Of a DNA stretch of 64,000 nt, positions 1-64,000 are shown in pieces (positions within the stretch are counted from its first letter, which is position 1; each line of letters opens with the position of its first letter). The translations under genes were made by a program, and so were the position numbers. Location of the stretch: assembly GCF_020567705.1 (NCBI RefSeq), contig NZ_JAJDJU010000004.1, forward strand, positions 1-64,000, in the 5' to 3' direction. The DNA is from Acidocella sp. KAb 2-4 (GTDB lineage Bacteria; Pseudomonadota; Alphaproteobacteria; Acetobacterales; Acetobacteraceae). The notes beneath the pieces were generated by a model, which did not search any database, was not told where the DNA came from, and saw nothing but the letters and a program-made list of their open reading frames with translations.

Positions 1-117
1 CGATGAGCGGCAAATCGAGGTCAACAAGGGGTGAAGCCCGTATCCAAGGTGACCGCCGGCATGGCCAAGCGCGGTCAGGCGCGGCCCGCAGAGGCGGACA
101 AGGGGCCCCGGAAATTT

Positions 118-175
118 GTTTCGAACATACTACGAATCTGAGGGTCAGGAGTTCGAATCTCTTCGGGCGCGCCAC
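118..175 (+). repeat. tRNA-Arg(ACG) 3' fragment, attachment-site copy 1
   Basis: From 132 the sequence reads as the anticodon loop CTACGAA, the 3' anticodon strand, variable region, a T-arm (AGGAG / TTCGAAT / CTCTT), a 3' acceptor strand and an encoded CCA ending at 174. The bases upstream do not pair with the anticodon stem, so this is only a 3' half-gene. Positions 128-175 are identical to 23112-23159, and 118-175 match 23102-23159 with a single difference at 127. This is the footprint left when an integrative element enters the 3' end of a tRNA gene. The intact tRNA should lie to the left of the window. Confidence 0.8.
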
Positions 176-200
176 AGAATTCCTTGATAAACAAGGCTAA

Positions 201-231
201 ACGGGCTGGTCAGCGATGACCAGCCCGTTTT
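201..231 (+). terminator. Terminator hairpin behind the tRNA fragment
   Basis: A perfect 12-bp stem (201-212 with 217-228) closes a GCGA loop and is followed by a short T run. It would terminate transcription of the tRNA gene on the plus strand. A similar hairpin follows the second tRNA fragment at 23186. Confidence 0.75.
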
Positions 232-360
232 CGTTTGGGCCCGGCCCACCACTATCCCCTCCGGTGGCCGCGTTTCATCGGCGGTCACCGCATGGGAAGG
301 CGCACAGCACACCGTGATTCCCAGGTACAGTGCGTACGGGCCTACCGACCATCAACTCCG

Positions 361-894
361 TCAACGTCGCCCAACCCCCTCAGGTGCCCCTACTAGGGCA
401 CGGGGATGCACTTCGGCTCGGTAACTGGGCGTTGAGCGCACCATGTGCCTGACAGCATCGATCCAGCCAGCTGAACGCGCTCCCTCATCGTATAGACAGA
501 CAGTTAGTCCTCGCGAAAGCATCTCGTGTATTCGAGCTTCGGCACCAAGCGGCCACGTGTGAGAGCGAACCCAGTCATCGGTCGCGCTTCGCGCTAGCAG
601 AGCATATTCCAGATAGTGCACACCGTGCTCACAGAGGTAATGCACTACGTGCCGATGCCTAAAATAGGGGCGCTCAAAGACCGGCCTCGGTCGCAAGTCT
701 ACTAGAGCGGTAACGCCATTGCGGCTCATCAGGTTCAGCAGGGTTTCCTCAGCAAACCAGCGAACGTCAAGGAACGTGATCCTGCCGCAGTTATCTCCTC
801 TGTGGTCAAAAAGGTTCAACTGTTGAGCCGGCAGAGTTCGGCTAGATGTCGTAAAGGGTACACCTGGGAAGCCCACAACCTTATCGTCAGACAT
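361..894 (-). CDS. DUF488-like hypothetical protein, partner of the dCTP deaminase
   Basis: A 177-residue soluble protein of unknown function. Residues 40-100 resemble DUF488: a stretch ending GVTALVDLRPRP, then an aromatic/arginine-rich segment (ERPYFRHR) and GVHYLEY. A later CLYDEG replaces the usual cysteine/histidine motif near the end of that family, so the match is partial. Its start codon overlaps the stop of the upstream deaminase gene by 8 bp on the same strand, so the two are probably co-translated. That makes it a likely accessory or regulator of the deaminase. No signal peptide or membrane segment is visible. Confidence 0.6.
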   Translation of the reverse strand: MSDDKVVGFPGVPFTTSSRTLPAQQLNLFDHRGDNCGRITFLDVRWFAEETLLNLMSRNGVTALVDLRPRPVFERPYFRHRHVVHYLCEHGVHYLEYALLARSATDDWVRSHTWPLGAEARIHEMLSRGLTVCLYDEGARSAGWIDAVRHMVRSTPSYRAEVHPRALVGAPEGVGRR

Positions 895-2590
895 CGGCCA
901 CCTGTTGGATTAGTGCAGCCGCACGCTCCTCGACCATTCGGAGTTCACGAAGTCGGACCGCCTGGGCGGGCAGCTTGCGATCCGGAGCCTCGTATGTGCC
1001 ATCAGCTCTCTTCACCTCCGTGCGCTTCGTAAAAAAATCTTCGTACATACGCGGGCCAACCCCTGTAAATGGAGTCACAACCATATGAGTTTGCTTTGAT
1101 TGAGTGCCGCCTATTGTCGGTGTTGTTTGGGTCGCAATCGCGTCCGAGTGCAATTCCGTTGCAAGACTCTTCACGTAAGGTTCAATGTAGTAGACGCGTG
1201 TCACGCCGGCTGTGACAAGGTGCCGGGCACAATTATGACAAGGATACGTCGTGCAGTAGAGGGTTGTCCCGACCGGTGAGATGCCGTTCCTTGCCGCCGA
1301 GAGGAGTGCGTTCATCTCCGCATGGATAGAACGGGAGTACTCCACGATATCTTTAATCCCGGGCAGGTCCGCCATAGCCACTGCATTATCTGCGAAGAAT
1401 TCGCGGATCCGGCGCTCTGCCTCGTCGCGCGCTTCGGCCGCAGGGTCGAAATCAGCGCTTCCTTGGGGATGGGCGGCTAGCGCGAGTCCTTTCGAAAATT
1501 TCTCCGCCAGAAACTTGCCAATGTCTTCTCGGAGTTGTTTCTTCTTGCGTTGATTGTGACAACCCGTGAACGTCACCTTTCCATCTTTCCACTCCCAAGC
1601 AAAGCAGCGGTGGTCCGGATCACTATCTTCATCGTAGACGCCGCCTCCGAACCTAGGGACATCATTGGTGCCAGTAGCGACGACGGTGCCATCCGAGGCG
1701 ACGAGTGCGGCGCCGACTTGTCGTGACAGACAGGAGGACTGCAATGCTGCAGCATGAGCATGGTACATAGCCCGTTCGCTCTTCGTCGGGCGCACGAGGC
1801 CTGACCCAAGGACCAGATTGACGAAGCGATGCAGATCCCCTGTTAGGCTTGCACCTGATTGCGAGGCCAAATTATTGTCGATAAAGAAGTCAGCGAGGTA
1901 AAAGGCGTCCCGCACCTGCTGACCATTCTTGCGCCCCTGGTCTTTCTCGTCACGATCCATATAATTTAGGACATCAACTTCCCCGACGCCCGCGTATTTA
2001 GACGTCGAGGTTTTGCCGCCTACTAGGCGATTTTCACGAATTGGACGATCACAATGGACGGCCACAAGCCGAAAAGATTGGTCGTAAACTTTCCGGAGAA
2101 GGTCGACCTCAGCAGAATGCTTCAATGAGTCGAGGATGAAGGCTCGTTTTTTTAATCCCGCCTCGTCATGGCCCCGAAGCGCTCTGATCTCGGCAATCGC
2201 CAATGCAGCAACGGCATCGTGACCATGCTGTTCTCGCAGGGTGTCCCCTGAGTCTTGAAGACCACTCGCACGATGGAAGCGCGCCGAGCCCGCTCCAATG
2301 CCATGCGTTTCCTGGAGAGTGTCATCCTGGCCCATATGGCGTGCGATAAGGCGGCTCAGTTTGATGACTTCTACCTGATACCCTTCCTGCTGCAGGAGCA
2401 CTTCAAGGCGGCTGCAGGCTGTAGAGCAGCCAGCTCCGACGTAGCCAACCACACCGATGACAAGCTCGAGGGACAGGGGGGAGATTTCCTCGCTCCCGGT
2501 ATTAGCGTCATCCTGCGGCTTGATAAGTTTCAGACCCGACACCGTAGCATTCCTCGCCAGCACCACCATTTGTCCCAGCTTTCGGTGCAT
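887..2590 (-). CDS. Anti-phage dCTP deaminase-like protein (P-loop + deaminase)
   Basis: 567 residues in two parts. Residues about 42-260 form a P-loop kinase-like domain with GYVGAGCST at 49-57. Residues about 275-530 form a cytidine/deoxycytidylate deaminase domain with the zinc motif HAE (His423) and PCHNC (Cys451, Cys454). This architecture is that of the antiphage dCTP/dCMP deaminases (AvcD type), which drain deoxycytidine nucleotides during infection. The family assignment is by architecture; substrate is not shown. ATG at 2590 lacks a clear ribosome site and a start 7 codons later is possible. Known AvcD loci carry a small RNA antitoxin just upstream; the 130 bp here shows no feature I can call. 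It sits inside the tRNA-bounded island with a DUF488-like partner downstream. Confidence 0.8.
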   Translation of the reverse strand: MHRKLGQMVVLARNATVSGLKLIKPQDDANTGSEEISPLSLELVIGVVGYVGAGCSTACSRLEVLLQQEGYQVEVIKLSRLIARHMGQDDTLQETHGIGAGSARFHRASGLQDSGDTLREQHGHDAVAALAIAEIRALRGHDEAGLKKRAFILDSLKHSAEVDLLRKVYDQSFRLVAVHCDRPIRENRLVGGKTSTSKYAGVGEVDVLNYMDRDEKDQGRKNGQQVRDAFYLADFFIDNNLASQSGASLTGDLHRFVNLVLGSGLVRPTKSERAMYHAHAAALQSSCLSRQVGAALVASDGTVVATGTNDVPRFGGGVYDEDSDPDHRCFAWEWKDGKVTFTGCHNQRKKKQLREDIGKFLAEKFSKGLALAAHPQGSADFDPAAEARDEAERRIREFFADNAVAMADLPGIKDIVEYSRSIHAEMNALLSAARNGISPVGTTLYCTTYPCHNCARHLVTAGVTRVYYIEPYVKSLATELHSDAIATQTTPTIGGTQSKQTHMVVTPFTGVGPRMYEDFFTKRTEVKRADGTYEAPDRKLPAQAVRLRELRMVEERAAALIQQVADV

Positions 2591-2722
2591 TAGCTACTGG
2601 TTGCGTCCTCGCTGAACGCTTCAGCAGCACCGAATCACCCCAGGGGTGTTTTACCGATAGCAAGCAACCTCTTCTCAGTCGATCAACAAATTCCTCGCCC
2701 TGAAACGCTTACCACCCGCCAT

Positions 2723-2992
2723 TTACACAATCTTCTGCCGCTTCCTCCCGCTTGGCAGCGGCCCCGGCGCTTCCTCGCCCGGCTGGGGCCGGGCGAACAG
2801 CGCCTCGATCTCCACGCCCAGCGCTGCGGCGATGCCCTCCAGCACCGCCACGGTGGGGTTCTCCATCCCGCGCTCCAGCCGGCTGACGTAGGTGCGGTCG
2901 ATGCCAGCATCCACGGCGAACGCCTCCTGCGAGACGCCCCGCGTCACCCTCAGCCGCCTGATGTTCCACGCCACGCGCGCCCGTGCATCCAT
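2723..2992 (-). CDS. XRE-family transcriptional regulator
   Basis: An 89-residue protein that is almost entirely one lambda-repressor-like helix-turn-helix (residues about 8-62; the recognition region contains DRTYVSRLERG), with a short proline/arginine-rich tail. It is transcribed away from the GT25 gene. The intervening region holds a promoter whose -10 contains the palindrome ACTATAGT, a plausible operator, so it may control itself and the glycosyltransferase/methyltransferase pair. That regulatory link is inference. Confidence 0.8.
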   Translation of the reverse strand: MDARARVAWNIRRLRVTRGVSQEAFAVDAGIDRTYVSRLERGMENPTVAVLEGIAAALGVEIEALFARPQPGEEAPGPLPSGRKRQKIV

Positions 2993-3009
2993 GCGCCGAT
3001 CGGCGCAGC

Positions 3010-3038
3010 TTGCGGCCTATTATTCCACGCACTATAGT
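3010..3038 (+). promoter_or_regulatory. Promoter with palindromic -10 for the GT25 operon
   Basis: TTGCGG (3010-3015) and TATAGT (3033-3038) are separated by 17 bases, close to a sigma-70 promoter. The -10 lies in the perfect palindrome ACTATAGT (3031-3038), as expected for a site occluded by a small XRE repressor such as the one encoded divergently. Confidence 0.5.
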
Positions 3039-3115
3039 CACGTATTTAAGCGGACCGATCGGCCGATCCCCGCGTGACAGGCGGCGCCCCCGCGCCGCCA
3101 GCAGGAGATTGTCGC

Positions 3116-3913
3116 GTGAAGAGACCCGAGGAGTGCTTCGGGCCAGCCGGTACGGCTGTGCCCAATTCAACCGCCATCCCCATCTACGTCATCTCCCTCG
3201 ACCGCGCCCCAGAGCGCCGGGCGCACATGCGCGCGCAGATGGCGAGCCTGGGCCTTGCCCACGAGATCGTCACGGCCGTGGACGGGCGCCAGCCGATCGA
3301 GGGGCTGGAGCGACTCTACGACCGCCCCCGGCGCCTGCGCACCTACGGCACCGACCTCACCCGGGCGGAGATCGCCTGTTGCCTCAGCCACCTGGAGGCC
3401 TGCCGCCGCATCGCGCAGAGCGAGGCTGGCATCGGGCTGGTGCTGGAGGACGACGTGGTGCTCTCTGATGCGGTGGCGCCCGTGCTGGCCGATCTGGCCG
3501 GCATGCGGCGGGGGAGCTTCGACGTGGTGCGCCTGGCTGGGCTGCGCGAGCGCCGGGGCAGGATCGTCCGCCAGCTTTCCGGCGGGCATGCGCTGGTGCG
3601 CTTGGCCGTCGGGCCCTGCGGTGCCCAGGCCTACGTCATCACCGCCGCCGGCGCGCGCAAGCTCATCTCCTACTGCTCGCCGATCACCCAGCAAATCGAC
3701 ATCGCCCTGGACGAGACCTGCTTCAACCGGCTCGACACCTACGCCGTGCTACCCTACCCGGTCCGCCACGAGACCGGCATCGCCTCCACCATCGGCGAGC
3801 GCGCGGCCGACGACACGAGGCGCGGCCCGGTTGGGCTGTACCAGATCGCCCTCCGCACCCTGCGCCGGAATTTCAGCATCCTGCACGGCTTGCTGCGGAT
3901 GTACCTGGCATGA
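3116..3913 (+). CDS. Glycosyltransferase family 25 (LPS-type)
   Basis: About 265 residues. The fold begins with IPIYVISLDRAPERR (21-35), followed by AVDG (54-57), EIACCLSH (85-92) and the acidic motif LEDDV (EDD at 111-113), all hallmarks of GT25 enzymes that add sugars to lipopolysaccharide or glycoproteins. The reading frame is open back to a GTG at 3074, but GTG 3116 has AGGAG eight bases upstream and is preferred. The stop overlaps the next gene (ATGA), so the methyltransferase is probably co-translated. A second GT25 gene lies at 35284. Placement inside the island suggests modification of a surface glycan; the acceptor is unknown. Confidence 0.8.
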   Translation: MKRPEECFGPAGTAVPNSTAIPIYVISLDRAPERRAHMRAQMASLGLAHEIVTAVDGRQPIEGLERLYDRPRRLRTYGTDLTRAEIACCLSHLEACRRIAQSEAGIGLVLEDDVVLSDAVAPVLADLAGMRRGSFDVVRLAGLRERRGRIVRQLSGGHALVRLAVGPCGAQAYVITAAGARKLISYCSPITQQIDIALDETCFNRLDTYAVLPYPVRHETGIASTIGERAADDTRRGPVGLYQIALRTLRRNFSILHGLLRMYLA

Positions 3914-4716
3914 CCGGCGGCACCCTCCGCGACCGCTGCCCGGCCTGCGGCTCGGCCGATCTGGCCGAGGTCTTCACCCGCGCCGAGTGGCGCGACGCCG
4001 CCCTGCGGGAGCGGCGTGATGCTTGGGCGGCGATGGAGGCCGACCCGGAGCTGGCCTTCGATGCGTTCCTGCGCTGCGGCGCGTGCGGCACGCTCTTCAC
4101 CGACCGCGTGCCCCCGCCAGCCGCCCTCGGTCGCTTCTACGGCGCCTATTCCGGGACGGCCCGGTCCCTGGCGAAGATCAAGAGTAAGCTGGGGCTGGAG
4201 ACGCGGCGGCTCTTCTGCCTGCGGCTGGCGGTGCGCGGCCGGCGCTTCCTGGACGTGGGCAGCGGCATCGGCTGCGCGGTCGAGGCCGCGCGCCGGAACG
4301 GCTTCGCGGCGGCCGGGATCGAGCCGGGCGCGGATGCCGTGGAGATCGCCCGCCGGCACTTCCCGCGCAACGAGTACTTCGTCGGCACGCTGGATGCGCT
4401 GCCGGCCGGGCGGCAATTCGACCTCGTGCAGTGCGTCGAGGTGCTGGAGCACGTGCCAAACCCGCAGCGCCTGGTGGCGCAGCTCGCCGCCGCCGTGGCG
4501 CCGGGCGGCTTGCTCTTCCTCACCACGCCGGACGCCGGGCACCATACCGTGCGCGGCGACCCGTTGCGCTGGGGCATGGTCTGCCCGCCGGAGCACCTCA
4601 CCCTCTTCACCAGGGACGGCGTGCGCGCCGCGCTGGCGCCGCACTTCCACCGCGTCATCGTCCTGCCCAACAGAAAGCCCGGCGTCCGCGTGCTCGCGTT
4701 CAAGGGAAAAAACTGA
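3910..4716 (+). CDS. Class I SAM-dependent methyltransferase with zinc ribbon
   Basis: 268 residues. The N-terminus has two CxxC pairs (Cys10/Cys13 and Cys56/Cys59), a zinc-ribbon arrangement common in sugar C-methyltransferases and related glycan methyltransferases. Motif I of the Rossmann fold is LDVGSGIG at 114-121, followed by the usual acidic strand. It overlaps the GT25 gene by 4 bp. Together they look like a glycan-modifying pair. In-frame sequence after the TGA stop stays open to 4863 and would encode a hydrophobic, membrane-like segment (see findings). Confidence 0.8.
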   Translation: MTGGTLRDRCPACGSADLAEVFTRAEWRDAALRERRDAWAAMEADPELAFDAFLRCGACGTLFTDRVPPPAALGRFYGAYSGTARSLAKIKSKLGLETRRLFCLRLAVRGRRFLDVGSGIGCAVEAARRNGFAAAGIEPGADAVEIARRHFPRNEYFVGTLDALPAGRQFDLVQCVEVLEHVPNPQRLVAQLAAAVAPGGLLFLTTPDAGHHTVRGDPLRWGMVCPPEHLTLFTRDGVRAALAPHFHRVIVLPNRKPGVRVLAFKGKN

Positions 4717-5081
4717 AGAGCCGCAGGCCTGCGGCGCTGGCTGCTGGCCGTGCTGTTCATCCCACTGGTCGGGCCGTTCGTCTTCATGTGGCTGGTGGCG
4801 TTCCCGGGCAGGTCAATCATCCCACACACGGTGCCTATCCCTCCTACGCAACAAAGGACGGACTGAAGTTCAGGCAAATCGCCCTGCTCCGACGCCTCAG
4901 AGAGATGGACAGACCGGCGGAAGCAGGCCATCACCTTAAATCTCGAAGCTCTCTCGCGCGCGCCAGCGAGCCCTCCAACCAGAACCGCCCCCTTTGGCCT
5001 GATGGCCAACTGAAGCCCGCGTGACGTGGTATGGTGTGCATCTCCCGGAGGAAAAGTTTCCATCACCGAGGAGATCACACT
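4717..5081. other. Intergenic region, 365 bp, with in-frame hydrophobic extension
   Basis: No independent gene with a start and ribosome site was found. From 4717 to 4863 the methyltransferase frame stays open for 49 codons and encodes a strongly hydrophobic stretch (LLAVLFIPLVGPFVF), either a decayed gene tail or chance. The rest is featureless apart from the Shine-Dalgarno of the next gene at 5068-5073. Confidence 0.4.
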
Positions 5082-5804
5082 ATGAATTCTTGCACGATGA
5101 AAACTTCCGACAAGATCAAAGCCATGCGCCGCGACCATGGGATGACCCAAGAAGATCTCGCCGCCAAAGCGGGATGTGGACTCGCGACGATCCAGCGAGC
5201 CGAGAGCGGCAGGCGGCTCTCGGCCGACAGCCTTGCCTCGATCGCAGCCGCCTTTGGCATACCCGCGAGCGAACTCGCGGCAGACGCTGCGGACAACTTC
5301 GAGGCCTATCTGCCGTTGGAGCCGATTCGCAGCGGTCGTTGCCTAGTTGAACTATTACTCGACAGCTCGCGTATCGATTTTGGATTTTCGGAACTGGACA
5401 ATCTTGACGATGCCAAGGCGATCGAAATCTTCCATGATTTTTGTCACGCCCTAGCGGCACTTGAAAGACCGCTGTCACCCATCGTGCTGGTCTCACGCGA
5501 GCTCGAGACGCGTGATCATATCAAAGCTCTTGCCGAGAAGGGCTTCTGCGTTGGCGGCGCCGATTTTGAGGTCAAGGTCTACGAAGTTGATGACGACGGC
5601 GGTGGCGGCCCAGCTTTCCTGTTGGCACAATGGGACGAACGCCGCGTGGCGCTACGAGTAGGCCGTACCCCAGATGAAATTCTCCGCGCCCACGTGCTAC
5701 GCACTCTCGGCCAATGGGAAACTCCCCACGGAACTGCCATCATCTATCCACCTACCAAGCACCGCACCGAGGAAGCTGAAGCGCCAGACGAAGAGGAGAT
5801 GTGA
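5082..5804 (+). CDS. XRE-type protein with unknown C-terminal domain
   Basis: 240 residues. Residues about 7-60 are an XRE helix-turn-helix (HGMTQEDLAAKAG, then LATIQRAESGR). The remaining ~180 residues form an acidic domain I do not recognise, ending in a Glu/Asp-rich tail. ATG 5082 is chosen because GAGGAG stands 8 bases upstream; a frame extension to 5031 has no such site. The next gene, a broken TIR-like effector, starts 7 bases downstream, so this is probably the regulator or partner of that effector. Confidence 0.75.
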   Translation: MNSCTMKTSDKIKAMRRDHGMTQEDLAAKAGCGLATIQRAESGRRLSADSLASIAAAFGIPASELAADAADNFEAYLPLEPIRSGRCLVELLLDSSRIDFGFSELDNLDDAKAIEIFHDFCHALAALERPLSPIVLVSRELETRDHIKALAEKGFCVGGADFEVKVYEVDDDGGGGPAFLLAQWDERRVALRVGRTPDEILRAHVLRTLGQWETPHGTAIIYPPTKHRTEEAEAPDEEEM

Positions 5805-5810
5805 AGACGT

Positions 5811-6745
5811 ATGTTCAATATCATGGTAACCGCCAGCGATAACGCCTGGGAAGAAGGCGCATATACTTGGGATCGCACCCGCATCCTTGAATACACCGAG
5901 GAACCCATTCGCGGGCGACTTCACACGCTGTCGAACACGGCGCTTGAGGAACTCGCCTCCCTGCCAACCCTCTTCATGTATGAGCAAGATACCCAGGGAA
6001 CGCCGCGTGTCGGCAGGATCAAGCGCATCCAACAGCGCGGCTCCGAGTTCCGTGTGATTTTCGAGTTCGACGAAACGGTGCCCCCCCTCACCAGGGAGAA
6101 GATCGTTTCGCTCAAACGTCAGCTACAGCTCGCCAACTTTGAATTCAGCCGAACACATTGGGCGGTCAAGGAAGGAGACCTCTACGCCATCCTGAAGGAG
6201 GATGGCCACATCCGCGTGGCGATGCCAATACATCTACCTGAGCCGATCACTCCACCCACCCCCGCAGTGGATGTGACACCGGCGAAAGTTTTTTGGTTCA
6301 TGGCCGGGACGAAGCAGTCAAGCATGCGGTGGCGCGCTTTCTCGAACGCCGTGTCGGTCTCGATGTCGTGATCTTGAGCGAGCGCCCCAATCGCGGACGC
6401 TCGATCCTGACAAAGTTCCAACAAGAAGCCGATGGCGCCACGTTCGCGGTCATACTGATGACGGGTGATGATTCTGGAACGCTCCGCCCTGAACTTGCCG
6501 GCACCAGAACGGAGCCCACACCCCGACCTCGTCAGAATGTGATCTTCGAGATGGGTTTTTTCATCGGGCAACTTGGCCTCGACCGTGTCTGTGCACTAGT
6601 ACGACCCGGCGTCGAAAGGCCTTCAGACTATGACGGCATCGTCTAGGTGCCCTTCGACGACCAAGATGGTTGGCAACGAAAGTTGGTGACCGAACTTCAC
6701 GCCGCTAATCTGCCAGTTTCACCTACCTGGTGGCAACACACATAA
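5811..6745 (+). pseudogene. TIR-like (PF10137-type) effector gene, frameshift plus nonsense
   Basis: The first frame (5811-6290) encodes an N-terminal domain of about 160 residues ending in TPAKVF. The frame is lost in the T run at 6289-6294. Restoring one base joins it to a second frame beginning VHGRDEAVKHAVARFLE, continuing through RPNRGR, a QNVIFEMGFFIGQLG motif and SDYDGIV. These are signatures of the TIR-like nucleotide-binding family used as NADase effectors in CBASS/Pycsar-like defence. A TAG at 6644-6646 then interrupts the frame where relatives usually have tyrosine, and clear homology (VPFDDQDGW) continues to TAA at 6743. Two independent lesions argue for decay rather than one sequencing error. 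Confidence 0.8.
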
Positions 6746-6829
6746 ATTCTGTCTTTTCATCATTCAGATTGGGCAAAAAAAGCAGTGCCTTCCAGGGGTG
6801 GCTCCACCCCACAGCCACCCGGAATTTGC

Positions 6830-7099
6830 TCACCCTGCAGCAGGCGGCCCCCCTGACAACCATGCCCACATGGCACAGACGCCGGCGGCAGTCAGGACGA
6901 GATCGAGCTGGGGCGCTAGGCGCAGCTCGACCTCGGCCGCCAGCAGCGCCATCGCCACCGGCAGGGTGAGGATGATCTTCACCGCGACCGGCAGGCGGTT
7001 CCAAAGGCCGCGCTTCCTGGCCCCTAGGGCCGGTTTCTGCCCCTGGCACGGCGGCGCAATCTCGGTGACGATGGTGAGCAGGTTCTTCTCGTTCTGCAT
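6830..7099 (-). CDS. Small membrane protein of the mobile element
   Basis: 89 residues from an ATG at 7099 preceded by AAAGGA. A charged N-terminal third is followed by one or two hydrophobic segments (about residues 42-60 and 65-80). No family recognised. It lies downstream of the integrase on the same strand, separated by the long hairpin at 7131-7166. Confidence 0.5.
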   Translation of the reverse strand: MQNEKNLLTIVTEIAPPCQGQKPALGARKRGLWNRLPVAVKIILTLPVAMALLAAEVELRLAPQLDLVLTAAGVCAMWAWLSGGPPAAG

Positions 7100-7130
7100 G
7101 GTGGTTCCTTTCAAGTTCTGATTTGGCGAT

Positions 7131-7166
7131 GGATGGGGGAAGGCGCTTCAGCGCCTTCCCCCATCC
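7131..7166. repeat. Perfect 16-bp inverted repeat (hairpin H1)
   Basis: Arms 7131-7146 and 7151-7166 are perfectly complementary around a TTCA loop. There is no T run on either side, so a simple rho-independent terminator is not obvious. It resembles the G-rich hairpin at 11360-11405 and lies just after the integrase stop codon. Confidence 0.75.
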
Positions 7167-7197
7167 TCGCGTCGGTGCGGGTTTCGATCGGCCTGCC

Positions 7198-8415
7198 TCA
7201 CGCGGCGTTCTGCGTCTCCGCCTCGCTCGCCACCGGCGCCGGCAGCGCCAGCAGGTTCCACGCCCGCAGCGCAGTCGTCGCGGTGTCGATCAGGCGCTGC
7301 GGGCTGTGGTGCGCGTACCTCTGGGTCGTGCTGAGCTGCGTGTGCCCCAGCACGGTGCCGATCTCGTTCAGAGGAGTTCCAGCGTTGGCCAGGGCACTTG
7401 CGAAGCTGTGCCGCAGGTCGTGGATGCGCAGGTCCTCGGGAAGCCCCGCCGCGATCCTGGCCCGCCGCCACGCGCCGCGCACGCCCTCGACGGGCGCGCC
7501 GGCCCGGCGGGCGCTGGGGAAGACGTACGGGTTGTCCGGGTGGAGCTGCCGCTTGGCGAGCTGGCGCCGCAGGATCGCCACCGCAACGGCCGAGAGCGGG
7601 ATGTGCCGGGTGCGGCCGGACTTGGAGCGGGGCACGGTGAGCAGGCCGCGCTCCAAATCCACGTTCTCCCACCTCGCCTTCAGCGCCTCGCCCCGGCGGG
7701 CGCCGGTGACGGCGAGCAGCGCCAGCACCGCCGCGGCGGTCTCGTCCGGGTCGGCGGCCAGCGCCCGGAAGAGCGCCTGCGTTTCTGCCGGGGACAGGTA
7801 CTTGTCGCGGTGCACCTCGCGCAGCATCCCCGGCGAGCTGGCCGGGTTCTTGCCCTCGTACAGCTCCCACTTCATTGCGAGGTTGAACATCGCACGCAGC
7901 GTCGCCAAGTGCCGGTTGACGGTACCGTTGGCCAAACCTTCCGCCACCATCTTGCGCCGCAGCTCGGCGACGTCCTGCGGCGTCACCTCGTCCAATGCCT
8001 TCTTGCCCAGGGCGGGCAGGATGCGCTTGCGCAGGTACGCTTCGACATTGTGCGCGGAGCGCTGGCGCTCCTGCACGTGCGGCAGGTATCTGTCGCGGGC
8101 GAACTCATCGATCGTTGGCACGGCCCTGAGCTTTGCCTTCTCTGCCACAGGGTCGCCCCCCAGGCTGACCTTGGCCTTGAGCTGCTCGGCGCGGCGCCGG
8201 GCCTGGTCGACGGTGACGTCGCCGAGGCGACCGAGCCGGACCTCGTGCTGGCGGCCGCGCGCGTCCTTGTACCGGAAGTAGAACGTCACGGTGGTGCGGC
8301 GCTGCTCGGCGATGAAGCCGACCAGCCGGTCGTCGAAGATGCGGTGCTTTGCCGCTCCTTCGGGCAGCGGCGGCAGCTTCTGCACGAGGCTGCGCGTGAT
8401 GGTCGTTGCGGGCAT
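7198..8415 (-). CDS. Tyrosine-type site-specific integrase
   Basis: 405 residues: an N-terminal arm-binding domain (about 1-95, DUF4102-like), a core-binding SAM-like domain (about 100-195) and a catalytic domain. The catalytic set is complete: Arg240 (TGARRGEAL), His332/Arg335 (HDLRH), His358 (LGHTQ) and nucleophile Tyr367 (TTQRY). ATG 8415 has AAAGGAG five bases upstream. It should integrate and excise the element, plausibly at the tRNA-Arg 3' end found at both borders. It lies about 7 kb inside the left border rather than next to it, which suggests that the 23-kb segment is composite or rearranged. Confidence 0.93.
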   Translation of the reverse strand: MPATTITRSLVQKLPPLPEGAAKHRIFDDRLVGFIAEQRRTTVTFYFRYKDARGRQHEVRLGRLGDVTVDQARRRAEQLKAKVSLGGDPVAEKAKLRAVPTIDEFARDRYLPHVQERQRSAHNVEAYLRKRILPALGKKALDEVTPQDVAELRRKMVAEGLANGTVNRHLATLRAMFNLAMKWELYEGKNPASSPGMLREVHRDKYLSPAETQALFRALAADPDETAAAVLALLAVTGARRGEALKARWENVDLERGLLTVPRSKSGRTRHIPLSAVAVAILRRQLAKRQLHPDNPYVFPSARRAGAPVEGVRGAWRRARIAAGLPEDLRIHDLRHSFASALANAGTPLNEIGTVLGHTQLSTTQRYAHHSPQRLIDTATTALRAWNLLALPAPVASEAETQNAA

Positions 8416-8533
8416 GGTGCTCCTTTCGCGTTAGGGCATGGGGGTCATGGGGGCCATGGGACGAGCGCCAGCACCCGGGGGCTTGCGGCCCCGGGCTGCG
8501 GCGCGATCCTGGCGGCTTGGGATGGAGCGAGGC

Positions 8534-8803
8534 TCACCCCTGCGCCGTGCTCTGGCAGCGGCGGGCCTCGATGAACGTTTCGAGGTCCTCTTGCCTGTAC
8601 CTGACGTATTTGCCGGAGAGCTTGATGTAGGCCGGCCCCTCGCCGGTCCCGCGCCAGCGTTCGAGCACGCTGGGCGGGACGCCCAGGCGCTCGGCGGCCT
8701 GATTGGCGGTCAGCAGGGGGCGGAGTTCGGTTGGGCCGGCCGTGGTGGTTTCCGCGGCGGCGGTGTGCTTGGTCTGGCTGGTCTGGCTGGTCTTGTCGGC
8801 CAT
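8534..8803 (-). CDS. Excisionase-like helix-turn-helix protein (AlpA/Xis type)
   Basis: 89 residues from ATG 8803, with GGAGA 7 bases upstream. A Thr/Ala-rich N-terminus precedes a MerR/excisionase-type helix-turn-helix: LLTANQAAERLGVPPSVLER, then the wing with YIKLSGKYVRYRQEDLETF. Such proteins bind the element ends and bias the integrase toward excision, and often control element genes. It is encoded upstream of and in the same direction as the integrase. Confidence 0.8.
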   Translation of the reverse strand: MADKTSQTSQTKHTAAAETTTAGPTELRPLLTANQAAERLGVPPSVLERWRGTGEGPAYIKLSGKYVRYRQEDLETFIEARRCQSTAQG

Positions 8804-9002
8804 GCCGGGTCTCCATGGTGCTGGGCGCCGAGGGCGTTCTTGCCCCGGCTTCGTCCATGGAGGTGTTCGGTGGCCGCACTTTGTCGCCAAAGGTCGTTCG
8901 TGGCGTTGCTCGCCGCACCGCTTGCAATCCGCCAACGCACCTTGCGGACAAAACTCCGCGCCGCGCGTTGGCGATTCTTCGGCTGATCCCCTGGGTCTTT
9001 CC

Positions 9003-9629
9003 CTACCCTGGCTCGCCGGCGGCGTCCGCGATGAGGCGCGCGATGCGCACCCTTCGCGTCTCGGCCTCGATGGCGTCCTGGATGGCGTGCCGGCATTCCC
9101 AGAGCCGCCGGTTGTACGGCGCGCGATCGGTCCAGTCCCGCAACGCCTCGTCGATGACGATCAGCAACAACTCCGGCACCACGCCCTCCTCGCGGCTGGC
9201 GGGGTCGGGGCAGAGCTCGATGTGCAGATCGCCGCAGCGCGCCACGGTCCATTGGTACGGCGACGGCTGAGCGCCGGGGCGGAAATCCACACCGCTGCCC
9301 AGCGTCTCGCCCACGTGCATGGACCGGGCCGCGCGGCCGAGCGCATCCAGCACGGCCAGCGCGCCCGCCTCCGGCATCCGCGCGTGCTCAACCGCCATGC
9401 GGGCCTGCGCCACGCAGATGAGCTGGCGCAGCGTCCAGCCCGAGGGCGCGGAGCAGACCGTTCCGTACCGGACCGGCAGGCCGAAGCCGTCGCCGCCGGT
9501 GTCGAGCACGACCGCCCAGAAGTTCTGCCCCCAGAACGGTCGCACGTCGGCGTTGCTGAACAGCGCGAAGCGCTCCCCGTCGGCGGTGCGGCGTGCGGCG
9601 ACGATGGATTTCTCGTCGAGGTCGATCAT
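9003..9629 (-). CDS. Hypothetical element protein B1 (module copy 1)
   Basis: 208 residues, no recognised domain, signal peptide or membrane span. It is clearly related to B2 at 10084-10776: both carry a central W-x-L/V-x-Q-L-I-x-VA-x-A-R helix, a WTxARxG segment, the motif LCPD followed by a basic/acidic stretch and a hydrophobic helix, and both end in a GEPG/GEPD tail. GGAGG sits about 10 bases before ATG 9629. It follows A1 by 41 bp. The two A-B pairs are a duplicated cassette. Confidence 0.7.
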   Translation of the reverse strand: MIDLDEKSIVAARRTADGERFALFSNADVRPFWGQNFWAVVLDTGGDGFGLPVRYGTVCSAPSGWTLRQLICVAQARMAVEHARMPEAGALAVLDALGRAARSMHVGETLGSGVDFRPGAQPSPYQWTVARCGDLHIELCPDPASREEGVVPELLLIVIDEALRDWTDRAPYNRRLWECRHAIQDAIEAETRRVRIARLIADAAGEPG

Positions 9630-9670
9630 GGGCGTGCGCCTCCGTCGGCGCGGTCGACCTCGAACACCAG

Positions 9671-9943
9671 TCAGGAATCGTCGCTGTTGATCGTCGCCGC
9701 CACGCCCTCGGGAATCCAGAAGCAGACCAGCTCCTCCTCGTCGTCGTCGTCGTTGAGGCGGAACAGGTCGGCCGGCGTCTTCACCTCGATGCCGAGGGTG
9801 GCGAGGTACTTGATGACGTGCAGCGGGTCCTCGCCGGTGCGCACCGCGTCGGCGAAGTTGACGCGCTGCACCTCGCTCAATCTTTCGATGTCGGAGTAGC
9901 GCCGCAGCAGCTCCTCCAGCGTCTCGGTTTTCGTTTCGTCCAT
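9671..9943 (-). CDS. Small acidic element protein A1 (module copy 1)
   Basis: 90 residues with no recognised domain. It has an N-terminal LEELLRRY helix, a central DPLHVIKYLATLGIEV segment and a run of acidic residues (NDDDDEEE, about 64-71) before a hydrophobic end. The A2 protein at 10773-11072 repeats the same order: LEALLRRH, DPLHLLPYLNDLGVRI, then EEE. The start at 9943 has TGGAG 8 bases upstream, and a hairpin (9960-9992) lies in the leader. A role with B1 is inferred only from the repeated pairing. Confidence 0.7.
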   Translation of the reverse strand: MDETKTETLEELLRRYSDIERLSEVQRVNFADAVRTGEDPLHVIKYLATLGIEVKTPADLFRLNDDDDEEELVCFWIPEGVAATINSDDS

Positions 9944-9959
9944 GTGATGCTCCAGACGC

Positions 9960-9992
9960 AGGAAGCCCTGCCTTTGAAGGGCGGGGCTTCCT
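9960..9992. repeat. Leader hairpin upstream of A1 (H2)
   Basis: Nine-bp outer arms (9960-9968 with 9984-9992) close around an inner partly paired GCCC/GGGC section with a TTCAAA-type apex on the minus strand. It lies 16 bases upstream of the A1 start, in the same position as the hairpin before A2. Possible regulatory leader or element-specific repeat. Confidence 0.6.
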
Positions 9993-10083
9993 GCTCGTTC
10001 GGGGGGATGATTGCCCGGGCCAGATGCGGCCTGTGCAATGGCATCACATGCGATTGACCGGCGCCGCCGATGCGCCACCCGAC

Positions 10084-10776
10084 TCAGCCCGCGTCCGGCT
10101 CTCCGTCGTAATCCGCCACATGCGCCGCCCATCGCGCCTTGGCCCGTGCAGCCTCCAGGACCAGCGCCGCGCGTACTTCCCGACGCGCCTCCCAGCAGCT
10201 TCGCCGCCAGGGCGTGACCGGCAGCCAGGACGTAAGCGCCATTTCGAGCACGAGCAAAAGTTGCTCGGGCGTGACGCCGCGCTGCCGCGCCTCGGCATCC
10301 GGGCACAGGGCAATGGAGAACTGCCCAGCCCTGGCCGCGGTCCACGGGAAGGGCGAGGCCACGCCGCCCGGCGGGGCAGGCTCGAATGAAACCGGCGGCA
10401 CGATGTCTCTCTCCTGGGGCTCGCGATGCACGGCGGCGGCGTGTTCAAGGTGGCGCACGATCTCGGCCAGGGCGGGCTCGCCGGAATGCGCCAGCTCGGC
10501 CTCGAACCGCGCCATCGCCACGGAGATGAGCTGGGCAACGTTCCAGCCATCGAACGGGCCGGAGATGGCGAGGCGGATGAATACTCCGCCATCCGCGATC
10601 TCGACCGCCGCACCCCACAAGCGCAACGGCCGGCCCGGGATCAGGTCGATGGCGACGAGGGCGACATTGCGCCCGGCGCTGGTGGTGTGCCAGGCGACAA
10701 CGTCGCGGTTGAGGCGCCGTCCGGTGGCGTTACCGCCGGTCTGGCCGGTGCCGGTTGCCATGCTGGCTGACGTCAT
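10084..10776 (-). CDS. Hypothetical element protein B2 (module copy 2)
   Basis: 230 residues, paralogous to B1. Shared elements are the Q-L-I-S-VA-x-A-R helix, the WTAARAG segment, ALCPD, a QLLLVLE helix and the GEPD tail. The N-terminus is longer and Thr/Gly-rich. The start is placed at ATG 10776 because it overlaps the A2 stop codon as ATGA, a standard translational coupling; an in-frame start 6 codons upstream is less likely. Function unknown. Confidence 0.7.
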   Translation of the reverse strand: MTSASMATGTGQTGGNATGRRLNRDVVAWHTTSAGRNVALVAIDLIPGRPLRLWGAAVEIADGGVFIRLAISGPFDGWNVAQLISVAMARFEAELAHSGEPALAEIVRHLEHAAAVHREPQERDIVPPVSFEPAPPGGVASPFPWTAARAGQFSIALCPDAEARQRGVTPEQLLLVLEMALTSWLPVTPWRRSCWEARREVRAALVLEAARAKARWAAHVADYDGEPDAG

Positions 10777-11072
10777 CGCGTGAAGACCGCCCATTGCCCG
10801 TCCGTTACGAGATAGACGGCAATTCCTTCCTCGACGCGATAGGCTTGGACTTCTTCCTCGCCGGGGTCGGCGCAGGCCGCGAGCAGGTCTTCCAGCGTGC
10901 CGATCCGCACGCCCAAATCGTTAAGGTATGGCAACAGGTGCAGTGGATCATCGCCGCGCACCAGGGCATCGGCCAGGCGAAGTTGCGGCACGTGCCGGGG
11001 CAGATCGCGCCCGGCGGCGTGGCGCCGCAAGAGCGCCTCAAGCGCCTCGGCCTGGGGGAAGGTTTGGGTCAT
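10773..11072 (-). CDS. Small acidic element protein A2 (module copy 2)
   Basis: 99 residues, paralogous to A1 (DPLHLLPYL near the middle and an acidic stretch near residue 72) but with a longer C-terminus (AVYLVTDGQWAVF). ATG 11072 has TTGGAG about 8 bases upstream, and the leader sequence from this site to the start is nearly the same as that of A1. Stop and B2 start overlap by 4 bp. No known family. Confidence 0.7.
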   Translation of the reverse strand: MTQTFPQAEALEALLRRHAAGRDLPRHVPQLRLADALVRGDDPLHLLPYLNDLGVRIGTLEDLLAACADPGEEEVQAYRVEEGIAVYLVTDGQWAVFTR

Positions 11073-11096
11073 GTGATGGTCTCCAAGGCGCGATGC

Positions 11097-11120
11097 GGCC
11101 AGCCCCTTCAAGGGCTGGCC
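11097..11120. repeat. Leader hairpin upstream of A2 (H3)
   Basis: A perfect 9-bp stem, 11097-11105 with 11112-11120, around the loop CTTCAA. It sits 25 bases upstream of the A2 start codon, the position equivalent to H2 before A1. Confidence 0.7.
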
Positions 11121-11359
11121 GTCTCGCGCGGGGTTGGGGTTGCTGCCCGCACGGCGCGGGCGAGACCATGACATGCGCTTGGAGGCAGGCTCTGCCACAC
11201 TTGAGCTGGACGTGGTACGGTATAGTAATGAGATATGCGGCGTCCTGATGTACCTCGCCGTCCGAGTTCCGCTTGCGTATCTCCGCGAGCCATTGACGAT
11301 TTGGCATCGGATCGTCCGCGCTCTGACTTAGGCGACAAGTTGAACGCGAGCAGAGAACA

Positions 11360-11405
11360 ATGGATATGGGGGAGGGGGCTTTAAGGCCCCCTCCCCCATA
11401 TCCAT
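11360..11405. repeat. Perfect 20-bp inverted repeat (hairpin H4)
   Basis: Arms 11360-11379 and 11386-11405 are perfectly complementary around TTTAAG. The arm sequence is related to H1 at 7131-7166 (both begin GGAT and continue with a G-rich tract). No T tract follows, so a role as a plain terminator is doubtful. Confidence 0.8.
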
Positions 11406-11638
11406 TGCCATCACGCCCAGGCGCAGATGCCTTTCCGCGACCCAGGCCACCAACCGCCAACTGGCCCACCGGCTGACGCGCGGCAAGGTGAGGGCCGGCG
11501 AAGGAGCCAGAACCAACTTCACTACCTCGACCATGAAAGTGAATGGTAAAAAATTTTCAAAAATCTCTGGACACCACCTCCCGGCCGGTGCTAGGGGCGC
11601 AGCCCCGGCTGACGTGGCCGGGTACATCAGAGGAGTTG

Positions 11639-12772
11639 ATGGCGAAAACCCATCATGACGAAACGGCCCTAGTCGGTCGTGACGTTCAACTCTCGCCGTG
11701 GAATTCCGCGCTCGGGCTGGGGACAACCCCGGTATCGGCGGGCGATGGTACCACCGGCGAAGCGGCGCCAGATACGGCGCGTATAGCCCCTCCAGTGGAG
11801 GGGGGCAGCGAAAAAGGGACCAGGGATATCCCGCGGGTCCAGGCAGCGACAGGCGAGGCCCAGGCCGAGTCTCAATCGCAGGCCAGTGTGGAAGGCACGG
11901 ATGGCCGGCAGGCCGGGCCGGGGCTGCTACTCAGGTTCAGCAACCTGAAGCGGATAGCCGCGGCCCGACGCCAGGCGCCCATCTGGGGCAATGTGCGGCG
12001 GCGTCTGGTGTCGCTGGTGGTCGGGCAACCGGGCATCGGCAAAAGCCAGTACCTGGTGCAAGGCGGCGTCGCGATGGCGTCCGGGCGCCCGTTCGGTGGC
12101 TACGTGCCGAGCGGTGCGCACAAGGTCGTCATCCTTTCGCCTGAGGATGAAGCCGACATATTGGTCGACAGGATCGAGGCCATGGCCTCGGCCCTGGGGG
12201 CCGACATGGAAGTCCTGGAGCGCAATCTTCGGATCGTGCACCACGATGATTCCTGCGTGCTGTTCGAGCCCGGGCCCAATGGCGCGAAAATGACCGACGT
12301 TGGGCGGTCGTTCTTCGCCGAGGTCGAAGGGTTCGGCACGGACGTGGTCTGCCTCGACCCCATGGCCGAACTCCACCGCCTGCCAGAAATGGACAACGGC
12401 GCGATGCACGAGCTGATGGCCAAGCTCCGCACACGCGCGCGGGCCGGCAACTACGCCGTGGTGCTAGCGCACCACAGCGTGAAGCCCGACAAGGGCGACG
12501 CGCCGCCGACCATCCACACCGCGCGGGGTGCCGGCGCTACCGGCGCCTCCATCCGCCACGCCGATGTGTTTTCCGAACTCTCCAAGAAGGAGCGCGAGGA
12601 TTTCGGCATCACGGATGAGGCCGCGCCGGACTACATCCGCCGGGATGTGGTGAAGTCTTCGTACAGCCGCAGGCCGGGCCGCCCGACCTATTTCAAACGC
12701 GTGGAAGTGCCCGTTAACGGCACAACCGCGCCCGCGCTTGAGATCGTGGCGCTGACGAAAAAGGGCCGCTGA
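11639..12772 (+). CDS. RepA-like AAA ATPase of mobile elements
   Basis: About 377 residues. A low-complexity Thr/Gly/Ala-rich N-terminus (1-95) precedes a RecA-fold ATPase with Walker A GQPGIGKS (129-136), a Walker B strand ending CLDP, and a later LAHHS motif. This is the AAA_25/RepA-like family found in plasmids and integrative elements, hexameric helicases involved in replication initiation. ATG 11639 has AGGAG only three bases upstream; an in-frame start at 11543 exists with no good site. No separate primase or initiator is visible nearby. Confidence 0.8.
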   Translation: MAKTHHDETALVGRDVQLSPWNSALGLGTTPVSAGDGTTGEAAPDTARIAPPVEGGSEKGTRDIPRVQAATGEAQAESQSQASVEGTDGRQAGPGLLLRFSNLKRIAAARRQAPIWGNVRRRLVSLVVGQPGIGKSQYLVQGGVAMASGRPFGGYVPSGAHKVVILSPEDEADILVDRIEAMASALGADMEVLERNLRIVHHDDSCVLFEPGPNGAKMTDVGRSFFAEVEGFGTDVVCLDPMAELHRLPEMDNGAMHELMAKLRTRARAGNYAVVLAHHSVKPDKGDAPPTIHTARGAGATGASIRHADVFSELSKKEREDFGITDEAAPDYIRRDVVKSSYSRRPGRPTYFKRVEVPVNGTTAPALEIVALTKKGR

Positions 12773-12958
12773 GGGCGCCAAGGGGTGCCGCGATGGGGCG
12801 CCCAAATGAAGATCGGGTCGTGGCGGTTTCGCCGCGGCCCAGAAAATACAGACGCGAGCCCGCGGTTATACAAACCGCTGGTGAGCCGACCTCCCTTCAA
12901 TGGTTAGGCCGTGGCCCATGAGGCCGCGGCTGGCCACACACAACATTGGAGATCATAC

Positions 12959-13420
12959 ATGCGCATAAGTGATTCCCTCTTCCTCGAAATCGAGGAAGAA
13001 CGCGCGCTCGGCGCCGCCCAGGTCGTCTGCAAGACGCTGGGCCTGCGCACGGCGGATAGCCTGGACGCAATCATCGCCGATGCCGAAATCGAGCGCGACT
13101 GGCGCCAGACCAAGGTTCGGGAGGTGACGATGGCGATCAGGGCGTTCAAGGCGCTCCGCCCAGCCATGCCGCGCACGGAGCTGGTGCGCGCGAAGGCGGA
13201 GCAGGCCTATGATGATATGGTGAGCATCATGGACGTTCTCACGGAATCGGGGATTCCGATGACCACGCCGGCGCTCGTCGAATTCTGCCCGTCCATGGGC
13301 ATCCCCGAGGGGCGGGTGCGCTACGCGCTGGAGATGCTGGCGCTGGGCGGCAAGATTGACGCCGGCCCCGACGGCTGGGTGATCCAGGGCGAGCACGCGC
13401 TCAGCGGCACCGTCAGCTAG
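12959..13420 (+). CDS. Paralog family protein 1: LGL motif plus winged-helix-like domain
   Basis: 153 residues from ATG 12959, preceded by TTGGAG. Residues about 15-65 contain KTLGLRTADSLDAIIADAE followed by a helical stretch, a pattern shared with the next three genes. The C-terminal 70 residues (MDVLTESGIP through GWVIQ) look like a winged helix. No named family. It follows the RepA-like ATPase on the same strand and is probably an accessory DNA-binding protein of the element. Confidence 0.6.
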   Translation: MRISDSLFLEIEEERALGAAQVVCKTLGLRTADSLDAIIADAEIERDWRQTKVREVTMAIRAFKALRPAMPRTELVRAKAEQAYDDMVSIMDVLTESGIPMTTPALVEFCPSMGIPEGRVRYALEMLALGGKIDAGPDGWVIQGEHALSGTVS

Positions 13421-13430
13421 GTAGTGCCAA

Positions 13431-13608
13431 GTCGGCAAGCCGCCACGAATGGCGGCTTGCCGAAGGCGCCAGGCCATTAAGGCCAGGGCCGTGCGCGCGA
13501 AATCTGCGCGCGGTCGTTAAGTCGCCGGGTGACCGGCGCCGGTGCCCGCGCGGCATCGCACGAATCAGCATGATCACACCCGGTTGCGGCCCTCGCGCCG
13601 CAGCCGGC
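13431..13608 (+). repeat. Intergenic repeat copy 1
   Basis: About 178 bp strongly similar to 14272-14446. Shared blocks include GCCAGGGCCGTGC, CGGTCGTTAAG followed by CGCCGGG, GGCGCCGGTGCCCG, and GCGCCGCAGCCGGC. The copy opens with a perfect 12-bp hairpin (13434-13445 with 13450-13461, CGAA loop). It lies between paralog genes 1 and 2. Probably a structured RNA leader or trailer duplicated with its genes. Confidence 0.75.
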
Positions 13609-13633
13609 CATGCTCTTACTCACTGGAGAACAC

Positions 13634-13888
13634 ATGAAGACGAAGAAGAGCGCGGCCGCGTGGCGGGCCGAGGAAGAGCGCATCCGCGCCGCGGCGCGGG
13701 ACGCATTTACGGTGCTGGGCCTGCCCGAGCCCGCGGACCTGAACGAGTTCCTGACACTCTGCGACGCCTGCATTGAAAGGCTCACCACAGAGGCCGCGAG
13801 CCTGGCGGTGCTGCGCAGAGAAATGGCCGCCGTGCTGGCGCGCGGCAATCGCCGGGCGCCAGCGAAGGGCAAGGTGGCCGCCCACTGA
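13634..13888 (+). CDS. Paralog family protein 2: small helical protein
   Basis: 84 residues from ATG 13634, with TGGAG 7 bases upstream. The core TVLGLPEPADLNEFLTLCDA, followed by a heptad-like stretch ending LRREMAAVL, matches the LGL-helix-coiled-coil pattern of its neighbours. It lacks the winged-helix-like tail of paralogs 1 and 4 and ends in a basic tail. Function unknown. Confidence 0.6.
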   Translation: MKTKKSAAAWRAEEERIRAAARDAFTVLGLPEPADLNEFLTLCDACIERLTTEAASLAVLRREMAAVLARGNRRAPAKGKVAAH

Positions 13889-13936
13889 TCCCGCGCGGCC
13901 CGATCAATTCTCACATCTGGCTTTTTTGGAGGCTAA

Positions 13937-14176
13937 ATGAAGGATGCCGACACCATCATCGCGGAAACCAGAGGGTCTCACAAGAAAGAGAAGGACGAGG
14001 AAATGCTGGATGCGGCCAACGCCATGTGCGCCGAGCTCGGCCTGCCCATAGGCGAGAGCTTCGAGGACTTGGTCTGGATGCTCTCTTCCCGCTCGGAATG
14101 GTATCTCGAGGAAGGGCGCAATCTGGCCAAGCTCTGCGATGCGATCGCCGCGATGTGGCCTGCGACGCGGCACTAG
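13937..14176 (+). CDS. Paralog family protein 3: small helical protein
   Basis: 79 residues, with TTTGGAGG before ATG 13937. A charged N-terminus leads into AMCAELGLPIGESFEDLVWM and a coiled-coil-like end (NLAKLCDAIAAMW), the same arrangement as paralogs 2 and 4. No known family, and too short for an enzyme. It may oligomerise with its paralogs. Confidence 0.6.
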   Translation: MKDADTIIAETRGSHKKEKDEEMLDAANAMCAELGLPIGESFEDLVWMLSSRSEWYLEEGRNLAKLCDAIAAMWPATRH

Positions 14177-14592
14177 CCACAGGGCTACAGCCGGCACTCT
14201 GTTAGTCAGAGCCGTGCCGTCCGTGCTGGCGGCATGGCCGAAGCTAACGGCGGCGCCCGCTAAGCCGCACAAGGCCGGCAGGTCGCGCAGGTCACCATGA
14301 ACGGCGGCCTGCCGACAGCATGCGCCATCAAAGCCAGGGCCGTGCAGCCGTGATCGGCGAGCGGTCGTTAAGCCGCCGGGTATCCGGCGCCGGTGCCCGG
14401 GCGGCACCGTACAACACCCGGCTGCGGCCTTTGCGCCGCAGCCGGCGTGTCACAGCCAAGGACGAGGTGAAAACGAGACGATCAAAGCCAAGGGCTGCCG
14501 CTTAAACGGCAAATCTCAGGGAACACAGGGGTGAGCCGGCACTCAAATTCCGGTGCGCGGCTGCCCTTCAACACAGAGACCAAGGAGACATG
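14177..14592. other. 413-bp gap between paralog genes 3 and 4
   Basis: No gene supported. Most of it is the second copy of the intergenic repeat (14272-14446). The remainder carries the leader of the next gene, including AAGGAG at 14582-14587. Confidence 0.5.
14272..14446 (+). repeat. Intergenic repeat copy 2
   Basis: Copy of 13431-13608. It lacks about 13 bases present in copy 1 (the segment around 13562-13574) and has many substitutions, some apparently compensatory (for example CGGTTGCGG to CGGCTGCGG opposite CCGCAGCCGG), which would fit selection on RNA structure. Confidence 0.7.
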
Positions 14593-15069
14593 ATGAACAC
14601 CCCCCTCAAGCTCAAGAAGCTCGATACCAAGATCGTGAAGGTCGAGCTGATGAACGCACTCGGCGCGAGCCTGGGCCTCGCGCCCTGCGCCGACCCCGCC
14701 TCGCTCGTCGCGCTGCTCGATGAGAAAATCGACGCCCAGCAGGAGGAGCTGGTCAAGCTGGCCAGCATGCGGGAGACGATCGCCAAGATGGCGGGAGTGC
14801 GCAACCGCGGGCTGCTCGCAGAGGATCGTCGCAAGAAAAACTGGCGCCCGGGCGCAAACACCGTTTACGCGCGCGTCCGCGACCTGATCCAGCAGCACGG
14901 CATCCTCACCCGGAAGGAGATCATCACCCTGCTCTCCGCCGACGGCGGCGGCGAGGTGCCGCCCGGCAGCATCTCCGCGGCGCTGACGAAGCTCGCCGAC
15001 GCGGAGATGATCGAGCACGATGGGATGGGCTGGAAGCTGTGCGGCGAGGATACCAGCGAAGCGAAATAA
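14593..15069 (+). CDS. Paralog family protein 4: LGL motif plus winged-helix-like domain
   Basis: 158 residues. The second of two adjacent ATGs (14593) is preferred since it is 5 bases from AAGGAG. Residues about 20-65 hold GASLGLAPCADPASLVALLD and a coiled-coil-like stretch (EELVKLASMRETI). Residues about 92-150 form a winged-helix-like domain (YARVRDLIQQHGILTRKEI through GWKL), matching paralog 1. A strong terminator follows at 15183. Confidence 0.6.
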   Translation: MNTPLKLKKLDTKIVKVELMNALGASLGLAPCADPASLVALLDEKIDAQQEELVKLASMRETIAKMAGVRNRGLLAEDRRKKNWRPGANTVYARVRDLIQQHGILTRKEIITLLSADGGGEVPPGSISAALTKLADAEMIEHDGMGWKLCGEDTSEAK

Positions 15070-15182
15070 GCTGCAGCCCGCTTGCATGCCGGCGAGGCCG
15101 GTATGGTGACCGGCCGACGTGAGGCAGGCGGTGTACTCCGTCATCGGTGCGTCACCGCGAGCCCCGCTTGATAACCGACATG

Positions 15183-15216
15183 CTGCCCTGGGCCGTGAGG
15201 TCCAGGGCAGTTTTTT
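15183..15216 (+). terminator. Rho-independent terminator after the paralog cluster
   Basis: A nine-bp stem (15183-15191 with 15202-15210) is followed by six Ts (15211-15216). It ends plus-strand transcription of the element gene set, and its T run touches the stop codon of the convergent MocR gene. Confidence 0.85.
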
Positions 15217-16607
15217 CATCTCGGCGCCGCCATGGCGCGGTTGAGCATCTGGAAGATTCGCGGGTCGGCGCACTGCGCGACGTTGAAGCGCAGGAAGCGT
15301 CCTGCTGTCTGCGCCGGGCTGAACACGTTCCCCGGCGCCAGCACGATGCCGTCTTCCAGCGCGCGGCGCGCGATCTCGGCGGCGTCCAGCCTCGCGGGCA
15401 ATTCGCACCACAGGTACATCCCCGCGCGCGGCATTACCCAGGGTGTCAACCCGATGGCCCGGAGCCGGGTGCTGGCTTGGCTCATCGCGCCCGCCAGCTT
15501 CGCGCGCAGGGTCTCGATGTGCTTCCTGTAGGAGCCGTCCTGCAACACCGCCAGCAGCAGCTCGGCCGAGAGCCGCCCGCTGGAGAAGGACGAGGCGATC
15601 TTCAAATCCGTCAACCCCTCGATCCAGTCCGACTTGACGGCGATGTAGCCACAGCGGAGCGAAGCCGAGACCGTCTTGGAGAAGCTGCCGACCTGCACCA
15701 CGCGCTCCAGCCCGTCGAAGGCGGCAAGGCGCGGCGACGGCTCGGCCTCGAAATCCGCGAAGATGTCGTCCTCGATGATGGTCAGCCCATGCTGCTCGGC
15801 CAGCTTCAGCAGCCGGTGCGCGGTGACGGGGGAGAGCGAGGCGCCGGTGGGGTTATGCACGGCGCAATTGGTGATGTAGAGGCGGGGTTTTTGGTCCTCC
15901 AGCACCTGGCCGAAGGCGGCGATATCCGGCCCCGCCGGCGTGTAGGGCACGCTGACCACCCGCGCCCGGTGCGCGCGCAGCAGAGCGCGGAAATTGAAGT
16001 AGCAGGGGTCGTCCACCAGCACCGTGTCGCCCGGCTCCAGCAGGAAGCGGCAGAGCAGATCGACCGCCTGGGTGCCGGAGTCGACGAGCAGGATTTGTCC
16101 TGGTGCTGCCGGCACGCCGAAGCTGCCCAGCCGCCGGGCGAGATGCTCGCGCAGCGGCGCGAAACCTCGCGGGCTGCCGTAATCGGTCAGGGCGGCGGCA
16201 TCGGCCCTGGCCAGCCCGCGCAGGGCGCGGCGCAGGCTGGCTTCTGGCATCCACGAGGGCGGCAGCCAGCCGCAGCCCGGCTTGAGCGCATTGTCCGGCA
16301 TCTCCAGCGATTGCCGCGAGACCCAGAGCGGGTCCATGTCTCGGTCCAACTTCGGCCCAGTTTCCGCCAAGCTGAATGGCGGCGGGTGCCCCGCGACGTA
16401 GAAGCCGGAGCCGCGCCGGGACTCGATGACGCCTTCCGCCGCCAGCCGGTCGTAGGCTTCCACCACCGTGGTCTTGGAGATGCCGCGCGCGGTGGCTTGA
16501 GCGCGGATGGAGAGCAGTCTGGTGCCGGGTGCCAGCGTTCGCGCGGCGATGCGCCCACGCATCTCCTGCACGAGCTGGGCGACCAATGTGCCATCCGGCG
16601 GAGCCAT
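15216..16607 (-). CDS. MocR/PdxR-type regulator (GntR helix-turn-helix + aminotransferase)
   Basis: 463 residues. A GntR winged helix (about 8-75, with GISKTTVVEAYDRLAAEGVI) is fused to a fold-type I aminotransferase domain. The PLP lysine is in VGSFSKTVSASLRCG, and NPTG is present (HNPTG). Proteins of this family sense amino acids, amines or PLP and regulate neighbouring transport or metabolic genes. The divergently transcribed DMT permease is the probable target. An inverted repeat between the two genes (16627-16650) is a candidate operator. Confidence 0.9.
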   Translation of the reverse strand: MAPPDGTLVAQLVQEMRGRIAARTLAPGTRLLSIRAQATARGISKTTVVEAYDRLAAEGVIESRRGSGFYVAGHPPPFSLAETGPKLDRDMDPLWVSRQSLEMPDNALKPGCGWLPPSWMPEASLRRALRGLARADAAALTDYGSPRGFAPLREHLARRLGSFGVPAAPGQILLVDSGTQAVDLLCRFLLEPGDTVLVDDPCYFNFRALLRAHRARVVSVPYTPAGPDIAAFGQVLEDQKPRLYITNCAVHNPTGASLSPVTAHRLLKLAEQHGLTIIEDDIFADFEAEPSPRLAAFDGLERVVQVGSFSKTVSASLRCGYIAVKSDWIEGLTDLKIASSFSSGRLSAELLLAVLQDGSYRKHIETLRAKLAGAMSQASTRLRAIGLTPWVMPRAGMYLWCELPARLDAAEIARRALEDGIVLAPGNVFSPAQTAGRFLRFNVAQCADPRIFQMLNRAMAAPR

Positions 16608-16626
16608 TCGTACCTCTCCAGTGCCA

Positions 16627-16650
16627 AGTACAGTTTGTGAAGATTGTACT
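16627..16650. promoter_or_regulatory. Candidate MocR operator in the divergent region
   Basis: AGTACA (16627-16632) and TGTACT (16645-16650) form a perfect inverted repeat with a 12-base spacer, in the 88-bp region between the regulator and transporter genes. MocR proteins bind repeated sites in such divergent promoters; the assignment is by position and symmetry only. Confidence 0.45.
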
Positions 16651-16695
16651 CACCTGTGCCTGGATGCGCCAGCCCCGGCCCGCCACAAGGATCGC

Positions 16696-17577
16696 ATGAC
16701 GCGGAAGGGCATGGGCATGGAGAAGACGATCGACGGTTGGGTGTGCGGCGCGCTGGGCGTGGTGATTTTCAGCGGGTCTATGCCCGCCACGCGCGCGGCG
16801 CTGGCCGGGTTCGATCCGCTCTTCCTCACCGTGGCGCGGGCGGCACTGGCGGGGATGCTGGCGGTAACCCTGCTTCTCGCCTTCCGCCAGCCGCGCCCGG
16901 CGCGGGGCGATCTCGCCTCCCTCGTCGTTGTGGCGCTGGGCGTGGTGCTGGGCTTCCCGCTGCTCTCCGCCCTGGCCCTGCGGCACATCAACGCCGCGCA
17001 GTCACAAATTTTCCTGGGGCTGCTGCCGCTCGCCACGGCCACGTTCGGCGTGCTGCGCGGCGGGGAACGTCCGCGCTGCGGGTTCTGGCTCTTCGCCGGA
17101 CTGGGCAGCGCCTGCGTGATCGGCGTCGCGCTGCGCCACGGCGCGGGCCTGCCTGTGGCCGGGGTGGCGCTGATGCTGGCCGCGATCCTGGTGTGCGGGC
17201 TGGGTTACGCGGAGGGGGCGAAACTCTCACGGCGGTTGGGCGGCTGGCAGGTCATCTCCTGGGCGCTGGTCCTGGCTCTACCCCTGATGCTGGTCCTGTG
17301 CTGGCTGAACGCGCCCGCCACGCTGATGCATGTGCCGGGCGGCGCCTGGGCGGGGCTCGCCTATGTGGCGGTCTTCAGCATGCTGGTTGGGTTCGTGTTC
17401 TGGTATCGCGGCTTGGCGCTGGGCGGCATCGCGGCCGTGGGTCAGCTGCAATTGCTGCAGCCTGGGCTTGGTCTTGCCGCCTCCGCGCTAGTGCTGCATG
17501 AGACCGTGCCGCCCGTCATGGCTGTAGTCACCTTTGCCATCGTCCTCTGCGTCGCGGGGGCTAAGAGGTTCGTGTGA
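16696..17577 (+). CDS. DMT-superfamily (EamA) transporter
   Basis: About 293 residues with ten predicted hydrophobic segments in two EamA halves (first half from VCGALGVVIFSGS, second from GVALMLAAILVCGLGYAEG). It is likely an exporter or importer of an amino acid or other small metabolite in the inner membrane. ATG 16696 has ACAAGG upstream; ATG 16711 is an alternative. The partner MocR regulator suggests the substrate is an amino acid- or PLP-linked compound, which is inference. Confidence 0.82.
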   Translation: MTRKGMGMEKTIDGWVCGALGVVIFSGSMPATRAALAGFDPLFLTVARAALAGMLAVTLLLAFRQPRPARGDLASLVVVALGVVLGFPLLSALALRHINAAQSQIFLGLLPLATATFGVLRGGERPRCGFWLFAGLGSACVIGVALRHGAGLPVAGVALMLAAILVCGLGYAEGAKLSRRLGGWQVISWALVLALPLMLVLCWLNAPATLMHVPGGAWAGLAYVAVFSMLVGFVFWYRGLALGGIAAVGQLQLLQPGLGLAASALVLHETVPPVMAVVTFAIVLCVAGAKRFV

Positions 17578-17579
17578 GG

Positions 17580-18698
17580 TTAAGCCAGAAGCCCTTCAAA
17601 ATCTCCGGCTTTGGCAATATCACCAATGAGTCCTGTTAACCTAGGCTCTTTATTTCGTGCACGTCTAAAATCCTCGGCCGTACGTTTATCTACATAAAGA
17701 ACTGTGCAATACGCAGCGAGGACAGCTAAATGGCTATCAATGTGGTCACTTCCTGGACGCAACGAACGAGGCTGCCCGTGAACCTTAAGTGCTTCACTGA
17801 TGACCCGGCTAGGCAGCACATCCATCGATACTTTTTTAAGTTCTTGAAACGATCGGCCAGTCTTCGAAGCTACAACTCGCAGCTGACTTCTAAACAACGC
17901 AAGCCTATTCAGGTCTTCGAGAACGCTCTCGTCACGAATCTCGCTTTCATCCACGCCCTGGTCGACCAACATCAACACCAGCATCTCACGTACCGTCGCG
18001 CCCGGCGGCGGCGTCCTAGCCAATACCTGCGTCATGAACTCGTCGGCCATCTTACGTGCCCCAATGGTATCGCCGCCAGTACTCAGAATCGCCTCTCGCA
18101 GAGCCCGTGCATAGCTCAAGTCGAGTTGCATGCGTATCTGGTCAGGTGAATTGAACGGCAATTTGGCCAATTCACCGATTGTTAGCTTCTCATCAAATGT
18201 CCGTAATGGCCCAAACGTCGCGATCATGTTAGCCGTCCCCTTGCGGGATTGTACGTTTGGCCGCGAAGCTTCCCATACTCTAATATCTTCACCAATTGCC
18301 TGCCTGCCATTTCCTATTGTTAGCAATAGCTCCCGAGCTCGATTGCGAACGGCAATGAGATCACCGCACCCTTCGGCGGCTGCGATCGCTTCGGCTGCCA
18401 GCACTTGCACGATCGAGCCTAATAATCCCTCTTTCTCATTGGGTAAGCGTAAATAAGCCACGAATGGCAATTGTTGGAGAAATTCGATCCGCGTTCGGGC
18501 GGTTGAATCATTCTCGACTCCGAGCAACTCCTCAAGATGATGCCAGGATAGGAGCGGCAGGCGTCCCTGTTCGAGCAGTCTCCCGTGCAACGTATGCGCC
18601 CGCCGTCTCCGCTCTGGATTTGGAGACTGGGCTGCGTCCAACCATTTTCCCCAATGCGAGCTGTCCGGCGCAATGATCGTAGCAGTAAAAAGAGTCAA
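17580..18698 (-). CDS. Hypothetical protein, possibly PIN-like; last gene of the ATPase operon
   Basis: 372 residues without a firm family match. The N-terminus places an aspartate after a hydrophobic strand (TATIIAPDSSHW, Asp12), a central segment contains HHLEELL, and the C-terminus has DHIDSHLAVLAAYC followed by VLYVDKRT. This spacing of acidic residues after strands recalls PIN-like nucleases, but the match is weak. The start is TTG 18698, which overlaps the stop of the preceding gene as TTGA, so translation is coupled. The stretch is visibly more AT-rich than its neighbours. It is likely the third component of a defence-type operon. Confidence 0.6.
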   Translation of the reverse strand: MTLFTATIIAPDSSHWGKWLDAAQSPNPERRRRAHTLHGRLLEQGRLPLLSWHHLEELLGVENDSTARTRIEFLQQLPFVAYLRLPNEKEGLLGSIVQVLAAEAIAAAEGCGDLIAVRNRARELLLTIGNGRQAIGEDIRVWEASRPNVQSRKGTANMIATFGPLRTFDEKLTIGELAKLPFNSPDQIRMQLDLSYARALREAILSTGGDTIGARKMADEFMTQVLARTPPPGATVREMLVLMLVDQGVDESEIRDESVLEDLNRLALFRSQLRVVASKTGRSFQELKKVSMDVLPSRVISEALKVHGQPRSLRPGSDHIDSHLAVLAAYCTVLYVDKRTAEDFRRARNKEPRLTGLIGDIAKAGDFEGLLA

Positions 18699-20035
18699 AG
18701 CGTAATTCCATTACGATATATGACCCGTTGTGGAATCGGTCCACCATTTGCAATTAAACCTCGAGTCAACGAACGCAGCAAATCAATCAGGTCGACCAAG
18801 AGCTTGTCGTCCTCGGCACTTGAGTATGGAGAGACCAAGCTGCCATGCATAACTCGATTCCGAACCTTGTTCCAAGCTCGATGTTGATCCGGCGTGATCG
18901 TGCCAGCATCTCGAAGCTCACGAAGTGCTGTAGCGGTGGTTATTTCGAGTGCGCGTGATACGGCGCTTTTGGCGACACCTTTGAGGTATGCGCCTCCCGT
19001 CCACTCGTCGATATGCCTCTTCAACATCTCGACGCTGGCGGAATCAACATCTGCTCGGTGTGCGCCCCTGGGGACAAGAATCTTCACCATGCCCTCAACT
19101 GCGCTTGCGAAGGTGAGCGCCCACACCCAGCGCGAACCGCGCGCCGCCTGGATCACTTCGACGTACAGCGCAGTCACCTTGTTTGCCTCGAAATTGGGTT
19201 GCCCTTGATCGTCCCGTGCCGAGACGATGTAGGTGAGGAGTCCTGCATAGGTCTGCCAAAAGCCACTTGCATCTGCGAGGATATGGTCGCCGTGCCAGAG
19301 TGCGCAGGCATTGGACTCGGCCCGCCAAGCGGGCGACGGGCGGATCGAGACCATCGTCCGTGTCGGGAGAGCGCGGATGATGAATCTCGGATAGATGAGC
19401 TGACCGAACATGATCCTCAACGGCTCACCCAGCCAATGCTCTGTGAACATCAGGGGCAGCACCTCACTGGCCGCGGCGCCAACGGTCAGCATGTCGGCTG
19501 CGTCGTCGAGGGTGAAGATAACTTCGGTTCCAAGGACAGAAAGGCGATGCTCAACGGTCGCGCCCTCCTCTTCCGGTCTCGGAAAGAATCGGCGCAGGAT
19601 GATCCGGGCAAGATGTTCGCGTGGGAGCAGGAACGTCACCTCCGTGCCAGGCTGATTTCCGCCTGGTTCGTCCGTCATCATCCCCTCGATCTGCCCGGAG
19701 AATGTCCATTCACCTCCTGACTCGGGCACATACACTTTCGGGATGGTCCATCCGCCAAGGAGGGACAGCCCCTCCTCCGTGACAACCTGCAGGCGCTGTC
19801 GATGAAGTCCGTCGTAGGGATCGCCGTGGATGCGGTTGAGCGCATGCAGGGCGTGTCTGACGTCTGAAGGCAGTCCGTGCATCTCGTAGCGAATTGACGT
19901 GAGAGACTCCACGGTCAATTGGCCGGAGCCAACCGCAACCGGCGGCTCGTGGTCGGCGGCCAGCAGAGTCATCGATCGACAGGGGATCACAGTTCCAGGC
20001 GTCGCAAGGCGTTTCCAGCGGTCAGCAATGGGCAT
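18695..20035 (-). CDS. HEPN-like hypothetical protein, middle gene of the ATPase operon
   Basis: 446 residues. The first ~270 are a mixed alpha/beta region I do not recognise. The C-terminal ~150 are helical and contain KVRNRVMHGS, an R-x4-H motif (Arg392, His397) of the type that forms the active site of HEPN ribonucleases. Proteins with this arrangement (for example ApeA-type) act in abortive phage defence; equivalence is not shown. The gene lies 81 bp after the ATPase gene and overlaps the next gene by 4 bp. ATG 20035 has no strong ribosome site. Confidence 0.6.
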   Translation of the reverse strand: MPIADRWKRLATPGTVIPCRSMTLLAADHEPPVAVGSGQLTVESLTSIRYEMHGLPSDVRHALHALNRIHGDPYDGLHRQRLQVVTEEGLSLLGGWTIPKVYVPESGGEWTFSGQIEGMMTDEPGGNQPGTEVTFLLPREHLARIILRRFFPRPEEEGATVEHRLSVLGTEVIFTLDDAADMLTVGAAASEVLPLMFTEHWLGEPLRIMFGQLIYPRFIIRALPTRTMVSIRPSPAWRAESNACALWHGDHILADASGFWQTYAGLLTYIVSARDDQGQPNFEANKVTALYVEVIQAARGSRWVWALTFASAVEGMVKILVPRGAHRADVDSASVEMLKRHIDEWTGGAYLKGVAKSAVSRALEITTATALRELRDAGTITPDQHRAWNKVRNRVMHGSLVSPYSSAEDDKLLVDLIDLLRSLTRGLIANGGPIPQRVIYRNGITL

Positions 20036-20116
20036 GAGGTCTGTCGTTCCGAAAAGAGGTAACGCCTGACGCGTTGTGGCGCCGAATTGTGCTGATCATT
20101 GGTCGAGCGCAGATCG

Positions 20117-22756
20117 CTACTTCCTGGGCTTCATCTGTGGTCGAGCGGCCTCAGTCTCTTCCTTGGCTGCGTTGAAGTCAGCAATCAGAGATTCGAGATC
20201 GGCGAGGTGGGCCGCGAACTCTTCGGGCGTAGGTACGGGAACCGTGTCGGAAGCGGGATTGTCGTGGCTATGGGTGTTGGCACGGGTCATGCCCTCGTGG
20301 AACCGGATCGCGAGAGCGTCTGGTAGCGTGACGTAACGTAGAAGCTGCGTCTGAATGACATCGGTCCCGCGACGCACGATGTTGCGGAAGATCACTTCCT
20401 CGACCATGCGCTCATAGGTGTCGCGCAGTCTCCCGTAGAGGCCCTTGATCTCATACTCATAGTCAGCAGGGCTGTTGGCGCTGAGCTTGCGGAGCACCGC
20501 GAGCCGCACCTTGATCTGTCCAATCCGTTTGAAGACGTCGAGGCCTTTCCATACCATGCCGGCCGGGTCAATTTTGCCAGCCGCATCCTGGTCGCTGAAG
20601 AGCGCGACAGTGACCGGCTCGATACCCACCGCGTCTGCTGCTCTGCACAGCTCGTTGAAGAAGACGATATCATGAGTGAACACGATGACTTGGCGCTGGG
20701 TTGCCTCCTGCGCGATCCGCTCGGCGACACGGCTGCTGCGGTCTCGGTCCAAGGAGGAGACCGGATCGTCCACGATGATTGGCCCCGAGCCATCGGTCAG
20801 GGCAACCTCCGTCAAGAAGCTGGCGAGCGCCAGGGCGCGCTGCTCCCCTTCGCTCAGAATCTGAGAGGTGACCCTGGTTAGTTTGGTCTTCGGATCGATC
20901 TGGAACTCGGCCTTAAGCTGGCCACTCTTCCGGGCCAGGCTGACCTTGAGGTTGCTGATGTCGAGCCCGTCGCACTCGCGTTCGAACCTAGCCACCACGG
21001 CGGATGATAGGTGCGCGTCGATGAGCTCGTTGGCGCGCTTGGTGATGCCGGTGGTCACGCAGGAGCTGATCGCCTTGGTGAAGGCACCATCGAGCACCAT
21101 CAAATCACGACGCGTAGTCAGCTTCGCCTTATTGGCATTGAGGATTTTCTGATCCTCGAGTTCGGCCTTCTCTGCGGCAAGCTTGTCTCGCCATGCCGCG
21201 TCCTCCGCCAAGGAGAGTTGCTCCTTCTCGACGCCGAGCTTGACAGCAAGCGCTTCGACATCGGCGACCGGAGAGACGAGCTCCGCGACAGGCGAACTCT
21301 CCCCGCCATCCAGGCGGACTGTGGCGTCGGCAAGGCGATCGGCAACCGCTCGCTCGAACGCCGACAGCTTGTCGGCAAGATCGGCATCGCGCGATCTGAC
21401 CTGTTCCAGGCGCTCCGGGAAGTCATCGGCACGCAGTTTTGCAAGTGTGGGAAGTGCCTCCTTCGCTGCAGCAAGCGCTTCCTCATCGAGTGATGCGGCC
21501 TTGTCCAGGGTGTCGTCCATGTAGGCCTGGAACCGCTGCATACGGTCAACGCCTTCCGGGAGCAGCGGCTGCTGACACAGCACACAAGCGGCGTCGACAT
21601 CTTGGTTGACGACCGGGAAGTCCTGACCCGGATAAGCCTCGGCGAGAGAGTAGTTGCGAGCAGCAACCCACAGGGCGCGCCAACTCTCGCTGCCCACGCC
21701 GTCGAGCGGTTCGTCGTCGAACAGGGCGCCCGCCGAAACCTCGGCGGCCCTACGGGCCGCGATGGCCCTCTCCTTCAGGGCTGTCAGCGCCGCGAGTGGC
21801 TCGTCAGATAGAGCCGTCAACGCGGATCGGCACTCCTCGGCTACGGCTTCGACCCATGATAGGAGCGTTGCCAAGTCCGCCCGGGCCGTCGATCCTGATG
21901 CGAGTATGCCTGCGATCTCGTCGATGCGTGTGGCGTCTGTGTCGGAGAATTTCGTCGCGGTCTCAATCTCGAGGTCAGTCGTCTTGCTGTTGATCGCACT
22001 GGCGAACCTCTGCGGGGTGGTGTCTCGTACGGGTGCGAAGGTGATGGCACTCAACTCGATCTTGCCTCCGACCGTTGCCAAATGTTCTGCCTCTAGCATC
22101 GCCTTGAGTTCGAGGCACGCAGCGTTCAGGCGGTGAGGAAGCGCGAGGCCGAATGGCAGGAACCTGATCTGGTTGCCACTATCGACGTAGAGCTGTGCCG
22201 AAGCGCTATCGAAGACGGAGACTTGCATCAACTGTGGGGCAGCGGCCATGCCCGCTGTCCAGGCGATGGGCTCGTCGCCTGCGCCTGCGTCGATGACGAT
22301 GTCTGCCGCCTGCACGCCGCTGCCGTCACCGTAGACATCCCCGAAGACCTTTAGTGTTACCGGATTCTCGATCCTGGTGCGACATGCCGTCCGAAGTATC
22401 CGGACGAATCCGCTCTTGCCGCTCCCGTTGCGGCCATAGACGATGGTGAGGGCCTTGGGGCAGAAGCTCAATGAAGCCTTGGCCACGAGGCGATTCACGC
22501 CCTCGACATTGGCGATTCCCTTGAGGATGATGGGTGCCTGCTTGCTCCCGCCGAAATGCTCCTTGGCGAAGGGGGTCGGTATGGGAGGCTCGCCTTCAGT
22601 GGCAAGTCCGGCGGCCACTTTCACCATCGCAAGCAGCTCTTCGCGGTCGGTGTCCGTCAACTCGTTCGATATCGCGAGGCGGCGAAGACAGTCCTGCCGC
22701 CAGAGGGGCAGGGTGGTGGACCATGCGATGATGTCGTCAATTGGCTCCTTCGCCAT
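20117..22756 (-). CDS. SMC/PrrC-like AAA ATPase with zinc-hook-type CxxC
   Basis: About 879 residues. Walker A GRNGSGKS (108-115), an ABC signature LSEGEQ (634-639), Walker B ending IIVDDPVSSLD (660-670) and a following THD histidine (695) define an ABC/SMC-type ATPase. A long helical middle carries CVLC (391-394), reminiscent of the zinc hook of RloC/Rad50. The ~180-residue C-terminal extension is rich in Arg, His and Glu (for example ANTHSHD) and may be an effector region. PrrC/RloC-like (AAA_13) proteins are sensors or effectors in phage defence. ATG 22756 follows GAAGG; a TTG 14 codons earlier is possible. First gene of a three-gene operon. Confidence 0.85.
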   Translation of the reverse strand: MAKEPIDDIIAWSTTLPLWRQDCLRRLAISNELTDTDREELLAMVKVAAGLATEGEPPIPTPFAKEHFGGSKQAPIILKGIANVEGVNRLVAKASLSFCPKALTIVYGRNGSGKSGFVRILRTACRTRIENPVTLKVFGDVYGDGSGVQAADIVIDAGAGDEPIAWTAGMAAAPQLMQVSVFDSASAQLYVDSGNQIRFLPFGLALPHRLNAACLELKAMLEAEHLATVGGKIELSAITFAPVRDTTPQRFASAINSKTTDLEIETATKFSDTDATRIDEIAGILASGSTARADLATLLSWVEAVAEECRSALTALSDEPLAALTALKERAIAARRAAEVSAGALFDDEPLDGVGSESWRALWVAARNYSLAEAYPGQDFPVVNQDVDAACVLCQQPLLPEGVDRMQRFQAYMDDTLDKAASLDEEALAAAKEALPTLAKLRADDFPERLEQVRSRDADLADKLSAFERAVADRLADATVRLDGGESSPVAELVSPVADVEALAVKLGVEKEQLSLAEDAAWRDKLAAEKAELEDQKILNANKAKLTTRRDLMVLDGAFTKAISSCVTTGITKRANELIDAHLSSAVVARFERECDGLDISNLKVSLARKSGQLKAEFQIDPKTKLTRVTSQILSEGEQRALALASFLTEVALTDGSGPIIVDDPVSSLDRDRSSRVAERIAQEATQRQVIVFTHDIVFFNELCRAADAVGIEPVTVALFSDQDAAGKIDPAGMVWKGLDVFKRIGQIKVRLAVLRKLSANSPADYEYEIKGLYGRLRDTYERMVEEVIFRNIVRRGTDVIQTQLLRYVTLPDALAIRFHEGMTRANTHSHDNPASDTVPVPTPEEFAAHLADLESLIADFNAAKEETEAARPQMKPRK

Positions 22757-23101
22757 GATGCCTTCTGCGCGCAGTTCCCTATCTCGTCCAGATCGCAACC
22801 GAACCTTGCCCCGCCGCCAATCTTAAAGCCAGTCTGGCGCGATCGGCGAGTCAACGCCAGCCCTGCCTGAGAAAAGTGAGAATCTCGAACTGCCCCGGCC
22901 CCGGAATTAACCGACGCAGAGTCGGGAGAGGGGTGCCCGCCCCATCCTCTCTTCCCCCCACAATCCCCTCGGGCGACCGACGGGGGGGGGGAGGCGATCT
23001 GCGGTCAACGTGGGGTGCAACCCGCCCGGGTTGCGTGCCACGGCATGACGATGGTAGGCCATCGAGGGTGATCGCAGGCGATCAAAGACGGTCCGACTTT
23101 C
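22757..23101. other. Intergenic region at the right end of the island
   Basis: No gene supported. It contains a homopolymer of ten Gs (22982-22991), and from about 23000 a stretch weakly similar to positions 15-117, the sequence before attachment copy 1. This is what two related element ends would give. Confidence 0.5.
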
Positions 23102-23159
23102 GTTTCGAACCTACTACGAATCTGAGGGTCAGGAGTTCGAATCTCTTCGGGCGCGCCAC
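23102..23159 (+). repeat. tRNA-Arg(ACG) 3' fragment, attachment-site copy 2
   Basis: Identical to copy 1 over 48 bp (23112-23159 versus 128-175), including anticodon loop, T-arm, acceptor strand and CCA (23156-23158). As in copy 1, the upstream bases do not restore the anticodon stem, so this too is only a 3' half-gene. It marks the right border of the island segment. Similarity continues ungapped to at least 23245, including the 17-mer at 23229-23245 identical to 245-261. Confidence 0.8.
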
Positions 23160-23185
23160 GGAATTCATTGAAATACAAGCAAAAG

Positions 23186-23213
23186 CGGGCCGGTCCTGGT
23201 GGACCGGCCCGTT
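23186..23213 (+). terminator. Terminator-like hairpin behind the second tRNA fragment
   Basis: An 11-bp GC-rich stem (23186-23196 with 23201-23211) around TGGT, with only a weak T tract. Positional equivalent of the hairpin at 201-231. Confidence 0.55.
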
Positions 23214-23371
23214 GGCGTTTCGGGGCTGCCCACCACTATCCCCTCATTGGCCTCGTTTCGCCGCAGATCGCCCGGTGGGAAGCGCGCGCGGCGGCGGAAT
23301 TGGCTCGACAATTGCTTGACAATTCCACCGGCGACCACGTCTAGCGCCCACACGACGATATCGAGGATAAC

Positions 23372-23706
23372 ATGGGAACTTTCGCTGCATATGGACTTCT
23401 GCTGCTCGCTGCCTGCCTGGAAGCAGGAGGCGATGCATTGGTCAGGCTGGGTCTACATAATCATCAAGGCGCTGCCCGCTTGGCACTGTTCGGGGTAGGC
23501 GCGGTCGTGCTCTTCACCTACGGCGTGACAGTGAATTCCCCCCGTGGGATTTCGGGCGCCTGCTGGGCGTGTACGTGACGCTCTTCTTCGTGGTGGCACA
23601 GCTCATCAATCTGCTGGTGTTTGGAACCTCGCCCACCGTCCCTGTGGTGGCCGGCGGCGTCCTCATCGTCGCCGGCGGCGCGCTCATGACGTTCTGGCGC
23701 GCCTGA
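23372..23706 (+). pseudogene. Small four-helix-like membrane protein gene with frameshift
   Basis: From ATG 23372 the frame encodes hydrophobic segments (LLLLAACLEAGGDAL, then FGVGAVVLFTYGVTVNS) and breaks in the run of six Cs at 23538-23543. Adding one C gives NSPPWDFGRLLGVY and continues through VTLFFVVAQLINLLVFG to a TGA at 23704-23706, for a total of about 111 residues. The restored protein resembles small multidrug-resistance/YnfA-size membrane proteins. Either a one-base deletion has inactivated it or the homopolymer was misread. Confidence 0.65.
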
Positions 23707-23726
23707 GCCTCAGCCAGCCGCGTGCC

Positions 23727-24323
23727 CTACGCCGCCGCGCTGTGTTCCTCGCGGGCGGCGGACCATACCTCGCGGGCCGCATCCGCGTTCATGGCGGCGA
23801 TGCCGAGGCCGACCAGCAGGTCGGGCCAGGCCGAGCGCCAGAGATAGGCCGTGACTGCCCCGGCAAGGATGATGGCGATGTTGGCCAGCACGTCGTTGCG
23901 GGCGGAGAGGTAGGCGGCCTTGGCGAGGCTGCCGCCATGCGCGCGGTGGCGGGCCAGCATGAGCGCGCAAGCGGCGTTGACGAGCATCGCCCCGGCGGCC
24001 GTGGCAGAGAGCAGCGCAGGCGAGGGCGGCATGGGGTGGAGGAATTTCTGCCAGGCCATCCAGAGCGTGGCGAGGCCAGGCACCAGCAGGATGCCGGCCA
24101 GCGCCATGCCGAGCCGCGCGCGCTGCTTCAGGCTCCAGCCCAGCGCCAGCATGATGAGCAGATTGACCGAGGCGTCCTCCAGGAAGTCGATGCTGTCGGC
24201 GAAGAGCGAGACCGAGCCGATGGCCAGCGCCACGGCGAACTCGACGCCGAAATAGGCGAGGTTGAGCGTGCCGGCCCAGAACACGGCGCGGCGGAAGCTG
24301 GGGTTTGTGATGGTCTCACTCAA
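23727..24323 (-). CDS. CDF-like cation transporter, short form
   Basis: 198 residues, all membrane domain: six hydrophobic segments with the cation-diffusion-facilitator metal-site motifs, SLFADSIDFLEDA in the second helix and SARNDVLANIA in the fifth. The usual cytoplasmic C-terminal domain is absent, as in the ~200-residue CDF-like proteins found beside metal-responsive regulators. The start is placed at TTG 24323, which has GAGAGGA six bases upstream; another TTG lies 7 codons before it. It is divergent from the RcnR-type sensor and so may share its operator. Confidence 0.8.
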   Translation of the reverse strand: MSETITNPSFRRAVFWAGTLNLAYFGVEFAVALAIGSVSLFADSIDFLEDASVNLLIMLALGWSLKQRARLGMALAGILLVPGLATLWMAWQKFLHPMPPSPALLSATAAGAMLVNAACALMLARHRAHGGSLAKAAYLSARNDVLANIAIILAGAVTAYLWRSAWPDLLVGLGIAAMNADAAREVWSAAREEHSAAA

Positions 24324-24365
24324 GCGCGATCCTCTCTGGCGCAATCTCGTTGTGCGTCTTCCATG

Positions 24366-24386
24366 GCATAGGGGGGTAGGCTATAC
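24366..24386 (+). promoter_or_regulatory. RcnR/DmeR-type G-tract operator
   Basis: A G6 tract (24371-24376) flanked by AT-rich arms (CATA before, TAGGCTATAC after) resembles the G-tract sites bound by RcnR/DmeR repressors. It lies between the divergent short CDF gene and the sensor gene, eight bases before the sensor's start codon, where a bound repressor would block transcription. Confidence 0.6.
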
Positions 24387-24393
24387 AAGCCGT

Positions 24394-24672
24394 ATGACCC
24401 ATACCGTCCGTGACAGGCAGCGCCTGCTGGCGCGCGTGCGCCGCATCCGCGGCCAGGTTGAAGCCATTGAGCGCGCGCTGGAGAGCGAGGCCAGTTGCGA
24501 GAAGGTGATGCACCTGCTCGCTGGAATGCGTGGCGCCACGGCCGGGCTGATGGCGCAGATCGTCGAGGACCACGTCCTTACCCATCTCGTGGATGCCGAG
24601 AAGCATCCCGGCGCGCTGAACGAGGACGCGGCAGAGCAGCTGCTCGATGTCGTCCGCACCTATCTGAAGTGA
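24394..24672 (+). CDS. dmeR: RcnR/DmeR-type nickel/cobalt sensor
   Basis: 92 residues of the CsoR/RcnR (DUF156) all-helical repressor family. The metal ligands that define Ni/Co sensors are all present: His3, Cys35, His60 and His64. By family knowledge the metal-free protein represses an efflux gene by binding a G-tract operator; one is visible just upstream. The CDF exporter gene begins 8 bp downstream, the arrangement of rhizobial dmeR-dmeF. Nickel or cobalt as inducer is inferred from the ligand set. Confidence 0.85.
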   Translation: MTHTVRDRQRLLARVRRIRGQVEAIERALESEASCEKVMHLLAGMRGATAGLMAQIVEDHVLTHLVDAEKHPGALNEDAAEQLLDVVRTYLK

Positions 24673-24679
24673 GAACACC

Positions 24680-25660
24680 ATGCACCGCGAACCATCGTCG
24701 ACGCACCACCATGATCACGACCATGACCACGATCATGACCACGGCGGCCATCATCATGGAATTGGCGGCCACAGCCATGCGCCCGCGAATTATGGCCGGG
24801 CTTTCGCCATCGGCCTTGCTCTTAATCTCGCCTATGTGGTGACGGAGGCCTTCTACGGTGTGGCTGGCCACTCTCTCGCCCTGCTTGCCGATGCCGGGCA
24901 CAATCTCGGCGATGTGCTCGGGCTGGCAGGAGGCTGGACGGCGACGCTGCTAAGCCGCCGGTTGCCCTCGGGCAGATACACCTATGGCCTTCGCCGATCT
25001 TCAATCCTCGCGGCTCTGGCCAATGCCGTGCTGCTGCTGGTCGTCACCGGCGGCATCGTTTGGGAGGCCCTCCGGAGGCTGGCAGAGCCGGGGCATCCAG
25101 GCGGCCTTATCATCATGGTGGTGGCGGCGATCGGCATCGTCATCAATGGCGCCACGGCGCTGCTGTTCATGTCCGGACGCAAGGGCGACCTGAACGTCAG
25201 GGGCGCGTTCTTCCACATGGCGTCCGACGCCCTGGTGGCGGCGGGCACGGTGGCCGCCGGCGCGCTGATCGTGTGGACGGGACGGGAGTGGATCGATCCT
25301 GTGGTTAGCCTCGTCATCAGCGCGGTAATTGTCGCGGGCACCTGGTCGCTGCTGCGAGACGCCGTGAATCTGTCGCTGGATGCTATCCCCACGGGGATCG
25401 ACCGCTTCGCGGTAGAGGCATATTTGCGGGCGCTGCCCGGTGTCGAGGCTATACATGACCTCCACATCTGGGGGCTCAGCACAACGGATGTGGCGCTCAC
25501 GGTCCATCTCGTCCACGCCAAAGGGGGCGACACGCAGATGCTCCTGCCACGTATCACCGAGGACATGTGGGAGCGGTTCGCCATCGGCCACTCGACAATT
25601 CAGTTTGAGACCGCGGAGACAGCAGAGACCTGCGAGCTGCGGCCTGACCATGTCATCTGA
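24680..25660 (+). CDS. dmeF: DmeF-like CDF metal exporter with His-rich N-terminus
   Basis: 326 residues. The N-terminal 35 residues are mainly His and Asp (metal-chelating), followed by six membrane helices with CDF motifs (LLADAGHNLGDVLG in helix 2, HMASDALVAAG in helix 5) and a cytoplasmic domain (about 225-326). It exports divalent metal, probably Co/Ni, across the inner membrane by proton antiport. It lies directly behind the dmeR-like gene, and its 3' end overlaps one of two possible starts of the next permease gene. Confidence 0.88.
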   Translation: MHREPSSTHHHDHDHDHDHDHGGHHHGIGGHSHAPANYGRAFAIGLALNLAYVVTEAFYGVAGHSLALLADAGHNLGDVLGLAGGWTATLLSRRLPSGRYTYGLRRSSILAALANAVLLLVVTGGIVWEALRRLAEPGHPGGLIIMVVAAIGIVINGATALLFMSGRKGDLNVRGAFFHMASDALVAAGTVAAGALIVWTGREWIDPVVSLVISAVIVAGTWSLLRDAVNLSLDAIPTGIDRFAVEAYLRALPGVEAIHDLHIWGLSTTDVALTVHLVHAKGGDTQMLLPRITEDMWERFAIGHSTIQFETAETAETCELRPDHVI

Positions 25661-25700
25661 ATCTGGCGGCGGCCAGGGCTTGCCGGGTTGGGGCGGTGCC

Positions 25701-26759
25701 ATGTCCCGCACTGGCATCTTGCTCGCCCTTCTCTCGGCCGTACTGTTCGGCGCCAGCACCCCGTTCGCCAAGCTCCTGCTCGGGGCGGTGAGCCCCTGGA
25801 TGATGGCCGGGCTGCTCTATTTGGGGGCTGGTCTTGGCCTCGCGTCCATCCACGCATCCCGCACGATGCTGCGTCGTCCGGCAACAGAGGCGCCGCTGCG
25901 GCGCGCGGACCTGCCCTGGCTCGGGCTGGTGATCCTCTCCGGCGGCCTTGCCGGCCCGCTCCTACTCATGTTCGGTCTGTCCCACACCGGTGCGGCCAGC
26001 GCCTCGCTGCTGCTGAACCTGGAGGGATTAGCCACCATGGGCATCGCCTGGGTCGCCTTCCGGGAGAACGTGGACCGGCGCCTACTGCTCGGTGCATTCG
26101 CGATCCTTGCTGGCGCGGGGCTGCTGTCCTGGCAGGGGCGGGCGAGCCTGGATTTCGGCGCCGCCCTGATCGCCGGCGCCTGTATCTGCTGGGGGATCGA
26201 CAACAACCTCACCCGCAAACTCTCCTCAGCCGACCCGGTGCAGATCGCGATGCTGAAAGGGCTGGTCGCCGGGGCGATGAACGTGGCGCTGGCGCTTGCC
26301 GCGGGCGGGCATTTTCCCGCGCCGGGGCTGCTCGTGGCGGCCGGTCTGGTTGGCTTCCTTGGTTACGGGGTAAGCCTGGTGCTGTTCGTGCTGGCGCTCC
26401 GCCACCTCGGCACGGCCCGCACCGGCGCGTATTTCTCCCTCGCCCCCTTCGTAGGCGCCATGATCGCGGTTGCGTTCCTTGGCGAGCCATTATCCGCCAG
26501 GCTGCTGGTCTCGGGGGCGCTCATGGGCCTCGGCCTCTGGCTGCATCTGGCGGAACGGCACGAGCACGAGCATGAGCATGAGGAACTGGAGCACGAGCAC
26601 CGCCACAGCCACGACGAACACCACCAGCACGAGCACAGCGCGGACGCGCCGCCGGGCGAACCGCACTCACACCGCCACCGGCACGCGCGTCTGGTGCACA
26701 AGCACGCGCATTACCCAGACCTGCACCACCGGCATACGCACAAACGCACGCCCCGATAG
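25701..26759 (+). CDS. DMT (EamA) permease with histidine-rich C-terminal tail
   Basis: 352 residues. Ten hydrophobic helices in two EamA repeats (about 1-275), then a ~70-residue cytoplasmic tail that is largely His and Glu (ERHEHEHEHEELEHEHRH and more). Such a tail is unusual for DMT carriers and, with the upstream dmeRF-like genes, implies metal handling. ATG 25701 gives a clean signal-like first helix; an in-frame ATG at 25650 would overlap the CDF gene by 11 bp. Likely co-transcribed with the sensor and exporter. Confidence 0.8.
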   Translation: MSRTGILLALLSAVLFGASTPFAKLLLGAVSPWMMAGLLYLGAGLGLASIHASRTMLRRPATEAPLRRADLPWLGLVILSGGLAGPLLLMFGLSHTGAASASLLLNLEGLATMGIAWVAFRENVDRRLLLGAFAILAGAGLLSWQGRASLDFGAALIAGACICWGIDNNLTRKLSSADPVQIAMLKGLVAGAMNVALALAAGGHFPAPGLLVAAGLVGFLGYGVSLVLFVLALRHLGTARTGAYFSLAPFVGAMIAVAFLGEPLSARLLVSGALMGLGLWLHLAERHEHEHEHEELEHEHRHSHDEHHQHEHSADAPPGEPHSHRHRHARLVHKHAHYPDLHHRHTHKRTPR

Positions 26760-26816
26760 GTCCCCCTTTCGTCAACGCGCGGTCAGATCAAGCCTCCGGA
26801 TGCCTCCGCCAGCCCA

Positions 26817-29800
26817 TTACCGCCCAGCGCTTACTTTTGTGAGCAGGGCGAGCACCACGGGCAAGGCGAGCAGCACAAGCGGAAACTGCACCAGCAGACC
26901 GGCGATGATCGCCACGGCCAGCGGCTGCTGCATCCCCGCCCCCTGGCCGAGATCGAGCGCCAGCGGCAGCAGGGTGAGGATGGCGGCCAGCGTGGTCATG
27001 GCGATGGGGCGCAGACGGTTGGTGGAGGCCGCGACCAGGGCTTCGCGTAAGGGTAAGCTCTCATGCAGATGCACGAATTCGGAGACATAAAAGATCGCCA
27101 TCTCGGTCGCGATGCCGACAATCATCACCATGCCCATGAGCGCCGTGATGTTCAGTTCGATGCCGGTGACATAAAGCCCCGTGAACACCGCCGTGGTCGA
27201 GAGCAGCGATGTGCCCATGATCGCCAACACCCAGCTGAACCGCTCATAGAGGAACAGCAGCAGCAAAAACTCCGCCGCGAGCGCCGCGATGAACACACGC
27301 GCCAGCCCCGCGAAAGCCTGCTGCTGCTGCGCATACACACCGCCAAGCGTGTAGGTTACGCCCGGCCCCAGCACGCCGGGTTTGCCCAGCGCCGTCTTCA
27401 CGTCGGCAATGCCGGCGCTCAAACCGCGCCCGTTCAGACGCGCGGTCACATTCACGACCTGCTGCAGGTTTTCGCGGGTGATCTCCGGCTGCCCCTGCTC
27501 GACCGTGAAGCTGGCGATCTGCCCGAGCGGCACCAGCGCGCCGGAGGGCGTGGCGATCGGCAGCGCGCCCAAATCGTCAGTGTTGGTGACCATCCCTGGG
27601 CTGAGGCGCACGCGGATGGCGCGCGCGGGAACCACGCCCTGCGTCTCCCCCACGATGCTGCCCGCCATCGCCGTTTGCACCTGCGCCGCCACGGCAGCCG
27701 GGTCCAACCCCTTCATTGCGGCGCGCGCCGGGTCCACATTGATGTCAATGGCATCCCCCGCCGGGGTGATGCCGTTGATCACCGAATTCACCCCCTTGAT
27801 GCCGGAGATGGCATCCGCCACGCGCTGGGCGGTGTTGGCGAGTTCGGCGGGGTCGGCGCCGGCGAGCTTGATCTCGATCGGCTGCGGCACGCCGGTCAGG
27901 TCACCCAGCTCGTCGCCGATGAGCTGATGGATATCGGTATCCACCCCCGGCACCTTGAGCGCCACCTCATTGCCGATCCGGTCCATTACCGTGCCGATGG
28001 CGGCGCGCTGGTTGAGGGGTTTCAGCCGCACGACGATATCGCCGGTATTTGGCTCGGCCATGTCGCCGCCGAAACCGGCGCCGATGCGGGTGGAGAAACT
28101 CGCCACCGCCGGATCGGCGCGCAAAATTTCCTCCACCTGGCCGATCTCGCGCGCGGTCTCGGTCAGCGAGGTACCGGGCTCGGTCTGATAATCCAGCACG
28201 AAGCCGCCCTCATCGATATGGGGCATGAAGCCGGTGGCCACGCGCGTGAGCGAAAAGCCGCCAAGCAGCAGCAACACCACACCCGCCACGGCCAGCCAGA
28301 GCGGGCGCCGAAACAAATTGCGCAGCAGGTGGTGATGCATCGTGACGAGTTTGCTCGCATGCGCGGCCTCGGGATCGTGGAAGGCGGAGAAATCCACCAG
28401 CGTCTCGGCCAACAGCGGCACGGCGAAGGCGGTGAGCGCCCAGGAGGCCGCCAGCGTCGCCGCCATGGTGATGGACAGCGCCTTGAAGAACGTGCCGGTG
28501 ACGCCGGAGAGAAAACCAAGCGGCGCGAACACGACGAGCGTGGCCGCGGATGAGAAGGTGAGCGGGCGTAAAAACTCGGCGCCCGCGCGCAGCACCCAGC
28601 TGCGCGCCGGTCCGGTCTCAGCGGCGCTGCGCCGGGCGATATGCTCGATCATCACGATCACATCGTCGATCACCAGCCCGACCGAGGCCGCCAACCCGCC
28701 CAATGTCATGATATTGAAGCTCATGCCGAGCAGGAACAGCACCAGCACCGCAACGGCGAGGGAGGCGGGTACGATCAGCATGGCCAGCAGCGTGACCCTG
28801 AAACTGCGCAGGAAAGCCAGCAGCACCAGCGCCGCCAGGATCACGCCGATCACGATGGCATCGCGCACAGAACTCGCGGCGGCCAGCACCAGCGTGCTCT
28901 GGTCATACCATGTGCTCAATGTCACACCGGGCGGCAGATCCGGCCGATAGGCTTGCAGCGCCGCCGCCGCGCGGTGGGCGATGGACACCATGTTACTGCC
29001 CGGTTGCTGAAAGAGCATCAGCGTCACCGCCTGCTTGCCATCGGCGGAGACGGAGAAAAGCCGCGGCTCGGCACCCAGGCTCACCTGCGCCACATCGCCC
29101 ACGCGCACCACGCCCTTCGGGCCGCCGCGCACGACGACGTTCTTCACGTCGCTGACCCCGGTGAGCGGATTGCTCGCCATCAGCAGGTAGAGCAGGTTGT
29201 GGTCCTGCAACTGCCCCACCGATTGCAGCGTATCGGCCTGGGTGATCGCTTTAGAAAGCTCATCGAGCGTGACGTGGTAAGCCGCCAGCCGTGCCGGGTC
29301 GGCGCGCACCTCGATCTCACCGGTGCCGCCGCCCTGCACCTGCACGCGCGCAACCCCCGCAACCGCGGAGAGCTGCGGCACTAGACGAAGCTTGGCAATG
29401 TCCTGCAAGGTCACCGGCGGCACATCGGACGAGGTGAGCGCGAAGGCCATGAACGGAAACACCGTGGGGTCCATGCGCAGCACGGTGTAGGAGATGCTGG
29501 CTGGCAAAACGGGGAGAAGCTGCGCCACGGCGGCATTCACGCCCAGCGTGGCGGCCGTCATGTTCGAGCCCCAGGCGAAGTTGATGATGATCTGCGCCGA
29601 GCCGCGCGACGTTGTGGAGGTAACGTCAACCACCCCCGGCACCGCCCGCGCCACCTGTTCGATCGGCTGGGTCACCTGCTGCACCATCTGCGCGGCGGGC
29701 TGGCTGCCCGTGTCCACGGTGATGCGCACGCGCGGGAAATTGGCCTCGGGGTAAAGCCCGATGGGCAGCAGTACGGCGGCGGCGATGCCGCCAAGCGCCA

Positions 29801-29858
29801 GAGCGGCCGCCAGCATCAGCACGAAGCGCCGGTGTTTCTCCAGCCAGGCAAGGAACAT
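26817..29858 (-). CDS. RND efflux permease subunit
   Basis: 1013 residues, the normal size for the inner-membrane pump of a tripartite RND system. It has two sets of six membrane helices with large periplasmic loops after helices 1 and 7. Helix 4 carries the proton-relay aspartates in GLVIDDVIVMIEHI. The start of each half (for example LPIGLYPEANFP) fits the AcrB/CzcA superfamily. Substrate class cannot be told by eye. It is the last gene of a tolC-like/hlyD-like/RND operon and overlaps the adaptor gene by 1 bp. Confidence 0.92.
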   Translation of the reverse strand: MFLAWLEKHRRFVLMLAAALALGGIAAAVLLPIGLYPEANFPRVRITVDTGSQPAAQMVQQVTQPIEQVARAVPGVVDVTSTTSRGSAQIIINFAWGSNMTAATLGVNAAVAQLLPVLPASISYTVLRMDPTVFPFMAFALTSSDVPPVTLQDIAKLRLVPQLSAVAGVARVQVQGGGTGEIEVRADPARLAAYHVTLDELSKAITQADTLQSVGQLQDHNLLYLLMASNPLTGVSDVKNVVVRGGPKGVVRVGDVAQVSLGAEPRLFSVSADGKQAVTLMLFQQPGSNMVSIAHRAAAALQAYRPDLPPGVTLSTWYDQSTLVLAAASSVRDAIVIGVILAALVLLAFLRSFRVTLLAMLIVPASLAVAVLVLFLLGMSFNIMTLGGLAASVGLVIDDVIVMIEHIARRSAAETGPARSWVLRAGAEFLRPLTFSSAATLVVFAPLGFLSGVTGTFFKALSITMAATLAASWALTAFAVPLLAETLVDFSAFHDPEAAHASKLVTMHHHLLRNLFRRPLWLAVAGVVLLLLGGFSLTRVATGFMPHIDEGGFVLDYQTEPGTSLTETAREIGQVEEILRADPAVASFSTRIGAGFGGDMAEPNTGDIVVRLKPLNQRAAIGTVMDRIGNEVALKVPGVDTDIHQLIGDELGDLTGVPQPIEIKLAGADPAELANTAQRVADAISGIKGVNSVINGITPAGDAIDINVDPARAAMKGLDPAAVAAQVQTAMAGSIVGETQGVVPARAIRVRLSPGMVTNTDDLGALPIATPSGALVPLGQIASFTVEQGQPEITRENLQQVVNVTARLNGRGLSAGIADVKTALGKPGVLGPGVTYTLGGVYAQQQQAFAGLARVFIAALAAEFLLLLFLYERFSWVLAIMGTSLLSTTAVFTGLYVTGIELNITALMGMVMIVGIATEMAIFYVSEFVHLHESLPLREALVAASTNRLRPIAMTTLAAILTLLPLALDLGQGAGMQQPLAVAIIAGLLVQFPLVLLALPVVLALLTKVSAGR

Positions 29859-30898
29859 TAGTTCTGCCCCGCTTCGCGCACCGCCATCCCATCCGAGAGC
29901 TCATAGGCGCCGCTGGTGATGAGCGGCAGAGCCGGGTTAAGCGTGGGGGCCAGCACCGTCTGGGCGCCAGACTGGCCCAGGATCTGCACATTGGCGCGGT
30001 GCGCCAGATGATCGGCGCCCACCTGGAACACGTAGTTCCCGTCCTGGTCGTTTTGTACGGCATCGCGCGGCACGGCGTAGCCGGTTAGGTTACCGGCCGG
30101 CAGCGCCGCCCGCACCGGCTCGCCGATGGCCGCCTTGCCGTCCAGGGCCAGGGTGATGTCGATCAGCCCGGTCTGCGGGTCGAGCATATCCGCCCGGGCG
30201 CTCACCACACCCGTCACAGTGGCGCCGCTATCGAGCAGCGTGAGCGTGGCCGCCGCCCCGGGTGCGATGCCAGCCGCCTGCCCCTCCGGCACGCCCAGCT
30301 GCGCGGCGAGGTGCGCGGCATCGGCAAGGCGGAACAGCGAGGCGCCAACCGGCTGCGCGCTGCCCTGCGCCACCAGCACGGCGGTGATCACCCCGGCCAT
30401 GGGCGCGGTCACGTCACGCGCCGCGCCAGTGCCCGACTGGCGCAGCGCCGCGAGCTGGGCCTGGGCATCACGCAGCGCCTGATCCGCGGCGGCGAGGTCG
30501 GCGGTGGTGGCGAGATGCGAGACGAGCAGCGCGGCAATATGCGTCCGCGCCGCCTGGGCCGCGCTCACCGCGTCTTCAGCCTTGCGCAGCTCCGCCACCG
30601 ATTGTGCGTCCGGCGCGATATGCGCCAGCAGCTGCCCGGCATCCACGCGCTCCCCCGGGACGACCAGCAGCCGCTCCACGAGGCCAGCAGCGGGCAGGAC
30701 GACCTCCCGCTCCGCCGGTCCGCCCACCACGCTGCCATAGGCCTCAACCAGATTCGGCACCGTCGTGCGGGTCAGCGTCATTGTCTGCACCGCGACGCTC
30801 GGGGTGGCGGCGGATTGCGGGGCGGGACCGCCGCGCAGCAGCAGAAACAGGATGAGCGCCGCGAGCCCGATGGCGGCGGCGAGCAAAAGGCGTTTCAT
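29858..30898 (-). CDS. RND periplasmic adaptor (membrane fusion protein)
   Basis: 346 residues: an N-terminal membrane anchor (RLLLAAAIGLAALILFLLL), a biotinyl-lipoyl-like hairpin region (VERLLVVPGERVDAGQLLAHI), a helical hairpin (about 105-155) and beta-barrel domains. It links the inner-membrane RND pump to the outer-membrane channel. The start overlaps the stop of the upstream channel gene by 4 bp, and the end overlaps the pump start. Confidence 0.9.
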   Translation of the reverse strand: MKRLLLAAAIGLAALILFLLLRGGPAPQSAATPSVAVQTMTLTRTTVPNLVEAYGSVVGGPAEREVVLPAAGLVERLLVVPGERVDAGQLLAHIAPDAQSVAELRKAEDAVSAAQAARTHIAALLVSHLATTADLAAADQALRDAQAQLAALRQSGTGAARDVTAPMAGVITAVLVAQGSAQPVGASLFRLADAAHLAAQLGVPEGQAAGIAPGAAATLTLLDSGATVTGVVSARADMLDPQTGLIDITLALDGKAAIGEPVRAALPAGNLTGYAVPRDAVQNDQDGNYVFQVGADHLAHRANVQILGQSGAQTVLAPTLNPALPLITSGAYELSDGMAVREAGQN

Positions 30899-32202
30899 CG
30901 GGTTGGCTCCTGGGGGCTGATCGGCGGCAGGCCAAGGCCGAGCAGGGTGGCGAGAGAGAGTTCGGCGGTCTGCACTTGCGCGCGCAGGGAGATGGCCGTG
31001 CGCGTGCGCTCCCCGGCGGCGGTGATCAGATCGGTCTCGGTCCGCGCATTCAGCGCTCCGGCGGCAAAAGCGCGGCGCGCGTCGGCAGCGGCGGATTGCG
31101 CCTGCGCCGCCGCCGCGTCAGCCGCCTCGGCCTGGCCGCGCAACAAGGTGATCTCCTGCACCAGCGCCTCGGCGCCCGCCGCGGCGCTGTCCAGGCTAGC
31201 GGCATATTGGGCGCGCAGGGCGCCGCGCGTCGCCTCGGCGGCGGCGATGGCGGGGCGGTTGCGGTTGAACAATGGCAAGGTGAGCGTGACCTGCGGCCCG
31301 GCGCTCACCACGCCCGAGGTATCCCGCCCGCCCGAGGCGCCCAGGCTGACCGGCAGAAACTGGCTCCAGATGGCGGCGCGCAGCTTCTCATCAGCCTGGG
31401 TGTAGCCGTAGCGCAGGGCGATCAGGTCCGGGCGGCGCTCCGGCAGGGTGGCGATGGCGCGTTGCGCGACATCCACGGGCACAGGCGAGAGCCGCGGCGG
31501 CACCAGATTCACCTCCACGCCGGGCGCAAGGCCGAGCAGCGCGTCCAGCTGGTCAAGATCCCGGGCATAGCCCTGGCTGGCGGCATCCAGCGCGCTCTGC
31601 ACCACGGCCAGCGCGGCGGCGCTGGTGGATGTCTCGGCCAGGGTGAGGTTGCCCGCCGCCATCTGCGCCTGCGTCGCGCGATCGAGCCCGGAGAGCGCCG
31701 CCTCGTCGTCCCGCAGGCTGGCCAGGGTGGCGCGGTCGCTCGTCAGCGCCACGCAGAGCTGCTCGGCCTGCGCCGCCACTTGCCATTCCTGCCACAAAAT
31801 CCCCGCATCCACCTGGGCCAGCCCGGCCCTGGCGGCGGCCTTTTCCGGCACATACGTGATCAGCGCCGAGATGTCCTGCACCAGGCTGCCGGAGATGGCC
31901 GACATCGTCGCCGGGCCGCTCAACAGAGCGGCGAACCCGCCGCTGATGGACGGGTCGGGCGGCGTGCCCGCGGCCAGCAATTGCGCCTCGGCGATGCCGC
32001 GCTGCGCCCGAGCCGCCACCAGATCAGGGTCGCGCTGCACGGCCAGGGCCGCGACCTCGGTGAGGCCGAGGGGCGTGGATGACGAGAGCGACGGCGCCAA
32101 AGACGGGGTGGAGGGCAAAGGGGCGGGGTGATAAGCGGCGCATCCGGCGAGTGCCGTGCAGACCGCCAACACCGAGAGGCCGCGCGCGGAGATTAAACGC
32201 AT
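30895..32202 (-). CDS. TolC-family outer-membrane efflux lipoprotein
   Basis: About 435 residues. The start at ATG 32202 gives a lipoprotein signal (VLAVCTALAGCAAY) with the lipobox cysteine around residue 20. Two long helical repeats and short beta strands (for example QVTLTLPLFNRNRPAI) are typical of the OEP family. First gene of the efflux operon, divergent from recQ. Confidence 0.88.
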   Translation of the reverse strand: MRLISARGLSVLAVCTALAGCAAYHPAPLPSTPSLAPSLSSSTPLGLTEVAALAVQRDPDLVAARAQRGIAEAQLLAAGTPPDPSISGGFAALLSGPATMSAISGSLVQDISALITYVPEKAAARAGLAQVDAGILWQEWQVAAQAEQLCVALTSDRATLASLRDDEAALSGLDRATQAQMAAGNLTLAETSTSAAALAVVQSALDAASQGYARDLDQLDALLGLAPGVEVNLVPPRLSPVPVDVAQRAIATLPERRPDLIALRYGYTQADEKLRAAIWSQFLPVSLGASGGRDTSGVVSAGPQVTLTLPLFNRNRPAIAAAEATRGALRAQYAASLDSAAAGAEALVQEITLLRGQAEAADAAAAQAQSAAADARRAFAAGALNARTETDLITAAGERTRTAISLRAQVQTAELSLATLLGLGLPPISPQEPTR

Positions 32203-32291
32203 GGCCGAAGGCCTAGCGGCTGACCTCGCCGCTGTCAAAATCACCCGCCCCCGGCCATTGCGCAACCCGCCCCGCGACTTATACGAGGGGC

Positions 32292-34133
<1,842 letters not shown>

Positions 34134-34140
34134 GCGCCGC

Positions 34141-34959
34141 TTAGTGGCGCATGAGCACGGGCAGGTCGGCATGGGCGAGCATGTAGCGGGTCACGCCGCC
34201 AAACAGCAGGCTGCGCCAGGCTTGGTGGACAAACGCGCCCATCACCAGCAAATCGGCATTCACCTCATGCGCCTTGGCCAGCAGCTGGGCGCCGAACACC
34301 GCCGTCCCCACCGGCAGCTCATGCCCGCTCACCTCCACCCCATGCTCAAGCAGCACATCGGGGATTCGCGGCGCCGCCGCGCCCGCCCGCCGGCCCATGA
34401 GCACATGCACCGCCGCCACTTTCGGGACGCAGTGCAGCGCCTCCATCACCGCGTGCAGCGTGAATTTGTCATCGCGCCACGCCACCGCGACGGTCTTGCC
34501 GAAATCCGTCCGCGCGCCGGGCGGCACCATCAGCACCGGGCGCTCCGAACTGAACAGCGCGGCATGCAGCGCGTCATGCTCGCCGTGACTGCCCTGCGCC
34601 GGCGGCTGGGCGACGACGATATAATCCGCGCGCGCGCCCCAACGTTTGACCAGCGCCTCGGCCGCCCCCTCCTCGTTGATCCAGCGTGGCGCGCCATCGC
34701 CGCTGGGCTGCCCGGCGGCCCAGGCCGCGAACACCCCGTGCAGCGCCGTGGCCCGCTGGTTTTCCTGTTCGCGGATGCGCTGCTCCTGCTCCGCGGTCAA
34801 AATCTCCTCGGTAACCAGGATCGTCGATAGCGGCGGCTGGCGCATCACCAGCGCCTCGATTCTGGCGCCGCCCGCGAGCGCAGCCAGCCGCGCCGCCGCC
34901 GCCAGCACCACCGGCGCGGTCTCCACCCTCGTCAAAACCGCCAACACGACATTGGACAT
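34141..34959 (-). CDS. Universal stress protein family, tandem UspA domains
   Basis: 272 residues with two UspA-like Rossmann domains; the second ends with the ATP-binding-type signature DLLVMGAFVHQAW then LFGGVTRYML, close to the GxxxG-S/T pattern of nucleotide-binding Usp proteins. Cytoplasmic stress-survival function by family. It is convergent with recQ with only 7 bp between the stops, so the two may share termination. Confidence 0.85.
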   Translation of the reverse strand: MSNVVLAVLTRVETAPVVLAAAARLAALAGGARIEALVMRQPPLSTILVTEEILTAEQEQRIREQENQRATALHGVFAAWAAGQPSGDGAPRWINEEGAAEALVKRWGARADYIVVAQPPAQGSHGEHDALHAALFSSERPVLMVPPGARTDFGKTVAVAWRDDKFTLHAVMEALHCVPKVAAVHVLMGRRAGAAAPRIPDVLLEHGVEVSGHELPVGTAVFGAQLLAKAHEVNADLLVMGAFVHQAWRSLLFGGVTRYMLAHADLPVLMRH

Positions 34960-35283
34960 GGCCCGCCTCCCGCTCCGGCATCCGCGCGGAGATATAGACC
35001 CCTACACCGGCCAGCGCGACACTACCCTTGCCGCCCCAATTTTGCCCGAAACTCAGCCTATATCTTTGGCTGTATGGTCATTTGAATGACGCAATCTGGC
35101 CTGCAGGCCCAGATCGGCCGCGCCAAATACGCCGCAAAAGCAATAAACTATAAACAAAATAAACTTAGTGTAAGCAAGTGTTCACGACCCGCTTCGTGGA
35201 CATTCATCCCACGTTACGATATGAGTGTTATATCTGTCCCCGGAAATCGAGGGGTAATGCACTGACTTCCGGAGTGCCGGTCT
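34960..35283. other. AT-rich intergenic region upstream of the GT25 gene
   Basis: 324 bp without a gene. The stretch around 35130-35180 is markedly AT-rich relative to its surroundings (repeated AAACTATAAAC/AAATAAAC-type words), consistent with a promoter or silencing region. No hairpin terminator is evident. Confidence 0.5.
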
Positions 35284-36216
35284 ATGAGCTTCATAACCGC
35301 CCGCCTCGATAGGAGCGGACAACAGACGCGACAAGACCTCGTTGCGCCAAGCCCTGAGGGGGCGTCCACCCTGCCGCCACAACCCGCTTTTCCGCCCATC
35401 CTGATCATCAGCCTCGCCCGCGCCGGCGTGCGCCGCGCCACGCTGCGCGCCCGGCTTGAGGATCTGGGCTTGGCGTTCGAGTTCATGGACGCGGTGGACG
35501 GCCTGACCCTGACCGCCGCCGACCGCGCGGTTTACAACGGCCGCAAGCGGCGGATTTTCATGGGTAAGGATCTCTACCCTGGCGAGATCGCCTGCCTGCT
35601 GTCACACAAACACGCCATCGCGCGCGTGGCGGCGGATGACACACCCTGGCTGATCCTGGAGGATGACGTACAGCTGGGCGATGATTTCCCCGCCGTCATC
35701 CGCGCCCTGATGGCCACGCCGGATGACTGGGAATTGGTGCGCTTTTTTGGCGATGAGAAACACGCCAAACGATTGCAGCGGAAATTGCTGCCGCTCGCGG
35801 CGGGCTATTGGCTCACCCGCCTCTCCACCACGCCGGGCGAGGCGCATGCTTACCTGATCAGCCCCGCCGGCGCGCGCAAGCTGCTGCGCCAGTTGCGCTA
35901 CACCGGCACGCCGATCGACACGCTGATGGGCCAACCCTGGAAAACCGGGCTGGAGGCGCTGACCGTGTGGCCAGGGCTGGCCTGGCAGGACAAGCAGCTC
36001 GGCTCCGATATCGGCGATGCGCGCTTCGAGCGCGGCCCCAAGACCAAAGGGCTGGAGCGCGCGCTCTATCCGGTGGCCAGCTTCGCTCTGCGGCTAACGC
36101 AAAACCTCCTCAAGCGCGGCTTTTATTATGGTCACGCCCTGTCCGACCATCTGCGCCTGCGCCGGCGGCTATCTTGCCAAACCGGGCAGCGGCGGTCCAC
36201 AGAAGGCGGAAACTGA
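35284..36216 (+). CDS. Glycosyltransferase family 25
   Basis: 310 residues. After a ~35-residue unmatched N-terminus come the GT25 motifs PPILIISLARAGVRR, DAVDG, GEIACLLSHKHAI, and the acidic LILEDDV. It is a second GT25 besides the one in the island (3116), with only moderate similarity. Adjacent GT2 and UDP-xylose-forming genes suggest a surface polysaccharide or LPS cluster. The gene is followed within 15 bp by the GT2 gene. Confidence 0.85.
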   Translation: MSFITARLDRSGQQTRQDLVAPSPEGASTLPPQPAFPPILIISLARAGVRRATLRARLEDLGLAFEFMDAVDGLTLTAADRAVYNGRKRRIFMGKDLYPGEIACLLSHKHAIARVAADDTPWLILEDDVQLGDDFPAVIRALMATPDDWELVRFFGDEKHAKRLQRKLLPLAAGYWLTRLSTTPGEAHAYLISPAGARKLLRQLRYTGTPIDTLMGQPWKTGLEALTVWPGLAWQDKQLGSDIGDARFERGPKTKGLERALYPVASFALRLTQNLLKRGFYYGHALSDHLRLRRRLSCQTGQRRSTEGGN

Positions 36217-36230
36217 CCGTCCGGATTTGC

Positions 36231-37223
36231 ATGCGCCTCGTCTCCTACGTCGTCACCCTCTACAATAAGCGGAATTTCCTGCCTTATCTGCTCGCCGGGC
36301 TGGCGCGCCAGGAGGGGGATTTCCGGCGGGAGATGATCTTCGTCGATGACGGCTCGACCGACGACACCGTGCCGCTCTTGCGCGCGATGACCGCTGGGTG
36401 GGCGAATGTGACGATCATCGAGCAGGCCAATGCCGGGCCAGCCGCCGCCACCAATGCGGGGTTGGCGCGCTGCGCGGGCGATTTCATCAAGCCGGTGGAT
36501 GGCGACGACATGCTCGCCCCCTGGGCCACCGCCTATCTGCTGGAGGCGATCGAGACCACCGGACGTTCCGTGGCCTTTGGCGATATGAGAAAGATGCGCC
36601 GCTATCAGCCGGGGCAAGACGTGCCCGAGGCCGTGCTGACAACCCCCGCCACACCGCTGCGCGCCCATGCAGAAACCGGTTCGCTGCGGCTGTCGCTGCA
36701 TTCCGCCCGTACCAACCCCACCGCCTGGCTGGCCCGCGCCGAAACCGTGCGGGCCGCCGGGGGCAGCGATTTCGGCGTCTTCATCCAGGATTACTCCTTC
36801 GAATTGCGCCTCGCCGCGGCAGCCGATTTCGTGATGCTCGACAACACGATCTTCTTCGCGCCGCAGGAGGCGCCGGACCGGCTCTCGGGCAATGAAGCGC
36901 AGATATTGCACGACGTGAATTTGGCGGTGATGCGCTTCCTGCGCCAGCACCCCGAACTGCCGCCTGAGCTGCGCCGCTACGGTATGCGCCGGGTGAGCGG
37001 GCGGGCTTGGTCCTGGGCCGCGCGCCATGGCGGGCTGGGAGTGCGCGCGGGGGCGCTGGCCGGGCGGCTGCGCGCGCTCGCCGGCCTGCTGGGGCCGGAT
37101 GAACGTGGCGAGGCCATTGTCTGCGCGCCGTTTCGCGCCACCAACCCGATCCGGCTCAGCCTGCGTCCGCCCGTCACGGCGGAGCAGGCGCACCCCTTCC
37201 CCTCCCCCAGCCCGGCAGCGTGA
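36231..37223 (+). CDS. Glycosyltransferase family 2
   Basis: 330 residues. GT-A fold motifs: [16 protein letters not shown] at the start, [25 protein letters not shown], and VDGDDML for the metal-binding DxD. No membrane helices; the C-terminus is Pro/Arg-rich. Inverting sugar transfer to a lipid or polysaccharide acceptor by family. ATG 36231 is the first good start. It overlaps the next gene by 4 bp (GTGA). Confidence 0.88.
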
Positions 37224-38161
37224 ACATGCGAAAAATCCTCGTCACCGGCGGCGCCGGGTTTCTCGGCTCGCATTTGTGCGAGCGTCTCGTCGCCCAGGGC
37301 CATGATGTGCTCTGCGTCGATAACTACTTCACCGGCAGCAAGGCCAATATCGAGCATCTGCTTGGCCTGCCGCATTTCGAGGTGATGCGCCACGACGTCA
37401 CCTTCCCGCTCTATGTCGAGGTTGACCAGATCTACAACCTCGCCTGCCCGGCCTCGCCCGTGCATTACCAGCACGACCCAGTGCAGACGACCAAGGTGAA
37501 TGTGCATGGCGCGATCAACATGCTGGGCCTCGCCAAGCGGCTGCGCGCGCGCATCCTGCAAGCCTCGACCTCCGAGGTGTATGGCGACCCGGAGGTGCAT
37601 CCGCAGACCGAGGATTACTGGGGCAAGGTCAACCCGATCGGCATCCGCAGCTGCTACGACGAGGGCAAGCGCTGCGCCGAGACCTTGTTCTTTGATTATT
37701 GGCGCCAGCACCGGCTGGAGATCAAGGTCATGCGCATCTTCAACACTTACGGCCCGCGCATGCACCCTAATGACGGCCGGGTGGTCAGCAATTTCATCGT
37801 GCAGGCGCTGAAGGGCGAGCCGATCACCATCTATGGCGACGGCACGCAGACCCGCAGCTTCTGCTATGTGGATGACCTGGTCGACGGCATGATGCGGCTG
37901 ATGGACAGCCCCGCTGCGTTCACCGGCCCGGTGAATGTCGGCAACCCGCAGGAGACGACGATGCTGGAACTGGCTGACACGATCTGCCGCCTGACCGGCA
38001 GCGCCTCGGCCATCGAGTTCCGCCCGCTGCCGCAGGACGACCCGAAACAGCGCCGCCCCGATATCGGGTTGGCCGAGCGCGCCCTGGGCTGGGCGCCCCG
38101 CACCGCGCTGGAAGACGGGCTGAAGGAAACCATCGCCTATTTCCGCAAAATCGTCGACTGA
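37220..38161 (+). CDS. UDP-glucuronate decarboxylase (UDP-xylose synthase type)
   Basis: 313 residues of the extended SDR family. NAD site [10 protein letters not shown] (9-18), catalytic S/T-E in [10 protein letters not shown], and YDEGKR (YxxxK) in [12 protein letters not shown]. The sequence [14 protein letters not shown] and the PASPVHYQ segment are characteristic of UDP-glucuronate decarboxylases, which make UDP-xylose. GTG 37220 overlaps the GT2 stop; ATG 37226 is an equally good start. It supplies a pentose donor for the neighbouring transferases. Confidence 0.9.
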
Positions 38162-38173
38162 CCGGGGGCGGCG

Positions 38174-38671
38174 CTAAAAAATCTCCCAGCGCGCCCGCGC
38201 GGTGAGCAGCATCGCCGGCCCCATCCATTCACGCGGGTGCGGGTGCCACGCAAACCGCGCCATCAACCCCGCGACCTCCGCCCTGCGCAAAAAATCCAGC
38301 CGGCTCAGCCAAGCGGGCAGCCGCAGCACGGCCACACCATCATGGCCCAGCTTGCGGCCGAGCCAGCGCAGCAGCGCGCGCAGCTCCTCGGCATCGCGCG
38401 GCCCGCCATGCACCACCACGGCGGCGAGCGAGGCGTCAGCGAAACCCGCCGGGCTATCCGCCGCCTCCGCCATGCAAGTATGCGCGCCAAAAGCATGAAC
38501 GCTGAAGCGCGCGGCCAGGGCGGGAACCACGTTACCACCGCCAAGCACCACTGCCGTACCCGAGGCGGGGCCGTGACGGTTGACCAGCGCCGCCAGCCGC
38601 TCGCCGGGCGGTTTAGCCGGGCCCCAGCCAACGGTTTTCGGAGAAAACTCTGACAAGGCGTCGATCGTCAC
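38174..38671 (-). CDS. Degenerate methyltransferase-like hypothetical protein
   Basis: 165 residues. A glycine-rich strand-turn (AVVLGGGNVVPALAARF) and later LAAVVVHGGP resemble the core of a SAM-dependent methyltransferase, followed by WLGRKLGHDGVAVLRLP. The usual acidic SAM ribose ligand is not clear. It is convergent with the UDP-glucuronate decarboxylase gene. Function unknown. Confidence 0.6.
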   Translation of the reverse strand: MTIDALSEFSPKTVGWGPAKPPGERLAALVNRHGPASGTAVVLGGGNVVPALAARFSVHAFGAHTCMAEAADSPAGFADASLAAVVVHGGPRDAEELRALLRWLGRKLGHDGVAVLRLPAWLSRLDFLRRAEVAGLMARFAWHPHPREWMGPAMLLTARARWEIF

Positions 38672-38830
38672 ACATCCCTCTTTTCCCAGCCATTGGTTTT
38701 TGTCGATCAGCGAGGCGGCATCCGTGGCTGGGCGGCACCGCGCCGGGCCGAAATTCGGCTTTCGCCAATTTTTGTGGAAAAAAGTTCCGCAGTCAAATTA
38801 CAAAAGCGGGATCAAGTCCGCGAACGGTCC

Positions 38831-39589
38831 CTAAAACCGCGCCGTGGCGCCAAGGCCAAACCCGTAGGCCGGGCTGTCCGGGGTGAAGCCGCGCAGGGCG
38901 TAGAGCTGCACATCGAGCCGGGGCGTGAGCTGCACCGTATAAGCCGCCAGCGCCAACTCGGACGGTCCGGCGCCGGTCTGGATTTCGCCGCGATGCGAAA
39001 CGCCGAGGCTGATATATTGCCCCGGCAAAAAACGATAGCTCAGCCCCGCCTCCACCACCGGCGCGTTGTGCAATTGCAAACCCTGGGCGCCGCCGACGAA
39101 CCGGTATCCGGCGCGCAGGAAGGGGTACAGCTTGCCCGCCTCCCAGATCGCGCGCAGCCCGATCTCCTCATCCGGCGCGCCCGTGCCAAGCCCTTGCGCG
39201 CGCGACGCGGTGGGCATCTTCAGTTTCACATAAGGCGCGAGCTCGGGCAGCAGCCCATCGGCCCGCGCCACCGTGACATCGCCGCTGAGCCAGATATCGC
39301 CAAGCCCGACACGCGCGCCGCTCTGCGTGGTTGCGCGGATGGCCGCGCCATCGGTCACCACCCCGGCGCCCGAGACCACCAGCCCCGGCACTTCCAGGCT
39401 GACGCGCCAGCCATCGCCATGATAGCGCAACGTCAGCGGCAATTCGTAAACATGCAGATTGCTGCCATAGCCGAACCCGCCGGCAAACACCGAGGGCTCC
39501 ACCCCGATGGTGAAGAAACCCGGCCCGGCATAAGCCGGCGCGGCGATAAGGCCGGCGAGGCCAGCCAGGGCGGGGAGCATTGGGTTCAT
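38831..39589 (-). CDS. Outer-membrane beta-barrel-like secreted protein
   Basis: 252 residues from ATG 39589. A signal peptide (ALAGLAGLIAAPAYA, cleavage before GPGFFTIG) precedes a repetitive amphipathic beta-rich sequence ending in a C-terminal phenylalanine (GLGATARF), typical of an outer-membrane barrel. It resembles the transporter/MetA-like family of uncharacterised outer-membrane proteins. It is divergent from the DUF6502 gene, from which it is separated by ~107 bp. Confidence 0.7.
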   Translation of the reverse strand: MNPMLPALAGLAGLIAAPAYAGPGFFTIGVEPSVFAGGFGYGSNLHVYELPLTLRYHGDGWRVSLEVPGLVVSGAGVVTDGAAIRATTQSGARVGLGDIWLSGDVTVARADGLLPELAPYVKLKMPTASRAQGLGTGAPDEEIGLRAIWEAGKLYPFLRAGYRFVGGAQGLQLHNAPVVEAGLSYRFLPGQYISLGVSHRGEIQTGAGPSELALAAYTVQLTPRLDVQLYALRGFTPDSPAYGFGLGATARF

Positions 39590-39696
39590 GCATTTTCGGC
39601 TCTGCCGCTGGCGGCGGCTCTTGGCAAGAGGGCGCGGCCCGGATCGGCGGCGCGGGCATTGTACAAAAATCAACAAATCTGCGTAAATTAAGACGA

Positions 39697-40518
39697 ATGG
39701 ATGCCGATCTCGACAGGATGCTGCGGCGCGTGTTGCGCCCTCTCATTGCGATGCTGATGCGCCGGGGCATCGGCTACATCGCGCTGCGCGATCTGTTGAA
39801 GAATATCTATGTCGAGGAAGCCCTGCGCCAGCAGCCCGCCGAGGCGTCCCCCACGGATAGCAGCATCAGCCTGGTCACCGGCATCAACCGGCGCGAGGTG
39901 AAGCGCCTGCGTGAGGAAGCCGCCCACCCCGCCGACCAGGACATCCGGGACCCGATGAGCGGCGTGAACATGGCGGCGCGCGTGGTCGCCACCTGGGCCT
40001 CAGCCGCGGCCTTCCGGGCGCCGGATGGCGCGCCCCGCCCGCTGGAGATTCACGGCGAGGGCGGCACGCTGGATTTCGACGCGTTGCTGCGCGCCGCGAA
40101 AGTGGATGTGCGGGCCCGCACCGTGATCGGCGAACTTGAGCGCGCCGGGGTGGTGGAGCGGCGGGAGGATGGGCGGCTGCACTTGCTGCGCACCTCCTTC
40201 ACGCCCGAAACGCCGCGCGAGAAGATGCTGTTCCTGGCCGCCAATGTGAGCGACCATTTGCGCGCCGCCCTGCATAATCTCGATGGTAACAGCCCGGTCT
40301 TCATCGAGCGGGCGCTATTCCATAACGGGCTGGATGCCGCGCAGCAGGCGGCGCTGCGCCCGGTGCTGGCGGAGCTGGCCGACAAGATGCTGCGCCAAGC
40401 CAATGAGACGCTGCTGGGCGCGGGACAGTCTGAGGGGCCGGAGGCCACCCCATCGCCCAAACGGCGGCTGCGCCTGGGCGTCTATTATTACGACGCGGAG
40501 GCTGGCGATGCGCCGTGA
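39697..40518 (+). CDS. DUF6502-like protein
   Basis: 273 residues, soluble. An N-terminal segment (RRVLRPLIAMLMRRGIGY) and a SLVTGINRREVKRLR stretch are winged-helix-like, as in DUF6502 proteins. No catalytic motif is visible. It overlaps the next gene, a DUF5666 protein, by 11 bp; this pairing recurs in proteobacteria, and the pair is of unknown function. ATG 39697 is the first start after a likely promoter region shared with the divergent barrel gene. Confidence 0.65.
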   Translation: MDADLDRMLRRVLRPLIAMLMRRGIGYIALRDLLKNIYVEEALRQQPAEASPTDSSISLVTGINRREVKRLREEAAHPADQDIRDPMSGVNMAARVVATWASAAAFRAPDGAPRPLEIHGEGGTLDFDALLRAAKVDVRARTVIGELERAGVVERREDGRLHLLRTSFTPETPREKMLFLAANVSDHLRAALHNLDGNSPVFIERALFHNGLDAAQQAALRPVLAELADKMLRQANETLLGAGQSEGPEATPSPKRRLRLGVYYYDAEAGDAP

Positions 40519-41698
40519 CTGGCGGCGCGCGCGCGGCGCGGTGGCGGTGGTGCTGCTGCTCTGGGCCGCTCCCGCCCTGGCGCAAAGCGGGGAAACCGGC
40601 GGGATTGGCGGCACAGGCATAAGTTCAACCAGCGGCGGGATTGGCGGTACAGGCGTCAGCGCCAATGGCGGCGGCATTGGCGGCACGGGCAGCGTGGCGG
40701 AGAATGGCGGCACCGGCCCGATACCCGATACGGGCGGCATCGGCGGCACCGGCGCCACCCCGGCCGGGCAGGCGATCATCGGCTACGGCCCGATCCAGGC
40801 CTTCGGCAGCGTGTTCGTCAATGGCCGCGAATACGCCATCGACAGCCACACGCGCGTCACCATCGACGGCGCCCCGGCCACGGTCAGGGCGCTCCACGTG
40901 GGTGATCTCGCCCAGGTTCAGGGGGTCACCGCCAGTGGCCCGCATGGCTATGCCACCGCCATTTCCGTGCTGCACCCGCTCATCGGCCCCATCACCGCCA
41001 TGGGCGGCAATGGCCAGATGGTCACGGTGCTGGGGCAGCGTGTCGCCGCCGCGCATGACAAGGCGCTGTTCGCCGCGCTCAGGCTGGGCACGATCATCGC
41101 CATCTCGGCCCAGCGGCGGGCGGATGGCACCTGGATTGCCCGTGCGGCGCAGGCCATGCCGCCCGGCACGCCCGCGCAGATCGTCGGCCCCGCCGCCTTC
41201 GCCGGGGGGCGGCTCAGTGTCGGCGGTGTCGCCGTGTCTGGCCCCGCCGCGCTGGCCGCCACGGTCCAGCCGGGAACGATGCTCACCGTGCGCGGCACGT
41301 TTGCGGGCGCGGCGCTGCAGGCGAGCAGCCTCGCCACCGTCAAACTGCTGGCCGGGGCGCCGGGCACGCGCGTCGAGGTCGAGGATTATTTCCAGTCCGG
41401 CCCGGATGGCCGCGCCGCCGCGCCGGACGGCCTCGCCGCCGTCAACCTGCCGCAAGCCACCCCGCTCACCGGCATGCGGGCGGAGGAGCTGGGCGGCACG
41501 CTGGTCGAACCAGGGGTTCTGGACGTGGACAGCATTGCCAGCTCGCCGCTGGATAGTATCGAGCCGCCCGATCTCGACCACGACCTCGCCAACGATATCG
41601 AGCCGCCCGGCGACGTGGATGACGCCCCGGCGCTGGAGGCGGCCCACCCCGAACTGCCGGACGACGTGATAGACAGAGCCTTGCCCGCGAACCACTGA
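40508..41698 (+). CDS. Secreted DUF5666-domain protein with Gly-rich GGIGGTG repeats
   Basis: 396 residues. The start at ATG 40508 gives a signal peptide (AVVLLLWAAPALAQ). Residues about 30-90 consist of repeated GGIGGTG units with Ser/Asn spacers, followed by repeated small beta domains (GYGPIQAFGSVFVNGREY and later copies) of the DUF5666 type, and an acidic Asp/Pro-rich C-terminus. Probably periplasmic or surface-exposed. Translationally coupled to the DUF6502 gene. Confidence 0.7.
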   Translation: MRRDWRRARGAVAVVLLLWAAPALAQSGETGGIGGTGISSTSGGIGGTGVSANGGGIGGTGSVAENGGTGPIPDTGGIGGTGATPAGQAIIGYGPIQAFGSVFVNGREYAIDSHTRVTIDGAPATVRALHVGDLAQVQGVTASGPHGYATAISVLHPLIGPITAMGGNGQMVTVLGQRVAAAHDKALFAALRLGTIIAISAQRRADGTWIARAAQAMPPGTPAQIVGPAAFAGGRLSVGGVAVSGPAALAATVQPGTMLTVRGTFAGAALQASSLATVKLLAGAPGTRVEVEDYFQSGPDGRAAAPDGLAAVNLPQATPLTGMRAEELGGTLVEPGVLDVDSIASSPLDSIEPPDLDHDLANDIEPPGDVDDAPALEAAHPELPDDVIDRALPANH

Positions 41699-41776
41699 CG
41701 CGCCGCGCCGCCTCATACCGGGCCGATAACGATGTTTTGATGCCGCCGCGTGCGGTTTTGAATTATACGTCCAAAC

Positions 41777-42076
41777 ATGGACAGTTCCACGCCACTTTCC
41801 GCCGCCACGCTGCCGGCGCTGCTCGACGCCGAGCGGCGGACGATGCAGCGCAGCCCGGTGCAGCGACGCGGCCGGCTCGCCTATGGCGGGCTGACCCCCG
41901 GCCTGGTCGCCTGCCAGATTCTTGACCTCTCCGAAACGGGCGTACGCTTGCGGACCGACGCCGAGATCGACCCGTTGCCGGAACATTTCTCGCTGGAATT
42001 CTGTGATATTTATTGCCGCGTGCGACTGCGCTGGCGCCAGGGCCGCGAGCTAGGGCTGGAATTCACCTTCGGCTGA
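41777..42076 (+). CDS. PilZ-domain protein
   Basis: 99 residues. The c-di-GMP-binding motifs of PilZ are present: RRGRLAY (R-x3-R-like, about 30-36) and DLSETGVRL ([D/N]-x-S-x2-G, about 49-57). A single-domain receptor that would relay c-di-GMP to a partner, often a polysaccharide or motility machine. The partner is not evident here. Confidence 0.8.
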   Translation: MDSSTPLSAATLPALLDAERRTMQRSPVQRRGRLAYGGLTPGLVACQILDLSETGVRLRTDAEIDPLPEHFSLEFCDIYCRVRLRWRQGRELGLEFTFG

Positions 42077-42094
42077 CTCCCACGCGCGCGGCGA

Positions 42095-42108
42095 TTGACC
42101 AAGGTCAT
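42095..42108 (+). promoter_or_regulatory. FNR/Dnr-like box
   Basis: TTGAC-CAAG-GTCAT (42095-42108) matches the FNR/NNR-type inverted repeat TTGAC-N4-GTCAA with one change. It lies about 45 bases before the small secreted protein gene. Confidence 0.4.
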
Positions 42109-42153
42109 TGCGGAAATCCGCCCGCCATGAGAGCAGGCGGGCAGGAGGATGCC

Positions 42154-42477
42154 ATGCCAAAAACCGCATTTTTCGCCTTAGGGTTGGCCGCCGCGCTGTT
42201 TGCCGGCGCCATCGCCGCCGCCGCCCCGCCAAGCCAGACGCTTTCCCCCTCCGCGCAGAATCAGCGCGAGGGCGCGACCACTGGCCTCGGCACCTCACAT
42301 CGCTTCGCCACAACCGCCGCCGCGGCGGATCATTGCCCCGGCGATGTCATTGTCTGGCTCTCCGGGCCAAACCTGACCTACCGCCTGCCCGGCGTACCGG
42401 GTTACGGCAGCGGCGTGGGCCAATATGCCTGCAAGGCCGAGGCCGATGACGCCGGCTTCACCGCCGTCAGCCCGTAA
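42154..42477 (+). CDS. Small secreted protein
   Basis: 107 residues. A strong Shine-Dalgarno (AGGAGGA) sits just before ATG 42154. A signal peptide (FFALGLAAALFAGAIAAAAP) is followed by a Ser/Thr/Gln-rich linker and a compact domain with two cysteines (Cys71 region HCPGDVIVWL; QYACKAE). No named family. Possible FNR-type control from the upstream box. Confidence 0.7.
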   Translation: MPKTAFFALGLAAALFAGAIAAAAPPSQTLSPSAQNQREGATTGLGTSHRFATTAAAADHCPGDVIVWLSGPNLTYRLPGVPGYGSGVGQYACKAEADDAGFTAVSP

Positions 42478-42483
42478 CCCGCC

Positions 42484-43599
42484 TCAGGCTAGAACTTTTT
42501 CCACCGGGTAGAGCGCCTGGCCCAGCGCCTCGGCCACGGCAGGGTAAGTGATGCGCCCTTCCGCCACGTTCAGCCCGTGGCGCAGATGCACATTGTCGCG
42601 CAGCGCCGCGCGCCAGCCCTTATCCGCGAGTTGCAGCGTGTAGGGGATCGTCGCCTGGGTGAGCGCGAAGGTGGAGGTGCGCGGCACCGCGCCGGGCATG
42701 TTGGCGACGCAGTAATGCACGATGCCCTCCAGTACGAAGGTGGGGTGCGAATGGGTCGTCGGGCGGCTGGTCTCGAAGCAGCCGCCCTGATCGATGGCGA
42801 CATCGACCAGCACCGCGCCCGGGCGCATATGCGCGAGCATGCCGCGCGTCACCAGCTTGGGCGCCGCCGCCCCCGGCACCAGCACCGCCCCGATCACGAG
42901 GTCGGCGTGGAACACCGCCTCCTCCACGGCCTCGGCGGTGGAATAACAGGTCTTCAGATGCGGGCCGTAAAGATCGTCGAGTTGTGCCAGCCGCGGCAGG
43001 GAGCGGTCGAAGATCGTCACATCCGCGCCCATGCCGAGCGCGATGCGCGCCGCGTTGGTGCCGACCACGCCGCCGCCCAGCACCACCACCTTGGCCGGCG
43101 GCACGCCGGGCACGCCGGCCAGCAGCACGCCCAGCCCGCCCAGGGCCTTTTGCAGCGACACCGCCCCCACCTGCACCGCCATGCGCCCAGCCACCTCGCT
43201 CATCGGTGCCAGCAGCGGCAGGCGTCCGGCCTCGTCCGTCACCGTCTCATAAGCGATCGCCACGGCGCCCGAGGCCTCGATCATCTTCGCCTGCTCGGGG
43301 TCGGGCGCCAGATGCAGATAAGTGAACAGGATCTGCCCCGGGCGCAACATCCGGCATTCCACCGGCTGCGGCTCCTTCACCTTCACGATCATCTCGGCGC
43401 GGGCGAAGATCTCAGCGGCATCGGGCGTCACCTCCCCCCCGGCCTTGCGATAGGCATCGTCGCCCATGCCGATGCCCGCCCCCGCCCCGCTCTGCACCAG
43501 CACCTGGTGGCCATGCGCCGCCAGTTCGCGCACCGAGGCCGGGGTCAGCCCGACGCGGAATTCATTGTCCTTGATTTCCTTTGGCAGCCCGACAAGCAT
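42484..43599 (-). CDS. ald: Alanine dehydrogenase
   Basis: 371 residues, standard length. [20 protein letters not shown] at the start, the catalytic histidine region FTYLHLAPD, Rossmann motif [14 protein letters not shown], and [18 protein letters not shown] are diagnostic. Catalyses NAD-dependent interconversion of L-alanine and pyruvate plus ammonia. ATG 43599 has GGGAGA upstream. Divergent from the SDR gene. Confidence 0.95.
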
Positions 43600-43723
43600 T
43601 TGCGTTCTCCCTTGGCGGCTTGTGCCGCACTGAAATGCTAGTTTGATCACTCTTGCGGAACAACAAAAAACCAAAGGGCGGCATGGGCTTGGTAATCGGC
43701 GCGGGCTCGTCTATCCAACCGGC

Positions 43724-44494
43724 ATGCAAGGTGTACTCGTTACCGGAAGCGGCAAGCGCCTCGGCGCCGCCATCGCCACTCATCTCGGTGCCAAGGGCTG
43801 GCACGTTTTCGTGCATTACAACCATTCGCGGGAGGAGGCCGAGGCCACCGCCGCCGCGATCACCGCCGCGGGGGGGCAGGCCAGCGCCATTGGCGCCGAT
43901 CTCGCGGATATGGAGGCCGTGGGCACGCTCATCAGTCGCTGCGAGGCGATCTGCCCGCTCGGGCTGCTGATCAACAACGCCTCGACCTTTGAGTACGACA
44001 CCGCCGCCACCACCAGCGCCGCCAAGCTGGACCACAATATGCGCGTCAATCTCTACGCCCCCGCCCTGCTCGCGCAGGGGTTTCAGGCAGCGGTGCGCGC
44101 GCGCGGCGGCGAGGGTGTGATCATCAACATGATCGACAACAAGGTATTCGCGCTCAACCCAGATTATTTCTCCTACACTCTGGCCAAGGTGGCGCTGCAG
44201 GGCATGACCCAGATGCTGGCCATGGCCTTTGCCCCGCATATCCGCGTGGCGGGCATCGCGCCGGGCATCACGCTCATCAGCGGGTTGCAGACCGAGGCGG
44301 AGTTCCAGCGCACCCACCGCAACAACCCGCTCGGGCGGGGCTGCACGCCGGAGCAGATCCTGAACGCGGTGGACTTCATCCTCGCCTCGCCCGCCTATCA
44401 CGGCCAAACCATGGTCATCGATGCCGGGCAGGTGCTGCAACGCCTGCCGCGCGACATCGTGTTCATCGACAAGGCGGCCCACCAGCAGGCCTGA
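43724..44494 (+). CDS. SDR-family, pteridine/dihydromonapterin reductase-like oxidoreductase
   Basis: 256 residues. The cofactor motif TGSGKRLG (7-14) is the TGxxxRxG variant typical of pteridine reductases (FolM/PTR1), followed by LLINNASTFEYD and a Tyr-x3-Lys catalytic pair in YFSYTLAKVAL. Likely an NADPH-dependent reductase; a role in folate or pterin salvage is inferred from the motif. No other pterin gene adjoins it. Confidence 0.75.
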   Translation: MQGVLVTGSGKRLGAAIATHLGAKGWHVFVHYNHSREEAEATAAAITAAGGQASAIGADLADMEAVGTLISRCEAICPLGLLINNASTFEYDTAATTSAAKLDHNMRVNLYAPALLAQGFQAAVRARGGEGVIINMIDNKVFALNPDYFSYTLAKVALQGMTQMLAMAFAPHIRVAGIAPGITLISGLQTEAEFQRTHRNNPLGRGCTPEQILNAVDFILASPAYHGQTMVIDAGQVLQRLPRDIVFIDKAAHQQA

Positions 44495-44502
44495 CAAGCA
44501 AA

Positions 44503-44532
44503 AGGCGCCGCAAACGGGTTGCGGCGCCTCTT
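44503..44532. terminator. Bidirectional terminator between SDR gene and hbd
   Basis: An 11-bp stem (44503-44513 with 44519-44529) around ACGGG. The minus strand has a run of Ts after it (CCTTTTGC), so it serves mainly the convergent hbd-etf operon and weakly the SDR gene. Confidence 0.75.
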
Positions 44533-44553
44533 AAACTCAGCCCGTGACAGCGC

Positions 44554-45429
44554 TCAGCGCGTCGGCACCGGCGGGGTCTGGCTGTAATCGTAGAAGCCGC
44601 GGCCGGATTTGCGCCCGTACCACCCGGCCTCGACATATTTCACCAGCAGCGGGGCGGGGCGGTATTTGTCTTCGCCCAGCTCCTTATGCAGCACCTGCAT
44701 GATGCTGAGCAGCGTATCCAGCCCCACGAAATCCGCCAGTTCCAGCGGCCCCATCGGGTGGTTGGCGCCCAGCTTCATGCCGGCATCGATCGACTGCACC
44801 GTGCCCACGCCCTCGGCGAGCGCGAAGACCGCCTCGTTCAACATCGGGCAGAGGATGCGGTTGACGATGAAGCCCGGCGCGTCATGCGCGGTGACGGCGG
44901 TCTTGCCCATCTTGGCGGCCAGGGCGGCCACGGCCTGATAGGTCTCCTCCGAGGTCGCGAGACCACGGATGATCTCCACCAGCTTCATCATCGGCACCGG
45001 GTTGAAGAAATGCATCCCGATGAACTTATCCGGCCGGCCGGACATCGCCGCCAGCTTGGTGATGGAGATGGATGAGGTGTTGGAGGCGATGATCGCCTCC
45101 GGCTTCAACGCCGCCGCCAGCTCCTTGTAGATGCTCTCCTTGATCTCCAGCTTCTCCGGCACCGCCTCGATGACGATATCGGCCCCGGCCAAGGCATGCC
45201 AGTCGGTCGAGGTGGTCAGGCGCGCCAGGGCGGCGGCCTTTTGCTCCTCGGTGATGCTGCCCTTGGCGGCTTGGCGCTCCATGTTCTTGGTCATGGTGGC
45301 CAGGGCCTTGGGCAGCGCCGCCACGAAAGCGTCCACCAGCGTCACCTCGAACCCGGCGAGCAGGGAGGCATGGGCAATGCCATTGCCCATCAGCCCCGCG
45401 CCGATGACGCCGATCTTGCTGATGCTCAC
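44554..45429 (-). CDS. hbd: 3-hydroxybutyryl-CoA dehydrogenase
   Basis: 291 residues. NAD-binding [14 protein letters not shown] near the start, the catalytic-region signature [15 protein letters not shown], and [18 protein letters not shown] are diagnostic of the short 3-hydroxyacyl-CoA dehydrogenase family. It oxidises or reduces the C4 CoA ester in fatty acid or polyhydroxybutyrate metabolism. Start overlaps etfA stop by 4 bp. Confidence 0.95.
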
Positions 45430-46355
45430 AGCGCCTTCTCCAGCTCCGGCAGCACGGTGAAGAGATCGCCCACCAGCCCGTAATCGGCCACCTGGAAGAT
45501 CGGCGCGTCCTCATCCTTGTTGATGGCGACGATCACCTTGGAGTCCTTCATGCCGGCGAGATGCTGGATCGCGCCCGAGATGCCGACCGCGATATACAGC
45601 TCCGGCGCCACGATCTTGCCGGTCTGGCCGACCTGGTAATCATTCGGCACGAACCCGGCATCCACCGCCGCGCGCGAGGCGCCGACCGCGGCCCCAAGCT
45701 TATCGGCGATCGGATCGAGCAGCTTGGTGAAGTTCTCGCCATTCTGCATGCCGCGGCCGCCGGAGATGATGATCTTCGCCGCCGTCAGCTCCGGCCGCTC
45801 AGACTTCGACAACTCGGCGCCGACATATTTCGACTTGCCGTCCGCCGGGGCGATGCTCACCGCCTCGACCGGGGCGGAGCCGCCCTCGGCCGGCACGGGG
45901 TCGAAGGACGAGGCGCGCACGGTCAGCACCTTCTTGGCGTCGGCCGACTTCACCGTGGCCAGCGCGTTGCCGGCATAGATCGGGCGCACGAACGTATCGG
46001 CGTCGACCACATCGGAGATGTCGGAGATCACCTGCACGTCCAGCAGCGCCGCGGCGCGGGGCAGCACGTTTTTGCCCACCGCCGTCGCCGCCTGCAGGAT
46101 GTGGCTGTAATTACCGGCCAGCGACACGATCAGCGCCGCCACCGGCTCCGCCAGCTCATGCGCGTAGCCCGGCGCGTCCGCCACCAGCACCTTGGCGAGG
46201 CCCGGAATCTTCGCCGCTGCCTCGGCCGCCGCACTCACGCCAGCGCCCACCACCAGGCCATGCACCTCGCCCAGCTTGGCCGCCGCCGCAATCGCCGAGC
46301 GCGCCGGCTGCTTAATGCCGTGGGCGTCGTAATCGAGAACAACAAGAGCCGTCAT
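45426..46355 (-). CDS. etfA: Electron transfer flavoprotein alpha subunit
   Basis: 309 residues. The C-terminal FAD domain shows [47 protein letters not shown] and a NKDEDAPIF segment. With EtfB it carries electrons from acyl-CoA dehydrogenases to the quinone pool. Second gene of etfB-etfA-hbd. Confidence 0.97.
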
Positions 46356-46357
46356 GG

Positions 46358-47107
46358 TCAGATCACCTTCGCTTCGTTACGCAGTTTCTCAATCAGGGTG
46401 GCCACATCCGGCACCTTGATGCCGGCCTTGCGCACCGGCGGCTCGGACACGCTGAGCGTGGTCAGGCGCGGCGTCACATCCACGCCGAGATCCTCGGGCT
46501 TGAGCATGTCGATCGACTTCTTGCGCGCCTTCATGATGTTCGGCAGCGAGGCATAGCGCGGCTCGTTCAGGCGCAGATCGGCGGTGATCACCGCCGGCAG
46601 CGCCAGCGCCACCGTCTCCAGACCGCCATCGATCTCGCGCGTCACCGTCGCGGTGCCGTCGGCGATCTCGACCTTCGAGGCGAAGGTGCCCTGCGGCCAG
46701 CCCAGCAGCGCCGCCAGCATCTGCCCGGTCGCGTTCATGTCGTCATCGATCGCCTGCTTGCCCAGCACCACGATCTGCGCGCCTTCCTTCTCGGCCAGCG
46801 CCTTCAGCACCTTGGCTACCGCCAGCGGCTCCACCGCCACGTCGGTCTCCACCAGCACGCCACGGTCGGCACCCATCGCCAGCGCCGTGCGGATCGTCTC
46901 CTGCGCCTGGCTCACGCCAATCGACACCGCCACGATCTCGGACGCCACGCCCTTCTCCTTCAGGCGCACCGCTTCCTCAACCGCAATCTCGTCAAACGGG
47001 TTCATCGACATCTTCACGCCGGCGGTCTCGACCCCCGTCTTGTCCGATTTCACCCGGACCTTGACGTTATAATCGACCACGCGCTTCACAGCGACCAGCA
47101 ATTTCAT
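46358..47107 (-). CDS. etfB: Electron transfer flavoprotein beta subunit
   Basis: 249 residues, typical length, with [18 protein letters not shown] at the start, [19 protein letters not shown], and [18 protein letters not shown]. It carries AMP and pairs with EtfA. Two bases separate it from etfA. Confidence 0.97.
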
Positions 47108-47201
47108 TTCTTACCTCGCTTCTTTCCCGAAATAGGATGTTGCCTTGATATTGGATGTTGCCCGGCCTGGAAAGACCCCAGCGAGCATATAATAACGCTG
47201 C

Positions 47202-48356
47202 TTATTTCACCCGGCGCAGCCGCCGCATCGCCTCCTCCACATCGTCCAGCCTGGCGCAATAGCTCAAGCGCAGATAGCGCCCCCCGCGCGCGGGGTCGAA
47301 ATCATAGCCCGGCGTGGTGGCGATGTTCTGCTCCTCCAGCAGCCGGGCGCAGAAAGCGGCGCTGTCCTCACCCCGCCCCTGCAGATCGACATAGATATAA
47401 AAGGCGCCATCGGCGGGGGAGAACACATCGAACCCGGCGGCGCGCAGCCCCTCGCTCATCACCGCGCGGGCGGTTTCGTAATTGCGGCGGTTGGCTTCGA
47501 GTTCCGCGCGGCAATCCAGCGCCGCCATGGCCGCGACCTGCGAGATATAAGAGGGTGAGACGAAGAAATTCGCCGCCAGCCGGTCCACCACCGGCGCCAG
47601 CGCCTCGGGCAGCACCATCCAGCCGACGCGCCAGCCCGTCATCGAGAAATATTTAGAGAAGGAGTTGATGACGATCGCGCTGGCCGAGAATAGCGCGGCC
47701 GAGGCCTGCGGCTTGCCATAGGTGAGGCCGTGATAGATTTCGTCGGAGATCAGGCGGATGCCGTTGGCGTCGCAATAGCGGGCAAGCTCAGCAAGAGCCT
47801 CGGGGGCGAGCATGGAGCCGGTGGGGTTGGCCGGGCTGGCGACGATCAGCCCCTCGGGGCGGCGCGGCAGAGCTTCGAGCATTGCCACCGTCGGCTGGAA
47901 CCCGGTCTCGATGCCGCAGGGCAGCACCACCGGCTTCAGCCCCAGCGCCACCGCGATATTCACATAAGGCGGGTAATAAGGCGCGGCGAGGGCAATCTCG
48001 TCCCCGGCGTCAAACGCCGCGAGATAGGCCAGTGGAAATGCGCCCGAGGCCCCGAAGGTGACCGCGATGCGCGCGGGCGGTACCTCGATGCCGTACCATT
48101 CCTTGATATGCGCGGCGAGGCGCTGGCGCAGCTCCGGGCGGCCCAGCGCCTCGGTATAGCCAAGCGTGTCATCGCCTTGCAGCGCCGCCGCCACCGCCGC
48201 CTTGGCCCCGGCGGGCAGGCCGGTGCCGGGCTGCCCGACCTCCAGGCGCAGGATGGGCGGCGCCCCGGGCGGCAGCGCGGCGGCGCGCGCATTGGCCCGG
48301 GTGATGACCTGCATCACCTGGAAAGGCGGTACGTGCCGTCCAACCCCGATCTTCAA
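47202..48356 (-). CDS. Class I/II pyridoxal-phosphate aminotransferase
   Basis: 384 residues. The PLP lysine lies in INSFSKYFSMTGWRVGW, with SPANPTGSM and DEIYHGLTYG for cofactor binding and RYLRLSYC holding the substrate-binding arginine. An aspartate/aromatic-type aminotransferase; the exact amino acid is not determinable. It ends 95 bp from etfB and is not clearly in that operon. Confidence 0.9.
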   Translation of the reverse strand: MKIGVGRHVPPFQVMQVITRANARAAALPPGAPPILRLEVGQPGTGLPAGAKAAVAAALQGDDTLGYTEALGRPELRQRLAAHIKEWYGIEVPPARIAVTFGASGAFPLAYLAAFDAGDEIALAAPYYPPYVNIAVALGLKPVVLPCGIETGFQPTVAMLEALPRRPEGLIVASPANPTGSMLAPEALAELARYCDANGIRLISDEIYHGLTYGKPQASAALFSASAIVINSFSKYFSMTGWRVGWMVLPEALAPVVDRLAANFFVSPSYISQVAAMAALDCRAELEANRRNYETARAVMSEGLRAAGFDVFSPADGAFYIYVDLQGRGEDSAAFCARLLEEQNIATTPGYDFDPARGGRYLRLSYCARLDDVEEAMRRLRRVK

Positions 48357-48359
48357 GCG

Positions 48360-49616
48360 TTAACGCCCGCCGACCGCCAAGCCCTGGCCCCGCGCATCGG
48401 CAGCGGCAGTGCAACTGCCCTCCCCGCCCGGCACGCCGCCAGGGCAGGAGATGACATTGGCGCGGCCGGGCTCCGGCACCGGCACGCCAGGATGCCCGGC
48501 CAGGGCGTTGGTCAGCCCGGCCTGCGCGGCCTGGGCAGCGGCGCTCTGGCCGGTGCCGCTGGCGGCGGCGTGGAAAGCGCCCCCGGACGTATAGGCCATG
48601 GCGGCGGCGAGATCGGGCACCGGGTTGCTATGCGGCGAAGCCGCCAGCACCACGCCGGTGCCGGGCGCGATCCGCCCCGTGCCAAACAAGTTATTCAGCG
48701 AGGTGACGCAGATCACCGCGCCGCCATTCTTGTCCAGCGCCATGAAGCTGGCCGAGGCGGGCAGCGTCTCCATCGCCGGGGTGCTCACCGGCAGCGACGC
48801 CGTGGCATAGCCATCGGCGGTGCCGGTGACCGCAGGCTCGATATGCGGCTTGGCGGAAGCGAGATCCTCCACCGTCAGCCCGCCCCCGGCCTCCTGCGCC
48901 GCGGCGGCGAATTGGCGGGCATACGACCCGGCATAGAAGCCCTGCACGCCCTGGACGCGCAGCGTCTCCAGCGTGGCGGCGAGGTCGGGCTGCTGCAGAT
49001 TGGCGCCGGCCGGCAACATCGTGCCGCCTGGGGCGAACACCGCGGCGGCAGCCGGATCGGCCAGCAGCGCACTGCCGACGACGGTGAGATCCGACTCCAG
49101 CGCCGGGGAAAGCTGGGCGCTGGCGGCAAGGCGCTCGGCCGGCACGATCACCGCCGATTGCGGCAACTGGCCATAGCCCGCCTGCAGCGCCAGCAGGCCG
49201 CGCGCCATGGTGGGCACGGCAGCGGGGCGGTCGCCGCTCTCAGCGGCGGGCGAACCGGCGGGGAAGAGCAGCGCCACAGGCGGTTGCATGTTGCCCTTGG
49301 CGTCCGGCATCCGGACCAGGCAGGCGCCGCCCCCGCCGAGCGACGCGCGCGACGGCAGCGTCACGGCCATCGCGAATCCCTCCGCCGCGGCGGCATCGGC
49401 GGCATTGCCGCCTTGGTTCAGCACTTGCCGCCCGATCAGCGCGGCCTGCGGTTCGTCCGCCACGGCATAGCCAAACACGCTGGGCGGCGCCGCGTTCTGG
49501 CCCAGGCTGGCATCCGGCCCGGCATTGGTGCCGAGCAGCTGGTGGCCGATGGTGGCGCAACCCGACAGCGCGGTGAAGGAGAGTGCGGCGGCAAGGCGGA
49601 AGATACGGCTATGCAA
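48360..49616 (-). CDS. Gamma-glutamyltransferase-like lipoprotein, divergent
   Basis: 418 residues from TTG 49616, where AAAGGG stands 9 bases upstream. Residues 1-20 form a lipoprotein signal ending LSGC (Cys20). The body has the GGT N-terminal motif GGNAADAAAAEGFAMAV (69-85), SLGGGGACLV, and LNNLFGTGRIAPGTGVVL. The catalytic TTH motif is replaced by a Ser-Ala-Ser (288-290) in PASASFMALD, and the C-terminal PGGS motif is absent. The protein is shorter than ordinary GGT (~560). It may be a non-catalytic or altered relative, anchored in the periplasm. Confidence 0.7.
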   Translation of the reverse strand: MHSRIFRLAAALSFTALSGCATIGHQLLGTNAGPDASLGQNAAPPSVFGYAVADEPQAALIGRQVLNQGGNAADAAAAEGFAMAVTLPSRASLGGGGACLVRMPDAKGNMQPPVALLFPAGSPAAESGDRPAAVPTMARGLLALQAGYGQLPQSAVIVPAERLAASAQLSPALESDLTVVGSALLADPAAAAVFAPGGTMLPAGANLQQPDLAATLETLRVQGVQGFYAGSYARQFAAAAQEAGGGLTVEDLASAKPHIEPAVTGTADGYATASLPVSTPAMETLPASASFMALDKNGGAVICVTSLNNLFGTGRIAPGTGVVLAASPHSNPVPDLAAAMAYTSGGAFHAAASGTGQSAAAQAAQAGLTNALAGHPGVPVPEPGRANVISCPGGVPGGEGSCTAAADARGQGLAVGGR

Positions 49617-49700
49617 GCGGCGATACCCTTTGAAAGAGCTGAAATCCGGCCGGGACTGGCGCCCTGCCTGCTTAGCCGTGAATGGCGCCGCCGCCAAGGC

Positions 49701-50318
49701 TCAGGCGGCGGCTTGCCGCCCCGGGCGCAGAATGCCGAGCCGCTTGGTGAAGCCCTTGCGCAGCTTGGTTACCCGGCCGATGCCGGCGAGCCGGCGGTCG
49801 AGGAAGGCGAGCGTGCGCTCATGCTCGGGCGAGACATCGCTCAGCCAGAACAGCAGCGTGGCGAGATACACCGCGCCCAGGCTGGCGCGTTTGGTGTACC
49901 AGGAGAAATCGGCCGATTGGTCGCCCACAGCGTACCACACGGCGTCGGCCGTGGCGGCGATGATGCGGGCCAAACGCGGCGCCTGCCCCGGCAGCGCCAG
50001 CCAGGAGAGGGCGCGGCGGATCGCCTCCTTATCCCCCGCATTCTGCTCCAGGCGCAGCGCCAGCGTGGCGCGCACCCGCGCGGTGAGCCCGCCTTCCAGC
50101 CCTTGCGCGGCCTCAATCATGCGCTGATCGGCCAGCGCGAAATAAGCCTCGATCATCTCCCCGGCGCCGCCGCTGAACACCAGCCCGGCTTCCTCCGGCG
50201 CGCGCCCCGCGGCCGCCAGCGCGGCGCGCAGGGCGGTGCGGGTCCAGCCGTCGAACGGCACGTTGGGCACCAGCGCGTCCAGCACCTTGGCGGTTTCTTC
50301 ATCGATCTGCATCGTCAA
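49701..50318 (-). CDS. COQ9-family ubiquinone biosynthesis protein
   Basis: 205 residues. Helical COQ9-type sequence (PFDGWTRTALRAALAAAG near the start; ADAVWYAVGDQSADFSWYTKR), known in alphaproteobacteria as the gene divergent from rpsU. A lipid-binding accessory of ubiquinone synthesis. Overlaps the deformylase gene by 4 bp and follows it in the same operon. Confidence 0.9.
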   Translation of the reverse strand: MTMQIDEETAKVLDALVPNVPFDGWTRTALRAALAAAGRAPEEAGLVFSGGAGEMIEAYFALADQRMIEAAQGLEGGLTARVRATLALRLEQNAGDKEAIRRALSWLALPGQAPRLARIIAATADAVWYAVGDQSADFSWYTKRASLGAVYLATLLFWLSDVSPEHERTLAFLDRRLAGIGRVTKLRKGFTKRLGILRPGRQAAA

Positions 50319-50848
50319 ATCTCCGGCAGCGGAACGGGGTTGCGCTCCAGCTCCTCGTTGTAGCCGAAATAGCGGAAATCCTCCATCCGCATCGGGTAGA
50401 GGATGCCGTCCAGATGGTCGGCCTCGTGCTGCGCCACCCGCGCGGCGAAGCCGGTGAGCACGTCATCCACCGAGGCGCCATCGGGCAGAAGGCCAGTGAG
50501 GCGGATGCGCTTGTAGCGCGGCACCACGGCGCGCAGGCCGGGAATCGAAAGACACCCCTCCCAGCCCAACACCCGCTCATCCGAAAGCGGGGTGATGACC
50601 GGGTTGACGATGGCGCGCAGCGCCAGCGCCACCCCATTGTCTGACCGGCTGGCCGGGACCTGGAACAGAAACACCCGACGCGAGACGAATACCTGCGGCG
50701 CGGCGAGGCCGACTCCACCGCTATCGGCCAGGGTCTCGGCCATATCCGCCAGCAGGCGGGCAAATTCGGGGCTGGCGAGGTCATCGACCTCGGCGGCGCG
50801 GCGCAGCAGAACCGGGTGGCCCATGCGGGCGATCTTCAAAACCGACAT
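50315..50848 (-). CDS. def: Peptide deformylase
   Basis: 177 residues. The three deformylase motifs are present: GVGLAAPQ, EGCLSIPG and QHEADHLDG (HExxH with the metal-binding histidines). Removes the formyl group from nascent proteins. Encoded divergently from rpsU and upstream of the COQ9 gene. Confidence 0.96.
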   Translation of the reverse strand: MSVLKIARMGHPVLLRRAAEVDDLASPEFARLLADMAETLADSGGVGLAAPQVFVSRRVFLFQVPASRSDNGVALALRAIVNPVITPLSDERVLGWEGCLSIPGLRAVVPRYKRIRLTGLLPDGASVDDVLTGFAARVAQHEADHLDGILYPMRMEDFRYFGYNEELERNPVPLPEI

Positions 50849-50877
50849 AATTGCATGTTTGCCCCCGCAGAATTGAT

Positions 50878-50905
50878 TTGGCGAGAGCGGAATCTGTGCT
50901 ATAGG
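50878..50905 (+). promoter_or_regulatory. Candidate rpsU promoter
   Basis: TTGGCG (50878-50883) and TATAGG (50900-50905), spaced by 16 bases, lie between the def start and rpsU. The -10 is preceded by TGC, giving an extended -10-like context. Confidence 0.4.
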
Positions 50906-50988
50906 CGCCGCAGCTTTGCGGAACCGGCCAAACTCGGCCGCGTTTCGCTTTACCCTATTTTAACCCCTGTTCAGGAGTTGGCGACCCG

Positions 50989-51192
50989 GTGCAAGTTCTC
51001 GTTCGTGATAATAACGTCGATCAGGCGCTCAAGGCGCTCAAAAAGAAGCTCCAGCGCGAGGGCGTGTTCCGCGAGATGAAGCTCCGCCGCCATTACGAGA
51101 AGCCCTCCGAGCGCCGCGCGCGCGAGGCAGCCGAGGCTGTGCGCCGCGCCCGCAAGATGGAGCGCAAGCGCGTCGAGCGCGAAGGCTTCTAA
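50989..51192 (+). CDS. rpsU: Ribosomal protein bS21
   Basis: 67 residues, the usual size. [20 protein letters not shown] at the start and a Lys/Arg-rich C-terminus ([16 protein letters not shown]) are typical. Begins with GTG; CAGGAG lies about 11 bases upstream. Single gene with its own terminator, divergent from def-COQ9. Confidence 0.97.
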
Positions 51193-51218
51193 TAAGTTTA
51201 CGAGAATTCGCCTTTGGG

Positions 51219-51250
51219 AGCCGCGGATGGGACGCCATCCGCGGCTTTTC
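51219..51250 (+). terminator. rpsU terminator
   Basis: A 12-bp stem (51219-51230 with 51235-51246) around GACG, followed by Ts. Clear rho-independent terminator, also close to the 3' end of the convergent tusA-like gene. Confidence 0.88.
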
Positions 51251-51260
51251 CTGTTGGCGG

Positions 51261-51509
51261 CTATCCCTTGCGGATGACCAGCAGCCAAGTGCCATCCGCC
51301 TGCTCCAGCAGGTCGAGCGGGTCGTGCCCCTGGTCAGCGGCGGCGCGGGGCACGTTTTTCAGCGGATCCTCGCCCTTGAGCCGCACCAGCAGGACCTGCC
51401 CCTCCGCCAGCGTATCCAGCGCAAGGCGGGTCCGCACATAGGTCATGGGGCAGGTCTCAGCGGTGATGTCGATGGCTTTATCGTGCGGCGGCAAGGTGGA
51501 AGCGGACAT
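51261..51509 (-). CDS. TusA-family sulfurtransferase
   Basis: 82 residues. The SirA/TusA signature ITAETCPMTYVRTRLALD has the catalytic cysteine in a CPMT motif, followed by LKGEDPLKNVPRAAADQGH. These small proteins relay persulfide sulfur, for instance to tRNA thiolation or molybdenum cofactor. Start at ATG 51509. Divergent from fur. Confidence 0.82.
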   Translation of the reverse strand: MSASTLPPHDKAIDITAETCPMTYVRTRLALDTLAEGQVLLVRLKGEDPLKNVPRAAADQGHDPLDLLEQADGTWLLVIRKG

Positions 51510-51567
51510 GGCAAACTCTGGATTTAAGGCTGGACCCGAACATAAACTTGGGCCACAAGGCAGCAAG

Positions 51568-51978
51568 ATGGATATAAGCATCGAACGCCTGTGCATAGAG
51601 AATGGGCTGAAGATGACAGGGCCGCGCCGGGTGATCGCGCGGGTGTTGTCTGAAGCGACCGACCACCCGGATGTGGATGAACTACACCGGCGGGCGAATC
51701 GCGTCGATCCCCGGATCTCGCTCGCCACCGTTTACCGTACCGTCCGCCTGCTCGAATCCAAGGGCATCCTGTCGCGCCGCGACCTCGGCAGCCGCCGCGC
51801 GCGCTATGAGCCGAGCGGCGACAAGCACCATTTCCATTTGGTTGACCGCGAAAACGGGACCGTGGTGGAATTCGCCGCCCCCCAGGCCGAGGCGATGCTG
51901 CGCGAAATCGCGGCGGCCCAGGGCTTCGAGGTGGACAACATAAAAATCGAGCTTTTCGGCCGGCGGTCGGCCGAATGA
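51568..51978 (+). CDS. Fur-family transcriptional regulator
   Basis: 136 residues. The DNA-binding half has DHPDVDELHRRANR and ISLATVYRTVRLLESKGIL. The dimerisation half has HHFHLVDRENGTVVEF. The CxxC structural zinc site is absent, as in many alphaproteobacterial Fur/Mur/Irr proteins, so the metal (iron, manganese or haem) cannot be named. It overlaps the acyltransferase gene by 4 bp, which is unusual for a Fur. Confidence 0.88.
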   Translation: MDISIERLCIENGLKMTGPRRVIARVLSEATDHPDVDELHRRANRVDPRISLATVYRTVRLLESKGILSRRDLGSRRARYEPSGDKHHFHLVDRENGTVVEFAAPQAEAMLREIAAAQGFEVDNIKIELFGRRSAE

Positions 51979-52811
51979 ATCAGAGTCTCATGCCTGAGCT
52001 GCCGCGTTTCACCATCGGCAACGCCGCCCCCGGCTTTCCGGAGCTGCGCGCCGGCAATCTGGGCGTGCGCCTAGCCACCACCGCCGCCGAGCTGGATGCC
52101 GCGCAAAGCCTGCGTTACCGCGTGTTTTACGCCGAGATGGGCGCCAAAGCCGACCCCGCCACCCAGGCCAGCCAGCGCGACCATGACGAGTTCGACGCCA
52201 TCGCCGACCACCTGCTGGTGGTGGACCATGACCTCGGCGAGGGCACGGAGAGCGTGGTCGGCACCTACCGGCTCATCCGCCAGGAAATGGCGGAGAAATT
52301 CGGGCGCTATTACTCAGAGAGCGAATACGACATCGGGCCGCTGAAGCGCTTCGCCGGGCGCAAGCTGGAGCTGGGCCGCAGCTGCACCGCCCCGGCCTAT
52401 CGCTCGCGCGCGGTGCTGCAACTGCTTTGGCGCGGCATCGCCGCCTATGTCTTCCACCACGGCATCGACCTTATGTTCGGCTGCGCCAGCCTGCACGGCA
52501 CCGACCCCGCCGCCCTGGCCGAGGAGCTGACCTATCTCGCCGCGCACCATATGGCGCCGGAGGCGATCCGCCCACGCGCCTTGCCCGGCCGCTATGTGGA
52601 AATGCGCCGCATGGACCCCGCCGCACTCAACCCGAAAGCAGCGCTGATGCGCCTGCCCCCGCTCGTCAAAGGTTATCTGCGCCTCGGCGGTTTCGTGGGT
52701 GACGGCGCGGTGATCGATGCCCAATTCAATACCACGGACATCGCGGTGGTGGTGCAGACCGACCTGGTGACGGAAAAATACTACCGGCACTATGAGCGGG
52801 AGGCTCGCTGA
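51975..52811 (+). CDS. OlsB-like N-acyltransferase (GNAT), ornithine lipid synthesis
   Basis: 278 residues. The GNAT-type acyltransferase pattern of OlsB is visible: LRYRVFYAEMGA near residue 50, VVGTYRLI, LELGRSCTAPAYRSR, and DLMFGCASLHGTDP. OlsB transfers a 3-hydroxyacyl group from ACP to ornithine, the first step to lyso-ornithine lipid. An OlsA-type O-acyltransferase is not in the window. It is translationally coupled to the Fur-family regulator. Confidence 0.82.
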   Translation: MNQSLMPELPRFTIGNAAPGFPELRAGNLGVRLATTAAELDAAQSLRYRVFYAEMGAKADPATQASQRDHDEFDAIADHLLVVDHDLGEGTESVVGTYRLIRQEMAEKFGRYYSESEYDIGPLKRFAGRKLELGRSCTAPAYRSRAVLQLLWRGIAAYVFHHGIDLMFGCASLHGTDPAALAEELTYLAAHHMAPEAIRPRALPGRYVEMRRMDPAALNPKAALMRLPPLVKGYLRLGGFVGDGAVIDAQFNTTDIAVVVQTDLVTEKYYRHYEREAR

Positions 52812-52858
52812 GGCATAAGCCGCGCCGTGATGACGCTGCGCCGCGGGAGAGTGTAAAA

Positions 52859-53365
52859 ATGGCTGAAGATGATGTGACCATACCGGATTCGCTGCTGCCC
52901 TATGACGAGTGGACGCAGGACGCCCTGCGCCAGGTTGTGGTCAGCGCCCTCCGCCATGCGGCGCATGAGGGCCTGCCCGGCGGGCACCATTTCTACATCA
53001 GCTTCAAGACCGCCTATCCGGGCGTGGCGATCCCCGATCGGCTGCGCGCGCAATATCCCGATGAAATGACGATCGTGCTGCAGCACCAGTTCCACAGCCT
53101 CACCGTGGACGAAGCCGGCACAATCATGTCCGTCGGGCTGTCATTCTCGGGCATCCCCTCCACGCTCACCATCCCCATCGCCGCCATCACCAGCTTTGCC
53201 GACCCCGAAGTGCGCTTCGGCCTGCATTTCGAGGTGACGGTGCCCGAGCCGGTGAAGGTGGCCGATATCCCCGCCCCCGAGGGGGATGATGTCCCAGCCC
53301 GCCCCAATGACGGCCCCGCCGCCGTGGTGAGCCTGGACGCTTTTCGCAAACGGCAGAAAGACTAA
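52859..53365 (+). CDS. sspB: SspB-family ClpXP adaptor
   Basis: 168 residues. The tag-binding domain shows [25 protein letters not shown] and a conserved [12 protein letters not shown]-like strand (here [13 protein letters not shown]). The acidic linker and short basic end (LDAFRKRQ) match the ClpX-binding tail. It delivers ssrA-tagged proteins to ClpXP. Confidence 0.9.
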
Positions 53366-53370
53366 AGACG

Positions 53371-55017
53371 ATGAACGCAGACGCCCCGCGCCACCCCGGT
53401 TTCGCTTACAGCCCGATGTTCCCGCTGGGCGAAGACAAGACGGTGTATCGCAAGCTGGACATCTCCGGCGTCTCCACCATCGAGGTGGAAGGCAAGGCCG
53501 TGCTGAAGATCAGCCCCACGGCGCTGGAGGAGCTGGCCTTCGCCGCCTTTCATGATGTCGCGCATCTGCTGCGCCCGTCGCATCTGCAACAGCTCGCCAA
53601 CATCCTGAAAGACCCGGAAGCGAGCGAGAACGACCAATATGTCGCGCGCGAGTTCCTCAACAACGCGGTGATCGCCGCCAAGGGCGTGCTGCCGATGTGC
53701 CAGGATACCGGCACCGCGCTGGTGTTCGGCAAGAAGGGCCAGCGCGTCTGGGTGGAGGGCGACGAGGAAGAGGCGTTCAGCTTCGGCGTGCAGCGCACCT
53801 ATACCGAGACCAATCTGCGCTATTCGCAGATGGCACCGCTCAGCATGTTCGAGGAAAAGAACACCGGCAACAACCTGCCCGTGCAGTTCGACATCATGGC
53901 CGCGCCGGGCGAGCACCATGCCGATGAGTTCCACCTGCAATTCATCGCCAAGGGCGGCGGCTCGGCCAACAAGACTTATCTGTTCCAGGAAACCCGCGCG
54001 ACGCTGACGCCGGAGAAGATCTATTCCTTCCTGGAAACCAAGATCAAAACCCTCGGCACCTCGGCCTGCCCGCCTTATCATCTGTGCATCGTCATTGGCG
54101 GCACCTCGGCGGAGCTGAACCTGAAGACGGTGAAGCTCGGCTCCACCCGCTATCTCGACGCCCTGCCGACCAGCGGCGACCTTACCGGCCATGCCTTCCG
54201 CGACCTCGAGATGGAGCAGAAGGTGCTGGAGATCACCCGCAAGATCGGCATCGGCGCGCAGTTCGGCGGCAAGTATTTCTGCCACGACGTGCGCGTCATC
54301 CGCCTGCCGCGCCACGGCGCCAGCCTGCCCATCGGGCTGGGCGTGTCCTGCTCGGCTGACCGCCAGGTGAAGGCCAAGATTACCAAGGACGGCGTGTTCC
54401 TCGAACAGCTGGAAACCAACCCGGCCAAGTACCTGCCCGAGATCACCGACGAGCATCTCAGCGGCGAGGTGGTGGCCATCGACCTCAACCAGCCGATGGA
54501 TGCGATCCGCGCCAAGCTCTCTCAATACCCGATCAAGACCCGCGTGGCGCTGACCGGCACCATCGTGGTGGCGCGCGACATCGCCCACGCCAAGCTGCAG
54601 GAGCGGCTGGACCGCGGCGAGGGGCTCCCGCAATACATGAAGGACCATCCGGTGTATTACGCCGGCCCGGCGAAAACGCCCGAGGGCATGCCCACCGGCT
54701 CCTTCGGCCCCACCACCGCCGGGCGCATGGACAGCTACGTCGCCACCTTCCAGAAGGCCGGCGGCTCGCTGGTGATGCTGGCCAAGGGCAACCGCAGCAA
54801 GGCGGTGACCGAAGCCTGCAAGACCTATGGCGGCTTCTATCTCGGCTCCATCGGCGGCCCCGCCGCGGTGCTGGCGCAGAACAACATCAAGAAGGTCGAG
54901 GTGCTGGAATATCCGGAGCTCGGCATGGAAGCCGTGTGGAAGATCGAGGTGAAGGACTTCCCGGCCTTCATCGTGGTGGATGACAAGGGCAACGATTTCT
55001 TCGCCGATCTCGCATGA
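53371..55017 (+). CDS. Fumarate hydratase, class I
   Basis: 548 residues, the length of the single-chain iron-sulfur fumarase. Cluster and active-site regions are visible: [43 protein letters not shown] and the C-terminal GRMDSYV and [11 protein letters not shown] segments. Interconverts fumarate and malate in the TCA cycle. Begins 5 bp after sspB and overlaps the VOC gene by 4 bp. Confidence 0.96.
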
Positions 55018-55409
55018 AGTTCACCATCGACCGCATCGACCATCTCGTGCTGGTGTGCCGTGACCTCACGGCCACCGCCGCTTGGTATCAGCGCGTGCTG
55101 GGCATGGAGCGCGAGGAATATGGCGGCAAGAACCGCACCGCCCTGCGCTTCGGCGCCTGCAAGCTCAACTTGCACGAGGTGGACGCCAAGGTGGTGCCGC
55201 ATGCCGAGGCCGCTTCGCCCGGCGCGCTGGATCTATGCTTCGTGGTGGCCGTGCCGTCGGAGGATGTGGTGAACCATTTGCGTGCCTGCGAGGTGGAGAT
55301 CGAGCGCGGCCCGGTCTCGCGCATCGGCGCGCTGGGCGACATCACCTCCGTCTATTGCCGCGACCCGGATGGCAATCTGATCGAGATCGCCACCTACGCC
55401 GATCTCTGA
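55014..55409 (+). CDS. VOC-superfamily protein (glyoxalase-like)
   Basis: 131 residues. [19 protein letters not shown], then LGMERE and a C-terminal [17 protein letters not shown] carry the VOC metal-site pattern (His near 11 and Glu near 125). Substrate unknown. It sits between fumarase and queA with coupling on the upstream side, which is conserved-operon-like but not explained by function. Confidence 0.85.
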
Positions 55410-56432
55410 ATGAAGCTCGCGGATTTCGATTACGATCTGCCCCCCGAGCGGATCGCGGTGGAACCGGCGCGCCCCCGCGATTCGGCGCGGCTGCTGCATG
55501 TCGGCGCCACGCTGATGGATTACCATGTGCGCGACCTGCCGGGCCTGCTGCGCCCGGGCGACCTGCTGGTGGTGAACGACACCAAGGTGATCCCGGCGCA
55601 GCTCACCGCCTTCCGGGGCGCCGCAAAAATCGGGGTCACGCTCGACCGCCGGCTGGATGACGGCTCATGGCGCGTGTTGCTGCGCAATGCGCGGCGCGTG
55701 CATGCGGGCGACACGCTCGCCATCGACCCGGAATTCTCCGCGCAGGTCGAAGACATATACGAAGGCGGCGCGGCGCGGCTGCGCTTTGCCGCCGATGATT
55801 TCTACGCCGCCCTCGCCCGCTGCGGCGCGCTGGCGCTGCCGCCCTATATCGCCCGCCCCAAGGGGATAACGGCGCGGGACGAGGCTGATTATCAGACCAT
55901 GTTCGCCGCGCATGAGGGGGCGGTGGCCGCCCCCACGGCGGGGCTGCATTTCACCCCGGAGCTACTGGCGGCGCTCAAGGCGCGCGGCGTGGAAACAGCG
56001 CGGGTGACGCTGCATGTCGGCGCCGGAACCTTCCTGCCCGTGCGCGTGGAGGACGTGACCCAGCACCGCATGCATGCCGAGCGCGGCTTCGTCACCGCCG
56101 CCACCGCCGCCAAGATCAACGCCACGCGCAAGGCGGGCGGGCGGATTATCGCCGTCGGCACCACGGCGCTGCGGCTGATCGAGAGCGCGTCCGACAATTC
56201 CGGCCTTGTGCATCCATTTGACAGCGAGACGGATATCTTCATCATCCCCGGCTACCGCTTCAAGGTGGCGGATCTGCTGTTCACCAATTTCCATCTGCCG
56301 AAATCCACCCTGCTGATGCTGGTCTCGGCCTTCGCCGGCATGGCGCGCATCCGCGCCGCCTATGCGCACGCCATCGCCACCGGGTACCGGTTTTATTCCT
56401 ACGGCGATGCCTGCCTGCTGGAGCGCGCATGA
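55410..56432 (+). CDS. queA: S-adenosylmethionine:tRNA ribosyltransferase-isomerase QueA
   Basis: 340 residues. [20 protein letters not shown] at the start, PRP-like [16 protein letters not shown], and [20 protein letters not shown] are characteristic. Adds the cyclopentene-forming ribosyl group from SAM to preQ1 in tRNA, making epoxyqueuosine. Overlaps tgt by 4 bp. Confidence 0.96.
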
Positions 56433-57553
56433 ATTTTTCCTACGACCTGCTGGCCACAGACGGCGCCGCCCGCGCCGGCACGCTGCACACCGCGCATGGC
56501 GATGTGCCAACTCCAACCTTCATGGCGGTGGGCACCGCGGGCACGGTAAAGGCGATGACTGCCGATGCCGTGCGCGCCACCGGCGCCAAGATCGTGCTCG
56601 GCAACACCTACCACCTGATGCTGCGCCCCGGCCCGGAGCGCGTCGCCCGGCTCGGCGGCCTGCACAAGATGATGGACTGGCCCGGCCCGATCCTCACCGA
56701 TTCGGGCGGGTTCCAGGTGATGTCGCTCGCCAAGCTGCGCAAGCTGGAGGAAAGCGGCGTCACCTTCCGCTCGCATATCGACGGCACGGCCTATCACCTC
56801 ACCCCCGAGCGCTCGACCGAGATCCAGCATCTGCTGGACGCCACCATTACCATGCAGCTCGACGAGTGCACCAAATTCCCCGCCACGCATCACGAGGCGG
56901 CGGAGTCGATGCGTCTCTCCGCCCGCTGGGCCAAACGCTCGCGCGACGCCTTCTTCCGCCGCGAGGGCTACGGCCAGTTCGGCATCGTGCAGGGCAGCGT
57001 ATATGAGGATCTGCGCCGCGAATCCGCTGACGCGCTGGCGGCTCTGGAATTCGAGGGCTACGCGATTGGCGGCCTGGCCGTGGGCGAAGGCCAGGCGATG
57101 ATGTTCGAGGTGCTCGACTACACCGCCCCGATGCTGCCCGCGCATAAGCCGCGCTATCTGATGGGCGTGGGCACGCCGGATGATCTGCTCGGCGCCGTCG
57201 CGCGCGGGGTGGATATGTTCGACTGCGTGATGCCCACCCGCGCCGGGCGCACCGCGCGGGGCTTCACCTCGCGCGGCATCTTCAACCTGCGCAACGCCCG
57301 CTTTCAGGACGACACGCGACCGCTCGACCCCGATTGCGGCTGCCTGTGCTGCACGCGCCATACGCGGGCCTATCTGCATCATCTGTTCCGCTGCGAGGAA
57401 ATGCTCGGGCCGATGCTGCTCACCACCCACAACCTCACCTATTACCAAAGCCTGATGCAGAGCGGGCGCGACGCCATTCTGGCGGGCGGCTACGCCGATT
57501 ATTGCGCCGCCGTGCGCGAGGGCTGGGCCAGAGGGGAACCAAGCCATGAGTGA
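56429..57553 (+). CDS. tgt: Queuine/preQ1 tRNA-guanine transglycosylase
   Basis: 374 residues. [10 protein letters not shown] holds the catalytic aspartate, [16 protein letters not shown] the second, and [18 protein letters not shown] is the zinc site. Exchanges guanine-34 of tRNA for preQ1. Overlaps queF by 8 bp. Confidence 0.97.
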
Positions 57554-58010
57554 CGACCGTTACGCCGGACTGCACCAGCTCGGCGCCCACACCCCCACCC
57601 CGCAAAGCCCCGAAGCGGCCGTGCTGGAGCGCGTGCCCGCCAAGACCGGCGGCAAAAACGCCGTGGTGCGCTTCGTCTGCCCGGAATTCACCTCGCTCTG
57701 CCCGCTCACCGGCCAGCCGGATTTCGCGCATATCGTCATCGACTACATCCCCGGCGACTGGCTGGTGGAGAGCAAGTCGCTGAAGCTGTTCTTTCACTCC
57801 TTCCGTAACCATGGCGGCTTCCACGAGGCCTGCACGCTGATGATCGCGGATCGGCTGGTGGAATTGCTAGCGCCGAAATGGCTGCGCATCGGCGCCTATT
57901 GGTATCCGCGCGGCGGCATTCCCATCGACGTGTTCTGGCAGACCGGCGCACCGCCCGAGGGCGCCTGGATCCCCGACCAGGGCGTGCCGCCTTACCGTGG
58001 CCGCGGCTGA
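57546..58010 (+). CDS. queF: NADPH-dependent preQ0 reductase QueF
   Basis: 154 residues, type I size. Catalytic Cys in [13 protein letters not shown], and the QueF motif [16 protein letters not shown] are clear. Reduces preQ0 to preQ1. Overlaps queG by 14 bp. Confidence 0.96.
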
Positions 58011-59052
58011 GCTGAAGGCGCAAATCACGGCCAAGGCCGAAGCCCTGGGCTTCGACGCCATCGGGTTTTGCGCCGCCACCCTGCCGGCAGCGGCGCGAGA
58101 ACGGCTGAACAGCTTCCTCGCCCGCGGCCATCACGGCGGCATGGGCTGGCTGGCGGACCGCGCCGAACAGCGCGCCCATCCGCAAGCCTTGTGGCCGGAG
58201 GCGGTGAGCGTGATCGCGCTTGGTACCTCCTACGCCCCAGCCGAGGACCCGCTCGCCAACCTCGCCAGGCCGGAGGTGGGGAACATCTCGGTCTATGCCC
58301 GCAACCGGGATTATCACGACATCATCAAGGGCCGCCTGAAGCATCTCGGGCAGTTCATCGTCTCGCGCGCCGGGGGCGGGGTGAAGGTGTTTGTGGACAC
58401 CGCCCCGGTGATGGAGAAACCGCTCGCCCAGCAGGCCGGGCTCGGCTGGCAAGGCAAGCACACCAACCTCGTCTCGCGCCGCCACGGCTCCTGGCTGTTC
58501 CTGGGCGAGATCTACACCACCCTGGCCTTGGCGCCGGACGCCCCGCATGCTGATCGCTGCGGCTCCTGCGCCGCCTGCCAGACCATCTGCCCCACCGCCG
58601 CCTTCCCCGCCCCGTATCAGCTGGATGCGCGGCGCTGCGTCTCCTACCTGACCATCGAGCATGACGGGCCGATCCCCGAGGAGTTCCGCGCGGCGATCGG
58701 CAATCGCATCTATGGCTGCGATGACTGCCTGGCTGTCTGCCCCTGGAACAAATTCGCCCAGGCCGGGCGGGAACAGAAACTGGCGGCGCGGGAGGATCTC
58801 GCCGCCCCCCAGCTGACCGCGTTGGCGGCACTCGACGATGCCGGATTCCGCGCCCTGTTCGCCGGTTCGCCGGTCAAGCGCATCGGCCGCAACCGCTTCG
58901 CGCGCAATGTCGCCATCGCCATTGGCAACACCGCCAGCCCCGCCTTGCTGCAAGCCGCCCAGGCCCTGGCGCATGACGCCGACCCGGTGGTGGCCGAGGC
59001 CGGATCCTGGGCGCTGCGACGCTTGCTTCCCTTATCCGCGCAAACGGGTTAA
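57997..59052 (+). CDS. queG: Epoxyqueuosine reductase QueG
   Basis: 351 residues. GTG 57997 lies inside queF. Two 4Fe-4S clusters are carried by [16 protein letters not shown] and [15 protein letters not shown], after a [20 protein letters not shown] segment. Cobalamin-dependent last step of queuosine synthesis. Stop and accD start overlap as TAATG. Confidence 0.95.
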
Positions 59053-59927
59053 TGGCCTCCTCCATGAGCTGGCTTACCGAATATGTCCGCCCCAAGATCC
59101 GCACCCTGCTTGGCCGCAAGGAGGCGCCGGATAACCTCTGGCACCAATGCCCCTCCTGCCAGCAGATGATCTTCCACCGCGAGCTGGAAGCCGCGAAGAA
59201 AGTGTGCCCGCATTGCGGCCACCACATGCGCGCCACCGCGCAGGAGCGCCTGGCCTGGACCTTCGATGACGGGCATTACACCCGGATCGACCTGCCCAAG
59301 CCGGTGCTGGACCCGCTGAAATTCCGCGACCAGAAGCGCTATGCCGACCGCCTGAAGGAAGCCCGCGACAAGACCAAGCAGGATGATGCCCTGCTGGTGG
59401 CGCATGGCACCGTGGGCGGCCACAAGGCCGTGGTGGCGGCGATGTCGTTCGAGTTCATGGGCGGCTCCATGGGGGCTGGCGTGGGCGAAGGGCTGGTTGC
59501 CGCCGCCAAGCTCGCCGTGCTGCAAAACGCGCCGCTGATCGTTTACACCGCCTCGGGCGGCGCACGCATGCAAGAAGGCGCGATCAGCCTGATGCAGATG
59601 CCGCGCTCGACCATCGCCGCGCAAATGGTGAAAGAGGCCGGCCTGCCTTATATCGTGGTGCTCACCGACCCGACCACGGGCGGCGTCACCGCCAGCTTCG
59701 CCATGCTGGGGGATATCCAGATCGCCGAGCCGAACACGCTGATCGGCTTCGCCGGAGCGCGCGTAATCGAGCAAACCGTGCGCGAGAAACTCCCGCCTGG
59801 CTTCCAGCGCGCCGAATATCTGCACGAGCATGGCATCATCGACATGGTGGTGAAGCGCGGCGACCTGACCGCCACGCTGGCCCGGCTCATCGAGTTCACC
59901 ACTGCCAATCAGCGCGCCCCGGCTTGA
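59052..59927 (+). CDS. accD: Acetyl-CoA carboxylase carboxyltransferase beta subunit
   Basis: 291 residues. The N-terminal zinc ribbon (HQCPSCQQMIFH and CPHCGHHMR) precedes the carboxyltransferase domain with SFEFMGGSMG, VYTASGGARMQEG and DPTTGGVTASFAMLGD. Partner of AccA for malonyl-CoA formation. Overlaps folC start as TTGA. Confidence 0.97.
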   Translation: MASSMSWLTEYVRPKIRTLLGRKEAPDNLWHQCPSCQQMIFHRELEAAKKVCPHCGHHMRATAQERLAWTFDDGHYTRIDLPKPVLDPLKFRDQKRYADRLKEARDKTKQDDALLVAHGTVGGHKAVVAAMSFEFMGGSMGAGVGEGLVAAAKLAVLQNAPLIVYTASGGARMQEGAISLMQMPRSTIAAQMVKEAGLPYIVVLTDPTTGGVTASFAMLGDIQIAEPNTLIGFAGARVIEQTVREKLPPGFQRAEYLHEHGIIDMVVKRGDLTATLARLIEFTTANQRAPA

Positions 59928-61207
59928 CCAACGAGCTGGCGCGCGAGCCTGGCGCCTCGCCCGCACGGGTGCGGGTGAGCGCGGCTCTGGAGCGGCTGCA
60001 CACGCTCTACCCCAAGCTGATCGACCTCAAGCTCGACCGGCTGCAACGCCTGCTCGGCGCGCTGGGCCACCCGGAGCGGCACTTGCCGCCGGTCATCCAT
60101 GTCGCCGGCACCAATGGCAAGGGCTCGGTCTGTGCCTTTGCCCGCGCCGTGGCCGAGGCCGCCGGGCTGCGCGCGCATGTGTTCACCTCGCCGCATCTGG
60201 TGCGGTTCAACGAGCGCATCCGGCTGGCGGGCCAGCTCGTCACCGACGATCAACTGGCCGAGGCGCTGGACGCGATCGAGGCCGTGAACGGTCCCGCGCA
60301 GATCACGGTGTTCGAGGCGATCACGGCGGCCGCGTTCTGGCTGTTCGCGCGCGTCCCGGCGGATATCGCCATCATCGAGGTTGGGCTCGGCGGCAGGCTA
60401 GATGCGACCAATGTCGTCACCCCCGCCGCCTGCGCGATCACCTCCATCTCGCTCGACCATCAGGATTTCCTCGGCCCGACGCTGGAGGCGATCGCCGGGG
60501 AGAAGGCCGGGATCATCAAGCCCGGCATCCCGGTCGTCACCGGCTTCCACCCGCCCGAGGTGCTGGCGCGCATCACGGCCGTGGCGGCGGAGAATAACGC
60601 GCCGCTGCTGCGCCGGGGGCATGAATGGACCATCGAGCCCACCGCCTCGGGCGTGGTGTTCGACGGCATCGCCCTGCCCCCGCCTGCTCTGGCCGGGCTG
60701 CATCAGGTGGAGAATGCCGGCATCGCCCTGGCTGCCCTGCGCGCCGCGGGCTTCGCCATCCCGCCCGAGGCCATGGCGAAGGGGCTGCAAAGCGCCGAAT
60801 GGCCGGCCCGGCTGCAACGCCTCACCGGCGCGCTGGCCAAGCGGCTGCCCGCGGGCTCTGAACTCTGGCTGGATGGCGCGCATAACCCTGGCGGCGCCGA
60901 GATCCTGGCCGCCCAGCTCACCGCCTGGGAGGGCCCGACCACGCTGATCCTGGGCATGAAGCAATCCAAGGATGTGGGCGAGGTGCTGCGCCTGCTGCTC
61001 CCGCACGCCGCCGCCATATTTGCCGTCGCCGAGCCAGAGCAGCATCTGGCGCTGCCGGTGGAGGCGATCATCGAGGCCTCTGGCGGCACGGCCAAACCCG
61101 GCCCCGATCTGCGCGGCGCGCTGGCGCAGATCACCGCGCCGACGCGGGTGTTGATTTGCGGCAGCTTGTATCTGGCGGGCGAGGCGCTAAAGCTGGACGC
61201 CGCCTGA
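59924..61207 (+). CDS. folC: Bifunctional folylpolyglutamate/dihydrofolate synthase
   Basis: 427 residues of the Mur-ligase family. HVAGTNGKGSVCAF for ATP, TSPHLVRFNERI, and DGAHNPGGAEILA for the C-terminal domain. TTG start overlaps accD; accD-folC is a common alphaproteobacterial pairing. Adds glutamates to folate. Confidence 0.95.
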   Translation: MTNELAREPGASPARVRVSAALERLHTLYPKLIDLKLDRLQRLLGALGHPERHLPPVIHVAGTNGKGSVCAFARAVAEAAGLRAHVFTSPHLVRFNERIRLAGQLVTDDQLAEALDAIEAVNGPAQITVFEAITAAAFWLFARVPADIAIIEVGLGGRLDATNVVTPAACAITSISLDHQDFLGPTLEAIAGEKAGIIKPGIPVVTGFHPPEVLARITAVAAENNAPLLRRGHEWTIEPTASGVVFDGIALPPPALAGLHQVENAGIALAALRAAGFAIPPEAMAKGLQSAEWPARLQRLTGALAKRLPAGSELWLDGAHNPGGAEILAAQLTAWEGPTTLILGMKQSKDVGEVLRLLLPHAAAIFAVAEPEQHLALPVEAIIEASGGTAKPGPDLRGALAQITAPTRVLICGSLYLAGEALKLDAA

Positions 61208-61288
61208 GCCGGGTGTTTTATCTCCGAACTGTCGCAAACAAGCGGCCGGGCTGTTGTTATCCAGCCGCTTATTTGCTGAGGTTCTTGC

Positions 61289-62221
61289 ATGCAACTGACA
61301 CGTCGCGCCTTCGTCTCCACCACCGCCATCCTGGGTGCCGGGGCGGCGCTCTGCCCGCCCGCCGACGCGGCCGCAACCGCCCTGCCCTTCGTGCTGATCG
61401 GCGATTGGGGCCGCCACGGGCACGACCACCAGCACGACGTGGCCGCGCAGATGGGCCGCACCGCCGACGCCATCGGCAGCCAGTTCACCGTCTCGGTCGG
61501 GGATAATTTCTACGAGAACGGCGTCACCGGGCTGGACGACCCGCAATGGCAAAGCTCATTCGAGCAGATCTACACCGCGCCATCGCTGCAAACGCCGTGG
61601 AAGGTGATCCTGGGCAACCATGATTACCGCGGGAACGTGCAGGCGCAGCTCGATTACAGCCAGCGCAGCCCGCGCTGGCGGCTGCCCGCGCGCTATTACA
61701 CCGAGGTGGTGGCACTGCCGGACGGTGCCAAGGCCGCCTTCTATTATCTGGACACGTCGCCCTTCATCCAGAAATATTACGGCTCCAACGTACAGGTGCA
61801 GGGGCAGGACAGCCAAGCCCAGCTCGACTGGCTGGATACGAAGCTCGCCGCCTCCACCGCCGAATGGAATATCGTGATCGGCCACCACCCGGTCTATACC
61901 GCGCTCGCCGATCAGGACGGCTACGACCACGACCAGCCGGACCTGATCGCTCGGCTGCACCCGATTCTGGTGAAGCATAACGTGCCGGTTTATATCTGCG
62001 GGCACGACCATACGCTGCAATCAGTGCAGATGGATGGCATCACCTATGTCGTCACCGGGGCGGGATCGCAGACATACCGCCCGGACGCGGCGATCCGCGG
62101 CGGCTTCGCCTCCGGCAGCCACGGCTTCATGGCCGCCAAGCTCTCCAGCCAGCGCTTTGATTACAGCCTGGTGGACATGCACGGCGCCGCGCTGTTCTCG
62201 CAATCCATCCTGCGCGGCTAA
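61289..62221 (+). CDS. Tat-exported metallophosphoesterase (acid phosphatase type 5-like)
   Basis: 310 residues. The signal RRAFVSTTAILGAGAAL has a twin-arginine start and Ala-rich end. The metallophosphoesterase motifs GDWGRHG, VGDNFYENG, LGNHDY, VIGHHPVY and CGHDHTLQ are in order. Resembles tartrate-resistant (purple) acid phosphatase, likely hydrolysing phosphomonoesters in the periplasm. Confidence 0.9.
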   Translation: MQLTRRAFVSTTAILGAGAALCPPADAAATALPFVLIGDWGRHGHDHQHDVAAQMGRTADAIGSQFTVSVGDNFYENGVTGLDDPQWQSSFEQIYTAPSLQTPWKVILGNHDYRGNVQAQLDYSQRSPRWRLPARYYTEVVALPDGAKAAFYYLDTSPFIQKYYGSNVQVQGQDSQAQLDWLDTKLAASTAEWNIVIGHHPVYTALADQDGYDHDQPDLIARLHPILVKHNVPVYICGHDHTLQSVQMDGITYVVTGAGSQTYRPDAAIRGGFASGSHGFMAAKLSSQRFDYSLVDMHGAALFSQSILRG

Positions 62222-62224
62222 GGG

Positions 62225-62247
62225 CGGGGGGCGGTAAGCCCCCCTTT
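62225..62247 (+). terminator. Terminator after the phosphatase gene
   Basis: A G-rich/C-rich stem (about 62226-62232 with 62238-62244) followed by a TTT run; also between convergent gene ends. Confidence 0.55.
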
Positions 62248-62252
62248 CCTTG

Positions 62253-63656
62253 TCAGTGTCCCGCGTTGCTCGCGGAGAAATCCGGCGCCAGACCAGAGGC
62301 CGCGAGCTGGCTGGCCAGCGCCGCCTTCAAGCGCGACAGCCCGGCCTCGGAGTTGCTCTCCGCCCGCGCCACCAGCACCGCCTGGGTGTTGGAGGCGCGC
62401 AGCAGCCACCAGCCATCCTCGGTGTTCACGCGCACGCCATCGGTGTCGGAGACTTTCTCCCCCGCCGCCTTCAGGCGCTCGGCCACTTCCGCCACAACAG
62501 CGAATTTGCGGTCCTCTGCGCAGTCGAAGCGCAGCTCCGGCGTGTTGACCACGGCGGGCAGCGAGGCGCGGAACGCCCCCAATGTCTCCGGCATGCGCGC
62601 GATCACGCCCAGGATACGCACGGCGGCATAGAGCGCGTCGTCGAACCCGTACCATTTGTCGTTATAGAAGATATGACCCGACATCTCGCCCGCGAGCGGC
62701 GAGCCCTGCTCGGCCATCTTGGACTTGATCAGCGAATGCCCGGTCTTCCACATCAGCGGCTGGCCGCCGGCCTTGGCGATCTCGTCGAACAGCACCTGGC
62801 TGGCCTTCACATCCGCGATGATGGTGGCGCCCGGATGGTCGCGCAGCACGTCGCGCGCCATCAGGATCAGGAACTGGTCGCCGAACAGGATATGCCCCTC
62901 ATTATCCACGAGGCCGATGCGGTCGGCATCGCCGTCGAAGGCGACGCCGACATCCGCGCCGTCCTTCTTCACGGCGTCGATCAGCTGTTCCAGATTCTTC
63001 GGCACGGTCGGGTCCGGGTGATGCGCGGGGAAGGTGCCGTCCACCTTGCCGTTCAGCACCTTGTGCTGGCCGGGGAGCTGCGCCACCAGCTTGGCGAGCA
63101 CATCGCCCGCCGCGCCATTGCCGTTATCCCACACCACTTTCAGCTTGCGCGCGCCGTCCCAATCCTTGAGCAGACGGGCGACATAGGCCTCCGCCACATC
63201 CTTCTGCGCCACGCTGCCCTGGGCCTGCTCCACCACCTGGCCGGCGGCGGCGCGGGCGCCAAGCCTCTGGATATCCTGGCCGAAGAACGGCTTGTTCTTC
63301 AGCATCATCTTGAAACCGTTATAATTGGGCGGGTTGTGGCTGCCGGTGACCATCACCGCGCCATCGGCCTTGGCGTCGAAGGAGGCGAAATACAGCATCG
63401 GCGTCGGCCCCTGGCCGACATCCGTCACCGCCATGCCGCTGGCCATCAGCCCCTTGATCAGCGCCGCCGCCAGCGTGGGCGAAGAAAGCCGCCCATCGCG
63501 CCCCACCACCACGGTGCGGCCACCGGCATCGGCGACGATCGAGCCGAAGACGCGGCCGATGGCGAAGGCATCAGCCTCGCCCAGGCTCTCGCCGACAATG
63601 CCGCGGATATCGTATTCGCGCAGGCTGCTCTTGGGGAATTGATGCGAAAAGCTCAT
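62253..63656 (-). CDS. Phosphomannomutase/phosphoglucomutase
   Basis: 467 residues from ATG 63656. Phosphoserine loop VTGSHNPPNYNGFK, metal loop FDGDADRIGLVDN and substrate loop EMSGHIFYNDKW define the alpha-D-phosphohexomutase family of AlgC/ManB type. Supplies glucose-1-P or mannose-1-P for surface glycans. It follows galU by 8 bp on the same strand. Confidence 0.94.
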   Translation of the reverse strand: MSFSHQFPKSSLREYDIRGIVGESLGEADAFAIGRVFGSIVADAGGRTVVVGRDGRLSSPTLAAALIKGLMASGMAVTDVGQGPTPMLYFASFDAKADGAVMVTGSHNPPNYNGFKMMLKNKPFFGQDIQRLGARAAAGQVVEQAQGSVAQKDVAEAYVARLLKDWDGARKLKVVWDNGNGAAGDVLAKLVAQLPGQHKVLNGKVDGTFPAHHPDPTVPKNLEQLIDAVKKDGADVGVAFDGDADRIGLVDNEGHILFGDQFLILMARDVLRDHPGATIIADVKASQVLFDEIAKAGGQPLMWKTGHSLIKSKMAEQGSPLAGEMSGHIFYNDKWYGFDDALYAAVRILGVIARMPETLGAFRASLPAVVNTPELRFDCAEDRKFAVVAEVAERLKAAGEKVSDTDGVRVNTEDGWWLLRASNTQAVLVARAESNSEAGLSRLKAALASQLAASGLAPDFSASNAGH

Positions 63657-63664
63657 GGATGACC

Positions 63665-64000
63665 TTAGGCGTTGACGTAGTTCTTGAGGAATTCGCGCAC
63701 GGCGGGGCCGAGATCGGGGCGGGCCAGGGAGAAGGCGATCTGCGCCTCCAGGAACCCGACCTTGTCGCCGCAATCGAAACGCTTGCCCTCGAATTTCAGC
63801 CCGTGGAACGGCGCGTGGCCGATCATCTGAGCCATGGCGTCGGTGAGCTGCACCTCGTTGCCGGCACCGCGCTCCATGCGGCTGAGATAGGTGACGACCT
63901 CGGGCAGCAGCACATAGCGGCCGATGACGGAGAGGTTGGAGGGCGCCTTCTCGGGCGCCGGCTTCTCCACCAGCCCAGTCACTTCCACGCGGTCGCCATG
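63665..64000 (-). CDS. galU: UTP-glucose-1-phosphate uridylyltransferase, C-terminal part
   Basis: About 112 residues; the start lies beyond the right end. EKPAPEKAPSNLSVIGRYVL, EVQLTDAMAQMI and KRFDCGDKVGFLEAQI are diagnostic of GalU. Makes UDP-glucose, the precursor of the UDP-glucuronate used by the decarboxylase at 37220. Confidence 0.93.
   Translation of the reverse strand, partial: HGDRVEVTGLVEKPAPEKAPSNLSVIGRYVLLPEVVTYLSRMERGAGNEVQLTDAMAQMIGHAPFHGLKFEGKRFDCGDKVGFLEAQIAFSLARPDLGPAVREFLKNYVNA

Follow-up and report, generated by a model that had tools for sequence, protein, structure and literature searches.

A probable RloC-type anticodon nuclease gene beside two loosely linked genes in a tRNA-Arg island of Acidocella sp. 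KAb 2-4

Do three adjacent genes of Acidocella sp. KAb 2-4, which encode an ABC-type ATPase (gene 1), a HEPN-like protein (gene 2) and a PIN-like protein (gene 3), form one defence system, or are they neighbours on the same mobile element? The preliminary description of the window, by which we mean the whole stretch of 64,000 nt that was analysed, proposed an undescribed three-gene defence operon in which the ATPase would control one or two RNase effectors. We compared the three proteins with known families, aligned them with their relatives and looked for the trio at other places. The account that we consider probable is that the locus is island cargo made up of neighbours, a self-contained RloC-type gene beside two loosely linked genes, rather than a three-part machine. 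The coordinates of the features are collected in Table 1.

Table 1. Features of the three-gene block and of the surrounding island. Positions are those of the 64,000-nt window.
Feature	Position	Strand	Details
Gene 1, RloC-like ABC ATPase / predicted anticodon nuclease	20117..22756	-	879 aa; PADLOC PDC-S06, Pfam AAA_13
Walker A, residues 108-115	22412..22435	-	G108, N110, G111, G113, K114, S115 invariant 15/15
CxxC zinc-hook motif, residues 391-394	21575..21586	-	C391, C394 invariant 15/15; between ATPase halves
Arg778-x3-Glu782 of predicted anticodon-nuclease triad	20411..20425	-	invariant 15/15
His831, third residue of predicted triad, Ser before it	20264..20266	-	invariant 15/15
Gene 2, middle protein	18695..20035	-	446 aa; beta-rich N-terminal part, helical HEPN-like C-terminal part
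R392-N-R-V-M-H397, HEPN-type motif	18845..18862	-	R392, H397 invariant 11/11; ends helix 382-396 (model)
Gene 3, third protein	17580..18698	-	372 aa from TTG; PIN-like acidic residues
tRNA-Arg(acg) 3' fragment, left end repeat	126..174	+	98% over 49 bases to intact tRNA-Arg ends, L113, L117
tRNA-Arg(acg) 3' fragment, right end repeat	23113..23158	+	46/46 bases identical to intact tRNA-Arg ends, L113, L117
Tyrosine integrase	7198..8415	-	Phage_integrase E 1e-35
dCTPase-type nucleotide-depletion defence gene	887..2590	-	PADLOC E 1.2e-153

The three minus-strand open reading frames were confirmed. Gene 1 begins at an ATG at 22756, with an alternative TTG at 22798 that would add 14 residues, and is followed after 81 bp by gene 2. 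The coupled overlap that had been reported for the last two genes is likewise present: they share four bases, TTGA, so that the TTG start of gene 3 lies on the stop codon of gene 2. This overlap is real, because the open frame of gene 3, 376 aa in total, could move the start upstream by no more than four codons. GC content is about 53-63% in the three-gene block, as against 64-71% in most flanking segments; one segment on the left has 60.5%.

The block had been placed in a tRNA-bounded island, and this proved right, because tRNA end repeats together with an integrase typify an integrative element at a tRNA gene. ARAGORN and Rfam detected no RNA gene and no complete tRNA in the 64,000-nt window; a 35-base tRNA-Arg core is present in exactly two copies, at 140-174 and 23124-23158 (mean of 0.00 in shuffled sequences), and the integrase gene lies between them. 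Intact tRNA-Arg(acg) genes occur at L113 and L117, and the window's own genome has one as well on a different contig, at L119 (G000:C23). When 38 genomes of the genus were searched at the DNA level, the 46-base stretch 23113-23158 proved common to many among the matches listed. At L117 a module related to window positions 6845-11174 (77% identity) lies between the intact tRNA-Arg and a 3' fragment. We conclude that a 23-kb integrative island lies between the tRNA-Arg(acg) repeats. The left-hand MocR/EamA pair is kept in three relatives, and the matches on that side stop close to where gene 3 ends, at 17572-17573 in two of them and at 17513 in the third. Two further defence loci had been suggested for the island. 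One is clear, the dCTPase-type gene, which overlaps a small gene at 361-894, but no second clear one emerged when five other island ORFs were scanned against PADLOC: two gave no match, and the other three gave a methyltransferase match to mad2 (E 1.7e-11), matches to generic HTH models and a weak match to PDC-M45B (E 5.5e-4).

The gene 1 product was aligned with 14 relatives (n=15 in all), six from plasmids, which are the best 6 of 265 plasmid records with gene 1, and eight from whole genomes, one of which is a further copy from the window's own genome. Five of the plasmid relatives are 60-66% identical to it and the sixth 51%, while the whole-genome relatives are at 24-30%. The Walker A and B motifs, ABC signature, CxxC and C-terminal extension that had been read from the window protein are all there, and the SEGE signature (635-638), the Walker B DDP (663-665) and the switch H695 are invariant in all 15 sequences. 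Past H695 the invariant residues are G727, R778, E782 and H831 only, the last three in the spacing R778-x3-E782-x48-H831.

The published description of RloC (PMC2610378) gives an Arg-X3-Glu-X36-52-His motif, often with a Ser before the His, a CXXC zinc hook and a length of 658-897 aa, and reports that activity is abolished by replacing any single residue of the triad; the RloC nuclease domain is classed as HEPN in a survey of that superfamily (PMC3710099). Judged against this motif description, gene 1 resembles the RloC proteins of Geobacillus kaustophilus and Acinetobacter baylyi: its ABC motifs flank a CxxC insert, its x48 spacing falls within the published range with a Ser before the His, and its 879 aa fit the published lengths. 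By its ATPase motifs, CxxC, triad and size, gene 1 most likely encodes an RloC-family anticodon nuclease, its activity being predicted.

The ATPase had also been called PrrC-like. It does share with PrrC an ABC ATPase and an R-E-H triad, but it is closer to RloC, since PMC2610378 describes PrrC as a protein of 341-416 aa that has no zinc-hook insert and is linked to a type I R-M enzyme. PrrC proper was rejected as an identification on the size of the protein and the presence of the CxxC. In PADLOC, gene 1 matches the PDC-S06 model PDLC04891 over nearly its full length (profile positions 3-854 of 858, E 6.6e-165), and in Pfam it matches AAA_13 with 68.4 bits (cut-off 36). Gene 1 is thus already a defence candidate in PADLOC. 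PDC-S06 is a label without a mechanism, and where PMC11514479 names it, it appears merely as a list entry; the assignment to RloC is added by the present analysis. Of 200 genomes sampled from the phylum, 25 have a match of some kind to the family, and 8, one of them the window's own genome, have a full-length one. The window's own genome carries a second full-length PDC-S06/RloC-like gene (L045, G000:C31:1061-3625).

RloC is reported to cleave tRNA anticodons once linear DNA and ATP hydrolysis have activated it (PMC2610378, PMC3874168), and linear DNA both starts and sustains this activity (PMC3874168). By homology, gene 1 would encode a single polypeptide that is sensor, switch and effector at once: the Rad50-like ABC ATPase with its CxxC insert would sense DNA ends, ATP hydrolysis would release the C-terminal R778/E782/H831 nuclease, and the cutting of tRNA anticodons would stop translation during infection or DNA damage, giving the gene its presumed role in defence. 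Such a protein would need no separate effector, because its own C-terminal nuclease triad matches that of RloC.

Gene 2 has no family above cut-off in Pfam, NCBIfam, PADLOC or PHROGs. The R-x4-H motif reported near its C-terminus was recovered as R392/H397. Among the 11 aligned sequences the residue after R392 is N in nine and H in two, and E314, upstream of the motif, is invariant; the K/R four residues after E314 is present in the window protein and not conserved among the relatives. HEPN domains are defined by R-x4-6-H with a polar residue after the Arg, and by an upstream acidic residue, often as Ex3[KR] (PMC3710099). A structure model (pLDDT 82.6, pTM 0.78) has a beta-rich N-terminal and a helical C-terminal part, and on structure comparison it weakly resembles HEPN RNases. 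The protein is therefore like RnlA/RNase LS and other HEPN RNases in its R-x4-H at a helix end, its invariant upstream Glu and this weak structural match, but it has no detectable sequence family in common with RnlA/RNase LS. ApeA is a single-gene HEPN defence protein built from an N-terminal part and a HEPN domain, a plan that gene 2 appears to follow, but neither the gene 2 protein nor its 10 aligned relatives match HEPN_Apea. The designation HEPN-like thus stands firmly as a motif, while the evidence for the fold is weak and no profile family backs it. From its motifs, gene 2 would encode a separate protein whose C-terminal part acts as an RNase and whose beta-rich N-terminal part may sense or target.

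In nine Rhizobiaceae loci a gene 2 homologue follows an Abi-family gene, in part of them with an HNH gene between the two; outside these loci the surroundings differ. At L002 (3396-10374) the row runs nucleotidyltransferase, DUF6602, hypothetical, Abi-family, HNH and gene 2 homologue, and a similar row is found at L004, L026, L027, L028 (where the row is partly covered) and L030, with a PIN gene on the opposite strand in five of the six loci. This row may represent a separate defence cluster. At L005 the gene 2 homologue is interrupted or split between frames, a sign of turnover.

PIN nucleases carry acidic residues in a characteristic order. Gene 3 has acidic residues in such an order, and D12, E56/E57, D321 and D337 are kept in each of the four clear relatives covering these positions (L010, L011, L012 and L036; two of them, L011 and L036, were aligned piecewise). 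In L036 an N replaces D318, and a doubtful fifth match, L042, lacks both D321 and D337. Searches with gene 3 gave no profile match, Pfam included, and no PDB match, and hhalign against 14 PIN proteins returned a probability of 0.2%, no better than shuffling the columns gave; the query alignment was thin, at three sequences. A single-sequence structure model reached pLDDT 37.9 and pTM 0.21, too low to be of use. The earlier label PIN-like accordingly survives as a motif statement only: the acidic residues are conserved, but the profile comparison failed. Gene 3 would then be a putative nuclease overlapping gene 2, with the RNase activity suggested by its motifs. The gene 3 homologues at L011 and L036 are interrupted or split between frames, a sign of turnover.

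If the three genes worked together, they might be expected to travel together. By tblastn (E <= 1e-3) no partner gene was found at 23 other places carrying gene 2, at 5 carrying gene 3 or at 14 carrying gene 1. The gene 2 set comprises 25 loci at 23 places and the gene 3 set 7 loci at 5 places, three loci being one place in either set and one gene 3 locus being a 44-residue fragment. Flanks are of unequal length: most gene 2 loci have about 9 kb on each side, L023 and L028 have almost none downstream and L032 and the G122 place have little, and eight of the gene 1 loci have about 1-1.5 kb. Within these flanks the trio is not recurrent. Rare co-occurrence had been named beforehand as the outcome that would speak against an undescribed three-gene operon, and it is what these 23 + 5 + 14 places display.

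It remains to weigh the other ways of reading the block. That the genes form one operon, with an ATPase that senses phage or damage and thereby permits the HEPN and PIN proteins to act as RNase effectors, agrees with their common strand, the 81-bp gap, the four-base overlap and their place in one island, and ATPase sensors beside nucleases are a common defence design; yet the ATPase carries an invariant nuclease triad of its own, its supposed partners are missing at all the other places examined, and third-position GC (GC3) is 0.747 in gene 1 as against 0.515 in gene 3, which together make this model very improbable; the proposal that gene 1 controls separate effectors is not supported. Gene 1 might instead serve mobile elements as a DNA-repair ATPase like Rad50/SbcC and be no anticodon nuclease. 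Its ABC parts do match chains of RNase L inhibitor/ABCE1, Rad50 and AriA in the PDB, and its homologues are preceded by 'DNA repair exonuclease' and AAA ATPase genes at the plasmid loci L014 and L016 and lie close to such a pair at L015. Rad50, SbcC and T4 gp46, however, are described in PMC2610378 as having no equivalent of RloC's C-region, and in our alignment this region retains, apart from G727, precisely the three triad residues, so that we regard the repair reading as decidedly unlikely.

A narrower possibility is that genes 2 and 3 are a coupled HEPN-like and PIN-like RNase module, independent of the RloC-type gene. The TTGA overlap, with so little room for another start, favours it, as does a low GC3 common to gene 3 and the last third of gene 2 (0.534, after 0.706 in the first two thirds), a drop that is absent from ten gene 2 relatives (change <=0.06). 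The break in gene 2 is likely a recombination point, and recombination inside the gene, its 3' part arriving with gene 3, would explain the pattern; such a joint arrival implies a donor that carried the pair, and none was found here. Against the module stand the absence of the partner at 0/23 other gene 2 and 0/5 other gene 3 places, the broken gene 3 homologue at L011, which overlaps a different upstream gene, and the GC3 of 0.74 in two intact gene 3 relatives, by which low GC3 is no mark of gene 3. We think this module unlikely. An extended version, in which gene 2 founds a new free-standing HEPN defence family with a beta-rich N-terminus that senses a phage component, and the PIN-like gene was captured in this lineage by translational coupling to give a two-RNase module beside RloC in the tRNA-Arg island, seems to us quite unlikely; were it true, tRNA and other RNA would be attacked in parallel.

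Island cargo of neighbours, headed by a self-contained RloC-type gene, is accordingly the reading we prefer, and it puts testable claims about single genes in place of a supposed three-part system. Gene 2 represents an undescribed conserved HEPN-like family of alphaproteobacterial plasmids and contigs, unnamed in the libraries searched. Through the invariant triad, PDC-S06, or at least its PDLC04891 branch, would be tied to the RloC anticodon nucleases, a link by which tRNA is the predicted target of this family and DNA ends are its predicted trigger.
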